64,000 nt of DNA from Tautonia sociabilis. Lineage in GTDB: Bacteria; Planctomycetota; Planctomycetia; Isosphaerales; Isosphaeraceae. The notes beneath the pieces are model-generated. The model saw nothing but the letters and a program-made list of their open reading frames with translations, was not told the DNA's origin and did no database searches. Numbering within the stretch: the first letter of the stretch is position 1; the number at the start of each line of letters is the position of its first letter. Positions 1 to 64,000 of the stretch are shown in pieces. The position numbers and the translations under genes were made by a program. The stretch lies in contig NZ_RYZH01000014.1 in assembly GCF_003977685.1 (NCBI RefSeq), positions 62,001 through 126,000 on the forward strand. The letters run 5' to 3'.

Positions 1-314
1 CGCTCGGCCGCCGTGCGGATGCCCTGATGCCGCAGCCGGGCCCACACCTTGCGGTAGCCCTCGCCGGTGAACGGGCTCTCGGACAGGACCCGGCGGATGT
101 GGCCGACCAGCTCCTCGTCGGTGGCCGCCCCGACGGGGCCCCGCTTCCTGGGGGCCGGTCGCTGCTCCGGTGGGACGGCCTCCCGGGCCTTGAGGTAATA
201 GGCGGTGGAGCGGGCCAGGCCGAAGATGCGACAGACCCGCTGCATCCCATACCGCTTGCCGGTGCCGGGGGAGGCGGAGCGGCTCAGCTGCTCCGCCTCC
301 TCGACGCAAAAGGG
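1..314 (-). CDS. IS3-family transposase OrfB, N-terminal part (partial)
   Basis: From the slippery site at 308-314 the -1 frame stays open to the left edge of the window. It encodes the usual start of an IS3 OrfB: SRSASPGTGKRYGMQRVCRI, then an RSTAYYLKAR segment, then the HTH_21-like stretch DEELVGHIRRVLSESPFTGE and GYRKVWARLRHQG. The rve/DDE integrase core would follow outside the window. No good independent ribosome-binding site was seen, so the product is probably made as an OrfAB frameshift fusion. Whether the element is intact cannot be judged here. Confidence 0.75.
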
Positions 315-622
315 CGGCCGCCCTCCGCCTGCCGGCACCTCAGGCCGAGCAGCTCGTTGTCCATCGTCAGCTGCCCGACCTTGGCCTGGAGGCGGGCGAT
401 CACCTCGTCCCGGTCGTCGGCCGGGCGGCTCTTGAGGGCCGCCCGGCCGCCGTCGAGGAACGCCTCCCGCCAGGAGGACAGCGTGGCGGCGGTGACGCCC
501 AGCTCCCGGGAGAGGGTGTCGAGGTCCTCGCCCCGGAGCAGGCGGACGACGGCCTCGGTCTTCCGCCCGACCGAGAAGCGGCCACGACCGGGCGACTCAG
601 GTGTACTGCGATTCTTGGTCAT
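284..622 (-). CDS. IS3-family transposase OrfA (helix-turn-helix)
   Basis: This 112-residue protein has the OrfA pattern of a basic N-terminus, a helix-turn-helix (RGEDLDTLSRELGVTAATLS) and a C-terminal coiled segment (VIARLQAKVGQLTMDNELL). OrfA binds the element ends and, fused to OrfB, makes the active transposase. The start at 622 is chosen because GGAAGGAG lies 8 bases upstream; an ATG at 646 is also in frame but has no such site. Near its end the frame reads C-CCT-TTT (308-314), a canonical slippery heptamer for -1 frameshifting, and OrfB continues in exactly that frame. Confidence 0.85.
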   Translation of the reverse strand: MTKNRSTPESPGRGRFSVGRKTEAVVRLLRGEDLDTLSRELGVTAATLSSWREAFLDGGRAALKSRPADDRDEVIARLQAKVGQLTMDNELLGLRCRQAEGGRPFASRRRSS

Positions 623-720
623 CTCGGGCACTCCTTCCAGGACCATTATGGCCCATGAGAGTGTCCAGAGAAAATCTCAGGCGAAGGACCCGGTCAGTCC
701 GCGATCGCCTCGTAGGTGAT

Positions 721-742
721 CCTGAAAGGGTGTACGAAAAGC
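721..742 (+). repeat. Left terminal inverted repeat of the IS5-type element
   Basis: It matches the reverse complement of 1563-1584 over all 22 bases. It begins CCTGAAAGGG and ends ACGAAAAGC. Confidence 0.9.
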
Positions 743-765
743 TAGATCGGCCCTAGAATTCCCCT

Positions 766-1557
766 ATGAAACGCAATCGCTATCCTTCCGATCTGACCAA
801 CGCCCAGTGGAAGCGGCTCAGGGACCTGCTCCCGCCAGCCAGACCCGGTGGGCGACCCCGATCGGTCGATCTGCGGGAGGTCATCAACAGCATCCGCTAC
901 ATCGTTCGGGGCGGTTGCTCCTGGCGGATGATGCCCCACGACCTGCCCCCCTGGAGCATCTGCTACGACTACTTCCGCAAGTGGCGCGACGACGGCCTCT
1001 GGCGGCGGATCAACGACACCCTGCGGGATCAGGTCCGCCGCAGGGCCGGGCGGAAGCGCAGCCCCAGCATAACGATCATCGACACCCAGAGCACCAAGAC
1101 GACCGAGCAGGGCGGCCCGCGGGGCAAGGACCCGCACAAGATGGTCTCCGGTCGGAAGCGGCACCTGCTCGTCGACACGATGGGGCTGATCCTGGCCGTG
1201 GTGGTCCACGCCGCCGACGTCCAGGACCGGGACGGGGCCCGGTCGGTCCTGGCGAGGATCAAGGGGGGCTTCCCCCGGCTGAGGAAGATCCTGGCCGACG
1301 CCATCGACAACGGCGGGATTGCCGAGTGGGCGAAGCAGTTCGGCGGCTGGGTGTTGGAGGTCGTCCCCAAGCCGGAGCGGAAGAAGGGCGAGCCGTTCAA
1401 GGTGGCGAAGTGGCGTTGGATCGTTGAGCGGACGTTCGCCTGGCTGGGGCCGTATCGGCGGCTGAGCAAGGACTACGAGCGCCGGCCGGAGTCCAGTGCA
1501 GCGATGAACTACATCGCCATGATCGGTTTGATGCTCGGACGTCTGGAACCCAAGTAG
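766..1557 (+). CDS. IS5-family DDE transposase
   Basis: This 263-residue protein has an N-terminal DUF4096-type region (LTNAQWKRLRDLLPP, then RYIVRGGCSWRMMPHDLPPW) and a DDE core. The first Asp is in TIIDTQSTKT, the second probably in KILADAIDNGG, and the Glu in WIVERTFAWLG, followed by YRRLSKDYE. It catalyses excision and insertion of the 864-bp element. Length and motifs are those of a complete enzyme with no frameshift, so the element may still be active. Confidence 0.93.
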   Translation: MKRNRYPSDLTNAQWKRLRDLLPPARPGGRPRSVDLREVINSIRYIVRGGCSWRMMPHDLPPWSICYDYFRKWRDDGLWRRINDTLRDQVRRRAGRKRSPSITIIDTQSTKTTEQGGPRGKDPHKMVSGRKRHLLVDTMGLILAVVVHAADVQDRDGARSVLARIKGGFPRLRKILADAIDNGGIAEWAKQFGGWVLEVVPKPERKKGEPFKVAKWRWIVERTFAWLGPYRRLSKDYERRPESSAAMNYIAMIGLMLGRLEPK

Positions 1558-1562
1558 CATTG

Positions 1563-1584
1563 GCTTTTCGTACACCCTTTCAGG
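1563..1584 (-). repeat. Right terminal inverted repeat of the IS5-type element
   Basis: Perfect 22-base inverted copy of 721-742, beginning 5 bases after the transposase stop codon. Confidence 0.9.
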
Positions 1585-1725
1585 TTCGTCCACGGCTTCA
1601 TGGTCCGGGCCACCGAAGCATTGGAGACCACATGGGAAGCCGTCCCTGACACGCAATCACGGTCGGAGACGGTCGTGACCGTGCGGCCATGACCTACTGC
1701 CTCTCCTGGACCCTTCCCTTGTCGG

Positions 1726-1866
1726 TCAACGCGGCCGGCCGATTAAGGCTAGCAGTGAGTCGAAATCGACCGGCTTGACGAGGTGGTGGTCGAACCCGGC
1801 CTCCCGGGACCTGCGGATGTCCTCCTCCAAGCTGTAGCCGGAGACGAGGAGGGCGTCCCGACTGCC
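1726..1866 (-). pseudogene. C-terminal remnant of a response-regulator receiver domain
   Basis: The last 45 or so codons of an 87-codon frame (1726-1989) encode SRDALLVSGYSLEED followed by AGFDHHLVKPVDFDSLLALI. This is the end of a CheY-like receiver: beta-4 with the SGY turn, then beta-5 with the conserved KP. The upstream half of the frame (to the ATG at 1989) resembles no receiver sequence, so the phosphoacceptor Asp and acidic pocket are missing. It lies between the IS elements and the DUF1559 gene and is best read as debris of a truncated gene. Confidence 0.65.
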
Positions 1867-1998
1867 GATGGTGCCCCACTCGAGGATGTATTCGGAATTG
1901 TAGGAGCCTGAAGCAGTGGTCGCGGAGGGTGCGGACACCTCGGCGGTGAACCGGGCAACGAAGTTGCTAACCTGCACGGCGGCCAGCATTGTTGAGAG

Positions 1999-3087
1999 TC
2001 AATAGGAATCGGAAGAAACGACCTCGCCGCCGTTTCGGGTGCCGAGGGCCTGCCAGATCCCGGCTGGAGGGGGAGGGATAGGCGAACCGTTGGGGCCGAC
2101 CGGGATTCCGAGTTCTAGATCCAAATTCCAGGAATTGACCGATTCCTTGACGAAGCGAACGGAACCGTCGGCCATCAGAACGTTCAACCCGCTCGGGTGG
2201 AGGCTTGAGGGTCCCGAGAGCCAGGCATCGACATTGGTGGCCCGAACGGGCAACCTTTTGAATGCGTTCGGAGGATAGAAGTTCGTGGCCATCGTGTCGT
2301 CAGTAATCCCCGAGAACCACCACCCCGTCAGGGAGTAGAAGCTCGGGCGTGTGCCGCGAGCGACGTCTTGGGGCTTGAACGCCGTTATCGACCGCTCGAC
2401 CACCATCGCTGTCGTAGACAGTCCGTCCGTAATGGAACCTGGCGTGATGGGAGCCGTCTCGGTAATGCACCCGTTAGCAGCGGCTAGGCGGACCGGCTCG
2501 ATTCGGCACCCCAAGGCCGGGTCCGGGTAAGCCTCCCAACTGTCGGACCCCCGCACGGCACAATAGCTGGTCGAAGCCAGCATCATCGCCTCGCCGCTGT
2601 TGCCGTTGAACCCGTCGGCGTAGACCGAATGGCCGGGCCGGAGGCCCAACGCGTCGGTGTCGTCAGGGCACACGTAGGTGTTAACCGAGACGGAGCACAC
2701 TGTGCGATTCTCACGGGCATAGATTGACAAATCATGGTTAATGGCATTGTAGAGGGGGGCGTGTTCAATGTGCGGAAGCAGGGCTCCGAGGAAGCTCTTG
2801 TCGGGGATCCAGGAGGCACAGGGGAGGCCCGGGACCTGGCGAGAGGGGTCGCTCCAATAGGAGCGGCCCATGGGGAGGCACCCCGCGGCCCCCTGATACG
2901 CATGGACGGCGATGCCGAGTTGTTTCAGGTTGTTCGTGCATTGGGCACGCCTGGCGGCTTCACGTGCCGCTTGGACTGCCGGGAGGAGCAGGGCGATGAG
3001 GATGCCGATGATGACGACGACGACGAGTGCCTCAATGAGTGTGAAGCCATGCTCCCAACGGTTGCCGTGTCGCACCTTCATGGCCAT
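1999..3087 (-). CDS. DUF1559 pseudopilin-like secreted protein
   Basis: This 362-residue protein starts with a type IV pilin-like leader: a short basic segment, then GFTLIEALVVVVIIGILIAL, with cleavage expected after the Gly. The DUF1559 signature [20 protein letters not shown] follows, then a long extracellular domain with VCPDD and, near the end, ADGSVRFVKESV. Such proteins are amplified in planctomycetes and are processed by prepilin peptidase; their exact role is unclear. It begins 21 bases after the stop of the upstream gene, so it probably shares its transcript. An in-frame ATG at 3081 is an equally possible start. Confidence 0.9.
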   Translation of the reverse strand: MAMKVRHGNRWEHGFTLIEALVVVVIIGILIALLLPAVQAAREAARRAQCTNNLKQLGIAVHAYQGAAGCLPMGRSYWSDPSRQVPGLPCASWIPDKSFLGALLPHIEHAPLYNAINHDLSIYARENRTVCSVSVNTYVCPDDTDALGLRPGHSVYADGFNGNSGEAMMLASTSYCAVRGSDSWEAYPDPALGCRIEPVRLAAANGCITETAPITPGSITDGLSTTAMVVERSITAFKPQDVARGTRPSFYSLTGWWFSGITDDTMATNFYPPNAFKRLPVRATNVDAWLSGPSSLHPSGLNVLMADGSVRFVKESVNSWNLDLELGIPVGPNGSPIPPPPAGIWQALGTRNGGEVVSSDSY

Positions 3088-3108
3088 CCCCCTGTTCTTG
3101 ATGGTGAC

Positions 3109-4044
3109 TTAGGCCATCGCTCGCCTTGCCCTCGCCCGGCCCGCAGCCAACTTCAAGGCGAGTCCCACGACAAGCCCCAACACGCCAAGTCCGACGAGCC
3201 AAGGGATCAGTCCGAAGCGACGCACGGGCGGCGTCGCGGCGATGTCGGGGAGGTCGTAGAACTCCATCGAGAATTCGTCCCTTGGGGTGGGGTCGAAAGT
3301 GACGGAGCGGAACTCGCAGACCTCCGACTTGAGATTGGGGTCGGTGAACTTGACGAGCTTGGGCGTCGGGATGCCGCCACGGCCGGGGTCGTACTCCACC
3401 TCGATTTTCGTCGTCCGCGTGGCACCGGGGGGCTGGCCGGCCAGATTCTCGTACGACCGGATGACCCACGAATTCGGGTCGAGGACGAGCCAGGTCTTGT
3501 CCGGGGCCTCTTTCGTACCGCTCTCGAAATAGACCTTGAGCAGCGTTTCCCCGCCCATGGACACCTCTTCCGCGGTCACGTTCCGAACATCCCCGGGCTT
3601 GACGAGGTCAATCAGAGGAGTCCAGTAGATGGAGTGCGGTGCGTTGATGTACTTTCCAAATTGAAAATTGAAAGTGCGTTGATTCTCGCTCGCTGGGCCG
3701 AGCCAGAACACTCGGTAGGGGGCTTTGGTGTTCTCGCGACGCAATCCGAACCCGGAGTCAGGTCCGAGGCAGTATACCATAGAGCCTGACCGGCCCTTCG
3801 CGTTCGGATCCGCGAAGAACTCGACTTTGCGGAAACCGTGATCAAACGCGAATATTGCCGGGCTCATTCGCTTGGAGGTGACGTCGGTGATCCGGCATTC
3901 CCCCTTGATTTGGGAGTAACGCTCCTGGATACGTCGGGCCGCTTCGGGATATTCCCGAAGGAAACGGTCGGCTTCTGCCTGCCCCGCCTGCACGGCGACC
4001 GGGCAAACCACCGCTACGAGGACAAATGTTGGAGCAAGCCTCAT
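3109..4044 (-). CDS. Exported membrane-anchored protein of unknown function
   Basis: This 311-residue protein has a signal peptide (MRLAPTFVLVAVVCPVAVQA), a soluble domain and a C-terminal membrane helix (LVGLGVLGLVVGLALKL) followed by an Arg-rich tail. The soluble part alternates short beta-like segments (KVEFFADPN, LLKVYFESGT, KIEVEYDPGRGG), and a LolA-like lipoprotein-carrier fold is possible but unproven. The start at 4044 is chosen for its signal peptide and the GGGGGTG just upstream; the open frame continues further but encodes low-complexity sequence. It lies between a Cys-rich secreted protein and a DUF1559 protein, so an envelope role is likely. Confidence 0.65.
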   Translation of the reverse strand: MRLAPTFVLVAVVCPVAVQAGQAEADRFLREYPEAARRIQERYSQIKGECRITDVTSKRMSPAIFAFDHGFRKVEFFADPNAKGRSGSMVYCLGPDSGFGLRRENTKAPYRVFWLGPASENQRTFNFQFGKYINAPHSIYWTPLIDLVKPGDVRNVTAEEVSMGGETLLKVYFESGTKEAPDKTWLVLDPNSWVIRSYENLAGQPPGATRTTKIEVEYDPGRGGIPTPKLVKFTDPNLKSEVCEFRSVTFDPTPRDEFSMEFYDLPDIAATPPVRRFGLIPWLVGLGVLGLVVGLALKLAAGRARARRAMA

Positions 4045-4132
4045 GATGCACCCCCGGGCCGTTGAATTCCCCCGAGCATGTTCGTGGGTCGCCGGTCTGC
4101 CCGTCCGGACATCCCGGCGACCCACTTTTGCG

Positions 4133-4402
4133 TCAAGGCAATACGGGTAGGCAGGTGCAGCTGTATTCGTGCCCGCCGCCCGCCACCGGGACGGATGAGG
4201 CCGAGCAACCGCAGCTAGCGGGGCAGCCGCCCGTACAGCGGAAGCTCCCATCGGGGTTGACCCGAACCGGGTAGCAGTCCTCGTCATCGCAGACGGGAGC
4301 CGGCTGCGTTCCCGCGTAAGCGGGCGAGACGAGGGCGATGGCCAGGACAAGGACCGAGAAGACGGTGACGGTCCTCGACGCAAGGCGGAGAACGAGTTCC
4401 AT
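4133..4402 (-). CDS. Small secreted Cys-rich protein
   Basis: This 89-residue protein has a clear signal peptide (VTVFSVLVLAIALVSPAYAG). Its mature part of about 55 residues carries eight cysteines (CDDEDC, then C, C, C, CGC-type pairs and CTC), suggesting a disulfide-stabilised or metal-binding surface peptide. The start at 4402 is fixed by the strong GAGAGGAG site 7 bases upstream. It is co-directional with the DUF1573 gene before it and the anchored protein after it. No family was recognised. Confidence 0.65.
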   Translation of the reverse strand: MELVLRLASRTVTVFSVLVLAIALVSPAYAGTQPAPVCDDEDCYPVRVNPDGSFRCTGGCPASCGCSASSVPVAGGGHEYSCTCLPVLP

Positions 4403-4465
4403 TCCGACTCCTCTCAGACGGAGGGCCAATCGAAACCGGGCCGGGCGACGAAGCCCGGCCACGCC

Positions 4466-4957
4466 TCAATCGAGCCGGGTTAAGTGAGTAGCCGGCTCGG
4501 CTGTGACCTTGGCTGTAAATTTTAGTTCTATTTGACGCAAATACATGTCGTCGAGAAAAACCTTCAATTCTCCGGTGTAGTTTCGACCCGCCTGCACCGG
4601 AATTGGGCTGTACTCCAGCTCGATGACCTCAGCCCGTGCATGGGGCAGGACGGTAGGCATCCTGCGGAGAGTCGTACAGGAGCATGGAGCCTGAGACCCG
4701 ACCACGTTCACCGGACGGCCTGTGAGGTTCGTCAACCTGTAGCGAATTAACCGCCTCTCGCCAACAGGCATGGAACCCAGAGCGTAGGCGTTGCTCTCGA
4801 TGAGCACACGCTCCCCACGTACGAACGACAAAGCATTGCCGACGGAGCCGAATCGGTAGGCGGCAACGCTCGCCATGGTCGCCATGCTCAATAAGGCGAG
4901 GATAGCTGTCCCGATGACGTTGCAAAGCCAACGGAACTGCCTCGGCGAATCGCTCAT
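4466..4957 (-). CDS. DUF1573 domain protein, membrane-anchored
   Basis: This 163-residue protein has an N-terminal membrane helix (IGTAILALLSMATMASVAAY) and a single DUF1573-type immunoglobulin-like domain. The domain includes LIRYRLTNLTGRPVNVVG, the characteristic PCSCT cysteine pair and a C-terminal YTGELKVFL strand. Family members are exported planctomycete and Bacteroidetes proteins of unknown function. The start at 4957 has GGAGG 9 bases upstream; the longer open frame to 5416 crosses the palindromic leader and is unlikely to be translated. It is first in a four-gene leftward group. Confidence 0.8.
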   Translation of the reverse strand: MSDSPRQFRWLCNVIGTAILALLSMATMASVAAYRFGSVGNALSFVRGERVLIESNAYALGSMPVGERRLIRYRLTNLTGRPVNVVGSQAPCSCTTLRRMPTVLPHARAEVIELEYSPIPVQAGRNYTGELKVFLDDMYLRQIELKFTAKVTAEPATHLTRLD

Positions 4958-5431
4958 ATTGATAGCCTCCGAGACGGCCACCGGCTTGTATGGCTTACTG
5001 AGGGGTGCGCAAAGAACGTCAAGTTTTGGAGCCAGCCTCGCCAGCAATTCCTGGAAGAAGCTGGCCGGAGAACTTGATCTCCTTTGCGCACCGATCAGTA
5101 AATCACCATGGACGCCGACAGCCAATCGCAATACATGCACGCCGACCCCTCGCTTGTCAACAAAAAAATCGCCTGGCTGATCGGTACAACCCTTGTTTAG
5201 CCAGCCGAGACGCAGGGCCCATATAAATATATATTCTAATATATGATTGAAATGTGATTTTTCTGGGAGATTGATGGCGAAGCTCAATGAGCCGGCTTGG
5301 AGCCGTGTGGGCCAGGTCTGGACAGGCTTCACCGCCCCCATGGTGCGTTTCCCGGCCTTGGCAGGCGGACTCTCCTTGTCGAAAAGGAGGAGTTGGACGA
5401 GGCGGCGGCTACCCACTGGGCCTCGAAGTCA
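4958..5431. other. Intergenic region with palindrome and AT-rich tract
   Basis: No convincing gene is present. Besides the palindrome it contains an AT-rich island at 5219-5262, highly atypical for this GC-rich window, with several TATATT/TATAAA-like hexamers. This is the likely promoter zone for the leftward DUF1573 group. The segment 5263-5431 shows nothing recognisable. Confidence 0.6.
4991..5108. repeat. Long imperfect palindrome upstream of the DUF1573 gene
   Basis: Two arms of about 60 bases are imperfect inverted copies around an axis near 5047. Identical blocks are GGTGCGCAAAG (5004-5014) with its inverse at 5082-5092, TCAAGTT with its inverse, GCCAGC with its inverse, CCAG-AATT at the centre, and TTACTGA at the outer ends. 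On transcription leftwards it would fold into one long hairpin ending about 25 bases before the DUF1573 ribosome-binding site. It may be a MITE-like repeat or a structured leader. Confidence 0.7.
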
Positions 5432-5712
5432 TCAGGTCTGGGGCTCCGTGATGGCTTGGCCGATGAGGCGATCGACGGCGGCCTTGTTCAGGGACCGCCA
5501 GTCAACTTTGTGGAAGGAACCGTCCGGGGCTCGGTCGAAGGTGGCCAGGTTGAACTGTTCCTTGAACTGGGTCGGTCACCGAGCTGGGCCCGGTCGCGGT
5601 AGTGCTCGACCCAGAGGATCGTGTCGGGTCCAGGCGGAAGTCCCGGCAGACCTGGGTGGCCAGGGACTCGGCGGCGTTGATGATGCTGGAGCTGGCGTTG
5701 TCCTCGGCCTCT
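5432..5712 (-). pseudogene. Decayed gene fragment fused to the serine hydrolase end
   Basis: Leftward translation in successive frames gives NASSSIINAAESLATQVCRD, then DTILWVEHYRDRA, then NLATFDRAPDG and LNKAAVDRLIGQAITEPQT before a TGA at 5432-5434. The pieces read as one small protein broken by at least two single-base frameshifts, one after LDP and one near 5585. The pattern (NAAE-LAT-VCR, then WVEHY, then LATF) recalls small planctomycete hypothetical proteins, but I cannot name the family. No start codon remains because the 5' end is joined to the upstream hydrolase. Confidence 0.6.
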
Positions 5713-6993
5713 GAGAATCTCCTCGTTCAGACCGCCGGCCTGCGAGGGATACGACTGGGTGAACACGATGCCCACCAGCTCATGTTCCGGGTCGACCCAG
5801 AAGTACGTGGCGAAGAAGCCCCCCCAGGAATACGACCCGGCGGCCCAGGGAAGGTCGCTGTTCTCCTTGACGACGCCGAAGCCGAAGCCGAAGCCCTGGC
5901 CGTGGCCCCAGTTGGGCACGCCGAGGGCGCCGACCTGGTCGGTCGTCATCGCCTCGACCGTCTCGGGGCGGAGCAGGCGGACGCCGTCGAGCTCCCCCTC
6001 GTTCAGGGTCATCTGGAGGAAGCGGGCATAGTCGCCGAGCGTGGAGACGAGCCCGGCGCCCCCGGAATAGAACGAGCCATCGTCCCAGGTCGGGTACGAA
6101 GCGGAGTAGACCAGCGGGCCATGCTGCTCGGGGTGCCCGTCGAGCGGCTGCAAGCCGCCCCCCTCGGCCGGTTCGTAGACGGCGGCCAGGCGGTCGCGCT
6201 TCTCCTCGGGGAGCACGAAGGAGGTGTCGACCATCCCCAGCGGCTCGAAGATGCGCGTGCGGAAGAACTCGTCGAGCGTCTGGCCCGAGGCGACCTCGAC
6301 GACCCGGCCGAGCACGTCGGTCGCCAGGCTGTATTGCCAGGCGGTGCCGGGCTCGAACGCCAGGGGGACCTGCGCGATCCGCCAGGTGTTGTCGCCGATG
6401 GTGCCGCTCGTCTCGGACAGCCCGTCCGAGACGCCGGCCCTCACATACAGGTCGACCAGATGCGGCGTGTTGGCGAATCGGTAAGAGAGCCCCGAGGTGT
6501 GGGTCAGCAGGTGCCGGATCGTGATCTCCCCCTCGGCCGGGACGATCTCGAAGGCGGGGGAGCCTTCCGGGGCGTCGGGCCGGGGCTTGAGGATCGTCGG
6601 GTGCGCGAACTCGGGCAGGTACTTCGAGAGCGGGTCGTCCAGCGCGATCGTCCCCTCGTCCACCAGGATGAGCACCGCCGTCGAGGTGATCGGCTTGGTC
6701 ATCGAGGCGATCCGGACGATCGTGTCGATCGCCATCGGCCTGCCGGCCTCCCGATCCGCCATGCCGACGGCGACCTGATAGGCCACCTTCCCTCGCCGAG
6801 CGATCAGTGCCGAGCCGCCGGCGATCTTGCCCTCGTCGACCCGAGATCGAAGAGCCGACTCAATCGCCGAGAGCCGATCGGGATCGAAGCCGAGTTGCTT
6901 CGCATCGCCGGAGGGAAGGCCGTCGGCGGCCGACGTTGGGGCCGTCAGGCTGATCGTCGCGAGCAGGGCAATCAGCGCGCATTGCCTCGTCAT
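5488..6993 (-). CDS. Serine hydrolase (class C beta-lactamase/CubicO type) with aberrant C-terminus
   Basis: After a signal peptide (MTRQCALIALLATISLTAPTSA) the protein has the beta-lactamase family fold. The SxxK nucleophile motif is SMTK at residues 97-100, the YxN-like motif is YSL at 221-223, and a WGGFFATYFW segment stands near the KTG-equivalent region. Such enzymes are exported esterases, peptidases or penicillin-binding-like proteins. Homology stops at GGLNEEI (about residue 426, base 5715). The remaining 75 residues are an out-of-frame read of a different, decayed gene. A family member would normally end within about 10-15 residues of this point, so the catalytic domain is almost complete but the end is chimeric. 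Start supported by GGGGAG upstream. Confidence 0.85.
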   Translation of the reverse strand: MTRQCALIALLATISLTAPTSAADGLPSGDAKQLGFDPDRLSAIESALRSRVDEGKIAGGSALIARRGKVAYQVAVGMADREAGRPMAIDTIVRIASMTKPITSTAVLILVDEGTIALDDPLSKYLPEFAHPTILKPRPDAPEGSPAFEIVPAEGEITIRHLLTHTSGLSYRFANTPHLVDLYVRAGVSDGLSETSGTIGDNTWRIAQVPLAFEPGTAWQYSLATDVLGRVVEVASGQTLDEFFRTRIFEPLGMVDTSFVLPEEKRDRLAAVYEPAEGGGLQPLDGHPEQHGPLVYSASYPTWDDGSFYSGGAGLVSTLGDYARFLQMTLNEGELDGVRLLRPETVEAMTTDQVGALGVPNWGHGQGFGFGFGVVKENSDLPWAAGSYSWGGFFATYFWVDPEHELVGIVFTQSYPSQAGGLNEEILRGRGQRQLQHHQRRRVPGHPGLPGLPPGPDTILWVEHYRDRAQLGDRPSSRNSSTWPPSTEPRTVPSTKLTGGP

Positions 6994-7304
6994 GGTCGCT
7001 CCCCGGAGAGTCAGGCGGGCCGGGCCCTGGCTCGATCGATCTCGGACCAGGGAGGAATCCGAACGCGCTCATTGTCCCATCTCACTGCCGAAGAAGCGAG
7101 GGCGCGCCGGGAGGGAGGGAGGGAGGAAGACCTCGGACCCAGCCGAGGAGGCGCCGAGGAGATCGGAGCGCGGGGAGGGTCCTGGGGGAAGGGACCGGCC
7201 CGGCGGTGCCGCCCGGGCGGACCCGATCGACCTGGCGTGCAATCGGGAGGAGACGCCCGTAGAATGCCGCGCGACGGTCCGATCCACCCGAGGAACGCCC
7301 CGCG
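6994..7304. other. Divergent intergenic region with G-quadruplex motif
   Basis: It separates the leftward hydrolase from the rightward thioesterase. At 7109-7123 four GGG runs are separated by single A residues, an ideal intramolecular G-quadruplex pattern on the plus strand. A TAGAAT hexamer at 7260-7265, 40 bases before the thioesterase start, is a likely -10 element. Nothing else was recognised. Confidence 0.5.
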
Positions 7305-7784
7305 ATGCCTTCCGTAGACGATCCGACTCCCCTCCCCCCGACCCCCGCCGATCTCTCCTTCGGCGGCTTCTGGGAGCTGCTCGGGATGGTCCCGATCCCC
7401 CCCGCTCGCCCGGACGGGCCCGGCCGGGTGATGCTCCGGGTGGGGGAGCATCACCTCAGGAGCCTCGGCCTGATGCACGGCGGCGTCGCCGCGGCCATGC
7501 TCGACTCCTTCACCGGGAGAGCCGCCTCGGCCTCGTCGCCGCCGGGGCACCACGTCGTGACCATTCAACTGAACGTTCACTTCGTCCGAGCCGCCCGAGT
7601 CGGCGACGTGCTCATCGCTGACGGCGAGGTCCAGCACGCCGGCCGCCGCACCGCCGTCGTCCGAGGCGAGCTGCGCACCGAGGACGGCCGGCTTATCGCC
7701 ACCGCCTCCGGGACCTTCATGCACCTGCCCATCGGGCCGATGGCCGGCCCGGACGTCGCTCGGGAGCAAGGGGCCGAGGCGTGA
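7305..7784 (+). CDS. PaaI-type hotdog thioesterase
   Basis: This 159-residue single-domain protein has the PaaI/YigI-type hotdog pattern. GLMHGGVAAAMLDSFTG supplies the conserved HGG and the catalytic acidic residue, followed by VTIQLNVHFVRAARVGD and later VVRGELRTEDGRLIATASG. The family hydrolyses acyl-CoA thioesters, often aryl- or short-chain acyl-CoAs; the substrate here is unknown. It stands alone between divergent and convergent neighbours, so genomic context gives no further clue. Confidence 0.85.
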   Translation: MPSVDDPTPLPPTPADLSFGGFWELLGMVPIPPARPDGPGRVMLRVGEHHLRSLGLMHGGVAAAMLDSFTGRAASASSPPGHHVVTIQLNVHFVRAARVGDVLIADGEVQHAGRRTAVVRGELRTEDGRLIATASGTFMHLPIGPMAGPDVAREQGAEA

Positions 7785-7885
7785 GGGGCCGAGCCCCGGG
7801 GCGGGGGGCGATCGGGGACCGCGAGGGGCCGGAACGATCGGCCCTCGACCGGTCCGAGCCCGATCCGCTCCCGGTCGGCCCGGGA

Positions 7886-9715
7886 TCAGACCTCCAGCCC
7901 CACCGCCCTCATCAGCGCCAAGGCGTTGCTCTTCCGCACGACCCCCGGCCGCATGACGTAGTCGAACCGGATCTCGCCGTTTTCGAGGTGGTCTTCGAAG
8001 TGCACGTTCTCGGCCGGGTGGCCGAGGCTGGCGACGATCTCCGCCAGGGCCAGGTCATGCGTGGTGACCAGCCCGATCGCCCCCCGATCGAGCAGCCCCT
8101 TGATGACCCCCTCGGCGCCGGAGCGGCGGTCGTGCGAGTTGGTGCCGTGGAGGATCTCATCGAGCAAAAAGAGCAGGGGAGGGGGCGAGGAGGCCAGGTC
8201 GACGAGCGTTCGGAGCCGGGTGATTTCGGCGTAGAACCGGGAACGGCCGGCCTGGAGCGAGTCTTGCACGCGGAGCGTCGCCCCGAGCTGCAAGGGGGAG
8301 AGCCGCATCGACGCCGCCCGCACCGGGGCGCCGGCCAGGGCGAGCACGACGTTGACCCCGAGCGATCGCATCAGCGTGCTCTTGCCCGACATGTTCGAGC
8401 CGCTGACCAGCAGCACTCGCGGGCCGTCGGGGCCGCCCAGCGCCAGGTCGTTGCGCACCACACGGTCGCTCGGAATCAGCGGGTGCCCGAGCGATCGGGC
8501 CTGGACGATCGGTCCCTCCTCCTCGGGAAGGATCTCCGGGAACGGGTCGTTCGGGCATTCGAAGGCGTAAGAGGCGAGGGCGCAGAGCGCCTCGAACTGG
8601 CCGACGGCGTCGAGCCAGCGCTCGATCGATCGGCCCGATCGGGCTCGCCAGCGCTCAATCGCCAGTGCGAGGTGCGTGGTCCAGAGCGTCAGGAAGGCGA
8701 TCGGGGCGAACAACTGGTTGCGCCGGAACTCGAGGAGCGTCGCCAGCCGGGCCAGCCGGGCGATCTCCCTCGAGGGGGGCTCGCCGTCGACTCCGCTGGT
8801 TGCTCGGATGGTGCGAAGCCGGGGAGCGGAGAAGGGCTCCTGCTCGATCCGCTCCAGCAGCGAGGAGAGGAGGCGCAGCTCGTCGGCCCGCTCGTCGATC
8901 GCGCCGATGGTCCGGCCGAGGTCGAGGCGGACGAGGCGGCCGAGGATGAGCGTGGCGACGATGCTCCCGAACAGCGGCAAGCCGCCGAGTCCTCCGATCC
9001 AGGAGGCCAGGGCGGCCAGGTTCAACGTCGCCAGCCCTCCGACGACGAGGGGCCAGCCCGCCCAACGGAACCCCGGCGGCTGTTCTCCCCAGGCGATCAG
9101 GGCGGCCGGGTGCAGCCCGCGCTCGACGTCGTCCCCCAGCAGGGCGATGTCCTCCCGGAGATCGAGCCGGTCCTTCAGCTCCGCGATCGCCTCCTGCCTC
9201 GCCCGGATCTCCGCCGGGTCGGCCGGTCGGAGGAGCCAGTGGGCCAGCGTGGCCTTGCCGGCCCCGGTGCGGGCGGTGCAGAGCCGCTCGAAGAGGGAGC
9301 CGGTGCCGAAGAGGTCGAGGTCGGCGTCGAACGGGTGGTCGGGCGTCAGGAACCGCTCTCCCGAGTCTCCCCGGCCGGGCCAGCGGTCGCCGAGCCGGTC
9401 CAGTCCCGCCTCGTAGAAGGCGACCCGGCGCTCCACCCGGCGCCGACGCCGGCCAATCGCGTCGTAAGCGATCACCAGGCCGACGAACGCCGCCGCCGGC
9501 GCCAAGAGCCACCAGGCCGACACCCATCCCGGCCCCAACGCCACGACCGCCAGCACCAGCGCGATCGCCGACACCCCCAGGCGGGCATCGGCGATCGCCC
9601 GGTGCCGGGAGGCCAGCCGGGACGCCTCCGCCTGCCGGGCGTCGCGTCGATGCTCGTATTCGGCCTGAGGGCCCCGCGGGGCGGCGGCGGGAGCGGAGGC
9701 GGGGCGTTCGATCAA
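7886..9715 (-). CDS. Membrane-associated MutS-like ATPase
   Basis: This 609-residue protein has two predicted hydrophobic hairpins (around residues 45-80 and 235-275), a helical clamp-like middle and a C-terminal MutS domain V. Walker A is GSNMSGKST at about 439-447, Walker B is LLFLLDE near 515-521, and TTHDLALAE forms the H-loop region. It lacks the mismatch-recognition domain I of MutS, so a role in canonical repair is unlikely. Similar membrane MutS-like ATPases occur in several phyla with unknown function. The start is TTG at 9715 with GGGAG about 9 bases upstream. Confidence 0.85.
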   Translation of the reverse strand: MIERPASAPAAAPRGPQAEYEHRRDARQAEASRLASRHRAIADARLGVSAIALVLAVVALGPGWVSAWWLLAPAAAFVGLVIAYDAIGRRRRRVERRVAFYEAGLDRLGDRWPGRGDSGERFLTPDHPFDADLDLFGTGSLFERLCTARTGAGKATLAHWLLRPADPAEIRARQEAIAELKDRLDLREDIALLGDDVERGLHPAALIAWGEQPPGFRWAGWPLVVGGLATLNLAALASWIGGLGGLPLFGSIVATLILGRLVRLDLGRTIGAIDERADELRLLSSLLERIEQEPFSAPRLRTIRATSGVDGEPPSREIARLARLATLLEFRRNQLFAPIAFLTLWTTHLALAIERWRARSGRSIERWLDAVGQFEALCALASYAFECPNDPFPEILPEEEGPIVQARSLGHPLIPSDRVVRNDLALGGPDGPRVLLVSGSNMSGKSTLMRSLGVNVVLALAGAPVRAASMRLSPLQLGATLRVQDSLQAGRSRFYAEITRLRTLVDLASSPPPLLFLLDEILHGTNSHDRRSGAEGVIKGLLDRGAIGLVTTHDLALAEIVASLGHPAENVHFEDHLENGEIRFDYVMRPGVVRKSNALALMRAVGLEV

Positions 9716-9893
9716 CGGACTGGCTCCCTTCGATCTGCCCGGAAGGCGAAGCCCGGCCCGATCGCCGCACGCTGCCCCGGCACGAGGATGCTCCGACCCC
9801 GGACACGATGGGCTTCCCGGGGCCTCCCTCCAATCATACCAGGAGCCGTCCCCGGCAGGGATGACCGGTCCCCCGCCGGCCCTCGGCTCGGAG

Positions 9894-10592
9894 TCAGCGA
9901 ACCATCGGATAGAAGCGCGCCAGCACCTCGGTCGGTACCCCGGCCGCCGCCGCCGCGGTGAGGCCCCAGTTGCGGAGCGACTGCCCGAGCAGCCCGTGCC
10001 GCCGCCACCGCCGGGGAGAGACGTGGATCCGGCTCGGAAGCAGCGCGATCCTCCCCAATCTCCTGAGCCTCAAAGCCAGGAAGACGTCCTCCATCAGCGG
10101 GACCTCGGGGAACCCTCCGATCCGGTCGAACACCGGCCGGGGGACGAAGATCCCCTGATCGCCGTACGGCAGGCCAATCAGCCCGGCGCGGAGGTGGGCC
10201 GCCGCGTCGATCGCCCGAAACCCCGCCTCCGGGCCGTCCACCCGCATCCGGAAGCAGCCGCCGGGGACCTTCGGGCATCGGGAGACGAACCGTCTCAGGC
10301 AGGCGATCCCCCCGGGGTCGAGCCGGCAATCGGCGTGCAGGAATAGGAGCACGTCCCCCGAGGTCGCCGCCGCCCCCCGGTTCTGCTGGATCCCTCTGCC
10401 CCGAGGGCTCGACACCACCCGGACCCCGGCCGACCGGGCGAGGTCGGCCGTGCCGTCCGGGCTGTCGGCGTCGGCCACCACCACCTCGTCGGCCCCCTGG
10501 GCCGCCAGGTGCTCCAGGCAGGAGCGGATCTCCCCGGCTTCCTGGAGCGTCGGGATCACCACCGAAACCGAGACGCTCTCCGGGGCCGGCAT
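9894..10592 (-). CDS. Family 2 glycosyltransferase, TIGR04283 (selenodomain-associated) type
   Basis: This 232-residue GT-A enzyme starts VSVVIPTLQEAGEI, has the ADADSPDGT nucleotide-binding turn and the acidic motif LLFLHADCRLDPG, then the family-typical LPYGDQGIFVPRPVFDRIGG and PLMEDVFLALRLRRLG. These match the compact transferase family called rSAM/selenodomain-associated transferase 2. Its ATG shares the A of the upstream TGA (one-base overlap), so it is translationally coupled to the uronate-isomerase-like gene. The family name is notable because a selenocysteine-type selD lies at 30.3-31.4 kb. The acceptor is unknown. Confidence 0.85.
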   Translation of the reverse strand: MPAPESVSVSVVIPTLQEAGEIRSCLEHLAAQGADEVVVADADSPDGTADLARSAGVRVVSSPRGRGIQQNRGAAATSGDVLLFLHADCRLDPGGIACLRRFVSRCPKVPGGCFRMRVDGPEAGFRAIDAAAHLRAGLIGLPYGDQGIFVPRPVFDRIGGFPEVPLMEDVFLALRLRRLGRIALLPSRIHVSPRRWRRHGLLGQSLRNWGLTAAAAAGVPTEVLARFYPMVR

Positions 10593-11911
10593 CAGCGGTG
10601 CAACTCGTACAGATCCCGGGGAGAATCATGCAGGACCTGCCGGAGCAGGTCGGGCAGGTCCTCCTCCCTCGCGAAACCGGCCTCCACGTGCTTGGCCAGG
10701 GCCGACGCGATCGCCCGCTTGACCACCTGGAGCTTGCCGTAGGCCCATTCCACCGAGTAGGAGTCGCTCAGGAAGCCGCAGAACTTGGTCATCGGCACGA
10801 TCTGCGATCGCATACCGAAGTGCCGTTCGATGATCGCGGGGAAGAACGTGTGCCACCAGTAGCCCGACGTGTACACGTTCGGGAACTGCCGGGCCAGCAC
10901 GCAGACCTCCTGCGCGAGCACGTCGGAGGCCATCATCAGGTCGAACCGGGCGTTGCCGAACCGGTGGAAGGCTCGGGCCATCTCGCTGGTCCAGTTCGGC
11001 TGGAAGCGCGGGATCGACTTGCCGTCGCAGATGAAATACTCGGCCCCGACGGCGATCTGCACCGCCTTCCGGTGCTCGTGGTGCCACTCCAGGAGCGTCC
11101 AGGTGACGAGGTTCACCAGGGCGTCGAGCTCCGCTTCGGAGGGCTGCCGGCCGGCGGCCTCCTGCGCCAGCGCCGAGCTTGCGCGCGACTCGTCCGGCTC
11201 CCGGAAGCGCTGCTCGATCGGGATGAACGTGTTGGTGAACCGGACGGGGCCGGTCACGGTCCGGTCGAGCCAGTCGCGGAGCAGCCGCTTGAGGTGCTCG
11301 GTCGTCGAGGGACGGTCGCCGAGGACCTGGACGAGGGCGTCGACGTAGGCGTTCCTGGTCGTCCGGCCGGTGAAGAACGGCTCCAGGTCGGTGGCGACGC
11401 CGGGGCAGAACAGGTAGTGGGCGTCGAGCATGAACAGGGCATCGGGAGCCACCGAGCTGCTCGCCTCTCCCCGGTTCCCCAGGCTCGTGACGAAGGTCTG
11501 GATGTGGCAGCGGTCCCGCAGTACGTGGGAGGGCCAGCCGGGGTCGGCCCCCTTGGCGGCCACTCGGTCGAGCAGGTCCTTGTAGTTCGACTCGGTGACG
11601 GCCGGCTCGGCGAACTCGTAAAGGTCCCAGAGGATCCGGTCAACGCACCACGACATCGCCGTGTTGCGCATCCGGGCCAGGTAGGGGATCATCCTCCGGA
11701 TCCGCTCGTCGACCGGCAGGGCCGGGTCGAGGTCGTCCTTCGGCATGCCGACGGCGATCAACTCGGTCTGCACCCAGTGGTAGCCGAGCAGGGCGGCCAG
11801 ATCCGGGGCCGAGGGCCGGTCGCAATGAATGTGCGTATGGGGGTCGATGATCGGTGTCGCGTCGATCAGGCGCTCGATCGACTGCGCCAGGCCGGGCATG
11901 GTCGTGAACAT
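10592..11911 (-). CDS. Amidohydrolase-superfamily protein, uronate isomerase-like
   Basis: This 439-residue protein carries the metal-binding DPHTHIH motif at residues 23-29, and later segments (YHWVQTELIAVGM, FMLDAHYLFCPG, VYTSGYWWHTFFPAIIERHF, KFCGFLSDSYS) that resemble the glucuronate isomerase/amidohydrolase fold. In planctomycetes such genes are often annotated as uronate isomerase-like or just amidohydrolase. The substrate is not established, and no uronate-catabolism genes are nearby. The start at 11911 has AGGGG about 10 bases upstream. The stop overlaps the start of the glycosyltransferase by one base. Confidence 0.75.
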   Translation of the reverse strand: MFTTMPGLAQSIERLIDATPIIDPHTHIHCDRPSAPDLAALLGYHWVQTELIAVGMPKDDLDPALPVDERIRRMIPYLARMRNTAMSWCVDRILWDLYEFAEPAVTESNYKDLLDRVAAKGADPGWPSHVLRDRCHIQTFVTSLGNRGEASSSVAPDALFMLDAHYLFCPGVATDLEPFFTGRTTRNAYVDALVQVLGDRPSTTEHLKRLLRDWLDRTVTGPVRFTNTFIPIEQRFREPDESRASSALAQEAAGRQPSEAELDALVNLVTWTLLEWHHEHRKAVQIAVGAEYFICDGKSIPRFQPNWTSEMARAFHRFGNARFDLMMASDVLAQEVCVLARQFPNVYTSGYWWHTFFPAIIERHFGMRSQIVPMTKFCGFLSDSYSVEWAYGKLQVVKRAIASALAKHVEAGFAREEDLPDLLRQVLHDSPRDLYELHR

Positions 11912-12127
11912 GGGGGTGCGCCCCTGGGGACGCCTCGAAATCGGCGGCGGGGGAGGAGGCCGGCGAGCATTTTCCGGGGCCGCCGCCGCCGTGTCAACGA
12001 ACCCTCCTCTCGCCCCGAATTGCGCGGTCGGCGATGCCCTGGGTCGCCCGATCTGGTAGAATGCTGATGGCATCGCCCGCGATCCGCCACGGACCCGGAC
12101 CCCATGGCCGCCGAACCGGGAGCGATT

Positions 12128-12940
12128 ATGCGGCGAGACATCGACGAGGCCCTCCGGGGCTGGCCCTACGACCCCGAGATCGACGAGGTCGAGGCCCGGG
12201 AAGTCCGGGCCCGAGACGGCCGGACGGTTGTCCAGGTCCGCATCGATCTGGGGATCCTCCAAATGGAGCTCGATGGCCGACCCGACGGCGCCTGCCCGCG
12301 CGGTTTCACCACCTACCTCGACTACCTCCGACATCGGTCCCGGATCCGTCGCCGGCGCCGCAACGCTCCGGTCGACTCCGGCCCCTCGGCCTGGACCATG
12401 TCTGCCGAGCAGTGCTCCGAGGCCGACCGCGAGCTGGTCCAGTTCTACCACCGCCGCGTGGCGATGCTGGCCCTGCAGCACTACGACCGGGCGTTGCGCG
12501 ACGCGGACCATAGCCTCTCGCTCATGGACTTCATCGCCGACTTCGGCCCGACGCCCGACTACGTCGACCGCCACGAGCGGCTCCGAGGCGGCATCCTCTT
12601 CGACCGCACCCAGGCCGCCGCGGCGATGGCCCTGGAACGCTCCCGCCCCGAGGAGGCCATCGACGCCATCCGAGAGGGGATCGATCGCCTCGAGCGCCAC
12701 TGCCGAGAGCAGTCTCCCGCCGAGGACCTCGGCCGAACCGAGTTCCTGGCCGGATCGGAGGAGTTGGAGTCGTCCGACCTGGCCTTCGTCGAGCGCCTGC
12801 GGCGCCTCGAAGCCGAGGTCCGGCACCACTTCGAGGTTCCCAAGACCCTCAAGGAGCAGCTCGACGAGGCCGTCGAGCACGAGGACTACGAGACGGCCGC
12901 CCGCCTCCGGGACCAGATCCGCTCCCGGGCCGGCGACTGA
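12128..12940 (+). CDS. UVR-motif (UvrB/UvrC) domain protein
   Basis: This 270-residue protein ends in a UVR motif (LKEQLDEAVEHEDYETAARL, residues about 240-265), the coiled hairpin by which UvrB and UvrC interact and which also occurs in McsA/ClpC-type regulators. The N-terminal part (IDEVEAREVRARDGRTVVQV, then ILQMELDGRPDG) and the helical middle are not familiar. It lacks helicase and nuclease domains, so it is not a repair enzyme itself. The start at 12128 follows GGGAG at 8 bases; a TAGAAT hexamer at 12057-12062 is a probable -10. Confidence 0.7.
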   Translation: MRRDIDEALRGWPYDPEIDEVEAREVRARDGRTVVQVRIDLGILQMELDGRPDGACPRGFTTYLDYLRHRSRIRRRRRNAPVDSGPSAWTMSAEQCSEADRELVQFYHRRVAMLALQHYDRALRDADHSLSLMDFIADFGPTPDYVDRHERLRGGILFDRTQAAAAMALERSRPEEAIDAIREGIDRLERHCREQSPAEDLGRTEFLAGSEELESSDLAFVERLRRLEAEVRHHFEVPKTLKEQLDEAVEHEDYETAARLRDQIRSRAGD

Positions 12941-12980
12941 CCTCAGCCTCCGGCCCGATGGCCCTTGGGAGGCTCGAGGA

Positions 12981-13874
12981 TCAGTGCCCGTCCCCGATCG
13001 GCCAGGCCACCTCGGCCGCCGGAACGATCGGGCCCTCGACGCAGACCCGGCGCAGGTCGACCGAGCCGTCGGCCTGCCGCATCGGCACGACGCAACTGAA
13101 GCAGGCCCCGAAGCCGCAGGCCATCTGGTTCTCCAGCGACACGTCGCAGGGGATCCCCTCCCGCTCGGCGATCCTCGCCAGCGCCCCCAGCATCGCCGGA
13201 GGCCCGCAGCCGACGAGCTTCGCCGGCCGTCGGCCCTTCCGGAGCCGATCCTCCAGCACCTCGGTCACGAACCCGTGATGCCCGGCCGAGCCGTCGTCGG
13301 TCGCCAGTGTCACCGCGATGCCCGCCTCCCGGAAGTCCTCGACCCCGGCCGCCAGCTCGGCGGTGCGCACGCCGTAGAGCAACTCCGCCGAGCCCGCTCG
13401 GGCGCCGGACCAGTGCTCGGGAGGATCCCCGTACCCGCGCGATCCCAGCCACCAGCGCCCCAGGGCCAGGAACGGCGTCTGGCCAATTCCCCCCGCGACG
13501 AACGTCACCGGCCCCCCATCTTCCGGAGGGGGCCCGAACCCGTTCCCCAGCGGCCCCCAGACCTCCAGGCGATCCCCCGCCATCCGATCGGCCAGGGACG
13601 CGGTGCCCCGGCCGATGACGAGGTAAACGAGATCGACCGCCTCCGGCTTGCCTGACGCCCCCAAGATCGTGTCATACAGCGCGAACGGCCGGCCGAAGAA
13701 CGGGTCGGTCGTCCCGGGGCGGGTGGGGCGGATCATCAGGAACTGGCCCGGCCGGATCGCCCGGGCGATCTCCGGCGCGAGCAGGCGCATCCGATACGTG
13801 TCCCGGGCGATCCGAACATTCTCGATCACCTCGACCGACCGCTGTCGGGCACACTCCGGGGCGACGGCCTGCAT
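12981..13874 (-). CDS. pyrK: Dihydroorotate dehydrogenase electron-transfer subunit (PyrK-type)
   Basis: This 297-residue flavoprotein has the FAD-binding RPFALYD motif, an NAD-binding GGIGQTPFLAL loop, and four cysteines in the PyrK 2Fe-2S pattern (MACGFGACFSCVVPM and RRVCVEGP) near the C-terminus. PyrK transfers electrons from dihydroorotate via PyrD to NAD+ in pyrimidine synthesis. No pyrD is visible in the window. A related ferredoxin-NADP reductase-like role is possible, but the Cys spacing and length fit PyrK well. Confidence 0.85.
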   Translation of the reverse strand: MQAVAPECARQRSVEVIENVRIARDTYRMRLLAPEIARAIRPGQFLMIRPTRPGTTDPFFGRPFALYDTILGASGKPEAVDLVYLVIGRGTASLADRMAGDRLEVWGPLGNGFGPPPEDGGPVTFVAGGIGQTPFLALGRWWLGSRGYGDPPEHWSGARAGSAELLYGVRTAELAAGVEDFREAGIAVTLATDDGSAGHHGFVTEVLEDRLRKGRRPAKLVGCGPPAMLGALARIAEREGIPCDVSLENQMACGFGACFSCVVPMRQADGSVDLRRVCVEGPIVPAAEVAWPIGDGH

Positions 13875-14073
13875 CGTTCGCGATCTCCGGGAGGCGGGTC
13901 AACTCGGCCCCCCGCTTGTCAGGAGGCCAGGCCCCTGCGAGTCGAGTCCGGTCCGACCCGGATCGCGGAGGACCAATCAATGGCCGCTCCGGGATCGAGG
14001 CGGCTCGATCCCGAAAGCGATTGGCCGGGGGACGCTCCAGGGCGTCTCCCCGATCGGGCTCGATCCGGCGGGC

Positions 14074-15666
14074 TCACTCGTCGTCCGACGGCTTCGATCG
14101 CCTCGCCTTGGGCAACGGCTTCGGCCGTCTCCGGACGGGGCCTCCCGGGGGCTTGGACCCGCCGGGGCCGGCCGATCGTCGACGGGGAGGGGGGCCGTCG
14201 TCGCCGATCACGGGGGCGGCGCCGAGGCCGATGACCCGTCGCGATCGAGGCCCGCCGGCGTTTCCCGACCCGAGGCCGCGACCGCGACCTCGGCCGGGCC
14301 CTGCGGGACGCCTGGGGGGGGGACCGCCGGGGCGACGGCCCCGGCTCGGGGGAGGGGAGTCTCCGCCGACCCCGATCGGGGCCACCAGGATCTCATCCGG
14401 CCCGTCGTCCCCGTCTCGGGAAGGGCGACGGCCCTGGGGGCCGCTCGGGGGAGGGGCGAAGGAGCCGACCGCTCCTCGGCGGGGGACGCCGCCGGGGCGT
14501 CGGCCCTGGCCTCCTCGGCCCTGGTCGCGCTCCCGGCCGGCGCCGGGGACGACGACCGGCCGGCCTCCCCTCCGAGGCGCATCGGCCGAGCCGACGAGGT
14601 GGCCGAGCCCCCCTCGGGGCCCCGAAGGGGCGGGGCAGGGGCCGCCAATCGCTCGGGATCGTCTGGGGGAGGGCTCGCGACGCTTCGGCCCCCGGGAGGG
14701 CATCGCCTCGCCGTCGGCCACGCGACGCAGCAGCGCCACCTCCCCCGGCTCCAGGTGGCGCCACTGGCCGGCGGAGAGCCCCTTGAGCGTCACCGGCCCG
14801 ACGGAGATCCGAGTCAGCCGCATGACCTTGTGGCCGAGCTTGGCGAGCATCCGGCGGACTTCTCGGTTCTTCCCCTCGGCCAGGGTCAGCTCGATCATCG
14901 TCGCTTCGCCGTGGTGCGACTTCTCATTGACGAAGCGAGCGGCCCGGGCGCGGGCCTTCCCCTCGGCAAGCCAGACCCCCTCGACAAGCTTGTCCAGCAC
15001 CTCCGGCCCCGGCTTGCCGGCGACCAGCACGCGATAGACCTTCTCCACGCCGAACTTCGGGTGCGCCAGCCGGTTGGCCAGCTCGCCGTCGTTGGTCAGC
15101 AGAATCAGCCCGGTGCTGTCCTCGTCCAGCCGGCCGATCGGGTAGACCCGCTGCGGCAGTCCCGGCACCAGGTCGATCACCCGGGGGCGGCCGGCGGGGT
15201 CGGCGTTCGAGGTGATGAACCCCTTGGGCTTGTAGACGGCGAGGTAGACGGTCTTCTCCCGTCGGATCCGCTCGCCGTCAACCGCGATGGCGGCCGACCC
15301 GGGGTCGACCTTCGTCGCCAGGTCGCGCACGACCTGGCCATCGACGGTGACTCGGCCCTGGAGGATCAGCTCCTCGACCGCCCTCCTCGAACCGAGCCCG
15401 GCGGCGGCGAGCACCTTGTTCAGCCGTTCTCCGGCTCGGGAAGGGGAGTCGGCCCGGGGGCCGCTCGACGTGCGGAAGGCCGGGGGCCGGCCGGAGGCCC
15501 GGGGGCCTTGATCGGATCGGGGAGGAGCTCCCGACCGGCCGGCGGGCTTCGAGCCGGGGCGGCCGGCGGGCCGTGCGCCCTGCTGAAATCGGGGAGGACC
15601 GCCGGGGCCTTGGCCGGCGCGTCGAGGAGGAGGGCCACCGCCTCGCCGGGGTGGTCGTGGGGCCAT
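14074..15666 (-). CDS. RluB/RsuA-family pseudouridine synthase with long basic extensions
   Basis: The core (residues about 78-320) has an S4 RNA-binding domain (RLNKVLAAAGLGSRRAVEEL) and the RsuA-type catalytic domain with the nucleophilic Asp181 in GRLDEDSTGLIL, plus EGKNREVRRML. It isomerises a uridine in ribosomal RNA, probably of the large subunit. About 77 residues before and 210 residues after the core are low-complexity, rich in Arg, Gly and Pro (RG and RRPGG repeats). This makes the protein 530 residues against about 250-300 for a typical relative. Such tails could bind RNA. No strong ribosome-binding site was noted, so the exact start is uncertain. Confidence 0.85.
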   Translation of the reverse strand: MAPRPPRRGGGPPPRRAGQGPGGPPRFQQGARPAGRPGSKPAGRSGAPPRSDQGPRASGRPPAFRTSSGPRADSPSRAGERLNKVLAAAGLGSRRAVEELILQGRVTVDGQVVRDLATKVDPGSAAIAVDGERIRREKTVYLAVYKPKGFITSNADPAGRPRVIDLVPGLPQRVYPIGRLDEDSTGLILLTNDGELANRLAHPKFGVEKVYRVLVAGKPGPEVLDKLVEGVWLAEGKARARAARFVNEKSHHGEATMIELTLAEGKNREVRRMLAKLGHKVMRLTRISVGPVTLKGLSAGQWRHLEPGEVALLRRVADGEAMPSRGPKRREPSPRRSRAIGGPCPAPSGPRGGLGHLVGSADAPRRGGRPVVVPGAGRERDQGRGGQGRRPGGVPRRGAVGSFAPPPSGPQGRRPSRDGDDGPDEILVAPIGVGGDSPPPSRGRRPGGPPPRRPAGPGRGRGRGLGSGNAGGPRSRRVIGLGAAPVIGDDGPPPRRRSAGPGGSKPPGGPVRRRPKPLPKARRSKPSDDE

Positions 15667-16029
15667 GAGTCACTTCCTGCGTCGGCGGACGCGAAGGGAG
15701 GGGGGGATGGACGCGATGCGCCGCCGAGTTGGGCTGCGGGACGGCGGGTCGTCGATCGTGAGGCGATTTTTCGCTCGCTCTCAGTATACGATCACCGTCC
15801 CCCTCGGTTCCAGGGGAGAGGCGGGAATGCGATCACGGCCAAGGCCCCGGAGGCCGACCGCGTGGAGCCGTCCCGTTGCATCCCCGGCGGCTCCTCGCCA
15901 TAACAAGGAGGGGCCGAGTCCGCCCGCCCGACGGGAACTCGGTGCGGGGCCCGGCCGGGGGAGAGGCCCCGCCGGGGGCTTCCGCCTCCCCTACCGAATC
16001 GCAACGGCACCCCGAGGGAGTCGACTTCC
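15667..16029. other. Divergent intergenic region, no gene seen
   Basis: It lies between the leftward pseudouridine synthase and the rightward peroxiredoxin. Apart from a TATACG-like hexamer near 15784 and the ribosome-binding GGGAG just before 16030, nothing was recognised. Confidence 0.4.
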
Positions 16030-16566
16030 ATGACGCGATCGATCGGACACGCGCTGCTGGCCGCCGGCCTGGCCCTGGTGATCGCCCGGCCCGCCGCCGC
16101 CCAGGAGATGCCCAAGGTCGGCGACCAGGCCCCCGAGTTCACCCTCAAGGGCTCCGACGGCGAGACGTACTCGCTGGCCGACTTCAAGGGCAAGAAAGCC
16201 GTCGTCCTCGCCTGGTTCCCCAAGGCCTTCACCGGCGGCTGCACCAAGCAGTGCACCGCCTACGCCACCCAGGGCGAGTTGCTCAAGGACCTGAACGTCG
16301 CCTACTTCACCGCCAGCACCGACACCGTGGAGGACAACACCGCCTTCGCCAAGTCCGTCGGCGCCGACTACCCCATCCTCAGCGACCCGGGCGGCGCCGT
16401 CGCCAAGGCGTACGGCGTGCTCATGCCCGATCGCCCGCTCGCCCGCCGGGTGACCTTCTACATCGACAAGGACGGCATCATCCGCGCCATCGACACCATG
16501 ATCAACACCGAGAACGCCGGCGCCGACACCGCCGAGAAGCTCAAGGAACTCGGCATCGCCGAGTGA
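16030..16566 (+). CDS. Exported peroxiredoxin (BCP/AhpC-TSA type)
   Basis: This 178-residue protein has a signal peptide (ALLAAGLALVIARPAAAQ) followed by a thioredoxin-fold peroxiredoxin. FTGGCTKQCTAYA supplies the peroxidatic Cys71 and a second Cys75 at the spacing of the alpha-2-helix resolving Cys of BCP-type enzymes. The family reduces hydrogen peroxide and organic peroxides, here in the periplasm. The ending AEKLKELGIAE is typical. GGGAG lies 9 bases before the ATG. Confidence 0.9.
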   Translation: MTRSIGHALLAAGLALVIARPAAAQEMPKVGDQAPEFTLKGSDGETYSLADFKGKKAVVLAWFPKAFTGGCTKQCTAYATQGELLKDLNVAYFTASTDTVEDNTAFAKSVGADYPILSDPGGAVAKAYGVLMPDRPLARRVTFYIDKDGIIRAIDTMINTENAGADTAEKLKELGIAE

Positions 16567-16791
16567 ACCGGCCGGCCTCCCTTCCCTCCCTCCGGGCGGT
16601 GCCGATCGGCCCTTCGTTCGGTGCTCCTCCGGACCGGATCCGGGAGCGATCGGCGGTCCTCCCGCCGCTCGCTTCCGATCCGCACGACCTCGTCGCCCCC
16701 TCCCCCGGCCTCCCCGCCTTGCGGGCCGGGGCGCGGGCGGTTAAGTTGAATCGTTGTTGGACGAACGGTGATCGATCGTGGGGAGGGTGTC

Positions 16792-18231
16792 ATGGTCGGG
16801 AATTCGGGGTGCGGTTCGTTCCGATCGAGCCTCTCCCGATCTCGGCGAGAGTTCCTCCGCGCTGGCGGCCTCGGCCTGCTGGGATTGAACCTGCCGACCC
16901 TGCTCGACGCGAGGGCGAGGTCGGCCCCGTTCGTTCCCCCCTCGTCCAGCTTCGGCCGGGCGAAGGCGTGCATTTTGCTGTTCATGTGGGGAGGCCCGGC
17001 CCAGCAGGAGACGTGGGATCTGAAGCCCGAGGCGCCGGAACAGGTCCGCGGCGAGTTCCGGCCGATCGAGACGAACGTGCCGGGTCTGATGATCTCCGAG
17101 CACTTCCCCCGGCTGGCGACCCGGGCCGACAAGCTCGCCGTGATCCGGTCGGTCCACCACCGAGACGTCAACCACACGACCGCCACCCACGAACTGCTCA
17201 CCGGCCGCCCCATCCCCCGCCCCGGCGGCGGGCCGTTCCACGAGGACTGGCCCCATTACGGCGCCGTGCTGGAGCACCTCGACCACTTCCAGAGGCGTTC
17301 TCCCCTGCCGCCGTATGTCCAGTTCATGCCGGTCAGCACCGACGGCGCCCCCCGGTTCGTCGAGCAGAGCCACGGCCAGGGGGCCGGCTGGCTCGGGCCG
17401 GCGTTGAACCCGTTCTCGATCGATCACGACCCGAGCCGGCCGGATTACGACGTCGGCGACTTCCGCCTGCCGGCCGATGTCGGCCCCACCCGCCGAGATG
17501 CCCGAGAGGGGCTGCTCCAACTCGTCGAGCGGCAGGCCCGGCACCTGGAGCGGACCCCCCAGGTCGACGCGATGGCCGCCCACTACGAGCGCGCCCACGC
17601 CCTGCTCACCGACCGCCGCGCCCTGGAGGCGTTCGACCTCTCGAAGGAAGACCCCCGCCTCCGAGATCGCTACGGCATGCACGCCCACGGCCAGGCGGTG
17701 CTCCAGGCCCGCCGGCTCGTCGAGGCCGGCGTGCCGCTGGTCACGGTCTTCTGGCAGAACGACGGCATCACCAACGTCAGCGTCTACTGGGACACCCACA
17801 ACCGCAACTTCATCGACCTGAAAGACCGCCTCATGCCCCCCGCCGACCAGGCGTTCTCCGCCCTGCTCGACGACCTGGAGGCCCGAGGCCTGCTCGATGA
17901 AACCCTCGTCGTCTGGACCGGAGAGTTCGGCCGCACTCCCAAGGTCGGCCAGTCCGTCGTCGGCGGCGCCGGCGCCGGCCGAGATGGCCGAGACCACTGG
18001 GCCCACTGCTTCAGCACCGTCCTCGCCGGCGCCGGCATCCGAGGAGGGACCGTCCACGGCGCCTCCGACCGCTGGGCCGCCTACCCCTCCCGAGACCCCG
18101 TCTCCCCCGCCGACATCGCCGCGACCATCTACCACTGCCTCGGCGTCGACCCCGAGACGGAACTGGTTGACGCCCTCGGTCGACCCGTGCGGCTCTGCCT
18201 GGGCTCTCCGATCGGCGGGGTGCTGGCCTGA
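16792..18231 (+). CDS. DUF1501 protein with Tat signal
   Basis: This sulfatase-like DUF1501 protein of about 479 residues has a twin-arginine signal (SRREFLRAGGLGLLGLNLPT). The alkaline-phosphatase-fold family signature follows: CILLFMWGGPAQQETWDLKP, HRDVNHTTATHELLTGR, and near the end WTGEFGRTPK and GRDHW. These proteins are abundant in planctomycetes, usually beside DUF1549/cytochrome proteins. Here the partner is absent. The start at 16792 (ATG) has GGGAGGG upstream and is preferred over an in-frame GTG at 16768. Confidence 0.9.
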   Translation: MVGNSGCGSFRSSLSRSRREFLRAGGLGLLGLNLPTLLDARARSAPFVPPSSSFGRAKACILLFMWGGPAQQETWDLKPEAPEQVRGEFRPIETNVPGLMISEHFPRLATRADKLAVIRSVHHRDVNHTTATHELLTGRPIPRPGGGPFHEDWPHYGAVLEHLDHFQRRSPLPPYVQFMPVSTDGAPRFVEQSHGQGAGWLGPALNPFSIDHDPSRPDYDVGDFRLPADVGPTRRDAREGLLQLVERQARHLERTPQVDAMAAHYERAHALLTDRRALEAFDLSKEDPRLRDRYGMHAHGQAVLQARRLVEAGVPLVTVFWQNDGITNVSVYWDTHNRNFIDLKDRLMPPADQAFSALLDDLEARGLLDETLVVWTGEFGRTPKVGQSVVGGAGAGRDGRDHWAHCFSTVLAGAGIRGGTVHGASDRWAAYPSRDPVSPADIAATIYHCLGVDPETELVDALGRPVRLCLGSPIGGVLA

Positions 18232-18469
18232 TCGGATCGGGGGCCGAGCTGGTCTGGGCCAATCGCGGCGGAGAAGCGATCGCACCGCCCTCGATCCGGC
18301 CGCCTCGGCCAGTCCAGCCGGTCCGAGGGCCTCGATCCCCTCGGGCCGCGGCGTCCGAGCCGTCGGTCGAAGAGCCCCTGGTTCGAGAACGCGAGTCGAC
18401 GGAGGCCGGATTCAGGAAGCCGATCGACTGGGAATCGCTCCCTTGGTCTTCTTTTCGAGAGACTCCCTC

Positions 18470-20131
18470 ATGATGCCTACTGTCTTGCTCGGTCTCCTGC
18501 TTCTCGCCAGCGCTCCGGACGACCTCGACCAGGGCCTCGTCGCCCATTGGCCCCTGTCGGGAGACTTCCGAGACCATTCCGGCAACGGGCTCCACGCCGT
18601 CCCCGAGGGCGAGGTTGATCCGGCGGCCCCCGGGCCGGGCGGCGAGCCGGGCCGGGCGGTCGGCTTCGACGGTCGCGGAAGCCTGCGGGTGCCCCCGCTC
18701 CCGGCGCTTGATCCGGGAGTGTCCGATCTGACCATCTCGGCCTGGGTTTACACCGAGGAGCAGGTCGATTCCCCCCTGGGCGACCTGCTCAGTCAGTACG
18801 ACCCGCAAACCCGCCGAGGCCTGATCCTCGGCATCAAGACCAACGCCGGTGTCACCTTCAGCCAGGCCAATGACCGGCACCTCCAGTTCGGCATCGACGA
18901 CGACCGCCAGTCCGAGTGGACCTCCGCCGGCATCCCGGGCGAGGGAACCCTCTTCGCCTGCGCCCTGGCCGTTCACGACGGCCAACTGTTCGCCGGGACC
19001 TGCGAGCCGGCCGAGGGAGACTCGGGCCACGTCTATCGCTTCGTCGGCGGCACCGAGAACCAATGGGTTGACTGCGGCGCCCCGGACGGCAGCAACGCGG
19101 TGACGGCCCTGGCGGTCTACAACGGGCGGCTCTACGCCGGCACCGGGCGCTACCGGGTCGCCGGTTCCAGCCTGCCCGAGTCTCCCAATTCCACCCCCGG
19201 CGGCCGAGTCTTCCGCTACGAGGGAGGCACCTCCTGGACCGACTGCGGACGCCTGGGAGCGTCGATCGCCGTCAGCGGACTGGCCGTCTTCCAGGGCTCA
19301 CTGTACGCCGGCTCGCTCTACGAGCCGGCCGGGTTCTTCCGCTACGAGGGAGGATCGACCTGGACGGCGCTGGAACCCCCCGACGGCCACCGCGTCCAGG
19401 CGATCGCCCCGTTCGACGGGCTGCTCCACGCCGGCAGCTACGACCTCGGCCACGTCTACCAGTATGACGGCCAGCGCTGGTCCGATCTCGGCGCGGTGGG
19501 CGACCCTCAAATCAACACGCAAACGTATTCGTTCGCCGTTTATCAAGGGCGGCTTCACGTCGCCACCTGGCGGAGCGGCCGCGTCTACCGGCTTGGCCAG
19601 TCAGGGCGGTGGGAGGACCTCGGCCGGCTCGGTGAGGAGCTGGAGGTCATGGGGATGCTCGTCCACAACGGCCGGCTGATGGCCGGCACGTTGCCGCTGG
19701 CGCAAATCTACCGCTTTGAGGGGGAGGCGGGCTGGCGGCTGCTGACGCAACTGGACCACACCCCTGACGTGGTTTATCGACGCGCCTGGACGATGGCCGA
19801 ACATGGCGGCCGGCTGTTCGTCTCCACGCTTCCCTCGGCAGAGGTGTTCTCGTTCCGGGCGGGGGCGTCGGTCCAGTGGGGCCGCCGCTTCCCCAGCGGT
19901 TGGCATCACGTCGCGGCGATCCGATCGGGGGACACCCTCCACCTGGTCGTCGATGGAACCCCGGTCGCCTCCGAGACGGTGGCCGGCTCCGGAGCGTTTT
20001 CTCTGACCACCGGCGGCCCGCTTCGGATCGGTTCAGGCCCGAACGCTCCGTTCCGCGGCCGGCTCGCCGACCTCCGCCTCCACCATCGCGCCCTGACCCG
20101 GGACGAAGTCCTCCGGCTGGCCTCGCCCTGA
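18470..20131 (+). CDS. Secreted protein with a beta-propeller inserted in a LamG domain
   Basis: This 553-residue protein has a short signal (MMPTVLLGLLLLASA). It then has the first half of a LamG/concanavalin-like domain (LVAHWPLSGDFRDHSGNGLH, later LTISAWVYTEE), followed by about six repeats of the form AVYNGRLYAGT ... VYRYEGG-W-DLG (residues about 155-455). The second half of LamG closes it (FPSGWHHVAAIRSGDTLHLV, RLADLRLHHRALTRDEV). The repeats look like Kelch/WD-type propeller blades. The arrangement suggests an extracellular carbohydrate- or polymer-binding protein. Its last 99 bases overlap the convergent response-regulator gene. Confidence 0.75.
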   Translation: MMPTVLLGLLLLASAPDDLDQGLVAHWPLSGDFRDHSGNGLHAVPEGEVDPAAPGPGGEPGRAVGFDGRGSLRVPPLPALDPGVSDLTISAWVYTEEQVDSPLGDLLSQYDPQTRRGLILGIKTNAGVTFSQANDRHLQFGIDDDRQSEWTSAGIPGEGTLFACALAVHDGQLFAGTCEPAEGDSGHVYRFVGGTENQWVDCGAPDGSNAVTALAVYNGRLYAGTGRYRVAGSSLPESPNSTPGGRVFRYEGGTSWTDCGRLGASIAVSGLAVFQGSLYAGSLYEPAGFFRYEGGSTWTALEPPDGHRVQAIAPFDGLLHAGSYDLGHVYQYDGQRWSDLGAVGDPQINTQTYSFAVYQGRLHVATWRSGRVYRLGQSGRWEDLGRLGEELEVMGMLVHNGRLMAGTLPLAQIYRFEGEAGWRLLTQLDHTPDVVYRRAWTMAEHGGRLFVSTLPSAEVFSFRAGASVQWGRRFPSGWHHVAAIRSGDTLHLVVDGTPVASETVAGSGAFSLTTGGPLRIGSGPNAPFRGRLADLRLHHRALTRDEVLRLASP

Positions 20132-21064
20132 GGGTCCGGCGAGGTGTTTGACCATCGTCACGGCATTGCCGCACTCATTGTAGCGCACCTCGTCCATAAA
20201 CGCCCGGATCAGCATGAGACCGCGGCCTCCGACCCGGAGCAGGTCCTCCGGGTCGGGGGGACGGTTCAGCCGGCTCACGTCGAAGCCCGGTCCCTCGTCC
20301 CGAATCGAGTACCAGGCCCGGGTGCGATCGACCTTCGCCTCCACCTCGATCCGACGCGACGCAAACGGCCAGCACCCCGCCCGTTCCCGAGCCAGCTCGT
20401 GGAACCGCTCCTCGTTGCCCTCCTGCCTCAGATCGGAACTGACTTCCAAGTTCCCGTGATACAACGCGTTGCTGAGCGCCTCCTGCAAGGCGATTCCCAC
20501 CTGAAGCCTCCCCGTGCCATCGCATCCTCCTGCCGCATCCAGGTCCCTCGTCAAGTGATCGACCAGCGGCGGCAGCAGGGTTGGATCGTTGGGAATCAGG
20601 AAGTGCTTCTCCCAGCGCTCCAGGTGGGTCAGCAGCAAGTCGAGCGTCCGAGAAGCTCGGGCCAGCTTCAGGACCGTTCGGAGCGCCTCTCCCAGTTCCG
20701 AGTTCAGCAGACGCTTGGGCACATAGGAGGCGGCCCCGACCCGAAGCGCCCGGGCGGCCAGCTCCTCGGAACCGTGCGCCGTCAAGACGATGACGGGAAG
20801 CCCCGGATAGCGTTCTCGAAGAATCTCGATCAGCTCCAGACCATCCATGTCTGGCATGCTCATGTCGGTCAGAACGGCCGAGGGCCGGTGCCGAGCAATC
20901 TCCTCCAGCGCCTCCCGGCCTCCGCCGCAGCCGATCACCGGCAGTCCGCTCAGCCGTTCGGCGTGATGGCAGATCACGCGACGATCCACCACCTGATCGT
21001 CGACCACCAACAAGGGGCTCGGGTTCTTCTGCCGAGGGGGAACCGCCAGGCGGGCCTCGCTCAT
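20033..21064 (-). CDS. Response regulator with C-terminal HATPase (RsbW-like) output domain
   Basis: This 343-residue protein has an N-terminal receiver (LLVVDDQVVDRRVI, phosphoacceptor Asp in AVLTDMSMPDMDGLELIEIL, then VLTAHGS and the YVPK Lys). A linker leads to a GHKL ATPase of the anti-sigma-factor type (ALQEALSNALYHGN N-box, IRDEGPGFDVS, GGRGLMLIRAFMDEV). Such fusions phosphorylate or sequester anti-sigma antagonists in partner-switching. It starts two bases after the stop of the HPt gene, so the pair is coupled. The start has GGAG 10 bases upstream. The 3' end overlaps the LamG gene on the other strand. Confidence 0.9.
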   Translation of the reverse strand: MSEARLAVPPRQKNPSPLLVVDDQVVDRRVICHHAERLSGLPVIGCGGGREALEEIARHRPSAVLTDMSMPDMDGLELIEILRERYPGLPVIVLTAHGSEELAARALRVGAASYVPKRLLNSELGEALRTVLKLARASRTLDLLLTHLERWEKHFLIPNDPTLLPPLVDHLTRDLDAAGGCDGTGRLQVGIALQEALSNALYHGNLEVSSDLRQEGNEERFHELARERAGCWPFASRRIEVEAKVDRTRAWYSIRDEGPGFDVSRLNRPPDPEDLLRVGGRGLMLIRAFMDEVRYNECGNAVTMVKHLAGPSGRGQPEDFVPGQGAMVEAEVGEPAAERSVRA

Positions 21065-21066
21065 GG

Positions 21067-21459
21067 TCAACACTCCTGCGATTGGGGCGAGACGGTGGGA
21101 GTTCCGGTTCCCAAGCGTTCCAAGAACGGACGCAGACGATGCCATTGGGAGCAGACCTCGGCGAAGGCCTGGTCCACCTGGTCGGCGGCCGCCGTTTCCA
21201 GACGCTGGCACGCCTCGGAGAGCTCCTGGGCTCCGACCGTGGCGCTGCTGCCTTTGAGCCCGTGCGCCTCGGCCGAGGCCCGTTGGAGGTCGCCCGAGGC
21301 CAGCAGCTCTCCGATCCGCCTCACCGACTGGGAGGCCGAGGCGAGATAGTCGAGCAGGATCTCCCGGGCGAGCCCCTCGTCTCCGCCCAACGCGATTGCC
21401 AACTCCTGGAGCAATCCGACCGCCGGATCGCCCTCGTTTCCCGTCCGAGTCGGTCGCAC
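21067..21459 (-). CDS. HPt phosphotransfer protein
   Basis: This 130-residue helical protein carries the HPt signature AEAHGLKGSSATVGAQEL with the phosphorylatable His in helix 2, followed by ACQRLETAAAD. It relays phosphate between a histidine kinase receiver and a downstream response regulator. It is read from a GTG start (GGGGAA upstream), and its TGA is separated by only two bases from the ATG of the receiver-HATPase gene, indicating a dedicated phosphorelay pair. The cognate hybrid kinase is not in this window. Confidence 0.85.
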   Translation of the reverse strand: MRPTRTGNEGDPAVGLLQELAIALGGDEGLAREILLDYLASASQSVRRIGELLASGDLQRASAEAHGLKGSSATVGAQELSEACQRLETAAADQVDQAFAEVCSQWHRLRPFLERLGTGTPTVSPQSQEC

Positions 21460-22611
21460 GATTGGGTTCCCCAGGGGGTCATCTCGGTGGCCGCTCTCGC
21501 ATCCGGCGGGAGTCGTGGGCTCGCTCGCTTCTTCTTCCCGACGGGGCCGTGCCCGTTCCGAACAGGAGCGACGGCCCGAGTCGGGCGCCTGCTCAGCGTT
21601 CCGAATTCGGGGAGGCGATGTCGAGGATCACGGTTCCCACCCGCCCGCGCTGCCGCGCGACCCGACCTGCCGGGCCGGACGATCGGGTCCGTTGCGAGTA
21701 CCCTAGGCCACGTCCCGAGTCCCGTCACCAGGAGCCCGTCACTTCGGCCGCTGGCCGAGATCGGTGGGATCGGCCTGCGACCGGCCTCCAGCCCGCCGCC
21801 GACGGCCGGCCCCTGGCCTACTCGCCTCCCCCGAGTCCCGAACGTCCCTCGGTTCTCGGCCCATCTCGAGCGACCCTCCCGATCACTCCCTCAAACCCCC
21901 GCCGACCCCATCGTCTCGGCGGGCCGGAGCGCGGCCCGGGCGCTCAGCTCCCTTCGGGTGTTCCGCCGCGAGCGTCCCCCAGGGCGGACTGACCGCCGGT
22001 CGCGTTCCTCCCGATCATACGGGAAGACCGATGGCCGACGTCCGACCGGCGCCCCTGCTCCCGCTCCGTTGGCAACGGGCGGCGTCGGTCAGTCCGAACA
22101 GCCGTCGCGGCTCGTTGGCAATCGGGACAGGAGGAAAACGCTCGTCCCTCCAACTCGGGATGCCGTCCGGCTCCGGGCAACCGTCCGGAGTCTCCGATCC
22201 GAACGGAGCGAAGCCAACGATCAGGTGTTCCGGCTGTCGTTTTTTCGGTGCAAATCGTTGATCCAAAAGAAAATGCGTTCGAGTGCCCGAGGGGTTCCCT
22301 GGAGCGTTCCGGAGCGTTCCGGAGCGTGCCGATCGCGATTCCGGACGGTTGCTCCGCGCTTCCGATCGTTCCGGCCCGAGCGGCGAAACCGAGGGCCTCC
22401 CGGCGCCGATCGACGCCGGATCCGCCGCCGGAGCGAAGCCGATCGGATGACGTAACGGGTTCGATCTAAGAGGCTTGCGGCGTGTGGTGACCGCCTTGCC
22501 TGGCGTGTTCGACGGGCAAGGGAAGGGGCCAGTCGTCGGCTCGGGAGGCCCGGCTCCCGTTCCGAGGGAAACGGAGGCCGGACCGAGAAGAGGGGGATTG
22601 TGTCCGAGCGA
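21460..22611. other. 1.15-kb region without a recognisable gene
   Basis: Open frames on both strands exist but read as low-complexity Arg/Pro/Ser-rich sequence without family features, as expected of unused frames in GC-rich DNA. The right half has scattered A/T-richer patches (22240-22280) and a tandem decamer at 22301-22330. It separates the start of the HPt operon from the convergent end of the NHL-repeat gene. It should contain the HPt promoter, but I could not place one. Confidence 0.5.
22301..22330. repeat. Three tandem copies of a 10-bp near-palindrome
   Basis: The unit GGAGCGTTCC occurs at 22301, 22311 and, with one change, at 22321. Each unit is nearly self-complementary at its ends (GGA...TCC), so the array resembles helically phased operator half-sites in a region with no gene. 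Confidence 0.6.
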
Positions 22612-24696
22612 TCACTCGGCCGTTGTGGCCGGGTGCTCGGGGGAGAGCCGGACGGCCGAGCCGGCTCCCGCGGTGAAGGCGACCGGGACGGTCCAGCAGT
22701 ACTGCTTCACCGTGCAGAAGCCGCCCTTCTCAGCGCAGGCGAAGATGGAGGCGGAGACCTTCAGCGTCAGCTCCTCGCCGGCGGCGAAGGGGCGGGAGAG
22801 GGGGACGGGGATGGTGAGGGAGTTCCCCTCGGGAGAGGCCGTCTCGCCGGTGGGGGAGACGGCGGGGCCGAGGGCGTCGGGAGCGTCGGGGGCCTCGACG
22901 AGGAAGAGCACGGGGGCATCGGGCTGGAGCTTGAAACCGGGGATCGCCAGGGAGAGCTCAACGGTGATCGAGTCGCCGGGGACGACCTCGGCCTTGGGGG
23001 CGTCGATCGCTGTGGCGAGGCTGAAGGTCGGCTTCTTCCTCGGCGGTTCGGGAGGGGAGATGCCGGTCAGCGAGACGGTGCGCACCTGCTTTGATTCCAG
23101 GTCGCAGGCTCGGATGAGGTGGTTGTTCGAGTCGGCGATGTAGAGCGTCTTGCCCGCCAGGGAGACGCCTCCCGGCTGGTAGAAGCTGGGGGCGGTGTCG
23201 GACGATCCGGCCTCGCCGGTGCCGACCAGGGTGCGGACCATCCGGGCCTTGGGGTCGCAGACCTTGACCTTGTTGTTGTAGGTGTCGGCGATGTAGAGCA
23301 GGCCGTCGCCGAAGGCCAGGCCGAGGCAGTGCTGGAGGCGCACCTCATCGCCGGTGCCGTCGATGTCGCCGAACTCGAAGAGGCCCATGCCGACGACGGT
23401 GTCGACCTGAGGCGTCTGCTTACCCGAGAGGGAGACGCGGCGGATGCCCGAGACTTCCGAGTCGGCCACGTAGACGAAGGTGCCGTCGGTGGCCAGGCCG
23501 CTCGGCTGGGCGAAGGCGGCGTTCTCGTAGGTGCCGTCGATGATGTCCTCTCGGCCCGAGCCGGCCCAGGGGCCGATGATGCCGGAGTTCAGGTCGAACC
23601 GCCAGAGCTGGTGCGGTCCGGCCATCGCCACGATCAACTGAGCGAGGCCGGGCACCTGGATCAGGTCCCAGGGGCTGTTCAGCCCCTCGGCGGTTCCCCG
23701 GAAGGTGCCGTTGCGGCGGTAAGACTGGGTGCCGTTGCCGGCGATCGTCGCGACGGTCCTCGAGGAGAGGTCGACCTTCCGGATCGCGTGGTTCTCCGTG
23801 TCGGCCACGTACAGGGCGTCGCCGATCAGGCAGGTGCCCTGGGGGCGATTGAACTGGGCCTCGGTGAACGAGCCGTCGGTCAGGCCGCGCTGGCCGGTGC
23901 CGATGATGAACTGGCCCTCGCCGTTGAGGTTGGTGACGACGATGCGGTGGTGCCCGGTGTCGGAGATGAACAGGCGGTCGCCGGCCGGGTCGGCGAGGAC
24001 CTTGCCGGGGAAGAGCAGGGGGCCGTCGCTGGGGCGGTCGCTCTCGGCGTAGACGACAAAGGGAGTCTCGTCCAGCTCTCCCTTCTCGCGGTGCTCGGCC
24101 ACGAGCGTGCCGATGAACTCGTCGAGCCGCTCGAAGTGCCCCTCGCCGGCCACGGAGCCCCGGAAGTTCCCCCGGGCGTCGATGATGGCCAGGGTCGGCC
24201 AGGAGCGGACGCCGAAGCGTCGCCAGATGGTCATCTCGGCGTCGTTGATCACCGGGTGCTTGATGCCGTACTCGCGGACCTTCTTCCGGATGTTCTCCGT
24301 GTCGCGCTCGGCCTCGAACTTGGGGGAGTGCACGCCGATGACGACCAGCTCGTTGGCGTACTTCCGCTCCAGCTTCTCCAGGTCGGGGATGACGTGGTGG
24401 CAGTTGATGCAGCAGTAGGTCCAGAAGTCGAGCAGGACGATTTTGCCGATGAGGTCCTGCGACCGGATCGGCTGCGCCGAGTTCAGCCAGGCGACGGCGC
24501 CCTCGAACAGATCCTGCTTGGCTCCAATGCCCTGCTGGGGCTGGAAGGAGGCGGGACGGATCGGGGTGGTCATCGGGGAGGTTCCGGGGGCGGGGTCTGG
24601 CCCGTCCTGGGGCCGGGTCAGCCAGGCCATGCCGGCGGCGACGGCCAGCAGGGCGACGGCCGCCGCGACGGCCCGGGGGGCGTTCGGTGTGGTCAT
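22612..24696 (-). CDS. NHLRC2-like protein: thioredoxin domain, NHL propeller, DsbD-N-like end
   Basis: This 694-residue exported or membrane-anchored protein starts with a hydrophobic segment (VAAAVALLAVAAGMAWL). It then has a thioredoxin-like domain with FWTYCCINCHH (CxxC at residues 96-99), followed by NHL repeats (GDRLFISDTGHHRIVV, DALYVADTENHAIRKV, LLYIADTYNNKVKV, TLYIADSNNHLIRA) forming a propeller. The C-terminal beta domain ends with CAEKGGFCTVKQYC, like the Cys-bearing N-terminal domain of DsbD-type proteins. The order matches eukaryotic NHLRC2 and its bacterial relatives, proposed redox proteins. Start at 24696 begins MTTPNAP. The open frame continuing further upstream is not homologous. 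Confidence 0.88.
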   Translation of the reverse strand: MTTPNAPRAVAAAVALLAVAAGMAWLTRPQDGPDPAPGTSPMTTPIRPASFQPQQGIGAKQDLFEGAVAWLNSAQPIRSQDLIGKIVLLDFWTYCCINCHHVIPDLEKLERKYANELVVIGVHSPKFEAERDTENIRKKVREYGIKHPVINDAEMTIWRRFGVRSWPTLAIIDARGNFRGSVAGEGHFERLDEFIGTLVAEHREKGELDETPFVVYAESDRPSDGPLLFPGKVLADPAGDRLFISDTGHHRIVVTNLNGEGQFIIGTGQRGLTDGSFTEAQFNRPQGTCLIGDALYVADTENHAIRKVDLSSRTVATIAGNGTQSYRRNGTFRGTAEGLNSPWDLIQVPGLAQLIVAMAGPHQLWRFDLNSGIIGPWAGSGREDIIDGTYENAAFAQPSGLATDGTFVYVADSEVSGIRRVSLSGKQTPQVDTVVGMGLFEFGDIDGTGDEVRLQHCLGLAFGDGLLYIADTYNNKVKVCDPKARMVRTLVGTGEAGSSDTAPSFYQPGGVSLAGKTLYIADSNNHLIRACDLESKQVRTVSLTGISPPEPPRKKPTFSLATAIDAPKAEVVPGDSITVELSLAIPGFKLQPDAPVLFLVEAPDAPDALGPAVSPTGETASPEGNSLTIPVPLSRPFAAGEELTLKVSASIFACAEKGGFCTVKQYCWTVPVAFTAGAGSAVRLSPEHPATTAE

Positions 24697-24948
24697 CGTC
24701 GGTGGCCTCTCCGGTCGGGGGTGGTCGGTGGGGTGGATGGAGGAGGGAGCCGGGCCGGGCGATCCGGCCGACCTGGGGAATGATTGTAGCCGCGCCGTCG
24801 CCTGCCGGCATCGCCCTGGAGCCGATCGGCCGCTTCTGCTGGTCCGGCGGCCGACGGGCCGGGTATACTCCATTTCTTCCCGATTCCCGGGGCGACGCCG
24901 GACGCTCCGGGCCCCCGCTCCGCGATCGTCGACGCCGCGAGGCCCCTC

Positions 24949-26001
24949 ATGGACCGCTCGCTCATCTGCACTTCCGCCAAGGAGCGCGACCCCTTCGGCG
25001 AGATGAAGATCTTCGCCGGCTCGGCCAGCCAGGGGTTGGCCCGCTCCATTTGCCGGCACTTGGGCGTGTCGCTGGCGAAGTCGGAGACGAAGGTCTTCAG
25101 CGAGGGGAACATCTTCGTCCGAGTCCTGGAGAACGTCCGGGGCCGGGACGTCTACATCGTCCAGGGGACCGAGCAGCCGGTCAACGACAACCTGATGGAG
25201 CTGCTCTTCTGGATCGACGCCTTCAAGCGGGCCAGCGCCACGCAGGTCACCGCCGTCATTCCCTTCTTCTCCTACGCCAAGGGGGACAAGAAGGACGAGC
25301 CCCGCGTCTCGATCCGGGCCCGGGTCATCGCCGACGCCCTGGAGGCCGTCGGCGCCGACCGTGTGCTGACGATGGACCTGCACAGCCCGCAAATCCAGGG
25401 CTTCTTCAAGATCCCCGTCGACCACCTCTACGCCGGCCCAGTGCTGACGGCCTACTTCCGCAAGCTCAGGCTGCCCGACCTCGTCGTCGCCGCCCCCGAC
25501 GTCGGCTTCGCCAAGCCCGCCCAGCGCTACGCCGACCTGATGGGCTGCAACCTCGTCATCGGCAACAAGACCCGGCCCGACCACGAGGAACGGGCCGAGA
25601 TCCTCGACATCATCGGCGAGGTCGAGGGAAAGAACGTCCTGATCGTCGACGACTTCACCATCTCCGGCGGCACGCTCATCGAGATGGCCCACGCCTGCAA
25701 GGCCCGGGGTGCCAAGGACGTGTACGCGTGCGTCTCTCACGGCGTCTTCTCCAAGGGCTCGGCGGAGAAGATCCGCAACAGCCCGATCAAGACGCTGGTG
25801 CTCACCGATACAATCGGCAACTGGCCCGAGCCGCTGGCCCCCAACTGCCGGCGGGTCAGCGTCAGCCGCCTGTTCGCCGAGGCGATCCTCTCCATCCACC
25901 AGCGCGAGAGCGTCAGCCGGCTGTTCGACACCGAGGTCGAGCCCGAGCTGGTCGAGGAGTGCGCCGACGACGAGCCGACTCCGGCCCGCTCGCCGCGTTG
26001 A
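24949..26001 (+). CDS. prs: Ribose-phosphate pyrophosphokinase
   Basis: This protein of up to 350 residues makes PRPP from ribose 5-phosphate and ATP for nucleotide, His and Trp synthesis. KIFAGSASQGLARSICRHLG is the usual beginning. VIPFFSYAKGDKKDE is the flexible loop, TMDLHSPQIQGFF the metal/ATP site, and VLIVDDFTISGGTL the PRPP loop (FTIS in place of the more common MIDT). An internal ATG at 25003 would give a protein starting directly with KIFAGSA; neither start has a strong ribosome-binding site. A TATACT hexamer at 24864-24869 is a likely -10. Confidence 0.92.
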   Translation: MDRSLICTSAKERDPFGEMKIFAGSASQGLARSICRHLGVSLAKSETKVFSEGNIFVRVLENVRGRDVYIVQGTEQPVNDNLMELLFWIDAFKRASATQVTAVIPFFSYAKGDKKDEPRVSIRARVIADALEAVGADRVLTMDLHSPQIQGFFKIPVDHLYAGPVLTAYFRKLRLPDLVVAAPDVGFAKPAQRYADLMGCNLVIGNKTRPDHEERAEILDIIGEVEGKNVLIVDDFTISGGTLIEMAHACKARGAKDVYACVSHGVFSKGSAEKIRNSPIKTLVLTDTIGNWPEPLAPNCRRVSVSRLFAEAILSIHQRESVSRLFDTEVEPELVEECADDEPTPARSPR

Positions 26002-26030
26002 TTGACTCGGCCCGGGGCCCTGCCTAGCAT
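26002..26030 (+). promoter_or_regulatory. Sigma70-type promoter for the AAA+/VWA pair
   Basis: TTGACT (26002-26007), a 17-base spacer and TAGCAT (26025-26030) lie 84 bases before the AAA+ start. The -35 box begins immediately after the prs stop codon, so the downstream pair has its own promoter. Confidence 0.5.
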
Positions 26031-26114
26031 GACCGTGGGACCCTCCCGCCCGGACCTCTCCCCCGGGCGGCACGCCCTTCCCACCGCCGCGCCGGCCCCG
26101 AGGACGACCCACCG

Positions 26115-27542
26115 ATGGCAGCCGACCGACCCCGGACCCTGGGCGAGCTGAAGCAGAGCGGCCACCGACTCGAGTCGGTCAAGGACGAGATGCGCCGCAC
26201 CCTGATCGCCATGATCCGGCGCAACGAGCCGCTTTTCCCCGAGATTCTCGGCTACGAGGAGACGGTCGTCCCCCAGATCCAGAACGCCATCCTCTCCAAG
26301 CACGACATGCTCTTCCTCGGCACCCGGGGCCAGGCCAAGACCCGGATGCTCCGGCAGCTCGTCCGACTGCTCGACGACGCCATCCCCATCGTCGACGGCT
26401 CCGAGGTCAACGACCATCCCTATCATCCCGTCAGCCGGGAGGCCCGCGACAAGATCGAGGCGATGGGGGACGACACGCCGATTGCCTGGGTCGGGCGCGA
26501 CCAGCGCTTTCAGGAGAAGCTCGCCACCCCCGACGTGACCATCGCCGACCTCATCGGCGAGATCGACATGATCAAGCACGCCGAGGGCCGCTACCTCTCC
26601 AGCGAGCTGACCATGCACTTCGGCCTGATCCCCCGGACCAACCGCGGGATCTTCTGCATGAACGAGCTGCCGGATCTCTCCCCCAAGATCCAGGTGGGCC
26701 TGTTCAACGTTCTGGAGGAGCGCGACGTCCAGATCCGGGGCTACCCCGTCCGCCTCGAGCTGGACCTGTGCATGGTCTTCTCCGCCAACCCCGAGGACTA
26801 CACCAACCGAGGCCGGATCGTCACCCCGCTGAAGGACCGCATCGGCTCGGTCATCCGCACGCACTACCCGCTGACCCGGGAAATCGGCATCGCGATCAAC
26901 GACCAGAACGCCTGGGTCGATCGCGCCGGAGCGCAGGTCGCCGTGCCCCAGTTCGTCAAGGAGGTGGTCGAGGAGGCCGCCCGGCTGGCCCGCTCCTCCT
27001 CCCACGTCAACCAGGCCTCGGGCGTCTCGGTCCGCATGTCGATCGCCAACCTGGAGAACGTCGTCTCCAACGCCGAGCGCCGGGCGCTGCTCAACGGAGA
27101 GGCTTGGGTCGTCCCCCGGGTGGGGGACCTCGCTCACGTCGTCCCCAGCACCCGAGGGAAGATCGAGCTGACGATGGCCGAGGACGACGGCTCGGAGGAC
27201 GTGCTCATCCACCGGATCGTCGGCGAGGCGATCAAGAACGTCTTCTCCGAGCGCTTCAACCCCAAGGAATTCCGCCAGGCGGTCGAGTACTTCGACAACG
27301 GCGGCGGGGTTGAGCTGGCCGACACCCTCTCCACCCGGGAGCTGCTCCAGCGGATCGAGAAGATTCCCGGCCTGCTGAAGAAGGCCGAGGATCTCTCCCG
27401 GGACTCCCTCCCCTCCCTCTCCGACCCCGACCTGCACCACGCCGCCTTGGCCTCGGCCGCCGAGTTCATCCTCGAAGGGTTGCACGTGCACAATCGCCTG
27501 AACAAGAACGTGAAGGCGGGCGTGGCGTCGTACGAGCGCTGA
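26115..27542 (+). CDS. AAA+ ATPase, magnesium-chelatase ChlI/MoxR type
   Basis: This 475-residue AAA+ protein has Walker A GTRGQAKT near residue 70, a Walker B-like GIFCMNELPDL and sensor MVFSANPEDYTNRGR, then the ChlI-type lid. The family remodels or loads partner proteins together with a VWA protein. The next gene (27611) encodes such a VWA protein, so they probably work as a pair, like ChlI/ChlD or MoxR/VWA. No chlorophyll genes are present, so chelatase activity is not implied. The promoter at 26002-26030 likely drives both. Confidence 0.88.
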   Translation: MAADRPRTLGELKQSGHRLESVKDEMRRTLIAMIRRNEPLFPEILGYEETVVPQIQNAILSKHDMLFLGTRGQAKTRMLRQLVRLLDDAIPIVDGSEVNDHPYHPVSREARDKIEAMGDDTPIAWVGRDQRFQEKLATPDVTIADLIGEIDMIKHAEGRYLSSELTMHFGLIPRTNRGIFCMNELPDLSPKIQVGLFNVLEERDVQIRGYPVRLELDLCMVFSANPEDYTNRGRIVTPLKDRIGSVIRTHYPLTREIGIAINDQNAWVDRAGAQVAVPQFVKEVVEEAARLARSSSHVNQASGVSVRMSIANLENVVSNAERRALLNGEAWVVPRVGDLAHVVPSTRGKIELTMAEDDGSEDVLIHRIVGEAIKNVFSERFNPKEFRQAVEYFDNGGGVELADTLSTRELLQRIEKIPGLLKKAEDLSRDSLPSLSDPDLHHAALASAAEFILEGLHVHNRLNKNVKAGVASYER

Positions 27543-27610
27543 GCCGTCTCCCCGCTCCGATCCGCTCCTCCCCTTCCCGTTCGGCCGGCCGCTCACCTGT
27601 CGAGAGACCC

Positions 27611-28753
27611 ATGCCGCAGTACGAATACTCCAAGTGGGACGGGTCGCAGCGGTTCACGCCTCAGTCGGCCGAGAAGGCGTTCGACGAGCTGAGCGAGTAC
27701 CTCTTGCACCACGGCGATCAGGTACTCCGCCAGCTCGACCGCTTCGACGACGACGACACCCCCGAGATCGTCGAGCTGCTCCAGCGGCACGGGCTCATCG
27801 AGCGGGACGGGGAGGGGAAGTTCGCCGTCTCGCCCAAGGGCGTCCGCCGCATCCAGCGGAATGCGCTGACCGAGCTGTTCCAGACCTTCAACCGAGATAC
27901 GATCGGCAAGCACGAGTCTCCCCACAAGGGATCGGGAGCCGTCCGCCACGACGACTCCCGGCCCTATGTTTACGGCGACTCGCTTGCCGATCTGAACCTG
28001 CTGGAGACGATGAAGAACGCCTTCGTCCGCCGGGGAGGCGGCGTTCCCATCGGCATCGAGCGCGATGACTGGGTCGTCTACGAAACCGAGCACCAGACCC
28101 GAGCCGCCACCGTCGTGCTCATCGACATGAGCGGCTCGATGGGCCGCTTCGGCAAGTACGGCATGACCAAGAAGGTGGCCCTGGCGCTCCAGGCGATGGT
28201 CCGGGCGCAGTACCCGACCGACTCGCTGGAGATGGTCGGCTTCTACACGCTGGCCAACCGGATGACCGAGCGCCAGTTGCTCAACTCGGCCCCCAAGCCG
28301 GTCGGACTGTTCGACCCAAGGGTGAACCTCCGGATCAGCCTCGATCGGCCCCTGCCCAGGCAGGTCCAGCACTTCACCAACATCGACGCTGGCCTGAAGC
28401 TCGCCCGCAGCATGCTCACCAAGCAGGGGGCCGAGAACAAGCAGATCATCGTCATCACCGACGGCGAGCCGACGGCTCACATCGAGGGGAGAGAGGCCGT
28501 TCTCATCTACCCCCCGGCCGAAAAGACCGCGATGGCCACGTTGGCCGAGGCGAGGCGATGCGCCTCGGCCGGGATCCGCGTCTCGTCCTTCGCCCTGATC
28601 GAGGACTACTTCTATCTGGGACTGGTCAACTTCGTCGAGGAGATGGCCCGAGTCACTCAGGGCGTCGCCGCCTACTGCTCGGCCGACGACCTGGGCAAGT
28701 ATGTCTTCGACAGCTTCGTCGGCGGCCGTCGGCGGCGGAAGGCGAGCCGATAG
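27611..28753 (+). CDS. VWA-domain protein, partner of the AAA+ ATPase
   Basis: This 380-residue protein has a helical N-terminal half and a C-terminal von Willebrand A domain. The MIDAS motif is VVLIDMSGSMG (DxSxS at residues 172-176), followed by IIVITDGEPTAH. It starts 68 bases after the AAA+ stop, same strand. Such pairs act as metal-dependent protein-assembly or maturation machines; the client is unknown. A basic tail (GGRRRRKASR) closes the protein. Confidence 0.88.
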   Translation: MPQYEYSKWDGSQRFTPQSAEKAFDELSEYLLHHGDQVLRQLDRFDDDDTPEIVELLQRHGLIERDGEGKFAVSPKGVRRIQRNALTELFQTFNRDTIGKHESPHKGSGAVRHDDSRPYVYGDSLADLNLLETMKNAFVRRGGGVPIGIERDDWVVYETEHQTRAATVVLIDMSGSMGRFGKYGMTKKVALALQAMVRAQYPTDSLEMVGFYTLANRMTERQLLNSAPKPVGLFDPRVNLRISLDRPLPRQVQHFTNIDAGLKLARSMLTKQGAENKQIIVITDGEPTAHIEGREAVLIYPPAEKTAMATLAEARRCASAGIRVSSFALIEDYFYLGLVNFVEEMARVTQGVAAYCSADDLGKYVFDSFVGGRRRRKASR

Positions 28754-28852
28754 GCCCCCCGCCGCTCCCGGATCGACACGATGTTCCCCCCCTGTCGGCG
28801 ACGGCCGCGGGTGGACCCGGGGACGCATCCCTCCTGTCCCCGGTCCGTTCCC

Positions 28853-30250
28853 TCAGGAGAACGGGTTCGGCCTCGGGTTGGCCACCGGGGCCCGGAGATC
28901 GCCCGAATCGGCCGGAGCCTCGTAGTCGATCGAGGCGAGGTCGGGCGTCTCGATCCGGACGCCTCCCCGGATCCGGCTCTCCAGTGCCGCATCGAGGACG
29001 CCGCCGGTCAATTGCGTTCGCTCCACCGGGTAGGGGGGCTTCCCGGATCGGAAGAAGTCCTCGATCCGAAGCACCAGCGGGGTGAAGAAGTCCGCCCCCG
29101 GCGGTGCCGGCAGGTAGACAAGCGTGGAGACGTCGACCGGCAGGCCGTCGTCGCCGACAACCCGGGCGGCGATGCTCGTATCGTCGATGTGGCCGTTGAG
29201 GATCAGGACGGTCCCCTTGAAGCCGTCGGCGTACTCGACCAGGAACGCGACCGGCTGGAGGAACGTCGGCCGCCCGGGCGGGTGGACGAAGTCTTTGGTG
29301 TTCTGGCGGACGTCGCCGGGGTTCTGGGTGTGGCTTCGGCTGAGCGCTTCGTCGAGCAGCTCCCAAGACCATTGGCCGGCGTCACCCGCCTCCCAGACGG
29401 CATCCCCTTCGAGGTAGGTCACGGCGACCACCCCCTGCGGCTGGCCCCGACGGTCCCGACGCTCGACCATGCACTGAAGCGTCTCCAGCGCGTGGAAGCC
29501 GAAGATCTCGATCTCTCCCCGAGAGGCGACCAGCGCGTCCTGCCAGGTCTTTCCCAGCGGCACCTCCAGGTGCGGCAGCCGCCAGGTGACCGGCAGGCTG
29601 GAGCCGGCCATCAGCGGCACGCCCAGCTCCTTGGCCGAGGAGACCATCTCGGCCGCCTCGGCGCGGTCGTAGGAGAGGTGCTTGTCGATGAACACCGGCA
29701 CCCCCCTTCCCGATCGCCGGACCACGTCGAGGACCGCCCGGAAGTACCTCCCTCGGGGGTACAGTTTCTGGAGCTTGTCGTTGAGCGGGTAGTCCCCGTG
29801 CTCGGCGATCAGCAGCACGGCGTCCACCGCCAGCTCCCCGGTCCCGAGCGTCAGCGCCTCCTCGATCGAGGCGCAGAGCCGGACGCCGTACTGTTCCGCC
29901 TTGGCCCGGCCCAGGTCGCCGATGGCCGACGGCGCGACGCCGTCGGGGAATTGCTCGATGTAGAGGCTGACGATGTCGACCTCGGGCCGGTAAAACCCCC
30001 GATCGTCGTGCAGGATGAAGCCGTCCAGGAACCGGCCGACGATGTGGTAGGCGTGCGACAGGTAGTAATACGTCGACGCCAGGGCGGCCACCTTCGGCCG
30101 CCCTGGTCTTGGCCCCGGCTCCGGGGCGGGGCCTCCCAGCGCGTGCGGGATGGCCGCCGGGCTCGGCCGGTCGGCGACGGCGGCGCCGGGGAGGATCATC
30201 GAGAGGCCCGCGGCGTTGAAGAAGCCGCGCCGGGTCAGGTCGTCGTGCAT
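28853..30250 (-). CDS. Tat-exported Gfo/Idh/MocA-like oxidoreductase
   Basis: This 465-residue protein has a twin-arginine signal (LTRRGFFNAAGLSMILPGAA). An N-terminal Rossmann-like region follows (KVAALASTYYYLSHAYHIVG, later DAVLLIAEHGDYPLNDK) and resembles Gfo/Idh/MocA proteins of planctomycetes, though the usual GxGxxG is not obvious. The second half (PVFIDKHLSYDRAEAAEMV, GFHALETLQCMVERRDR) fits the family's substrate domain. The start at 30250 is preceded by CCGGAG. It begins 86 bases after the selD stop, so it may be the third gene of the selenoprotein operon. Confidence 0.7.
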   Translation of the reverse strand: MHDDLTRRGFFNAAGLSMILPGAAVADRPSPAAIPHALGGPAPEPGPRPGRPKVAALASTYYYLSHAYHIVGRFLDGFILHDDRGFYRPEVDIVSLYIEQFPDGVAPSAIGDLGRAKAEQYGVRLCASIEEALTLGTGELAVDAVLLIAEHGDYPLNDKLQKLYPRGRYFRAVLDVVRRSGRGVPVFIDKHLSYDRAEAAEMVSSAKELGVPLMAGSSLPVTWRLPHLEVPLGKTWQDALVASRGEIEIFGFHALETLQCMVERRDRRGQPQGVVAVTYLEGDAVWEAGDAGQWSWELLDEALSRSHTQNPGDVRQNTKDFVHPPGRPTFLQPVAFLVEYADGFKGTVLILNGHIDDTSIAARVVGDDGLPVDVSTLVYLPAPPGADFFTPLVLRIEDFFRSGKPPYPVERTQLTGGVLDAALESRIRGGVRIETPDLASIDYEAPADSGDLRAPVANPRPNPFS

Positions 30251-30336
30251 GATTGGCTCCGGAGGCGGGGGTCCGTCGTCGCTCCGGGCTCGACGATGCC
30301 GCCCGGACCCCGGCCCGTCAAGCGGTCGCTGGCCGG

Positions 30337-31398
30337 TCAGAACCGGAGCCACACCCCCGGCTCGGCGGGGAGGACCCGGCCGACGACCGCCGCGGCCGGC
30401 GTGTTCCGTGCTCGAAGGGCCCGGATCAGCGCGTCGGCCCGCTCGGGGGAGACGGCGATCAGCAGGCCGCCGGAGGTCTGAGCGTCGAGCGCGAATTCGA
30501 GGCGGAGGGGGTCGACGCCGGGGGACAGCTCCCAGCCATCCTGCACGGCCTCTCGGTTGGTCTTGCTCGCCCGGGTGAAGTTGCGGGGAACGGCCAGCGC
30601 CTCGGCCCCCTCGATCAGCGGCAGGGCCGCCAGGTCGATCGCGATGGTCGCGCCCGAGCCAACGGCCATTTCCCGGGCGTGCCCGGCCAGGCCGAAGCCG
30701 GTCACGTCGGTCAGCGCGTGGGTGCCGCCCACTTCGGCGAGGGCGTCCCGGGCGTCGGCGTTCAGGCGGATCATGCTCGCCACGGCTCGGTCGAGCACCT
30801 CGGCAGGGCATCGCCGTCGCTTGGCCGCGGTGGTGATGACGCCGGTGCCCAGCGGCTTGGTGAGCACGAGCACGTCTCCGGGCCGGGCTCCCGCGTTGGT
30901 GAGCACCTCGTCGGGGTGGACCAGGCCGGTGACGCTCAGCCCGAACTTGATCTCGGCGTCCCGAACCGTGTGCCCGCCGACGGTCGTCGCGCCGGCCCTG
31001 GCGACGCGCTCCCCGGCCCCGGCGAGGATCTGGCCGAGCAGCTCCAACGGCAACTGATCGTCGGGGAAGGCGGCGATGTTCATGGCCGTCAGCGGACGCC
31101 CGTTCATCGCGTAGACGTCCGACAGGGCGTTGGCCGCGGCGATCTGGCCGAAGAGGTACGGGTCGTCGACCAGAGGAGGGAAGAAGTCGACCGTCTGCAC
31201 CAGCGCCAGGTCGGGCGCGATGCGGTACACCCCCGCGTCGTCGCTCGTCTCGGTGGCGACGAGCAGGTCCTCGGGCCGGCTCGGGGCGATGGTGGGCAAG
31301 GCGCGCAGAACCTGCGCGATCCCCCCGGGGGGGAGCTTGCCCGCTCACCCGGCGCAGTTGGCGTAATCGGTCAGTCGCTTCCGTCGTCCGAAGCTCAA
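30337..31398 (-). CDS. selD: Selenophosphate synthetase SelD with in-frame TGA read as selenocysteine
   Basis: SelD makes selenophosphate from selenide and ATP. With codon 18 (TGA, 31345-31347) read as Sec, the frame from the TTG at 31398 gives a 353-residue protein starting MSFGRRKRLTDYANCAG, then Sec18, then AGKLPPGGIAQVL. This is the catalytic Cys/Sec loop with the conserved Lys (Lys21). Downstream family motifs are VQTVDFFPPLVDDPYLFGQ, NALSDVYAMNGRP and ALTDVTGFGLAGHA. GGAGGAG stands 8 bases before the TTG. A gene call ignoring TGA would start at 31299 and lose the active site. A 7-bp stem with a GTT loop (31302-31318) follows the TGA. It begins 66 bases after the SelW-like stop. Confidence 0.9.
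31302..31318 (-). promoter_or_regulatory. Candidate bacterial SECIS hairpin in selD
   Basis: On the leftward transcript CGCGCAG and CTGCGCG form a perfect 7-bp stem around GTT; the core GCAGGTTCTGC resembles the GCAGGTCTGC apex of the E. coli fdhF SECIS. The loop lies 33 bases after the TGA, within the range I recall for bacterial SECIS elements. A C-run/G-run helix (around 31318-31336) separates them. Confidence 0.65.
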
Positions 31399-31464
31399 AG
31401 CGGGTCTCCTCCGGGGCCGGCCTGTCCTCCCCGATCGGGCCGGCTCCCGGGGGCCTCCTCTCGC

Positions 31465-31704
31465 TCACTCCAAGAGCAGAGGGGCGACCTCGCCAAGGAT
31501 CTGGTCTTCGTCGGGGAACCGACCCGTCTGCACCTTCGAATCAACGAGCGATCCGCCCACGGTCCGTTCGAAATTCCCTCCCTTGGAGGGGATCAGCGTC
31601 AGCCGGCCGATCGTCCGCTTGAACCGGGGCCGCGGCTTCGCCGTCAGCCTGACGGCCTGGGGCTCATGGTTTCAGAGGGCGCGGTCTTCGAGCGTCACGT
31701 CCAT
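31465..31704 (-). CDS. SelW/Rdx-like selenoprotein candidate (in-frame TGA at codon 11)
   Basis: The leftward frame from the ATG at 31704 (AAGGAGG 7 bases upstream) reads MDVTLEDRAL, TGA, NHEPQAVRL, and ends GRFPDEDQILGEVAPLLLE, 79 residues in all. IGRLTLIPSKGGNFERTVGG and the GRFP motif match the Rdx/SelW thioredoxin-fold family, whose CxxC/CxxU motif sits exactly where the TGA falls (31672-31674). Unusually, the first Cys of that motif is Arg (RAL-Sec), and a usual Tyr before it is Asp. Thus it may be a diverged Sec protein or an early pseudogene. A 7-bp stem with loop GGC follows at 31640-31656. A TAGAAT hexamer at 31738-31743 could serve as -10. Confidence 0.7.
31640..31656 (-). promoter_or_regulatory. 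Candidate SECIS hairpin in the SelW-like gene
   Basis: On the leftward transcript GCCGTCA and TGACGGC pair perfectly over 7 bp around a GGC loop. The loop begins 22 bases after the TGA, a spacing close to the 18 bases of E. coli fdhF. Confidence 0.6.
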
Positions 31705-31740
31705 GGGGATCCTCCTTCGGAACCGGAACGGTCCCGGATT

Positions 31741-32919
31741 CTAGCCCCGGCCAAGCCGCCGGGCCAGCAACCGGCGCCGGTTTCGTTTCGGTTCGGGATC
31801 CGGCCCGGGTTCGGTGGCCGGCTCGATGGCGGGTTCGGGCTTCTCCTCGGGCTGGGGAGCCGGCCGGGCTCGGCTCATCAGGTCGGCCCAGTGCCGAGAC
31901 GCGGGAAGGTGCTGGAGGACCAGCTTGATGCTCACGGTGATTGGGATCGCCAGGATCAGGCCCATCAGCCCCCAGAGGAAGCCCCAGAACAAGCAGGCGA
32001 TAAGCACGGTCGTCCCGTTCAGGTCGAGCGACCTTCCCATGACGTAGGGCATCACCAGATACCCCTCGACCGTCACGATCGCCAGGAAGACTGAGGCCAC
32101 GATCAGCCCGTCGGCGATCGAGCCGCGCTGGCCCAGCGTGACCAGCACCGCGAGCGAGCCGCCGGCCACGTTGCCGATGTACGGGATGTAGTTCGTCACC
32201 CCGGCGAAGACGCCCAGCGGCACGGCGAAATCAATCCCCAGCAGCATCAGGGCCACGGCCGTCGCCGCTCCGAGACCGATGTTCAGCACGGTGCGGGCGA
32301 GCAGGTAGGCGCGGACCTTGCGCGTGACGTTCTTGAGCGTCCGCTCCAGGGCCATCGACTCCCCGGCCTCGACGGTGATCAGGTGGACCACTCGGGGAAC
32401 GATCAGCTCGGCCTCGGCCAGCAGGAAGAGCACCAGGAACAGCACCACCACGCCGTGGCCGACCCAGGCGGTCAGGTCGGTCAGCCGGTAGTTGAGCGTG
32501 TTGAGCAGCAGCTCCCGGTTGGTGTAGCCGAGGATGTCGATCGTCCCCGGCTCGGGCAGGATGTTGGCGAGGTAGGGGTGGTCGCGCACCGCGTCGTTGA
32601 CGCGCTCGCTCAGGCGGGAGGCCAGCCGCTCCACGTCCGAAGGGAAAGTGCGGGCCGCCTGGACCAGGCTCTCGGCGGTCAGGCTGGCGGCGTACAGCCC
32701 GGCCAGCGCCAGCAGCAGGAAGAGGATCACCGCGGCGCCGAACGGCCCGACCGGCAGCAGGCGGCGGAGCAGGTGCGTGGCGGGTGAGAGCAGGCAGGCC
32801 AGCAGGATTGAGACCGAGATCGGGATCAGGATCGGCTTGAGCAGGTAGAGCGCCGCGATGACGCCGAGGGTCGCGATGATCGTCAGCGACGGGCTGGCCG
32901 GCCTGGCAGTCGAGTCCAT
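31741..32919 (-). CDS. AI-2E/PerM-family permease
   Basis: This 392-residue polytopic protein has the AI-2E family outline. N-terminal helix pairs (LTIIATLGVIAALYLLKPIL) are followed by a large extramembrane helical region (residues about 100-160). A C-terminal helix cluster then contains GVFAGVTNYIPYIGNVAGG and VMGRSLDLNGTTVLIACLFW. A Pro/Glu-rich then Arg-rich tail ends the protein. Members export small molecules or act as Na+/H+-type exchangers; the substrate is unknown. The start at 32919 has GGAGGAG upstream and is preferred to the ATG at 32973. Confidence 0.88.
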   Translation of the reverse strand: MDSTARPASPSLTIIATLGVIAALYLLKPILIPISVSILLACLLSPATHLLRRLLPVGPFGAAVILFLLLALAGLYAASLTAESLVQAARTFPSDVERLASRLSERVNDAVRDHPYLANILPEPGTIDILGYTNRELLLNTLNYRLTDLTAWVGHGVVVLFLVLFLLAEAELIVPRVVHLITVEAGESMALERTLKNVTRKVRAYLLARTVLNIGLGAATAVALMLLGIDFAVPLGVFAGVTNYIPYIGNVAGGSLAVLVTLGQRGSIADGLIVASVFLAIVTVEGYLVMPYVMGRSLDLNGTTVLIACLFWGFLWGLMGLILAIPITVSIKLVLQHLPASRHWADLMSRARPAPQPEEKPEPAIEPATEPGPDPEPKRNRRRLLARRLGRG

Positions 32920-33113
32920 CCGGCTCCTCCGCTCGGTGCGTCGGGCGGCCCGACACCGCCCGTCCCGGTTCAATCTTCGGCCAGCCGGAGGCGGATGACA
33001 AGGGGACCGATCCGACCCGGCCCGGACCGCTCAAGCGGGCCGCCCCCCCCGGTCGATCCCTGTCAGGCGCGGACGAACTCGCGCGACGTCCGCCGGCGAC
33101 CAGGAGGGTCGAG

Positions 33114-33968
33114 ATGGGGACTCGGGACGATCGCGGCCGGTTTCCGGGCCTCGCCGCGCCGATCGCCCTGGCGCTGGCGATGCTGGCCGGCTGTCGAGGG
33201 GCCGGCGAATACACCGACTCGCTCGCCCCGTTCTGGTGGCGAGACAACCTCTGGGGCCCCGAGGCGAACCTCGCCCGGGCCACCGGCCGGCTCCCCGAGA
33301 TTCCCTATAACCCCGACATGGTCGCCTGGGAGGCCTTCGCCCGGGACCACCTCCAGACCGGCGACATCCTCTTCCGAGAGGCCGACGCCCGGGTCCTCGG
33401 CGGCCTCTTCCCCTTCTCCCGGGTCGCCGCCCGGATCGCCGACTCCCGATACACGCACACCGGCCTCTTCGCCTGGGAGAACGGCGAGCCGGTCGTCTAC
33501 GACACGAGCATGGGGGGCGCCCGCCGCCAGCCCTTCGGCATCTGGGTGCTCGACAACGTCGGCCATCTGGGCATCAAGCGCCCGAAGCCGCCGTACCGGG
33601 CCGCCATCCCCGGCGCCGTCTCCTACTGCCGGACGGTCTACGAGCAACAGGTCCCCTTCGACTCGAAGCTCGAACTGGGAGACTCTCGCTTCTACTGCGT
33701 CGAGCTGACCAGCCGGGCCTATCAGGCCGCCGGCCTCGACCTGGCCGAGCCGGTCCGCATGGGGGACCTTCCCCGGGTCCACGAGCACCGGCTCGTCTTC
33801 CTGCTCGCCCGCCTCTTCGCCTCGTTCCACCCCGACCAGCGGATGTACGCCACCGGCAACGATTCCTTCGGCTTGTGGGCCAGCCCCGCGCTGGAGGAGG
33901 TCTACGTCTCGGAGGACGGGACGAGGCCCGATCCCTCCTGCCTGGTCGTTCTCCCTTCTCCGCAATGA
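33114..33968 (+). CDS. Lipoprotein, YiiX/permuted papain-like amidase
   Basis: This 284-residue protein has a lipobox (LALAMLAGC, lipidated Cys27). Its fold resembles the YiiX/YebB-like, circularly permuted NlpC/P60 hydrolases: LQTGDILFREADARV at the start, the catalytic His in SRYTHTGLFAWENG, and the catalytic Cys in DSRFYCVELTSRAYQAAG. Such proteins hydrolyse amide bonds in peptides or lipids at the envelope. GGAGG lies upstream of the ATG. The phosphatase gene follows 120 bases later but has its own -10-like TAAAAT. Confidence 0.8.
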   Translation: MGTRDDRGRFPGLAAPIALALAMLAGCRGAGEYTDSLAPFWWRDNLWGPEANLARATGRLPEIPYNPDMVAWEAFARDHLQTGDILFREADARVLGGLFPFSRVAARIADSRYTHTGLFAWENGEPVVYDTSMGGARRQPFGIWVLDNVGHLGIKRPKPPYRAAIPGAVSYCRTVYEQQVPFDSKLELGDSRFYCVELTSRAYQAAGLDLAEPVRMGDLPRVHEHRLVFLLARLFASFHPDQRMYATGNDSFGLWASPALEEVYVSEDGTRPDPSCLVVLPSPQ

Positions 33969-34088
33969 TGGGGATGACGGGGAGGGGAGGAGAGAATTCC
34001 GGGGTGTTCCCGGCACTGGCCGGATAAAATCCGGGGGCGGCGCCGCCGATCTCCCGCGGCGCGGAGGACCGACCCCGAGGAGGCCGTC

Positions 34089-35063
<975 letters not shown>

Positions 35064-35270
35064 GCCCGAACTTCGCGGACGCTCGACGGTGGGATCGGCG
35101 GGAGGCCGGGGTCGGGTCGACCCCTCGACAGGAGTCTGCCGGGACCGGGATCGCCCCGACCCCGGCCTTCCGCTCCGGCCCCAGCTCAGGCGACCCTCCG
35201 ACCGGGATCGGCCATCGGCCGTTCGCCGATCGATCGGATCGCCGTCGCCTGCGGCCTCCCCGGGCCGAGC

Positions 35271-36296
35271 TTACAGCAGCGCCGTCGTCTCCGGGTGCCC
35301 CGTCATCAGGTTGAAGTTCTGCACCGCCACCCCGGCCGCTCCCTTGATCAGGTTGTCCAGGCAGGCGATGACCAGGATTCGGCCCCTGACGACGCGAACC
35401 GTCAGGTCGCAGAAGTTCGAGAAGGCGGAGTCCTTCGTTGCCGGCAGCCGTCCGACGACCCGGACGAACGGCGAGTCCTCGTAGTACGACCGGTACAGGT
35501 CCATCAGGTCGTGCTCCGAGGCCGGGCCCTTCGGCTCGGCGTAGATCGTGGCGAGGATCCCCCGGTCCATCGGCACGAGGTGGGGGGTGAAGATCACCTC
35601 CACCGGTTCGCCTCCTCCCGACGATCGGCCGATGTCGCCGAGCACCTGCTCGATCTCCGGCGTGTGCCGGTGCCGGCCGACGCCGTAGGCCGAGAGGCTC
35701 TCGTTGCACTCCGGGTAGTGGGTCGTCAACTTCGGCGACCTCCCCGCCCCCGAGACGCCGCTCTTGGCGTCGATGATGATCCCCGACCGTTCGATCACGT
35801 CCCGGGCCACCAGCGGAGCCAGCGCCAGGATCGCCGTCGACGTGTAGCAGCCCGGGTTGGCGATCAGCCCGGCCGGGGGGATCGCCTCTCGGTAGAGTTC
35901 GGGCAGTCCGTAGACCGCCTCCTCCAGCCCGGCGGGGTCGGTGTGCTCGTGGTCGTACCAGTCGGCATACACGCGAGGGTCGTTCAGCCGGTAGTCGGCG
36001 CTCAGGTCGATGACCCTCACTCCCCGCGCTCGAAGGCCCGGAGTCGCCGCCATGCTCGCCCCGTGCGGCAGCGCCAGGAACGCGACCGAGGCGGCCGACG
36101 CCACGCGATCCGGGTCGAACGGCTCGCAGGCCAGGTCGATCCGGCCGGTCAGGCTCGGGTGCAGCGTGTCCAGCCTCGGCGCCTCGTCCTGCCGGGAGGT
36201 TGCCATCCGGACCCGGGCCCCCGGGTGTCGCACGAGCAGTTGGATCAGTTCCCGGGCCGTGTAGCCGGAGGCGCCCACAATCGCGACGTCGGTCAT
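35271..36296 (-). CDS. argC: N-acetyl-gamma-glutamyl-phosphate reductase
   Basis: This 341-residue enzyme reduces N-acetylglutamyl phosphate in arginine synthesis. Motifs are the N-terminal [18 protein letters not shown] dinucleotide fold, [10 protein letters not shown], the catalytic Cys in [16 protein letters not shown], and [11 protein letters not shown]. The ending [16 protein letters not shown] is typical of ArgC. Other arg genes are not adjacent. The start at 36296 is fixed by the conserved N-terminus; only a weak GGGATC precedes it. An open frame extends further upstream but lacks homology. Confidence 0.95.
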
Positions 36297-36608
36297 CGGA
36301 AGGGATCCCGGTGGGGGGTGGTGTTCGGGAGACGGCGGCTCCCGGATTCCGGAGGAGGGAAGGCGGCTGGAGGCGGTCCGCCCCAGCGCTCCGCGGCCGA
36401 CCTGGGAACGATCTCCCGGACGCGAGGGGGCCGGGAGACCTCGGCGATCAGCGGACGGTTCGGATGGGATCGGAGCGGGGCCGATCACTCGCCGCTCTCG
36501 AGGAGCGAGGCGGCCCCGGGCTCGTCGGCATCGACGGTGTCGTCCCGAGCGGGCTCCGGAATCCGGAATCGAGACACCGGAGTCCCAGCCTCCCTCTCGA
36601 TCCGTTTC
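36297..36608. other. Intergenic region, nothing recognised
   Basis: It separates argC from the membrane-protein gene; both are leftward, so the argC promoter should lie here. I could not place one. Confidence 0.35.
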
Positions 36609-39137
36609 TCACCCGCCCTTGCGCCGAGAACCCCAGAACAGCCCTCCTCCCCATCCTGCCCAGGAGAGGGCCGAGACGACCAGCCCGATCCGCTCGGCTC
36701 GGCCCTCGTAGTCGAGTCGGATTGTCCACCGCCCGGGTCCGGGGAGGACGATCCCCTGCCACCCTCCGAGGACCCGATCGACCGTCTCGGGGTTCGGCCG
36801 GCCATCGGGGCCGACGAGGGTGGCTCGCCATTCAGGATAATGGAGCTGGGAGATGACGACGACCGAGCGGGCGTCCGCGTCGACGTCGATTTCCAGGTGC
36901 TCGGGGGCGGTCGTCCGGGTGGTGAGGGGGCGGGCTCGGCCCAGGGCGGCGATCACCTCCTCAGGCGATTCTGACCCGGACCCGAGTCGAGCGATCGTCT
37001 CCGAGTCCTCGGCAGTGATGAGCCAGGAGCGGGGGGTCGGCCCAAGGTCGAGGAAAAGATAGCGGCCGGCCTGGCCGTCGGCGGTCCGGGCATAGTCCCG
37101 GCCGAACAGCCAGCCGGTCAGCGCGGGGTCGGCGACGATCTCCGCCGATTCCAGCCGGCCGGTCTGCTCGAAGCGATCGGCGAGGGACTCGACCCCCGGC
37201 CCGATCGGCCCGATGACCCGGACCCGAGCACCGAGGGTCCGCTGGGCGTCGAGCTGGGCGAGGGCCTCCCGGTCGTTCCGGGGAAACCGATCGACGAGGG
37301 AGCGGAACCCCGTCTGGATCGGCAGGTCGAGCGTCCGATAGCTCAGCACCGGCGCCGCCCCGGCGACCTGGGCGAGGTTTTGCATCGGGTCAACCGACCG
37401 CGTCCCTTCCGGGAGGGCGGCGAGCCGGCCGAGCACCTCGCTCTGCTCGGTCAACGGGAGAATCGGGGCGAGGCCGATCGGGCGGCGTCGCGAGAGCAGA
37501 CCAAGGTCCGCGATCGTCAGCACCAGGAGCACGCCGACGAGGACCCCTCGGCGACGGCCCAGGGGGGCCAGGCCGGTCGCGAACAGCAGGGTCAGCACGA
37601 CGGCGGTTGTCTCCAGCTCCTTCCGGTAAATCCGGATTCGTTCGCGATCGAGCCGGAGCCCGGCGGCCGGGACCGGGCCGATCCCTTCCCCGGAGTGCCG
37701 GGCGAGGGTCAGCGGGTCGTTCCGGGGTCGTCTCGCCTCGGCGAGCACGCTGGAGACGGTCCGCTTGTCGTCCCAGGGACGCATCGCGAACACCCGATCG
37801 GCCGCCGCCCGCGCCCCCGATCGCCCCGGTTCCTCTCCGAGCTTCAGAAACGCCTCGAAGGCGCCGAGCACGGCCGAGATCCAGACGATCGCCACGACGA
37901 CGAACGCGATGAGTTCCGGGCCGGGGCGCCGCCAGCGACCGTCCCGGATCGCATCCAGGCCAAGCCCAGCGAGCAGGGCCAACGCCAGCGAGACGATCAT
38001 CCCCCACCGGGCCGGTCCCCGGAAGAACGAGAACCCCGGCCATTGGCAGTAGGTTTCAAACCCCGGGACATAGGGCCCGAGCGCCAGCACGGAGGCAACC
38101 GCCAAAATGACCATCAGGACCCGGACCGGCTTGCGATCGGGCCCGGGACGGGCGATCGCCCCCAGCGCGAGGAACAGCGGCACCAGGCCGACGTAGAGCC
38201 GAAGCTCTTCCGGAGAGGTGTGGAACGGGTCCCAGGCCACCGTTCGCCAGAGGGGAGACCGATGGAACAGCTCGGGAGCCACGAGGTTGACCAGATGGAT
38301 CGGGGTGGCCGCGAACCCGGAGAGGTACTCGAAGTCGCGCTGCCCCTCCGCCAGATGGGCGAGCTGGGCCGTGGGCACCACCTGCGCTCCCGCCAGCAGG
38401 AAGGCCGCCGCGATCGGCAAGACGACGGCGAGCGCCCTCCGCAACGCCCGGAGCCGTCCCCCTCGCGCGACGAGCACCGTCCCCATCGCCAGGACCAGCA
38501 GGCCCACCTGCGTGCAGAAGGCCAGTTGGAAGTGCCCCGGCAGGATCTGCACCGCGAGCACCGCGGCCAGGATCCAAGGGGTCCGACGGCCGCCGTCGCC
38601 GAGGATCGACCACGCCAGCCCGAAGGCCCAGGGGGCCCAGCTCCCCGCCGTATACGCCCACTGGTGCGGCAGGTGGATGAGGAAGAATCCCGAGGCCCCG
38701 AAGGAGATCCCCGAGAGGATCGCCCCGGCCTCCGAAGCGCCGAACCGTCGGGCCGCCCAGCGCGCCCCCAGGCCTCCCCAGAGGACGTGCATGACCATGC
38801 TCGCGGTATACGCCGCCTCAACCGGCAACAGGCCGAACATCAGGGCGTGAGGGGGATAGTAGACGCCCATCTGGCTCTCGGCCACGCCGGGGAAGCCGAA
38901 GCCCCAGCGGTCGTTCCAGAGCGGCAACCGACCGTCCCGGATCGCCTCGCCCAGCACCGCCATGAGGCCGATCTGGAACTGGGTGACGTCCCCGCCGACC
39001 GGCATCGCCCCCCCCAGCCCGATCGGCCAGAGCCAGGCCGTCAGCAGCGCCGCCACGGCCGCCGGGCCGAGGAACCGGGTCCATCTCGTTTCGCCCATCG
39101 CATCCAAAACGCCCATCCTCCCGAGCCCAGGCCGCAC
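36609..39137 (-). CDS. YfhO-like polytopic membrane protein
   Basis: This protein of up to 842 residues has many hydrophobic helices in the first half. Its layout is that of YfhO/GT-C-like proteins: an acidic first loop (MPVGGDVTQFQIGLM), then LPLWNDRWGFGFPGVAESQMGVYYPP, helices and a soluble C-terminal half with LDAQRTLGARVRVIGP and a last membrane helix followed by GSRRKGG. YfhO-type proteins glycosylate surface polymers. Start choices are GTG at 39137, ATG at 39116 or ATG at 39098; a GGGAGG at about 39121 makes the sequence around 39098-39107 a reasonable alternative, so the N-terminus is uncertain. Confidence 0.75.
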   Translation of the reverse strand: MRPGLGRMGVLDAMGETRWTRFLGPAAVAALLTAWLWPIGLGGAMPVGGDVTQFQIGLMAVLGEAIRDGRLPLWNDRWGFGFPGVAESQMGVYYPPHALMFGLLPVEAAYTASMVMHVLWGGLGARWAARRFGASEAGAILSGISFGASGFFLIHLPHQWAYTAGSWAPWAFGLAWSILGDGGRRTPWILAAVLAVQILPGHFQLAFCTQVGLLVLAMGTVLVARGGRLRALRRALAVVLPIAAAFLLAGAQVVPTAQLAHLAEGQRDFEYLSGFAATPIHLVNLVAPELFHRSPLWRTVAWDPFHTSPEELRLYVGLVPLFLALGAIARPGPDRKPVRVLMVILAVASVLALGPYVPGFETYCQWPGFSFFRGPARWGMIVSLALALLAGLGLDAIRDGRWRRPGPELIAFVVVAIVWISAVLGAFEAFLKLGEEPGRSGARAAADRVFAMRPWDDKRTVSSVLAEARRPRNDPLTLARHSGEGIGPVPAAGLRLDRERIRIYRKELETTAVVLTLLFATGLAPLGRRRGVLVGVLLVLTIADLGLLSRRRPIGLAPILPLTEQSEVLGRLAALPEGTRSVDPMQNLAQVAGAAPVLSYRTLDLPIQTGFRSLVDRFPRNDREALAQLDAQRTLGARVRVIGPIGPGVESLADRFEQTGRLESAEIVADPALTGWLFGRDYARTADGQAGRYLFLDLGPTPRSWLITAEDSETIARLGSGSESPEEVIAALGRARPLTTRTTAPEHLEIDVDADARSVVVISQLHYPEWRATLVGPDGRPNPETVDRVLGGWQGIVLPGPGRWTIRLDYEGRAERIGLVVSALSWAGWGGGLFWGSRRKGG

Positions 39138-39418
39138 GAGCGGTAAACTTTACACGATCGGCCCGTCGGTACGCATCGCATGATTGTAAGTTCCGATCGG
39201 AGCGGATCGGGTCCCCGATGGAACCCGGCCCAGCTCGCGTTGGCCCTCGGCCTCGGCTCGCCGCGAAACCATTGGATCGGGCCGCTTCGGAATCGATCCT
39301 CCCCTCCCATCGTCACGATCGGCACGGGACCTGCAAGGGAATGTTGGCGGGCAGGAGGCCCCGACCGCCAATCGGCCCGCTCACCACCATTTCCGATCCG
39401 GGAAGGAAGGAGTCCGCC

Positions 39419-39619
39419 ATGCTGGTCCTGAGCAGGAAGCTGGGTCAGCGGTTCCAGATCGGCGAGGAGATTCGGGTCACGATCATCCGGATCGACCGCA
39501 ACGCCGTCCGCATCGGTGTCGAGGCCCCCGACGGCCGGGCCATCTATCGCGAGGAACTGCTCCAGGACGGCGGACTGCCTGCCCCGGGAGAGGACTCCCC
39601 GATTTCCCAGTCGGCCTGA
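39419..39619 (+). CDS. csrA: Carbon storage regulator CsrA
   Basis: This 66-residue protein begins MLVLSRKLGQRFQIGEEIRV and continues TIIRIDRNAVRIGVEAPDG, then IYREEL, the hallmark CsrA/RsmA sequence (usually VHREEI/IYREEL). CsrA dimers bind GGA motifs in mRNA leaders to repress or stabilise translation. The start is well supported by GGAAGGAAGGAG upstream. The C-terminal 15 residues are a short Pro/Ser-rich tail. It stands alone, divergent from the membrane-protein gene; this matches the usual isolated csrA. Confidence 0.97.
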   Translation: MLVLSRKLGQRFQIGEEIRVTIIRIDRNAVRIGVEAPDGRAIYREELLQDGGLPAPGEDSPISQSA

Positions 39620-39653
39620 GCCGACGGGCGTCCCGGGACCCGAGGGCCTCGGG

Positions 39654-39682
39654 TCGAGCCCCGCCGTGCGGTCCGATAAGAT
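39654..39682 (+). promoter_or_regulatory. Candidate promoter for the FG-GAP gene
   Basis: TCGAGC (39654-39659), a 17-base spacer and TAAGAT (39677-39682) lie 87 bases before the FG-GAP start. The -10 is good; the -35 is a weak match. Confidence 0.35.
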
Positions 39683-39768
39683 CGGGGGATCGGTCTCCCC
39701 CTGCCTCGACCGGATCGAGTCCCTGGGGAGGCCGGATCGATCCGAGCCCCTCCCGAGGCCCGACCGCG

Positions 39769-40986
39769 ATGCTGAGGCTCCTCGAGACGATCATCCTTTG
39801 CGCCTCCTGGCCAGCGATCGCGGGGGACGACAGCCCGCCGCGTCCTCCTGGCCCCGAAGGCTGGCCGAGACACACCATCGATGCCTCCTCCCGGGGGGCC
39901 GATGGCGTCCGCCTCGCCGATCTCGACGGCGACGGCGATCTCGACATCGCCACCGGCTGGGAAGAAGGCGGCGTCATCCGGGTCGCCCTGAATCCCCTTC
40001 GAGACGGCGATCCCGTCCGATCCCCCTGGCCGGCCGTGACCGTCGGCTCGGTGCCGTCCCCTGAGGACGCCGTGATCGTCGACCTCGATGCCGACGGCTT
40101 CCCCGACGTCGTCAGTTGCGCCGAGGGCCGGACCCGGACCGTCTCCGTCCACTGGAATCCCGCCAATCCCGACGCGATGCTCGATCCCGACTCCTGGCAG
40201 ACCCGGGCGATCCCGGCGACCGTCGGCCTCCAGATGTGGATGTGGTGCGTCCCGCTCCAGGTCGACGGCCGGAACGGGATCGACCTGGTGCTCGGCGGCA
40301 AGGGGGAAGGGGCCGCCATCGGCTGGCTCGAGGCGCCCGAGGACCCCCGAGACCTCTCCTCGTGGCGCTGGCACTCGATCCGGCCCGCCGGCTGGGTGAT
40401 GTCGATTCTCCCGATCGACCTCGATGGCGACGGCGACCAGGACCTCGTCTGTTCCGACCGCAAGGGGCCGCGCCGGGGCGTCTTCTGGCTGGAGCGCCGG
40501 CCCGGCCGGGACGAGCCGAGATGGGTCGAGCGGCCGATCGGCGGCTCGTCCCATGAGATGATGTTCCTGGATTGCGTCGCTTCCGACGGCGACGGCCCCC
40601 TTGAACTGCTTGGCGCGTCCCTCGATGCCGGCGTCGTGCGCTTCCGCAAGGCGGCCGACGGCTGGGAAGAGACGGTGATCCCCCTGGGGCCCGGCGTCGG
40701 CACGGGCAAGTCGGTTGCCGGGGGCGACCTGGACCGTGACGGCCGGATCGAACTGGTCGTCTCGACGGAGAACGCCTCGGGCAAGCAAGGCGTCGTCCTT
40801 CTTGACCGGGAGGCCGACGGCCCGGAGGTCCCCTGGCTCGTCTTCCCCCTGAGCGGGACCGAGCGGGGGGCCAAGTACGACCTCGTTCGGCTGCTGGACC
40901 TCGACGGGGACGGCGACCTCGACGTCCTCACCTGCGAGGAGCGCGACAACCTCGGCGTGATCTGGTACGAGAACCCCGCCCGATGA
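39769..40986 (+). CDS. Secreted FG-GAP/VCBS-repeat protein
   Basis: This 405-residue protein has a short N-terminal hydrophobic segment (LLETIILCASWPAIAG), a probable signal. Beta-propeller repeats with the calcium-binding motif DLDGDGDLDI follow at about residues 50-60; further copies include VDLDADGFPDVVS, IDLDGDGDQDLVC and, near the C-terminus, LLDLDGDGDLDVLT. Such propellers are extracellular and may bind ligands or polymers. The seven or so repeats fill the protein with no enzymatic domain. Its ribosome-binding site is weak. Confidence 0.85.
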   Translation: MLRLLETIILCASWPAIAGDDSPPRPPGPEGWPRHTIDASSRGADGVRLADLDGDGDLDIATGWEEGGVIRVALNPLRDGDPVRSPWPAVTVGSVPSPEDAVIVDLDADGFPDVVSCAEGRTRTVSVHWNPANPDAMLDPDSWQTRAIPATVGLQMWMWCVPLQVDGRNGIDLVLGGKGEGAAIGWLEAPEDPRDLSSWRWHSIRPAGWVMSILPIDLDGDGDQDLVCSDRKGPRRGVFWLERRPGRDEPRWVERPIGGSSHEMMFLDCVASDGDGPLELLGASLDAGVVRFRKAADGWEETVIPLGPGVGTGKSVAGGDLDRDGRIELVVSTENASGKQGVVLLDREADGPEVPWLVFPLSGTERGAKYDLVRLLDLDGDGDLDVLTCEERDNLGVIWYENPAR

Positions 40987-41134
40987 CCCGACGGCCGGGT
41001 GGGGCGATCGTGGGGACCAGGGGTTCAGAATCGTTGGCCATCCCCGGATAATGGGGAGGTGCCCCGGCCCGAGGCTCACGAGCCCGAGGGTCGGGCCTCC
41101 CCGTTCCCCGCCTCGAGCCGAGGATCCGCCGCCG

Positions 41135-41491
41135 ATGTCCCAGCCCGCCGACCCCGAGCCTCTGGCCTCGCTCCGCGCCGACTTGATCGAGTCGGCCCGG
41201 CTACTCCGCGACGCCCATCACCTCGACCCCGAGGAGCGGGCCCGCCTGGCCGAGCTGATCGACGAGCTCGGCCGCGCTCTCGATCCCTCCGCTCCGCCTG
41301 AGACGGCCGCCCACCTGGCCTCCAGCGCCTCGGCCCTCGCCCGAGCCCTCCACGATCGCCGAGACGAGGGCCTTCTCTCCGCCACCCGAGCCCGACTCGA
41401 CGAGGCCGCCGTTCGAGCCGAGTCGGAAGCCCCCTTCGCCACCCAGGTGGTCCGACGGTTCCTCGACCTTCTGGCCCAGCTCGGCATCTGA
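41135..41491 (+). CDS. DUF4404-like protein
   Basis: This 118-residue all-helical protein has two helical pairs (LRADLIESARLLRDAHHLDP, LAELIDELGRAL) and ends VVRRFLDLLAQLGI, as DUF4404 proteins do. The family is small, cytoplasmic and of unknown function. The start at 41135 is inferred from the family's N-terminus; an open frame from 41051 carries unrelated Arg/Pro-rich codons. A GATAAT-like -10 near 41045 suggests its own promoter. Confidence 0.6.
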   Translation: MSQPADPEPLASLRADLIESARLLRDAHHLDPEERARLAELIDELGRALDPSAPPETAAHLASSASALARALHDRRDEGLLSATRARLDEAAVRAESEAPFATQVVRRFLDLLAQLGI

Positions 41492-41611
41492 GCTGAGCCG
41501 AGGGGAGGGACGCCGATCGCCCTCGCTGCTCCGGCGGCCGTCGTCCCTCATCCTGATCGTTTCCCGTCCTCGGTCCCCGGTCCTCAGCCCATCCGGGAGT
41601 CCTCACGCCCC

Positions 41612-41640
41612 TCGCCCTCCGAGCCCCCCTCCGCTAGACT
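41612..41640 (+). promoter_or_regulatory. Candidate promoter for the second AAA+ cluster
   Basis: TCGCCC (41612-41617), a 17-base spacer and TAGACT (41635-41640) lie 61 bases before the AAA+ gene. The -10 is good, the -35 weak. Confidence 0.35.
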
Positions 41641-41701
41641 CCAAGCAATCGCCCGGTCCTCCCTCCGAGGCCCGGCCCACCCCCGAGGAGAACCCCATCG
41701 T

Positions 41702-42682
41702 ATGGCGTCATCAGCCCGGCAGGCGAAGGCGGTCGAGATCGGCGGCGTGACGCTCCACCTGAGCACTCCCGACACGACCGAGCAGGAGTGGATCGGCCAG
41801 GACGAGATCCTCCGGCAACTGCTGGCCTGCTGGCTTGTGGTCGACGACCGGGATCTGCCGCTGGCTCCCCGGCTTGTCGGGCCTCCGGGGATCGGCAAGA
41901 CGACGCTGGCGATGGCCGCCTCCCGGCTCCGAGAGCAGCCGCTCTACATCAACCAGTGCACCGCCGACACCCGCCCCGAGGACCTGCTCGTCACCCCCGT
42001 GCTCTCCGAGCAAGGGAAGATCGCCTACCACGCCTCGCCGCTGGTCACGGCCATGATCGTCGGGGGCGTCTGCGTGCTCGACGAGGGGAACCGGATGAAC
42101 GAGAAGTCGTGGGCGAGCCTCGCTCCGCTGCTCGACCACCGCCGCTACGTCGAGAGCGTCGTGGCCGGCGTCACCATCAAGGCGCACCCCGACTTCCGCT
42201 GCTGCGTCACCATGAACGAGGACGAATCCACCTACGAGGTCCCCGACTACATCCTCAGCCGCCTCCAGCCCCAGCTCGCGCTTGGCTTCCCCGAGCGCGA
42301 CGACGAGCTGGCCATCCTCAAGTACCACCTCCCCTTCGCCCCCTCCGAGCTGCTGGAGCTGACCGTCGACTTCCTCCAGAAGGCCCACGAGCTGCGCCTG
42401 GACTTCTCCCCCCGGGACGGCATCAACGTCCTCCGCTTCGCCATCAAGCGCATGGCCCAGGACCCGAATCACCCCCTTGGCCGAGATCGCGCCTGGGCCG
42501 AGGCCATCCTTTGCGTCCTCGGCGAGGAGGCGGCCGACCTCGAATCCCTGGCCCAGCGCCGCCGCCGCGCCCTCGGCGGCCAGGCGACCCCCATGGGCCT
42601 CGGCGACCTCTTCTTCTCCCCCGACGACCCCCTCCACCCCGACGCGGATGACGACGACGAGGACGACGACGATGCCTACTGA
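41702..42682 (+). CDS. MoxR-like AAA+ ATPase
   Basis: This 326-residue AAA+ protein has Walker [10 protein letters not shown] (residues 60-68), Walker [13 protein letters not shown], sensor [18 protein letters not shown] with the arginine-finger region LSRLQPQ, and a helical lid. The C-terminus ends in a run of Asp and Glu ([13 protein letters not shown]), unusual for the family. MoxR-like proteins usually pair with VWA proteins; none is adjacent here. GAGGAG precedes the start. Its last 11 bases overlap the Uma2 gene. Confidence 0.88.
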
Positions 42683-43373
42683 GGCCCGCTCGCACACCGT
42701 CCCCCGCGACGACTCTCCCGAACTCCTCGGCCCCGTCGACGAGGGCGGAGACCCGAGGCTTGAGGGCGACCTGCCGCGGATGAACCCCTCCCCCTTGACC
42801 CTCCGGTTCGCCCCCGAGGTCGAGCTGACCGACGACCTGCTCTGGAAGATCTGCGCCGCGAACCCCGAACTGCGCATCGAGCGGACGGCCGGAGGAAACC
42901 TGGAGATCATGTACCCGGCGGGCGGCGAGTCGTCGAGGCGGAACGGGTTGCTCACCGCGAGGGTCGTCCTGTGGAATGACGGCCTGGGGGCCGATGAGGG
43001 TGTCGTCTTCGATTCCTCCGCCGGATTCACGCTGCCCAACGGGGCCGAGCGGAGCCCCGACACCTCCTGGATCTCCCGTGATCGCTGGCTCGCGCTGACC
43101 CCCGAGCAGCGCCTCGTCTTCGCCCCGATCTGCCCCGACTTTGTCGCCGAGCTGCGCTCCCCCTCCGACTCCAAGCGGAAGCTCCGCGAGAAGATGCGAG
43201 AATACCTCGCCAACGGCGCCCGGCTCGGCTGGCTCATCGACCCGATCGACGGCACGGTCGAGATCTATCGGCCCGGCCGCGGGCCGGAGACGCTGGAGAG
43301 GCCCGAGCGGATCGACGGCGAGGACGTGCTCCCCGGCTTCGTGCTCGAACTCCGGGGAATCCTGTTCGACTGA
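42672..43373 (+). CDS. Uma2-family putative nuclease (DUF820)
   Basis: This protein of up to 233 residues has the Uma2/PD-(D/E)XK-like pattern: [56 protein letters not shown] and [14 protein letters not shown], with the acidic and Lys residues of the nuclease core. Uma2 proteins are extremely numerous in planctomycetes and cyanobacteria; their role is unclear. The ATG at 42672 overlaps the AAA+ stop; an ATG at 42780 would give a family-size protein of about 197 residues and may be the true start. Confidence 0.85.
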
Positions 43374-43414
43374 ACGGTCGGGGGATATCAGCCTGGGTCA
43401 GGAGGACGTTGCAC

Positions 43415-44044
43415 ATGGATCTCCGAGACAGTCGATCGCGTGTCCCGAGTGCCGCCTCGATTGCTGATTCTGAGTCGACATCGTGCGGGAGGGGTATACG
43501 GCTCCTCGACCTGATGATCACGACCGCGGCGGTGGAGGCGTCGATTGGTTTTGGCATCCACCTCGCGGTAGAAACCCTCTGGTACCACGTGATCTCGTTC
43601 TGCGAGTTCATGGGTCATTTCGCCCCGGAATACTCATGGTGGTGGATGCGATTGGACCTGGCGCTCTTCGGGACGACGAACGTCGCCGCGCAATTCCTAA
43701 ACGACACGGCAGATGTTGGGCTCCGTGTGCTCATTCCCCTTACGGTCGCGATCTTGCTCCACCGTGCCGTGCCACCGAGGCCGGGCTGGGACCGACTGGC
43801 CCAGCAACCGGGATTCCGGGCGACGGCCGCCGCCTCTGCTGCATTCCTCGCGATACCGGCAGGACGAATGTACGGCTCGATGGAAGTGCCAGTCTGGGTC
43901 ATCCCGGGCTCGGTCGCGGCTTCCTGGCTCGCGTTAGCCGTGAGGAAGCGATGGGCCCCCGAATCATCTTGGATCGATCGGGCGGGCCGCGTTGTCGAGA
44001 CCGCTTGGCTCGCGATCGGGATCATCCTCATCCTGCCTCGTTGA
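43415..44044 (+). CDS. Membrane protein of unknown function
   Basis: This 209-residue protein has four or five hydrophobic segments (LLDLMITTAAVEASIGFGIH, LRVLIPLTVAILLH, PVWVIPGSVAASWLALAV, TAWLAIGIILIL). It is slightly less GC-biased than its neighbours and has no recognised domain. The start at 43415 has AGGAGG 9 bases upstream. It may be a late arrival in the AAA+/Uma2 group. Confidence 0.6.
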   Translation: MDLRDSRSRVPSAASIADSESTSCGRGIRLLDLMITTAAVEASIGFGIHLAVETLWYHVISFCEFMGHFAPEYSWWWMRLDLALFGTTNVAAQFLNDTADVGLRVLIPLTVAILLHRAVPPRPGWDRLAQQPGFRATAAASAAFLAIPAGRMYGSMEVPVWVIPGSVAASWLALAVRKRWAPESSWIDRAGRVVETAWLAIGIILILPR

Positions 44045-44084
44045 GGGTCGATCGCTTCGTCCGACTCGACATGGGGGCGGAATC

Positions 44085-45965
44085 GTGGGGTTACAACCAT
44101 CCAAGTCCGAAGCCGTCCTCGCCATCGGCCCGAAGATCCGGGCCCTCCCGGTCATCCACGGCTCGGGAGACTGCGCGATCCGGGTCCGAGAGGAGGTGCT
44201 GGCGCATCCCTATGATTGCCTGGCTGTCCCGCTGCCCCCCTCGTTCCGGGACGACGTGGAGGAGGCGGTCGACGCCTTGCCGTCCATCTCCGTCGTGCTC
44301 CAGCGCGACGCCGAAGGGGAGACCGACGGCTTCACGTATGTTCCCATCGACCCCTGCCAGCCGGTCATCGCGGCCGTCCGGACCGCGATGGGAGAGCGCA
44401 TCCCCCGGGCCTTCATCGACCTGGAATCCCCCAACTTCGAGGGCCGCACCGGCATCTATCCCGATCCCTACGCCCTGAAGCGCGTCCAGGTGGCCGGCTT
44501 CGCCTCCGCCATCCTCCCCGCCCTGCCGCCGCCCGACCCCGACGGATCCCAGGCCCGCCGCCACTCCTGGATGGCCAACCGCCTCCGGGATCTGGAAGCC
44601 CGGCACGAGTCGATCCTCTTCGTCTGCTCGATCATGGACTGGCCCTGGATCCGGGACGCCTACGTCCGAGGAGCTCCCGACCCCGATCCCGAGTGGTTCC
44701 TCCCCCAGATGCGCACCTGCCGGGTGGACCCCAACACCCTCATCTTCCTGCTCGGCGAGCTTCCCTACATCACCGCCCTCTACGAGCGCGGCCGCCGCGA
44801 GCTGACCCCCGACGACAACCTCTCCGTCGATGGGGTCAAGGAAATGCTCCTGGCCGCCCGGGAACGCCTGCGGGCGGATCGCCCGAAGGTGGCCAAGCGG
44901 ATCACGCCGCAATTGCTGTCGGTCTATTTCCGATACGTCCGGAACCTGTCGCTCATCGAGCGGCGGCTGACCCCCGACCTCTATTCCCTCATCATCGCCG
45001 CCAAGCAGACCGCCGGCGACGACTTCGCCCTCGCCCTGGCCGAGACCGCCCGCCACTACCCCTACGCCGACGCCTTCGACCGGGGAGACCGCCCCTGGTG
45101 GTGGGATGAGCCCCCCCTCCGCATGGGAGACGGCCGCGGCGACGTCCCCTCCTGGGGCACCGCCCCCCTCACCAGCCGACTCCCCGGCCAGGCCATCTCC
45201 TGGCGATCCTGCGAGCTGCGCCCCAAGCCCCCCGAGCCCGACCGGAAGACGTGGAAGCAGCGCTGGGACCCCTTCGGCATGTGCTCCTGGCCCCCCGAGG
45301 ACCAGCGCATCGAGAGCTTCCAGCGTCACGTCGCCGACCAGGCCCGGGCCATCCTCGGCGCCGACCTCGCCCGCTCGGAGAAGTTCACCACCAGCGTCCG
45401 AGACGGCATCGACATCCGGGAAACCCTCCGCAACTGGCACTCCGGCGATCTCTACGTCAAGGTGATCCCCCCCAGCCGCGGCTCCATCGACGCCGTCGTC
45501 TTCCTCTTCGATGTGCCCGCCGACCCTCGCGTCTACGTCCACCGGGCCACCTGGTTCGCCGAGCACGCCAACGAATCGACGCTGGCCTTCTTCGCCACCG
45601 ACCCGATGGAGAACCTCGTCGGCCCCGGCATCGCCCAGGCCGAGTACGGCGGCGCCCTGTTCCTCTTCCCCCCTCGGCTGATCCCCGACATCTGGGAAGA
45701 CCCCCGCCTCTCCCGCCTCGAGACGCTGGAGGAGCGCCTTCTCGGCGGCGGCCTGCTGCACTCCCGAGAGCGACACGTCGCCCTGGTCAGCCCCAAGCCT
45801 CCTCCCGCCTCCTGGCGTCGCCTGGCCCGCCGGCACGGCCGGAAGCTCGTCCACCTGCCGCTCAAGCGCTTCAGCGGCCAGCTCCTGGAGCGGCTGCGCA
45901 CCTTCCACGTGCTCAACGGCAAGCACGTCCGATCGTATGCGTCGGATTTCATCAGGGATCTGTGA
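44085..45965 (+). CDS. Large protein of unknown function in the MoxR cluster
   Basis: This 626-residue soluble protein is not assigned to a family. The N-terminal part (VLAIGPKIRALPVIHGSGDC, then VREEVLAHPYDCLAVPLPPS) has a TraB/ChaN-like flavour, which is only a suggestion. The middle has a DPDPEWFLPQMRTCRVDPNT stretch and an all-helical part with LSVYFRYVRNLSLIERRL. The C-terminal half contains HRATWFAEHANESTLAFFAT. It follows the AAA+ ATPase, Uma2 and a membrane protein, all rightward. The start is probably the GTG at 44085; an earlier open frame overlaps the previous gene. Confidence 0.6.
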   Translation: MGLQPSKSEAVLAIGPKIRALPVIHGSGDCAIRVREEVLAHPYDCLAVPLPPSFRDDVEEAVDALPSISVVLQRDAEGETDGFTYVPIDPCQPVIAAVRTAMGERIPRAFIDLESPNFEGRTGIYPDPYALKRVQVAGFASAILPALPPPDPDGSQARRHSWMANRLRDLEARHESILFVCSIMDWPWIRDAYVRGAPDPDPEWFLPQMRTCRVDPNTLIFLLGELPYITALYERGRRELTPDDNLSVDGVKEMLLAARERLRADRPKVAKRITPQLLSVYFRYVRNLSLIERRLTPDLYSLIIAAKQTAGDDFALALAETARHYPYADAFDRGDRPWWWDEPPLRMGDGRGDVPSWGTAPLTSRLPGQAISWRSCELRPKPPEPDRKTWKQRWDPFGMCSWPPEDQRIESFQRHVADQARAILGADLARSEKFTTSVRDGIDIRETLRNWHSGDLYVKVIPPSRGSIDAVVFLFDVPADPRVYVHRATWFAEHANESTLAFFATDPMENLVGPGIAQAEYGGALFLFPPRLIPDIWEDPRLSRLETLEERLLGGGLLHSRERHVALVSPKPPPASWRRLARRHGRKLVHLPLKRFSGQLLERLRTFHVLNGKHVRSYASDFIRDL

Positions 45966-46005
45966 GGCCGATCGCCTCGCGAGAGCCATCCGAGGAGAAG
46001 CGCCG

Positions 46006-47055
46006 ATGGGGACGGCCCTGCCCATGTTCATCGCCCTGACCGCCCTCGCCACCGCTTCCCAGGCGGACCCCGTCGAGGAGTCACCCCCCCGATTCTCGTC
46101 GGAGAAATACGGGCTTTCCTGCCCGCTCGCCGACGGCTGGGAGGTCGTCCTCGCCGAGCGAGACGACCTGATCTTCGTCGCCAAGATCCCCCAGCGCGAT
46201 CCCGACCGCCCCGGCGCCGTCGGCTGCGAGCTGGGCCTGGCCCCCGAGTCGCTCGACGAGTACCGCACCCGCATCGCCGCCAATGCCGAGCGCGGCCGCA
46301 TTCCCGGCGAGCTTGTCCGCAATGAGCTCGTCGACGCCGGAGACGGGCCCCGGCTGGTCACCGTTACCGAGTTCCGCCCCCCCTTCGGCGGCTCCTGGCG
46401 GGAAGTCACCGTGAGACGGATCGCCCACCGCCAGATGTACGCCTTCACGCTCAACGCCGATGCCGACGACCCCGGCTTCGACGCCGCCCTCGACGCCTTC
46501 GACGCCCTCGTCGACGGCGCCTCGTTCTCCCCTCCCGACACCGGCGCCCGCCCGGCCGACCCGGGTGCCGATCGGAACCGATGGGTCCAGGACGAGTTCC
46601 AGTTCGCCGTCGACCTGCCCGACGGCTGGGCCCCGGTGCTCGCCCCCAGCCAGCTCGCGCTGCTCTTCGCCAACGGCCCGGCCCACGGCATCTGGTCCGA
46701 CAACTTCCTCGTCATCGCCCGCCCCGCCCGAGGCTTCGACCCCGATCGGCTCGCGATCGACCTCCCCGACCTCCTCCGCAACGAGGAGCCCGGCTGCGAG
46801 GTTCTCTCCTGCGAGGTCATCGACCAGCCCGGCGCCGGCAAGGCCGTCGAAACCGTCGCTCGCACCCAGCGCGGCCCCTTCTCGATGACCGTCCTCGAAC
46901 GTCGCTTTCGCGGTGATCGATTCGAATACGAGGCGAAGTTCACACTGGAATCCGAGCGCTTCGACGCCCTCGCCCCCGCCCTCCGCCGCTGCCTTGACAG
47001 CTTCGCCGAGGTTCCCGGCGAGGTTTCGGGAGCCCCGGCCGGAGTCTCGGGCTAA
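46006..47055 (+). CDS. Secreted protein with two DcrB/PsbP-like domains
   Basis: This 349-residue protein has a signal peptide (MFIALTALATASQA) and two similar domains: FSSEKYGLSCPLADGWEVVL (residues about 30-165) and DEFQFAVDLPDGWAPVLAPS (about 190-335). This start, a hydrophobic strand then a DGW turn, is typical of DcrB/PsbP-like folds, which often occur in planctomycete and cyanobacterial surface proteins. Function unknown. GGAG precedes the start at 46006. It lies about 40 bases after the unknown cluster protein and may be co-transcribed. Confidence 0.65.
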   Translation: MGTALPMFIALTALATASQADPVEESPPRFSSEKYGLSCPLADGWEVVLAERDDLIFVAKIPQRDPDRPGAVGCELGLAPESLDEYRTRIAANAERGRIPGELVRNELVDAGDGPRLVTVTEFRPPFGGSWREVTVRRIAHRQMYAFTLNADADDPGFDAALDAFDALVDGASFSPPDTGARPADPGADRNRWVQDEFQFAVDLPDGWAPVLAPSQLALLFANGPAHGIWSDNFLVIARPARGFDPDRLAIDLPDLLRNEEPGCEVLSCEVIDQPGAGKAVETVARTQRGPFSMTVLERRFRGDRFEYEAKFTLESERFDALAPALRRCLDSFAEVPGEVSGAPAGVSG

Positions 47056-47306
47056 CGAGCCTTCTCGCGCCGCCCGGCTTGGGAGCCCTCCGATGCGGGA
47101 GTTCGAGCGGACGGACGGCCCGACTCGGATGGAGCGCTCAAGACCGGAGAGGCTGGCCGGTGTCGCGTCGATCCCGAGCCCGGAAGGACCCACCTCCAGG
47201 GTTGTCACAATCAAGAACCACTCCGGAACCCCGTCGGCCGAGGGGCTCCGAGCCGATTGGCGAATGCCCGAGAGCCGGGCGGACGTGTTCCCTCGGGAGA
47301 TGAACG

Positions 47307-49457
47307 ATGTTTGAGCTGATCCGGAGTGCCCTGCTCGCCTCGGCGGCGGTCTCGGCCTTGCTCGGCGTCGAGGGGAGGGCCATCGCCGGCGACTTCTCGG
47401 CCGGAGCGGCGGCCGTGGACGTGTCTCCCGACTACCTGCCGGCGATCGTCAACGGCGGCTTTCTCCGTCGCGACGCGACGCAGGTCCATGACCCCCTGTT
47501 CGCCCGGGCCTTCGTCCTCGACGACGGCTCGACCCGGATCGCGCTCTGTGTCGTCGACACCTGCATGATGCCCCGAGACCTGATCGACCGCGCCAAGGCC
47601 CTCGCCCGGGACCGCACCGGGATCCCGACCGATCGCATGATGGTGTCCGCCACGCACACCCACTCCGCCCCCGCGTCGATGGGATGCCTCGGCTGCCCGG
47701 TCGATCCGGCCTACTCGGCCGAGCTGCCCGGGAAGATCGCCGAGGCGATCGCCGCCGCCTCCTCCCGGCTGCGGCCGGCCGAGGTCGGCTGGGCGGTCGT
47801 CGAGGACCGCGCGCACACCTTCTGCCGACGCTGGATCTACCGGCCCGATCGCATGCCCGCCGACCCCTTCGGCGACCGCACCGTCCGGGCCAACATGCAT
47901 CCCGGCCACCAGAACCCCGATGTCATCGGCCCCTCCGGCCCGGTCGACCCGGCCCTGTCGCTCATCGCCTTCCGGGGGGAAGACGGCGCTTCGATTGGCG
48001 TCTTCGCCAATTATTCGATGCACTACTACGGCGCCGACGCCGTCTCGGCCGACTACTTCGGCCACGTCTCCCGCATCCTGGCCGATCGCCTCGGCGGCGG
48101 CGAGGAGGTCGTCGTCGCGATGTCCCAGGGGACCAGCGGCGATTTGATGTGGATGGACTACGGCTCCCCCGCTCCGTCTCGGGATGTCGTCTCGTACGCC
48201 CAGGCCGTCGCCGACGTCGCGGCCGGGGCCCTCTCGGGCATCGTCTACCGCGACGACGTCTCCCTCGCCATGGCCGAGGCCACGCTTACCCTCGGCCGAC
48301 GCCTCCCCGACGATCGCCGCCGCTCCTGGGCCCGATCCGTCCGAGAATCGATGCAGGGCGAGGCCCCGACCTCCATCCCCGAGGTCTACGCCCTCGAACA
48401 GCAGCACCTCCTCGACTCCCCCGAGCGCGAACTGAAGCTCCAGGCCATCCGCATCGGCGACCTCGGCCTGACGGCCATCCCCAACGAGGTCTACGGCATC
48501 ACCGGGCTGAAGCTCAAGGCGAGCAGCCCGACCCCCGTGACCATCAACGTCGAGCTCGCCAACGGCGCCGAGGGCTACATCCCTCCCCCCGAGCAGCACG
48601 CCCTGGGCGGCTACACCACCTGGCCCGCCCGCACGGCCGGCCTGGAGGTGCAGGCGGAGCCGAAGATTGTCGAGGCGGTGCTCGGGCTCCTCGAGCGCGT
48701 CTCGGGCCGCTCCCGCCGGCCGATCGCTCCGCAAGGCGGCCTCTATGCCGAGGCCGTGCTGGCGACCGAGCCGATCGCCTACTTCCGGCTCGATGAGCTG
48801 ACCTGGACCGGAGCCGCCGACCTTCGAGGAGGCCCTCCCGCCCGATTGGAACCGGGGATCGCGCTCGGCCTCGACGGCCCGGAGGGCCCCGGCTTCACCG
48901 ACGAGGGGGAGGGCCCCAACCGCGCCATTCACTGCGCCGGAGGCCGGCTCCTCGCCGGGCCCCTCCCTGATGGCTCGTCCTGGACCGTCTCCTTCTGGTT
49001 CTGGAACGGCCTGCCTCCCGACGCCCGACCCGTCACCGGCTATCTCGCCTCGATCGGGCCCGAGGGGAAGCCTGGCTCCCCCGGCGACCACCTCGGCCTC
49101 GGCGGTTCGCTCGCCGACACCCTGACCGGCCGCCTCTTCGTCTCCAACGGCGAAGACCACGGGGACCTGCTCGTCGGCCGCTCCGAGTTGCCGATCTCGC
49201 GGTGGTGCCACGTCGCCTTCGTCCGAGACGGCCCCCGCGTTCGCGTCCATCTGAACGGGGATCCCGATCCCGAGATCGACGCCGAGCGACCATCCTTTTC
49301 GCTGGAAGGCCCGCACGCGCTCGTCCTGGGGGGCCGCATCGACGGCGTCGCCGGCCTTGAAGGCAAGCTGGACGAGGTGGCCGTCTACGACCGCGCCCTG
49401 ACCCCCGAGGAGATTCGCTCCCTGGCCCTCGACTGGCCGTCTCGCTCCGAGCCCTGA
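47307..49457 (+). CDS. Secreted ceramidase-like protein with C-terminal LamG domain
   Basis: This 716-residue protein has a signal peptide (SALLASAAVSALLGVEGRAI). Its neutral/alkaline ceramidase N-terminal-like domain (residues about 30-440) includes ARAFVLDDGSTRIALCVVDT, the zinc-binding SATHTHSAPASMG and NYSMHYYG. A LamG domain (about 480-705) follows, with WTVSFWFWNGLPPDARPVTG and KLDEVAVYDRALTPEEI. Such proteins are common in planctomycetes as hydrolases of unknown substrate. GGGAGATGAACG precedes the start. Confidence 0.85.
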   Translation: MFELIRSALLASAAVSALLGVEGRAIAGDFSAGAAAVDVSPDYLPAIVNGGFLRRDATQVHDPLFARAFVLDDGSTRIALCVVDTCMMPRDLIDRAKALARDRTGIPTDRMMVSATHTHSAPASMGCLGCPVDPAYSAELPGKIAEAIAAASSRLRPAEVGWAVVEDRAHTFCRRWIYRPDRMPADPFGDRTVRANMHPGHQNPDVIGPSGPVDPALSLIAFRGEDGASIGVFANYSMHYYGADAVSADYFGHVSRILADRLGGGEEVVVAMSQGTSGDLMWMDYGSPAPSRDVVSYAQAVADVAAGALSGIVYRDDVSLAMAEATLTLGRRLPDDRRRSWARSVRESMQGEAPTSIPEVYALEQQHLLDSPERELKLQAIRIGDLGLTAIPNEVYGITGLKLKASSPTPVTINVELANGAEGYIPPPEQHALGGYTTWPARTAGLEVQAEPKIVEAVLGLLERVSGRSRRPIAPQGGLYAEAVLATEPIAYFRLDELTWTGAADLRGGPPARLEPGIALGLDGPEGPGFTDEGEGPNRAIHCAGGRLLAGPLPDGSSWTVSFWFWNGLPPDARPVTGYLASIGPEGKPGSPGDHLGLGGSLADTLTGRLFVSNGEDHGDLLVGRSELPISRWCHVAFVRDGPRVRVHLNGDPDPEIDAERPSFSLEGPHALVLGGRIDGVAGLEGKLDEVAVYDRALTPEEIRSLALDWPSRSEP

Positions 49458-49533
49458 CCGGGCGACTCGCCCGGATCGTCGAGCAGGAACCGAGTACCTC
49501 CACCCGACCTGAAGCCGGAGGCACGATCCGCCC

Positions 49534-50133
49534 ATGGGGCAGCATCCCAACCCTCTGACCGTCCGCAAGGCGGACCATCCCATCGAGCCGATCTTCCTGA
49601 AGCGCTGGTCTCCCCGGGCGATGAGCGGAGAGCCCGTCTCCCAGGACGAGCTGATGCGCCTCTTCGAGGCCGCCCGCTGGGCCCCCTCGACCCGCAACGA
49701 GCAGGAATGGCGATTCCTCTTCGCCCGCAACGGCTCGGCCCACTGGCCGACGTTCTTCGACCTCCTCTCCCCGGGCAACCAGACCTGGTGCGACCGCGCC
49801 GCCGTGCTCGTCGTGGTGCTCGCTCACCGGTTCTTCTCGAACACCGGGGCGCCGAATCCCGTCCATCTGTTCGACGCCGGTGCCGCCTGGGAGAACCTGG
49901 CGCTGCAAGGAGCGATGATGGGCCTGGTCGTCCACGGCATGGCCGGCTTCGACTTCGAGAAGGCCCGGACCGCGCTGAACGTGCCCGACGAGTTCGCCGT
50001 GGCCGCCATGATCGCGATTGGCCGCCCGGGCGATCCCTCGTCGCTTCCCCCGGATCTCCAGCAGCGCGAGACTCCCTCGATGCGCCGGCCGGTGTCGCAG
50101 AGCGTGTGCGAGGGTCCGTTTTCCTTCGGTTGA
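49534..50133 (+). CDS. Nitroreductase-family protein
   Basis: This 199-residue flavoprotein starts with a nitroreductase-like core: FLKRWSPRAMSGEPVSQDEL, then LFEAARWAPSTRNEQEWRFL (FMN-binding Arg/Ser), later HLFDAGAAWENLALQGAMMG, MAGFDFEKARTALNVPDEF and MIAIGRPGD. The family reduces nitro-compounds or quinones with FMN and NAD(P)H. GGAGG lies 14 bases upstream, somewhat distant. It is followed by a CxxCH protein 150 bases later with its own promoter, so the two may be unrelated. Confidence 0.88.
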   Translation: MGQHPNPLTVRKADHPIEPIFLKRWSPRAMSGEPVSQDELMRLFEAARWAPSTRNEQEWRFLFARNGSAHWPTFFDLLSPGNQTWCDRAAVLVVVLAHRFFSNTGAPNPVHLFDAGAAWENLALQGAMMGLVVHGMAGFDFEKARTALNVPDEFAVAAMIAIGRPGDPSSLPPDLQQRETPSMRRPVSQSVCEGPFSFG

Positions 50134-50180
50134 AGCGGCCTCCCGCCGACCCGACACCGGGTCCGGCCGGTTCTCGGCCA

Positions 50181-50210
50181 TCGACCCCACCCGGCGTCGT
50201 CCGCTATGCT
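50181..50210 (+). promoter_or_regulatory. Candidate promoter for the CxxCH protein gene
   Basis: TCGACC (50181-50186), an 18-base spacer and TATGCT (50205-50210) lie 75 bases before the start at 50286. Confidence 0.35.
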
Positions 50211-50285
50211 CAAGGTTGGGCCGGTCGCCCCCCTCGGGGCGTCCCCGCGCCGGGGCGAGCGGCCGAACCTGGGGGAGACGCGACC

Positions 50286-50735
50286 ATGAGGACGAGATAC
50301 CGAGCCGCCGCGCTCGCGCTGGCGTGCCTGGCCGGCGCCGGGGCCGTTGCCGGGACCGTCCGGGGGCGGATGCAGGACGAACCGCAGGTGCAGGACCGCA
50401 CGCTGCCCATGTTCATGCAGGCCAAGCTCGACTATTCCAAGGACGTGCTCGAGGGGCTGACCACCGCCGACTTCACCAAGGTCGTCCAGGGTGCCCAGGC
50501 GCTGCGCAAGCTGGCCGAGGACGAGCTCTGGCGCGTGAATCCGAACATCAATTACGTGCGCTACACCGAGGAGTTCGTTCGGCTGACCGACGCCCTCGAA
50601 GCCGAGGGCCAGGCCCAGGACATCGACGGGGCCGCCCTCAACTACGTCAACCTAACGATCAATTGCATCAACTGCCACAAGTTCGTTCGGGATCAGCGGG
50701 TCACCCGCCTCGACGGCGAGCGCCTCCGCCGCTGA
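50286..50735 (+). CDS. Exported small protein with a CxxCH heme motif
   Basis: This 149-residue protein has a signal peptide (AALALACLAGAGAVAGTV) and a helical domain resembling cytochrome c-prime-like planctomycete proteins: LPMFMQAKLDYSKDVLEGLT, then VVQGAQALRKLAEDELWRV. One CINCH motif near the C-terminus (NCINCHKFVRD) could bind one c-type heme. An electron-transfer role is inferred. The start follows a weak GGGGGAG. Confidence 0.75.
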   Translation: MRTRYRAAALALACLAGAGAVAGTVRGRMQDEPQVQDRTLPMFMQAKLDYSKDVLEGLTTADFTKVVQGAQALRKLAEDELWRVNPNINYVRYTEEFVRLTDALEAEGQAQDIDGAALNYVNLTINCINCHKFVRDQRVTRLDGERLRR

Positions 50736-50997
50736 GCCCTCCGATCGACTCCCGATCGTTCCGCCCGGCTCCCAGCCCTGGCCGGGAGCCGAGCGGCTCC
50801 GCGATGCCCGATCGGCCCGCCGATCGCCGGTTGATCCCCGACTCGGCCGCGACCAGGAAGCCGGGCTCGTCCTCCCCGACCGGCCCTGGGGAGCCGATCG
50901 TGCGAGCCGTCTTGAGGGAGGCCGGCCGCCGCCGCCGCGAGGGAAGCGGCGAGGGGCGGGAGCCGGCTCGAGTGCGGAGCGCTTCCCTCGGGGACGA

Positions 50998-52410
50998 TCA
51001 GCCGAAGAGGCCGGCGTCCCGGTCGCCCAGGCCGCCCTTGAGCGGCACCTTGCGCACCTTCTTCGGCTTCGGGGGTTCCTCCCCGTCGGGCTCCTCGTCG
51101 GCCGCCAGGGGCTCATCCTTGGCGGTCGGCTTGATCGAGAGGCTCATCCGCTTCTGCTCGGCGTCGATGTCCAGGATCCGGGCGTCGACATCCTGGCCCT
51201 CCTGCACGACGTCCCGCACGCGACGCACGCGACCGGGGGCCAGTTCCGAGATGTGGATCAGTCCCTCCACCCCGGGCTCGATCTCGACGAAGGCGCCAAA
51301 CTCCATCAGCTTGACCACCTTGCCCTTCACCACCTGTCCCCTGCCGTAGCGGTGCTCCACGGTGTCCCAGGGGCTCGGCGCCAGTTGCTTCAGGCCCAGG
51401 CCGACGCGGTCCTTCTCGCGCTCGATCTTCAGGACCTTCACCTCGACCTCGTCCCCGATCTTCACCACGTCCTCGACCTTCACCCCCCGGCTCCAGGCCA
51501 GGTCGGAGACGTGAATCAGGCCGTCCACGCCTCCCAGATCGACGAACGCGCCGAAGTCCTTGATCGAGCGGACGGTCCCCTTGCGGACCTGCCCCTCTTG
51601 CAGTTCGGCCCAGGTCTTCTCGCGCAGCTCGGCCCGCTGCTGTTCAAGCAGCGCCTTGCGCGAGACGACGAGGTTCTTCTCCCTGGGGTTGGCCTCGGTG
51701 ACGATCACCTGGAACCGCTGGTTGACGTAGACCTCCGGGTCGGCGACGTAGCCCAGCTCGATCTGCCCCACAGGCAGGAAGCCGCGCATGCAGTCGACCT
51801 CGACCTCCAGGCCTCCCTTGATCGCCTTGGTCACGCGGGCCTCGACGACCATGCCGCGCTGGACGCTCTCCCAGTCGGCCTCGACGGCGGCTCCCTTCAG
51901 GTTCAGGCGGGTCAGGCCGGCGGTCGGGTCGTAGCGGTCGACCATCACCTCGATCGAGTCCCCCACGTTGGGCAGCGGCTTGTTCGAGCCGAACTGGGAG
52001 ACGGGGATGAACCCCTCGCTCTTGGTGCCGAGGTCGACGATGATCTCGTTTTCCCGCACCCGGACGACCGTTCCGGTGCGTGTTCCCTTCGAGGGCTGCG
52101 GCCCGCGCGGAGAGCCGGGGGAGGCGCCCGCCGGCACGTGCTCGGAGCGGGCCCGGCGGTTCATCGAGCCGGGGACCTTCTCCGGGTCGAAGCCCTCGAG
52201 CGCCTTTTCCAGCTCGGCTTCGAGGTCCTCGTCCCACTGCCGCTTCAGCTCGACCTCCGGGTCCACGGGGCGGCCGGTGGCCGAGTCGAGGGCCCGATTG
52301 ATCTCCGCGTCCAGCGGGTGCTCGTCCGGCTCGGGCTTGAGGCTCTGCCCCGGCCTCGGCCTCGGGCTGCCGGCGGGAGGTTCGTGCAAGTTCCGGATAT
52401 CGTCGGACAT
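50998..52410 (-). CDS. S1-domain RNA-binding protein, ribosomal protein S1-like
   Basis: This 470-residue protein has an acidic, low-complexity N-terminus (residues 1-110) and four S1 domains: GTVVRVRENEIIVDLGTKSE, GMVVEARVTKAIKGGLEVEV, GTVRSIKDFGAFVDLGGVDG and GKVVKLMEFGAFVEIEPGVE. The last two are the classic DFGAFV/EFGAFV type seen in RpsA. It probably works like a short RpsA in translation initiation or RNA binding. The C-terminus is Lys/Pro-rich (EEPPKPKKVRKVPLKGG). Whether this is the only RpsA of the organism cannot be told. Confidence 0.85.
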   Translation of the reverse strand: MSDDIRNLHEPPAGSPRPRPGQSLKPEPDEHPLDAEINRALDSATGRPVDPEVELKRQWDEDLEAELEKALEGFDPEKVPGSMNRRARSEHVPAGASPGSPRGPQPSKGTRTGTVVRVRENEIIVDLGTKSEGFIPVSQFGSNKPLPNVGDSIEVMVDRYDPTAGLTRLNLKGAAVEADWESVQRGMVVEARVTKAIKGGLEVEVDCMRGFLPVGQIELGYVADPEVYVNQRFQVIVTEANPREKNLVVSRKALLEQQRAELREKTWAELQEGQVRKGTVRSIKDFGAFVDLGGVDGLIHVSDLAWSRGVKVEDVVKIGDEVEVKVLKIEREKDRVGLGLKQLAPSPWDTVEHRYGRGQVVKGKVVKLMEFGAFVEIEPGVEGLIHISELAPGRVRRVRDVVQEGQDVDARILDIDAEQKRMSLSIKPTAKDEPLAADEEPDGEEPPKPKKVRKVPLKGGLGDRDAGLFG

Positions 52411-52632
52411 GGCCTGGCCCCGTTCGGGAGGCTCCTCGGGTCGATGGCTTCGGGTCGGTGGTCTGTGATTCTCGGGGCCGAGGCCCCGGTTACTCCCCCC
52501 TCAGGGGGGCGGCTCGGCCTGCTGGGCCGTTTCGTGTCGACCGATTCCTGAGTGCTGATCCCTGGCGAGCCGGCCGATCGATCCGAGAGCCGCTGCCTCG
52601 ATCATCCGGCATCGGCCATCCGCCGACGGACC

Positions 52633-53319
52633 TCAGCCCTCCATCAGCTCCAGCGTTGCCCACAGGCTCGGGTCTTCCCCGACGGGGAATTCCCTCCCCA
52701 CCGTCAGGTGCTGATCCCCCCGGTCGGGGTCGGTGACTCGGTAAGAGAAGCCCAGTCTCCGATTCGTCTCCGGGTCGAACCCATGCAGCGCCGATGCCGG
52801 CACATAGAGTTCGAGCCGGTATCCGGTCCGAGTCCGATGGGCCGAGGCGAGCAGCTCCGACGGGTCGGCCGTCGGGGAGTCGGCCGAGGCCCGGGCGATC
52901 TTCGCCTGGCGGAGTTCCGCCACCAGTGCCTTCCCCTCGCCGGGGGAGACCGTCGCGATGAACCGGTGGCAGTACCGGCTGGCCCGGTGGATGTCTCGGG
53001 TATTCCGGGTATCGATCCAGAGCTGGAGGCCGTCGGACTCCTCCGGTCGGTCGGCAACGCGGGAGAGCGTCCCCGGCTTGCCCGAGACCTCGACGGCGAT
53101 CCCCAGGCCCCCGGCGTTCCAGCCCACCCGGACCTCGGCCCAGGGGGATCGGCCGTCGATCTCGGCCAGCGCCGGCAGGATGCAGGCGTCGGGCAGGTCG
53201 AGGAGGCGTCCCTTGCCGGCCCTCGGGATGCCCTCGACCTTCGGGCAGGCCAGGGCGAACCGGGCGTAGAAGCTTGTCGGGATCAGGGGAGGGGGAGGGG
53301 GCGTCGTCGACGCGGACAT
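52633..53319 (-). CDS. Family 9 carbohydrate-binding-like (CBM9/DOMON-type) protein
   Basis: This 228-residue protein has no signal peptide. It has a beta-sandwich pattern like CBM9: SPWAEVRVGWNAGGLGIAVEV, then ESDGLQLWIDTRNTRDIHRA, and RTGYRLELYVPASALHGFDP with a C-terminal RRLGFSYRVTD. A second family member, with a longer N-terminus, lies at 60.4 kb. Its ligand is unknown. The start at 53319 has GGAGGT upstream, and the gene begins 56 bases after the ribH stop, same strand. Confidence 0.65.
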   Translation of the reverse strand: MSASTTPPPPPLIPTSFYARFALACPKVEGIPRAGKGRLLDLPDACILPALAEIDGRSPWAEVRVGWNAGGLGIAVEVSGKPGTLSRVADRPEESDGLQLWIDTRNTRDIHRASRYCHRFIATVSPGEGKALVAELRQAKIARASADSPTADPSELLASAHRTRTGYRLELYVPASALHGFDPETNRRLGFSYRVTDPDRGDQHLTVGREFPVGEDPSLWATLELMEG

Positions 53320-53375
53320 GGGGCTGGACCTCCGGTGTCTCGCTCGGGGCGGGGCGGTTCCCTCGCTCGCGCAGC

Positions 53376-53873
53376 TTATCGGCCCGAGCCGGCCCCGGCA
53401 ACGGAATCGGCCCGGATCTGGGCCAGCAGGTTCACCATCTCGATGGCGGCCATCGCCGCCTCGGCCCCCTTGTTCCCCGCCTTCAGGCCCGATCGGTTCA
53501 GCGCCTGCTCGACCGAGTCGGTCGTCAGAATGCCGAAGATCACGGGCACTCCGGTTTCCAGGCCCGCCGACATCACTCCGCCGGCCGCCTGTCCCGCCAC
53601 ATGGTCGTAATGCCCGGTCTCCCCCCGGATGACGCATCCCAGGGTGATCACCGCGGCGTACCTTCCGGTCCCGGCCAGGGCCTTCGCCGCCATCGGCACC
53701 TCGAACGACCCGGGGACCCAGGCCACGTCGAGGCGGTCGTCGGCCACGCCGTGGCGGACGAACGCATCTCGACAGCCGGCCAACAACGCCTCGGTGACCA
53801 TCGCGTTGAACCGGGCGCAAACGATCGCGAAGCGGCCGGAGGGGGGGGAGAAGTCGCCTTCGAAGGTGGGCAT
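53376..53873 (-). CDS. ribH: 6,7-dimethyl-8-ribityllumazine synthase
   Basis: This 165-residue enzyme performs the penultimate step of riboflavin synthesis. Signatures are [20 protein letters not shown], the [20 protein letters not shown] substrate loop, [20 protein letters not shown] with the catalytic His, and [19 protein letters not shown]. The ending VNLLAQI with a short polar tail is typical. Other rib genes are absent. A CBM9-like gene follows on the same strand; the start has no strong ribosome-binding site. Confidence 0.96.
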
Positions 53874-53949
53874 CGGTGGGCTACGGGCTGAGGGAGGATG
53901 GCCGGGGGGGAGGAGCCCCCCCTCGGCCAGCGGCGGAGGGGAGACGGGG

Positions 53950-55749
53950 TCAGGTCAGGTTCATCATATTGAGGAAGTCGACGTTCGTCTTCGACTTCTT
54001 CATCCGGCCGACGAGCAGCTCCATCGCCTCGACCGGGTTCATGTCGTTGAGCACGCGGCGCAACAGCCAGACGCGGTGCAGCTCGTCGCTGGACATCAGG
54101 TTCTCCTCGCGGCGGGTGCCCGAGCGGTTCACGTCGATCGCCGGCCAGATCCGGCGGTCGACCAGCCGGCGGTCGAGGTGCAACTCCATGTTGCCGGTGC
54201 CCTTGAACTCCTCGAAGATCACCTCGTCCATCCGACTGCCGGTGTCGACCAGGGCGGTGGCCAGGATCGTCAGGCTCCCCCCCTCCTCGATCTTCCGGGC
54301 GGCGCCGAAGAACCGCTTGGGCTTCTGCAGCGCCGAGGCGTCGATGCCTCCGGTGAGGATCTTGCCCGAGTGCGGCGCCTCGGTGTTATAGGCCCGGGCC
54401 AGCCGGGTGATCGAATCGAGCAGGATCACGACGTCCTTGCCGTACTCGACCATCCGCTTGGCCTTCTCGATGACCATCTCGGCCACCTGGATGTGCCGCG
54501 AGGCCGGCTCGTCGAAGGTGGAGCTGATCACCTCGGCGGTGATGCTGTGCACCGACCGCTCCATCTCCGTCACCTCCTCGGGCCGCTCGTCGATGAGCAG
54601 CACCATCAGGTAGGCGTCGGGGTGGTTGGTGAGCACGCTGTTGGCGATCTTCTGCAGCAGGATCGTCTTGCCCGTCCTCGGCGGGGCCACGATCAGCCCG
54701 CGCTGGCCGAAGCCGATCGGCGTGACGAGGTCGACGACCCGCATGTTGATCTCGTCCGGGGTCGTCTCCAGCTTGATTCGGGAGAGCGGGTGCAGCGGCG
54801 TCAGGTCGTCGAAGCTGACCTTCTCGGACAGCTTGTCCGGGTCCTCGTAGTTGATGGCCTCGACCCGGAGCAGGGCGAAGTACCGCTCGTTCTCCTTCGG
54901 GGGGCGGATCTGGCCGGCCACGATGGCGCCGGTCTTCAGGCCGAAGCGGCGGATCTGGCTCGGCGAGACGTAGATGTCGTCGGGGCAGGGGAGGTAGTTG
55001 TAGTCCGGGCTTCGGAGGAACCCGAAGCCGTCGGGGAGGACCTCCAGGGTCCCCTCGCCGTACATCAGGCCGTTCTGCTTGACCCGCTCCTTGAGGATCT
55101 TGAAGATCAGGTCCTGCTTCTTCAGGCCGGTGTACTCGGTGACTCCCTCCTGCTTGGCGGTGGCGATGAGCTGCGGCATGGTCATCTTCTGCAGCTCGGT
55201 CAGGTGGATCTCGCCCCGCTTGATGTCCTCGTAGCGGTCGTTGATCTCGGTTTCGCCGAAGAGGTCGTCTGCCTCGTCGGCGGGGAAGCCGGCGTCGTCC
55301 TCGTCGTCCTCGGCGGCCGCCTCGACGAACTCCGCCAGGTCGGCGTCCTCGTCCTCGATCGCGCCGCCGCCGCCGTCGGCCCGAGACGAGCCGATCAAGT
55401 CGCGAGGCTCCTCGATCTCCAGCCCGTGCCCGAACGGGCGCTCATCGGCCTCGCCGTTGCGGTCGGCGTCGGCCCGCTGGCGTTCCCGTCCCCGAAGCCG
55501 CTCGCGCAGCGTGGGCCCGGTGCCGGATCCTCCCCCGGAGCCCTCGCGGTCCCGGCCCGACTCTCGGTAGCGCACCGAGTCTTTCGCGGCCTCGCGCCGG
55601 GAGGACGAGGAGGGCGGGGCCGGGGCGGGCTCGGCCGCGGCGGCCTGGGTCTCGGCGTCGCTCGGGGGGGGGGCCTGTTCGGCCTGCGACGACTTGCGGG
55701 AGCGGGGGGAGGAGAGATTGGGCTCCCGGCGACGGGTGTCGTTGGCCAT
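53950..55749 (-). CDS. rho: Transcription termination factor Rho
   Basis: This 599-residue hexameric RNA helicase ends transcription at rut sites. Its core begins at about residue 182 ([19 protein letters not shown]) and has the RNA-binding [14 protein letters not shown], the P-loop [15 protein letters not shown] (355-363), the Walker [16 protein letters not shown] and the Q-loop region [19 protein letters not shown]. The first 180 residues are a low-complexity, Arg- then Asp/Glu-rich extension absent from E. coli Rho, as in other planctomycetes and actinobacteria. CAGGAGAC precedes the start. A 293-base, C-rich, G-poor leader lies between coaE and rho. Confidence 0.97.
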
Positions 55750-56042
55750 GAGGTCGGTCTCCTGAACAGCTCGGCCGGGCGGCGGGGGCCGCCTGGTCCG
55801 AGCGACACGGGGGCGTGATCGGGTGGCGGGCATCGCCGAGGGCCCCATCGACGGGTCGAAGGGTGGGGCCGCGGGCGGCGCGGGGATCGTTGGGGTCCGG
55901 TACGGGGATGTTCTCGGTCGGGGTCGTCGGGTCGGATCGGATCGGGTCAGATCAAGTCGGGTCAGGTCGGGGAACGGGGGTTGAAACAGTCCGTCGATCG
56001 CCGGGCTGTCTCGAGCCGGTCCGGTGCTCCAGGGGGTTGCGG
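55750..56042 (-). promoter_or_regulatory. rho leader with candidate rut-like C-rich tract
   Basis: On the leftward (rho) transcript the segment 55917-55970 reads as repeated GACCC, GATCC and GACCTG units, rich in C and YC dimers and poor in G, with little obvious pairing. This is the composition of a Rho utilisation site. rho of other bacteria is autoregulated by termination in its leader, so autoregulation here is a reasonable inference. A ribosome-binding CAGGAGAC is at the 3' end. Confidence 0.4.
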
Positions 56043-56882
56043 TCATCTCGGGCGCCGGCCGCGTCCCTTGGGTGGGGACGTCCGGGGGGCGCCGGACCGG
56101 GGAGCACGACGCCGGGAGCTGAGGCGGTCGGCCGGTGAGGTGGCGTCGGACCGGCTGGTGTCATCGGGCTCGTCCTCGACCTCGGTTCGCCCTCGCCAGG
56201 GAGGGCGACGGGTCAGGTCCTGCCAGAGCCGATCGACCCGGGCCTTCAGCTCGTCGGTCGAGCCGTCGTTGACGACCACCCGATCGGCCCGCGCTCGCTT
56301 TCGGTCCAGGGGCCACTGCGCGGCCTCCCGGGCGGCGAGTTGCTCGGCCGACCACTCCCGGGAGCGGGCCAGCCGCTCCCGACGGGAGGAGGCGGGGGCG
56401 TCGACGAAGACGACCGAGTCGCAGAGGTCGTCCCAGCCGGCCTCGAGCAGGATCGCCGCGTCGAGGACCACCAGCGGCGCCTCTCGTCTCCGGGAGATCC
56501 GGGCGATCGCCTTCTCGAAGGTCTTCCGCATCCGGGGGTGGAGGATCGCCTCGAGCGCCCGCAGCGAGGTTTCCTCCGAGAACACCAGGCGGCCCAGCGC
56601 CTTGCGGTCGATCCGGGGGGCCTCCCCCTCCTCGGCGGGAGGAGCCAGAACGTCCTCGCCGAAGCGGGCAACGACCTCCTGGCGGGCCGGGCGCTGGTCG
56701 AGCAAGGCGTGGCCGATCGCGTCGGCGTCGAGCACCGCCGCCCCCCTGGCGGCCAGGGCGGCGGCCACCAGGCTCTTGCCGGCGCCGATCCCGCCGATCA
56801 GGCCGACGACCGGCACGGGGCCGTTCTTCCACGGTCCCGGCGGGCGTCGCTGTCCGGAGGGGCGTCGGGCGTAGCGGGGCAT
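56043..56882 (-). CDS. coaE: Dephospho-CoA kinase with basic C-terminal extension
   Basis: This 279-residue enzyme phosphorylates dephospho-CoA, the last step of CoA synthesis. It has the P-loop [20 protein letters not shown] (27-46), [32 protein letters not shown] and [19 protein letters not shown]. The core ends near residue 225. About 55 residues of Arg/Ser/Pro-rich sequence follow that are absent from E. coli CoaE. Together with polA upstream and rho downstream it forms a polA-coaE-rho cluster seen in planctomycetes. A 463-base gap to polA suggests its own promoter. Confidence 0.93.
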
Positions 56883-57345
56883 GGCGGTCGGACTCGTCCT
56901 CGGGCCGGTGGGTTCGGCTGCGGGGGGAGACGTGAGGGGTCGAGGGTTGGATTCGGGGATGTCGGGACGGAAACGGCACTCGTCCGGTGGGGGGCTCGGA
57001 GGGGGTCTCGATGCGGGATCGCCCACGGCTCCCGGGCCGACCGCACGACAGGGCAGCCCAGTCTCGTCCGGGCAAGCGAGAGAGCCGCGGGCGAGGCCGG
57101 TCGGGCAAGGATCGTGGTCGAGATTCGGGGTCGCAGGGCCCCAGGTGCCGGCCGATCCGCACGATCAAGCGATTCTATCGCGGGGGAACGTCTCGATGGC
57201 GGGAGGGGGGCCGGGATGGTGCGAGTGCGAGAGACCTGCGGACACTGTGTTCATCTCTACTCGATCTCCTGGTCAAAATCAACGGGAATTCACCCGGTCG
57301 CGTCGTTTTCTGTCGACCTCGCTCCGGGGCGCCGACCCGAGGCGG
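56883..57345. other. Gap between polA and coaE, probable coaE promoter region
   Basis: No gene is supported. A short leftward frame from the ATG at 57254 (29 residues, AGGAG 13 bases upstream) shows no features. The right end (57240-57310) is A/T-richer than the rest and contains a promoter-like pair listed separately. The remainder is plain GC-rich spacer. Confidence 0.45.
57254..57282 (-). promoter_or_regulatory. Candidate promoter reading toward coaE
   Basis: Leftward TTGATT (57282-57277), a 17-base spacer and TAGAGA (57259-57254) fall in the A/T-richer end of the gap. The spacing is ideal, the -10 only moderate. Confidence 0.3.
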
Positions 57346-60042
57346 TCAGGCCATGGGCGCCACATCCAGCCAGTTCGGCCCGCTCGCTAGGTCGACCTGC
57401 AGCGGCACGTCCAGCTCCAGCGCCGAGGTCATCGCCTTCCGGACCAGCTCGGCCAAGGGAGCCAGCTCGGTTGCCGGCGCCTCGAAGACCAGCTCGTCGT
57501 GGATTTGCAGCAGCATCCGGGACCGCATCCCCTCCGCTCGGAGCCTCCGGTCGACCTCCAGCATCGCCCGCTTGATCAAGTCGGCCGCCGACCCCTGGAT
57601 CACCGTGTTCACCGCCGTTCGCTCCGCCAGGTTCCGGGAGCGTCCCGTGGTGTTCTTGATCCCGCTGATCGCCCGGCGACGACCGAGGATCGTCTCCACC
57701 CGGCCGGCCGCCTTGGCGGCCTCCAGCGTTTGGGTGATGAAGCGATCAACCCCCTCGTACTGCCGGAAATAGGCGTCGATGAACGCCGCCGCGTCCGCCT
57801 GGGAGATCCCCAGCCGACCGGCCAGCCCGAACGCGCTGAGGCCGTAGATCACGCCGAAGTTCACCGTCTTGGCCATCCGGCGCTGGTCCCTGGTCACCTC
57901 CTCCTCCGGCACCCCGAAGATCCGAGAGGCGACCACGCGGTGAATGTCCCGGTCCTCCTCGAACGCCCGGACCAGCTCCGGGTCCTTCGAGTAATGGGCG
58001 AGGATCCGAAGCTCGATCTGGGAGTAGTCCGCCGTCAGCAGCACCCACCCCGGCTCCCCCGGGACGAACGCCTGCCGGATCTGCCGGCCGTCCTCGGTTC
58101 GCACCGGAATGTTCTGCAGGTTCGGGTCCGACGAGCTGAGCCTCCCCGTCGCCGCCACCACCTGGTTGAACGAGGCGTGGATCCGGCCGTCCGGGTGGAC
58201 CAGTGCCGGCAAGGCGTCCAGGTATGTTCCCTTCAGCTTCTCAAGCTGCCGGTGCTGCACGATCAGGCGGGGCAGGGGGTGCTCATTCGAGAGCGCCTCG
58301 AGAACCTCCGCGTCCGTGCTCGGCTCGCCGCCGGGGGTCTTCTTGATCGGCTTCAGCTTCAGCTCGTCGAAGAGCACCTGCCGCAGTTGCGGCGCCGAGC
58401 TGATGTTGAACTCCCTCCCGGCCAGTTCGTAGATTTCCGTCTTGATCCCCGACAGCCGCTCGGCGAACTCGGCCGACAGCCGGTTCAGGAGGGCCACATC
58501 CACCGCCACCCCGGCCGCCTCCATCCGCGCGAGCACGGCGATGAGCGGCCGTTCCAGGTCGGCGTACAGGGGCCAGAGCCCCTGCTCGCGCACCTTCGGC
58601 GTCAGGATCGCGTCGAGCCTCCAGGCCGCGTCGGCGTCCTCCCCGGCGTAGGCGGCCACGCGGTCGACCGCCACGGTGTCGATGGTCGTCTGCCCCTTCC
58701 CCTTCCCGATCAGGCTGCTGATCGGGATCATCGTGTGGTCCAGGAGCCTGCGGGCCAGCTCGTCGAGGTTGTGGTTCCGCTCGCCGCTCTCCAGCAGGTA
58801 GCTCAGCACCATGGTGTCGGTGATCGACTCCGACAGCTCCACCCCCAGCCGGCCCAGCACGAGCAGGTCGTACTTGATGTTCTGTCCGACGATCTCCCGA
58901 GCCGGATCCGAGAGGATCGGCCGCAGGGCCGCGATCGTCTCGGCCGGGTCGAGCGTCTTCGATCCCGCTGGACCCCGAACCGGCAGGTAGAACGCCTCCC
59001 CCGGCTTCCAGCAGAACGACATGCCGACCAGCTCGGCCCGAAGCGGGTCCAGGCCGGTCGTCTCCGTGTCGAAGCTGAACCGCGGCTGCGCCTCCAGCTC
59101 CGAGAGGAACGTGCGGAACGTCTCGGGGGTGTCCACCACCTGATAGCGGTCGACCGGCCACTCGTCCTCCGGGGGCTTGGCCGAGTCGGCCCCCAGCTCG
59201 TCGAGGAAGCGGTGGAAGCCGCACTCGATGCACAGCGCCTTCAACGCCGCGTGGTCCACGCCGTCTCTCGTCAGTGCGTCCCAGTCGACCTCGATCGCCA
59301 GGTCGGTCTTCAGCGCGATCAGCTCCCGGGCGCGCCGGGCGGTGTCGGCGTGGGTGTACAAGTTCTCCTTCCGCTTGGCGCCGGAGACCTTGGCGATGTT
59401 CTCCAGCAGGTTGTCCAGCGTTCCGAATTGCGCCAGCAATTGCGCCGCCGTCTTGATCCCGATTCCCGGCACGCCCGGCACGTTGTCCACGGCGTCTCCG
59501 GTCAGCGACAGCAGGTCGACCACCTGGCCGGGAGACACGCCCCAGTCCGCCTTTAGGCCGGCGACATCGAGCACCGATTGCTTGCGCAGGTTGTAGATGA
59601 AGACGTGCTCGTTGAGCAACTGTCTGGCATCCTTGTCGGACGTGCAGATGAATACGTCCATCCCCCGATCGACCGCCTGGCGCGCCAGGGTGGCGATCAC
59701 GTCGTCCGCCTCGGCCCCCTCGAACAGGAGCACCGGGATGCGGAACCCCTCGAACACCCGTCGGATCAGGGGGATCTGCGGCTGCAGGTCGTCCGGCATC
59801 TCGGAGCGGTTGGCCTTGTAGTCCTCGAACAGGTCCGAGCGGAAGACCTTCCCCGAGCCGTCGAAGGCCGCGGCGATCGCTGTCGGCTGCCGGTCCCGGA
59901 TCAGGTTGAGCACGTCCCGGAAGACGCCGAAGACCGCGTTCGTCGGCTGCCCGGCCGGCCCGGTCATCAGCGGGATGGCGTGGAAGACCTGGTAGATGAT
60001 GGAGTATGCGTCGAGCAGGTAGAGCGACGGGCGGTCGTTCAT
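57346..60042 (-). CDS. polA: DNA polymerase I
   Basis: This 898-residue protein has all three domains of Pol I. The 5'-3' exonuclease is at about 1-290 (LLDAYSIIYQVFHAIPLM, FEGAEADDVIATLARQAVDR, ICTSDKDARQLL). The 3'-5' proofreading domain is near 320-510 with an intact FDTETTGLDPL and ADAAWRLD. The polymerase domain has LTADYSQIELRILAHYS, MAKTVNFGVIYGLSAFGLAG and LLQIHDELVFEAP. It fills Okazaki and repair gaps. The start at 60042 begins MNDRPSLYLLDAYS; no strong ribosome-binding site is visible. The proofreading acidic residues are kept, unlike in several thermophiles. Confidence 0.97.
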   Translation of the reverse strand: MNDRPSLYLLDAYSIIYQVFHAIPLMTGPAGQPTNAVFGVFRDVLNLIRDRQPTAIAAAFDGSGKVFRSDLFEDYKANRSEMPDDLQPQIPLIRRVFEGFRIPVLLFEGAEADDVIATLARQAVDRGMDVFICTSDKDARQLLNEHVFIYNLRKQSVLDVAGLKADWGVSPGQVVDLLSLTGDAVDNVPGVPGIGIKTAAQLLAQFGTLDNLLENIAKVSGAKRKENLYTHADTARRARELIALKTDLAIEVDWDALTRDGVDHAALKALCIECGFHRFLDELGADSAKPPEDEWPVDRYQVVDTPETFRTFLSELEAQPRFSFDTETTGLDPLRAELVGMSFCWKPGEAFYLPVRGPAGSKTLDPAETIAALRPILSDPAREIVGQNIKYDLLVLGRLGVELSESITDTMVLSYLLESGERNHNLDELARRLLDHTMIPISSLIGKGKGQTTIDTVAVDRVAAYAGEDADAAWRLDAILTPKVREQGLWPLYADLERPLIAVLARMEAAGVAVDVALLNRLSAEFAERLSGIKTEIYELAGREFNISSAPQLRQVLFDELKLKPIKKTPGGEPSTDAEVLEALSNEHPLPRLIVQHRQLEKLKGTYLDALPALVHPDGRIHASFNQVVAATGRLSSSDPNLQNIPVRTEDGRQIRQAFVPGEPGWVLLTADYSQIELRILAHYSKDPELVRAFEEDRDIHRVVASRIFGVPEEEVTRDQRRMAKTVNFGVIYGLSAFGLAGRLGISQADAAAFIDAYFRQYEGVDRFITQTLEAAKAAGRVETILGRRRAISGIKNTTGRSRNLAERTAVNTVIQGSAADLIKRAMLEVDRRLRAEGMRSRMLLQIHDELVFEAPATELAPLAELVRKAMTSALELDVPLQVDLASGPNWLDVAPMA

Positions 60043-60431
60043 CGCGGCGGTCGACGGGGGAGATCGGCGGGACGGGCTCCCTTCGGGCGCCTCGGCCCGA
60101 GGGAGGGATCGTCGGAGGGATGATTCGACTATCCCCCGGCCTCGTCGTGAAGTCAAGCATGGCCGAGAGGGAGTCGGGGGGGATCGGAGCGACGATCGGG
60201 GAGCCTCGGGCGGCCAGGCCCCCCTGAGCCCCGGGGGGATGGGCCCCTCGGGACCGGAACCCGAGCCCGCCGTCGCTCGGGGACGTCGGGCCCGTCCCCT
60301 GGTGCCACCCGGATTGACGGACCGATCGGCCCGGTCTTTGCGTCCGAGCCCCGGAGAGCGTTCCCCTCCGCCGGCCCTCCTCGTACAATCCTCGATCGCG
60401 TCCCCGTCCGTCCCCTCGAGGAGCCCCGATC
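60043..60431. other. Divergent intergenic region between polA and the CBM9-like gene
   Basis: No gene seen. The right end holds the promoter-like pair at 60361-60389 for the rightward gene; the polA promoter on the left was not placed. Confidence 0.4.
60361..60389 (+). promoter_or_regulatory. Candidate promoter for the CBM9-like gene
   Basis: TTCCCC (60361-60366), a 17-base spacer and TACAAT (60384-60389) lie 42 bases before the start. The -10 is strong, the -35 weak. Confidence 0.4.
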
Positions 60432-61157
60432 ATGCTCGCGCTCCTGCTCGCCCTCTCTGTCCCCCCCCCGGTCCAGGAACCCCCCGTCACCCGGGAGGCG
60501 GTCTGTCGACGAGTGGAGACCGCCCCCACCATCGACGGCGTCCTGGACGACCCCGCCTGGCAGGCCGCCGAGGCCGACGCCATCACCGACTTCGCCGCCT
60601 TCTGGGCCGGAGAGCCCCGAGAGGGGACCCGGGCTCAACTGGTCTGGGACGACGAGGCCCTCTACTTCGCCGCCACCATGACCGACGCCGAACTGCGCGC
60701 CTTCGGCACCGAGCGCAACGACCGCCTCTGGCTCGGCGACGTCTTCGAGCTGTTCTTCAAGCCCTCCGAGGAGGGCCCGCGCTACTACGAGTTCCAGGTC
60801 AACCCCCGCTCGGTCATCCTCGAACTCCGCTTCCCCCGGCGCGGCCACCCCTTCGACGAGCTGGCCTCCGAGCCCCCGCACGGCTTCTCCGCCGTCGCCG
60901 CCGTCGACGGCACCCTCGACCAGCCCGGCGACGTCGACCGCTCGTGGCGCGTCGAGGGCCGCATCCCCTGGTCCCTCTTCGAGCCCACCGGGGGCCGCCC
61001 CGCCGAGGGAGACTCCTGGCGCTTCGCCCTCTGCCGATACGACTACGGCCCCGAGGGGACCTCTCCCCTCCTCTTCAGCTCCGCCCCCCTCACCCAGCCC
61101 AGCTTCCACCGCTACGAGGACTACGGCCTCCTCCGCTTCGCCGGCCCCTCCCAGTAA
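60432..61157 (+). CDS. Secreted CBM9-like carbohydrate-binding protein
   Basis: This 241-residue protein begins with a short hydrophobic segment (MLALLLALSVPPPVQ). The CBM9-like sequence follows: ETAPTIDGVLDDPAWQAAEA, the aromatic contact segment ITDFAAFWAGE, LVWDDEALYFAATMTD, LGDVFELFFKPSEEGPRYYE, and VEGRIPWSLFEPTGG. CBM9-like domains bind sugars or heme-like ligands and are common in planctomycete surface proteins. It is the only domain. Compare the shorter relative at 52.6 kb. Confidence 0.85.
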   Translation: MLALLLALSVPPPVQEPPVTREAVCRRVETAPTIDGVLDDPAWQAAEADAITDFAAFWAGEPREGTRAQLVWDDEALYFAATMTDAELRAFGTERNDRLWLGDVFELFFKPSEEGPRYYEFQVNPRSVILELRFPRRGHPFDELASEPPHGFSAVAAVDGTLDQPGDVDRSWRVEGRIPWSLFEPTGGRPAEGDSWRFALCRYDYGPEGTSPLLFSSAPLTQPSFHRYEDYGLLRFAGPSQ

Positions 61158-61398
61158 GCCGGCCCCTCCCGACGAGCCGGGGCCTCGGCCCTTCTCCCTC
61201 GAGGCCCCCGCTCCCGACCGTCCCGAACCTCCCCCCAGGCCGATCCCGAATCCGGGACCGGATCCCGTCCGACCGGACGGATCCGGGGGGCCGTTCTCCC
61301 CGGCGCTCCCCTCCCGATCTCCCCTCGTCGAGGCTCCTCTCCCTCCGATCGGTTCGGGACCGCTCGATCTCGACTGCTTCTCCCCTCGATCCCTCCGC

Positions 61399-62190
61399 TC
61401 ACCGCTTCCGCTTTTTCCACTGCTTCTGCTTCCGCTTGAGCGTCTTCAGGTCAGGGCGCCTGGCCGGGATCGGGTTCCCGAGCCGGGGCGTTCGCCAGTT
61501 CTCCTGGAACCTCCTCGACTCCGGCTTCGGCCCGAGCCCCAGTTGGAAGCGGACCTCCGGCCAGTCTCCCGCGATCGCGGGTGCGACGCAGCCCGCCTGG
61601 AAGGCGGCCTCGATCGTCGGCGCCTCCGCCACCGCCTTCAGGTCGATCAGGGCCGAGACGAGGAACCCGTTCAGTTCCCTCGCTCCCTCCTCGTGCTTCG
61701 CCAGTTGCCCGGCGATGATCTCGATGCACGTCCCCCGTGCGTCCGGATGGGCGGCGGCGATCTTGGCGATGGCCTCCGAGACGATGATCCGGCAGTGCTC
61801 GCCGCGCGACTCGTCGGCCAGGTACGCCGCACAGGACGGGATCGCTCCCGGCCCGATCTGGGCCATCGCGTCGCCGAGGTCCTCGACCCAGAGGTCGTCG
61901 AGGTCGACCAGCCGGCTGAGCCCCTCCAGCACCGGCCCGACCGCCTCCACCGCCCCCAACTGAGCGATCGCCCTCAGGGCGTGCGGCGGCCCCCAGGAGG
62001 CCGCCTCGTCGGCGTCCTCCTCGTCAGCCAGCGTGACTAGCTCCGCGTCGGTCGCCATCCGGATCAGCTCCGGCAGGTGCTCCGGACCGATCCCCAGTGC
62101 CCGGTAGTCTCGCCACTCGTCGCCGAGGTCGAGGTCGCCGAGGCGGAGCAGGCGGTCGAGCGGGGGCTCATATCCGAGTGATTCAGCCAT
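61399..62190 (-). CDS. HEAT-like protein, DUF1186-type
   Basis: This 263-residue helical protein begins YEPPLDRLLRLGDLDLGDEW, with the DYRALGIGPEHLPELIRMAT motif found in a family of bacterial HEAT-like/DUF1186 proteins. HALRAIAQLGAVEAVGPVLE, IGPGAIPSCAAYLADES and ELNGFLVSALIDLKAVAEAP follow. The last 13 residues are mostly Lys and Arg (LKRKQKQWKKRKR), like a nucleic-acid-binding tail. The function is unknown. The start at 62190 is preceded only by a weak GAAGAAGACG, and an upstream open frame has no family support. Confidence 0.65.
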   Translation of the reverse strand: MAESLGYEPPLDRLLRLGDLDLGDEWRDYRALGIGPEHLPELIRMATDAELVTLADEEDADEAASWGPPHALRAIAQLGAVEAVGPVLEGLSRLVDLDDLWVEDLGDAMAQIGPGAIPSCAAYLADESRGEHCRIIVSEAIAKIAAAHPDARGTCIEIIAGQLAKHEEGARELNGFLVSALIDLKAVAEAPTIEAAFQAGCVAPAIAGDWPEVRFQLGLGPKPESRRFQENWRTPRLGNPIPARRPDLKTLKRKQKQWKKRKR

Positions 62191-62871
62191 GATCGTCTTC
62201 TTCGCTTCACGATGGAATGGCGCAGGCGGGCCGCCGGCGCGATTTTCCCAGGCACGCAGCCCGCTCCCGCCATGCTGACCGTCCCACCCCCCAATTGCAA
62301 CGCCGGCCTGGCGGCGCGGGCGATCGCGGAAGCCCGCGACGAACTTGTTCCATTTTTCTTGACTCGACCGGGCCAGTCGGGCATTGTCGAGGACGATTGC
62401 GGCGCATCGAGGTCGTTCGATTCGTTGTCTCGTCGCGGTCGCCTCTCCCAATGGCATCGACACAGGGTGTGACCCCGAAGCCGGAGCATTCCTCCCGAAC
62501 GGGACGCCGCCCCGCCGCACTCCGATCGGATTGGGGCGGACGTCATTCGGCTACTGCCACACAAGCCCCCAACGGGGCGCGATTCCCCAAACCAGACCGA
62601 GGGGATCGGCCGTGTTCCCGGTGCTTCTCCAGGCTCCTGGAGTCCGTCCGTCCGCCGGCTCGGGGCGCCCCCCATCGGTCGCGACGCCCCGTAAGCACCG
62701 AGGGAGGCCGACGGGCGTGACCGAGGCCTCCCCCCGCCGTGATCCGGGCCGGAAGGGCGGGCATCCCGGCCCCCCCGGCCCCGCGGCAGACCACCGGCCC
62801 GGGGCCCGGCCCCGCCTGGCCGGTGCCCTGCGAACACCTCGGGATGCGACCCGATCAGGAGCGACGAACGA
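62191..62871. other. 681-bp divergent region without a recognised gene
   Basis: Open frames exist on both strands but do not resemble known proteins. A segment near 62340-62372 is A/T-richer (GTTCCATTTTTCTTGAC) and could hold the promoter of the leftward HEAT-like gene. Nothing else was recognised. Confidence 0.4.
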
Positions 62872-63393
62872 ATGGCACAGCCATCGGGCCGAGCCGCTTT
62901 CCGCAGGGCGCTGGTCGCCGTGGCCGCCTCGGTCCTCTCGGCCGGCTGCGGCGGGGGGGACGGGCTGAACCGGATGCCGGTCCGCGGAAACATCACCTTT
63001 GAGGGGGAACCGCTCGCCGAGGGGACGATCCAGTTCTACCCCGAGCAAACCAATACCGACAGCATCACCGGCGGTTCCCTCATCGAAGGCGGCAGTTATT
63101 CGATCCCCCGGGCGGAGGGGTTGGTCCCCGGTCGCTACCAGGTCCGCATCTCCAGCCCCTCGGACGAGATGACCGTGGAAGAGGACGAGGCCATGCCCGG
63201 CCTCGGCCCGATCTACCCCCGAGACCTCATCCCCTCGAAGTACAACGTCGAGTCGGAATTGCGCGTCGAAGTGACCGAGGACGGGCCGAACGAATTCGAC
63301 TTCGCGCTCGAAGCCGACCCCGGGCAGAAACTCATGCCGCGCGCGTCCCTCCCGCTCGGCACTCCGACCGGATCGGCCCCAGCGAGCCCGTGA
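62872..63393 (+). CDS. Transthyretin-like lipoprotein
   Basis: This 173-residue protein has a lipobox (AASVLSAGC) and then a beta-rich domain starting [20 protein letters not shown]. The carboxypeptidase-regulatory/transthyretin-like turn [20 protein letters not shown] follows. Such lipoproteins often sit beside DUF1559 genes in planctomycetes, as here (DUF1559 starts 131 bases later). AGGAG precedes the start. The C-terminal 40 residues are low-complexity. Confidence 0.8.
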
Positions 63394-63523
63394 CCGATCC
63401 CGAGCGTGGCTGCCGGATCGCGAGAGCGATCGCAGTGGCCCTCGGCGCTTCCCCGCTCCGTCGTCGATCCCCCGTCGGATCGCGTTCCATCCCTTCCTTC
63501 CTCCCAGTCGAGGACGAAGAGCC

Positions 63524-64000
63524 ATGACGCGTCGTCATCGCGGCTTCACGCTCATCGAGTTGCTGGTGGTGATCGCCATCATCGGCGTGCTCATCGCCCT
63601 GTTACTCCCTGCGGTGCAGTCGGCCCGCGAGGCCGCCCGCCGCGCCCAGTGCACCAACAACCTCAAGCAGGTCGCCCTCGGCCTCCACAACTACGCCAGC
63701 GCCACCGGCTCCTTCCCTCCGGGCCACCGCACCGCCGTCTACGGAACGTTCCAGTTGTTCGTCCTCCCCTACATTGAACAACAGGCATTGTACAATCATT
63801 ACAATATGGATGGCCGTTACATGGAGCCTCAGGCCGGCGGCGGCGTCGCCCGAGGCCCCCGCAACGGGATCCGATACGGTAGCGTCCACAATCGGACGGT
63901 CACCACCACGCTGATCAATGCGCTGATCTGCCCGTCCGACGGGGCGATGCCCTCGGACCCGTCGCTCTACTCCGGCGTCACCTGGCACAACTACACCTGC
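63524..64000 (+). CDS. DUF1559 pseudopilin-like protein, N-terminal part (cut by window edge)
   Basis: The frame from the ATG at 63524 reads [20 protein letters not shown], then [20 protein letters not shown] and [20 protein letters not shown], the pseudopilin leader and DUF1559 signature. It is open to the right edge, giving 159 visible residues, and the stop lies outside. A GAGGA-type site precedes the ATG. It is separated by 130 bases from the lipoprotein gene and probably follows it in an operon. Compare the homologue at 1999-3087. Confidence 0.92.

Follow-up and report, generated by a model that had tools for sequence, protein, structure and literature searches.

The window analysed here (the whole stretch of 64,000 nucleotides from Tautonia sociabilis) carries an AI-2E family permease gene, a short selW-like frame and selD, all on one strand (minus) and with the selW-like frame in the middle. 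The features of this region are as follows (coordinates refer to the window).

31741–32973, minus strand: AI-2E family permease, the upstream neighbour of selW (in the upstream flank of 12 of the 18 selW loci of the bacterial family)
31711–31717, minus strand: AAGGAGG, Shine-Dalgarno-like, 6 bases 5' of the ATG (read in the sequence)
31465–31704, minus strand: selW-like (Rdx family) frame, ATG start, 79 codons plus TGA stop
31681–31683, minus strand: CGC (Arg), codon 8 of the selW-like frame, a position at which every other parsed UGA-bearing SelW locus (151) has Cys
31672–31674, minus strand: in-frame TGA (Sec), codon 11 of the selW-like frame
31640–31656, minus strand: bacterial-type SECIS hairpin of selW, GCCGTCA-GGC-TGACGGC, the loop beginning 22 nt past the TGA
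31628–31657, minus strand: competing, stabler predicted fold that occupies the SECIS stem, partly due to codons 24 and 25 (CCG CGG)
30337–31398, minus strand: selD (selenide, water dikinase), a Sec gene with the motif C-A-G-U and a likely TTG start
31345–31347, minus strand: in-frame TGA (Sec) of selD, within the motif C-A-G-U
31303–31317, minus strand: SECIS-like hairpin of selD, GCGCAG-GTT-CTGCGC, the loop 33 nt past the TGA (placed by eye)

The initial annotation had described a 79-residue frame with ATG and AAGGAGG that is interrupted only by a TGA at codon 11, and the sequence bears this out: other stops and indels are absent, so that the frame is not broken in the manner of a pseudogene. 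With Sec inserted, the product reads MDVTLEDRALUNHEPQAVRLTAKPRPRFKRTIGRLTLIPSKGGNFERTVGGSLVDSKVQTGRFPDEDQILGEVAPLLLE. The selD frame reaches upstream of the TTG at 31299, which is the start under table 11.

The proposed membership of the Rdx/SelW family holds. The Pfam family Rdx (PF10262) matches the read-through product with 33.3 bits (cut-off 22.6, U entered as C). The scores with NCBIfam models are below the cut-off (TIGR02174: 28.8 bits, cut-off 34.2; NF041051: 51 bits, cut-off 88); the relative G001 attains 52.1 bits with TIGR02174, which is above the cut-off, and 66.4 bits with NF041051, which is below 88 too. A profile search returned eight solved relatives, including Atu0228 (2fa8) and Selenoprotein W (2npb). 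The same genome yielded no second Rdx match at E 0.001 (6.76 Mb draft, about 95% complete, 133 contigs).

A selW homologue was detected in 19 of the 45 genomes of the bacterial family (Isosphaeraceae) that were searched, the own genome included, which shows that the frame did not arise by chance. The best match of each of these 19 genomes has one TGA, and among the 20 family matches listed only the second copy from G007 lacks it. This copy (L025, G007:C84:4635-4832) codes for a second, Cys-type Rdx protein (CAEC), and G007 has a UGA-type selW as well. The family alignment comprises 18 loci (one from each of the 19 genomes with a homologue, minus G060), and the survey of relatives for TGA or TGC at codon 11, as proposed at the outset, returned TGA at the identical codon in all 18. 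Stops elsewhere in the relatives' frame had been named as the sign that would betray a pseudogene; in the 19 best family matches none were found in the aligned frame besides the single TGA, and a second TGA in G004 is the terminal stop of its frame.

The location next to selD is likewise a trait of the family. The gene selD was found in the downstream flank examined of 15 of the 18 family selW loci (window included; 14 of the 17 relatives), and both the AI-2E permease and selD flank selW in 11 of the 18. Longer stretches were available from eight relatives, with selD in eight and AI-2E in five. By place and by homology, the window frame is a true selW orthologue. It is like bacterial SelW-like selenoproteins (PF10262; TIGR02174/NF041051) in length, profile family, UGA at the Sec position and position of the SECIS, and with selW from the same family (G001 to G003, G035, and others) it shares the homologous frame and the UGA. 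The relatives themselves look like normal CxxU members of an established selenoprotein family.

At the phylum level, a SelW match was obtained in 141 of 392 genomes, and one TGA is present in 139 of 150 matches (window included) among the matches listed; the UGA type of SelW is widely distributed across the phylum. A search of genome contigs for related loci returned four, three of them titled Acidobacteria/Acidobacteriota and one Chloroflexi.

Sec decoding in this genome is likely real, since selD carries a Sec codon of its own and the genome encodes SelA, SelB, and a tRNA-Sec with anticodon UCA; the proposed Sec-decoding setting is thereby supported. SelA scores 501.5 bits and SelB 322.3 bits, both above the cut-off, and tRNA-Sec scores 65.9 bits. 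The SelB match covers model positions 2–345 of 581, and the open frame that contains it (L068, 541–3138) is 865 codons long. The set selA, selB, selC, and selD, by which a Sec-decoding genome is recognized, is thus complete. Sec is encoded by 13 of 15 selD genes, in which a hairpin of the type GCGCAR-GTN-YTGCGY is kept (by eye). In L003/L073 (G035) and L017 (G030), SelD has Cys for Sec and the SECIS-like hairpin is gone, which serves as an internal control; the UGA of the adjoining selW is retained in both.

Other genes, too, seem to make use of the Sec trait, because two of the 29 AhpC-TSA matches in the genome contain one TGA each, with the UxxC motifs UPFC and UPVC. Downstream of each of these redoxin-like frames (G000:C89:125646-126038, L085; G000:C40:73702-74097, L117) there is a stem whose loop contains GU (by eye), and both frames probably encode further selenoproteins. 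None of the three molybdopterin-family (PF00384) matches of the genome contains an internal stop.

The selW SECIS of the family is of the type GCCGTCA-GTY-TGACGGC, 22 nt after the UGA. Its loop seems to be kept for the sake of the RNA, because the Ser19 codon from which it is built is AGT in all 17 other members, although AGT accounts for only 8 of 192 Ser codons across 15 selD genes. The window hairpin, with a stem of 7 bp, the loop GGC and a distance of 22 nt from the UGA, agrees with the bSECIS model, in which an upper stem of 4–16 bp carries a G in the first two loop positions (G[G|U]) and the loop lies 16–37 nt from the UGA (PMC13188914, in the part available); SECIS nucleotides of prokaryotes are treated in PMC8659212 (excerpt). 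An Rfam scan of positions 31200–31800 returned nothing above the gathering scores. We considered whether the GG loop of the window amounts to a loss of SelB recognition. We rejected this reading in view of the same model (PMC13188914, as far as available) and of other CxxU loci: GG occurs at the aligned loop position in 9 of 152 loci (window included), and the eight others are CxxU with loops GGT, GGA or GGC at 22 nt from the UGA.

Taken alone, the window hairpin has −11.5 kcal/mol, the same as in G001, and its stem is unbroken. It is absent, however, from the predicted minimum fold of a longer stretch (−17.4 kcal/mol vs. −12.3 kcal/mol when the SECIS helix is imposed, a difference of 5.1). 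The helix is part of the minimum fold in 16 of the 18 family members, the exceptions being the window and G035, and the SECIS pairing probability of the window is the 16th lowest of 152 loci, so that other loci share this weakness. This fold test is weak because the SECIS helix is missing from the predicted ensemble of G035 as well, which has a normal CxxU. The selW of G035 (L003) shows a C·A mismatch in the SECIS stem and is otherwise a normal CxxU gene. The competing fold, a prediction for naked RNA, only suggests that Sec insertion may be weaker in the window gene.

The Sec codon had been placed at the U of a CxxU motif. The position of the TGA stands, but the Cys of the motif is replaced by Arg (31681–31683), which makes it RxxU. 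The window copy thus lacks the CxxU (or CxxC) redox motif of Rdx/SelW proteins and has R-A-L-U (EDRALU), whereas EYCAxU is found in all 17 other aligned family members. Among 152 parsed UGA-bearing SelW loci, 151 have C..U and the window is the sole R..U. These 152 loci include, besides the window, 128 UGA-bearing matches from the phylum search (ten other listed UGA matches were left out, and the 11 listed phylum matches without UGA are outside the parse); the loci without UGA L024–L026 and the loci L036 and L038 were excluded, and some genomes contribute two loci.

The loss of the motif Cys is not an isolated change. The window selW deviates at 8 of the 31 columns which are invariant in the 17 other family members (Y7D, C8R, Y13H, S19R, L25R, C44N, Y55D, L58V) and keeps 23; each of the 17 others deviates at none or one when the window is kept out of the background. 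L24P and L47R are further changes unique to the window. With Arg for Cys8 and Asn for the second family-conserved Cys, the product has zero cysteines. The SelD from the same genome deviates at 0 of the 115 columns invariant in 14 others, while these 14 relatives deviate at 0 to 7. The genome is thus not simply fast-evolving or badly sequenced, since SelD shows 0/115 changes while selW shows 8/31.

Selection was assessed with our own codon model (GY type, F3x4) on 15 taxa with the SelD topology, covering 72 codons after exclusion of the start and UGA codons. Of the 19 homologue-bearing genomes of the family, 15 are represented in the set; left out were G007, G019, and G032 (selD absent from the flank examined), G060 (unaligned) and loci from outside the family. 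For selW, the window branch has an estimated ω of 0.48, compared with 0.089 (about 0.09) for the background of relatives (2ΔlnL 8.03); a run with 7 taxa gave 0.38 and 0.088 (2ΔlnL 6.1). For selD, the corresponding values are 0.045 and 0.031, which is not significant (7 taxa). When each of the 15 terminal branches was taken as the foreground, that of the window alone was significantly raised. Given this result, together with the replacement of Cys8 by Arg and of the second family-invariant Cys by Asn, the initial expectation of a normal CxxU SelW is not supported. The branches of G020 and G014 (2ΔlnL 9.81 and 6.35) were rejected as cases of raised ω: there ω is near zero with runaway dS, which is saturation and a deviation in the opposite direction.

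A set of 120 null simulations applied a single ω to every site and took its branch proportions from selD; their highest 2ΔlnL was 6.0, and the window value was attained in none (0/120). Because of exactly these settings, the simulations give no fair yardstick for how many invariant columns change. Neutrality (ω = 1) on the window branch is not rejected (2ΔlnL 0.68), and the estimate of 0.48, which rests on 72 codons and on one genome without a closer sister, is compatible with weak purifying selection too. Between the window and G001, 26 nonsynonymous and 10 synonymous codon differences were counted in the 72 codons of selW; for selD, with 309 codons, the counts are 54 and 84. The synonymous distance on the window branch is 0.27 (15 taxa) or 0.33 (7 taxa) for selW, vs. 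about 1.3 for selD; the numbers are small, but the low selW value speaks against a branch that was simply neutral throughout. Starting from a G001-like gene and with assumed indel rates, the frame stays free of stops and indels with a probability of 0.15 to 0.47 after 10 to 14 neutral substitutions, and of about 0.02 to 0.10 after about 29, the number for a branch that was neutral over its full length. As the frame, the ribosome site, and the UGA are unbroken, decay would have to be recent, or constraint partial.

We thus consider it probable (about 0.62) that the window selW is a pseudogene at an early stage, or is in the process of losing its function, in a genome that has kept Sec decoding. 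In the relatives, UGA is presumably read as Sec by means of the hairpin 22 nt downstream, and Cys8 and Sec11 would form a reversible selenenylsulfide redox site, a mechanism taken over from the protein family. In the window gene, selective constraint would have been lost; Cys8 has been replaced by Arg, Cys44 by Asn and the conserved leucine pair by Pro-Arg. An ordinary CxxU cycle is impossible in the window product because no Cys is left. The frame, the ribosome site, the UGA, and the SECIS stem persist in the gene, and Sec decoding itself is kept, presumably for SelD and the two UxxC redoxin-like proteins. We infer a loss of function, reduced Sec insertion, and decay rather than a new function.

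Alternatively, the product may be a functional but altered SelW, which is made with Sec, is Cys-free, and either serves a binding role or acts as a single-selenol protein whose partner is an external thiol (glutathione-like or thioredoxin). The retention of the open frame, ribosome site, UGA, and SECIS stem and of 23 of the 31 family-invariant columns is in favour of this, an unbroken frame being improbable over a fully neutral branch, and non-Cys partners are known elsewhere from the TxxU and GxxU families (PMC13188914, excerpt). RxxU, however, does not occur in any other parsed locus (0/151), and the branch test does not reject ω = 1. In addition, where a helix is expected, Pro-Arg has taken the place of the leucine pair, and an expected strand contains an Arg; the placement of the changed residues in helix and strand is one that we take from Rdx folds. 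On balance, we regard a functional altered SelW as unlikely. The specific form in which Sec alone does the chemistry of a Cys-free RxxU SelW, with changed partner or function and translation still passing through the UGA, seems to us distinctly unlikely.

A sequencing or assembly error that masks a normal gene would be conceivable for a single draft genome of 133 contigs, but it would have to produce eight changes at invariant columns with zero frameshifts, next to a SelD with 0/115, and we give it little credence. As for a normal CxxU SelW selenoprotein, family, position of the UGA, and Sec machinery agree with it, but the CxxU Cys is Arg and Cys44 is Asn, so that we hold it to be very improbable. 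A chance open frame which is not selW and in which UGA is an ordinary stop, as could be imagined because G+C-rich sequence opens many frames, is refuted as to ancestry by the Rdx match, the adjacency to selD and the UGA common to the relatives, and its probability is negligible.

SelW genes have been completely overlooked in genome annotation before, according to the part of PMC4607533 available, and missed SelW genes as such are thus already known and not new. In two marine metagenome surveys, SelW-like proteins with CxxU rank first among selenoproteins in abundance or in breadth of occurrence (PMC1088965, PMC2398784; excerpts), and the first of these surveys calls their function unclear in the portion available (PMC1088965). 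SelW-like families with CxxU and TxxU motifs, and the loss of SelW-like genes in sister organisms, are described in PMC1794560 (available part). The lost cases (Table 4 of that paper, as far as available) have in common with ours that the loss of a SelW-like gene is lineage-specific and other selenoproteins remain; there, however, the gene is absent from the sister organisms, whereas the window copy would be part-way, with its frame still open. A selenoprotein family table accompanies the bSECIS model in PMC13188914 (excerpt), and the term "SelW" does not occur in the available part of PMC9312934. A literature search at the level of titles and abstract openings returned no decaying and no RxxU SelW.

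If decay of the window selW is the correct reading, this genome would represent a natural experiment in which Sec decoding is kept while selW decays. It would show a selenoprotein gene in the course of dying, its redox Cys gone before its UGA, and would mean that SelW is dispensable where SelD and redoxin-like selenoproteins are kept. It would also be a warning that a correctly placed in-frame UGA alone is no proof of a working selenoprotein.
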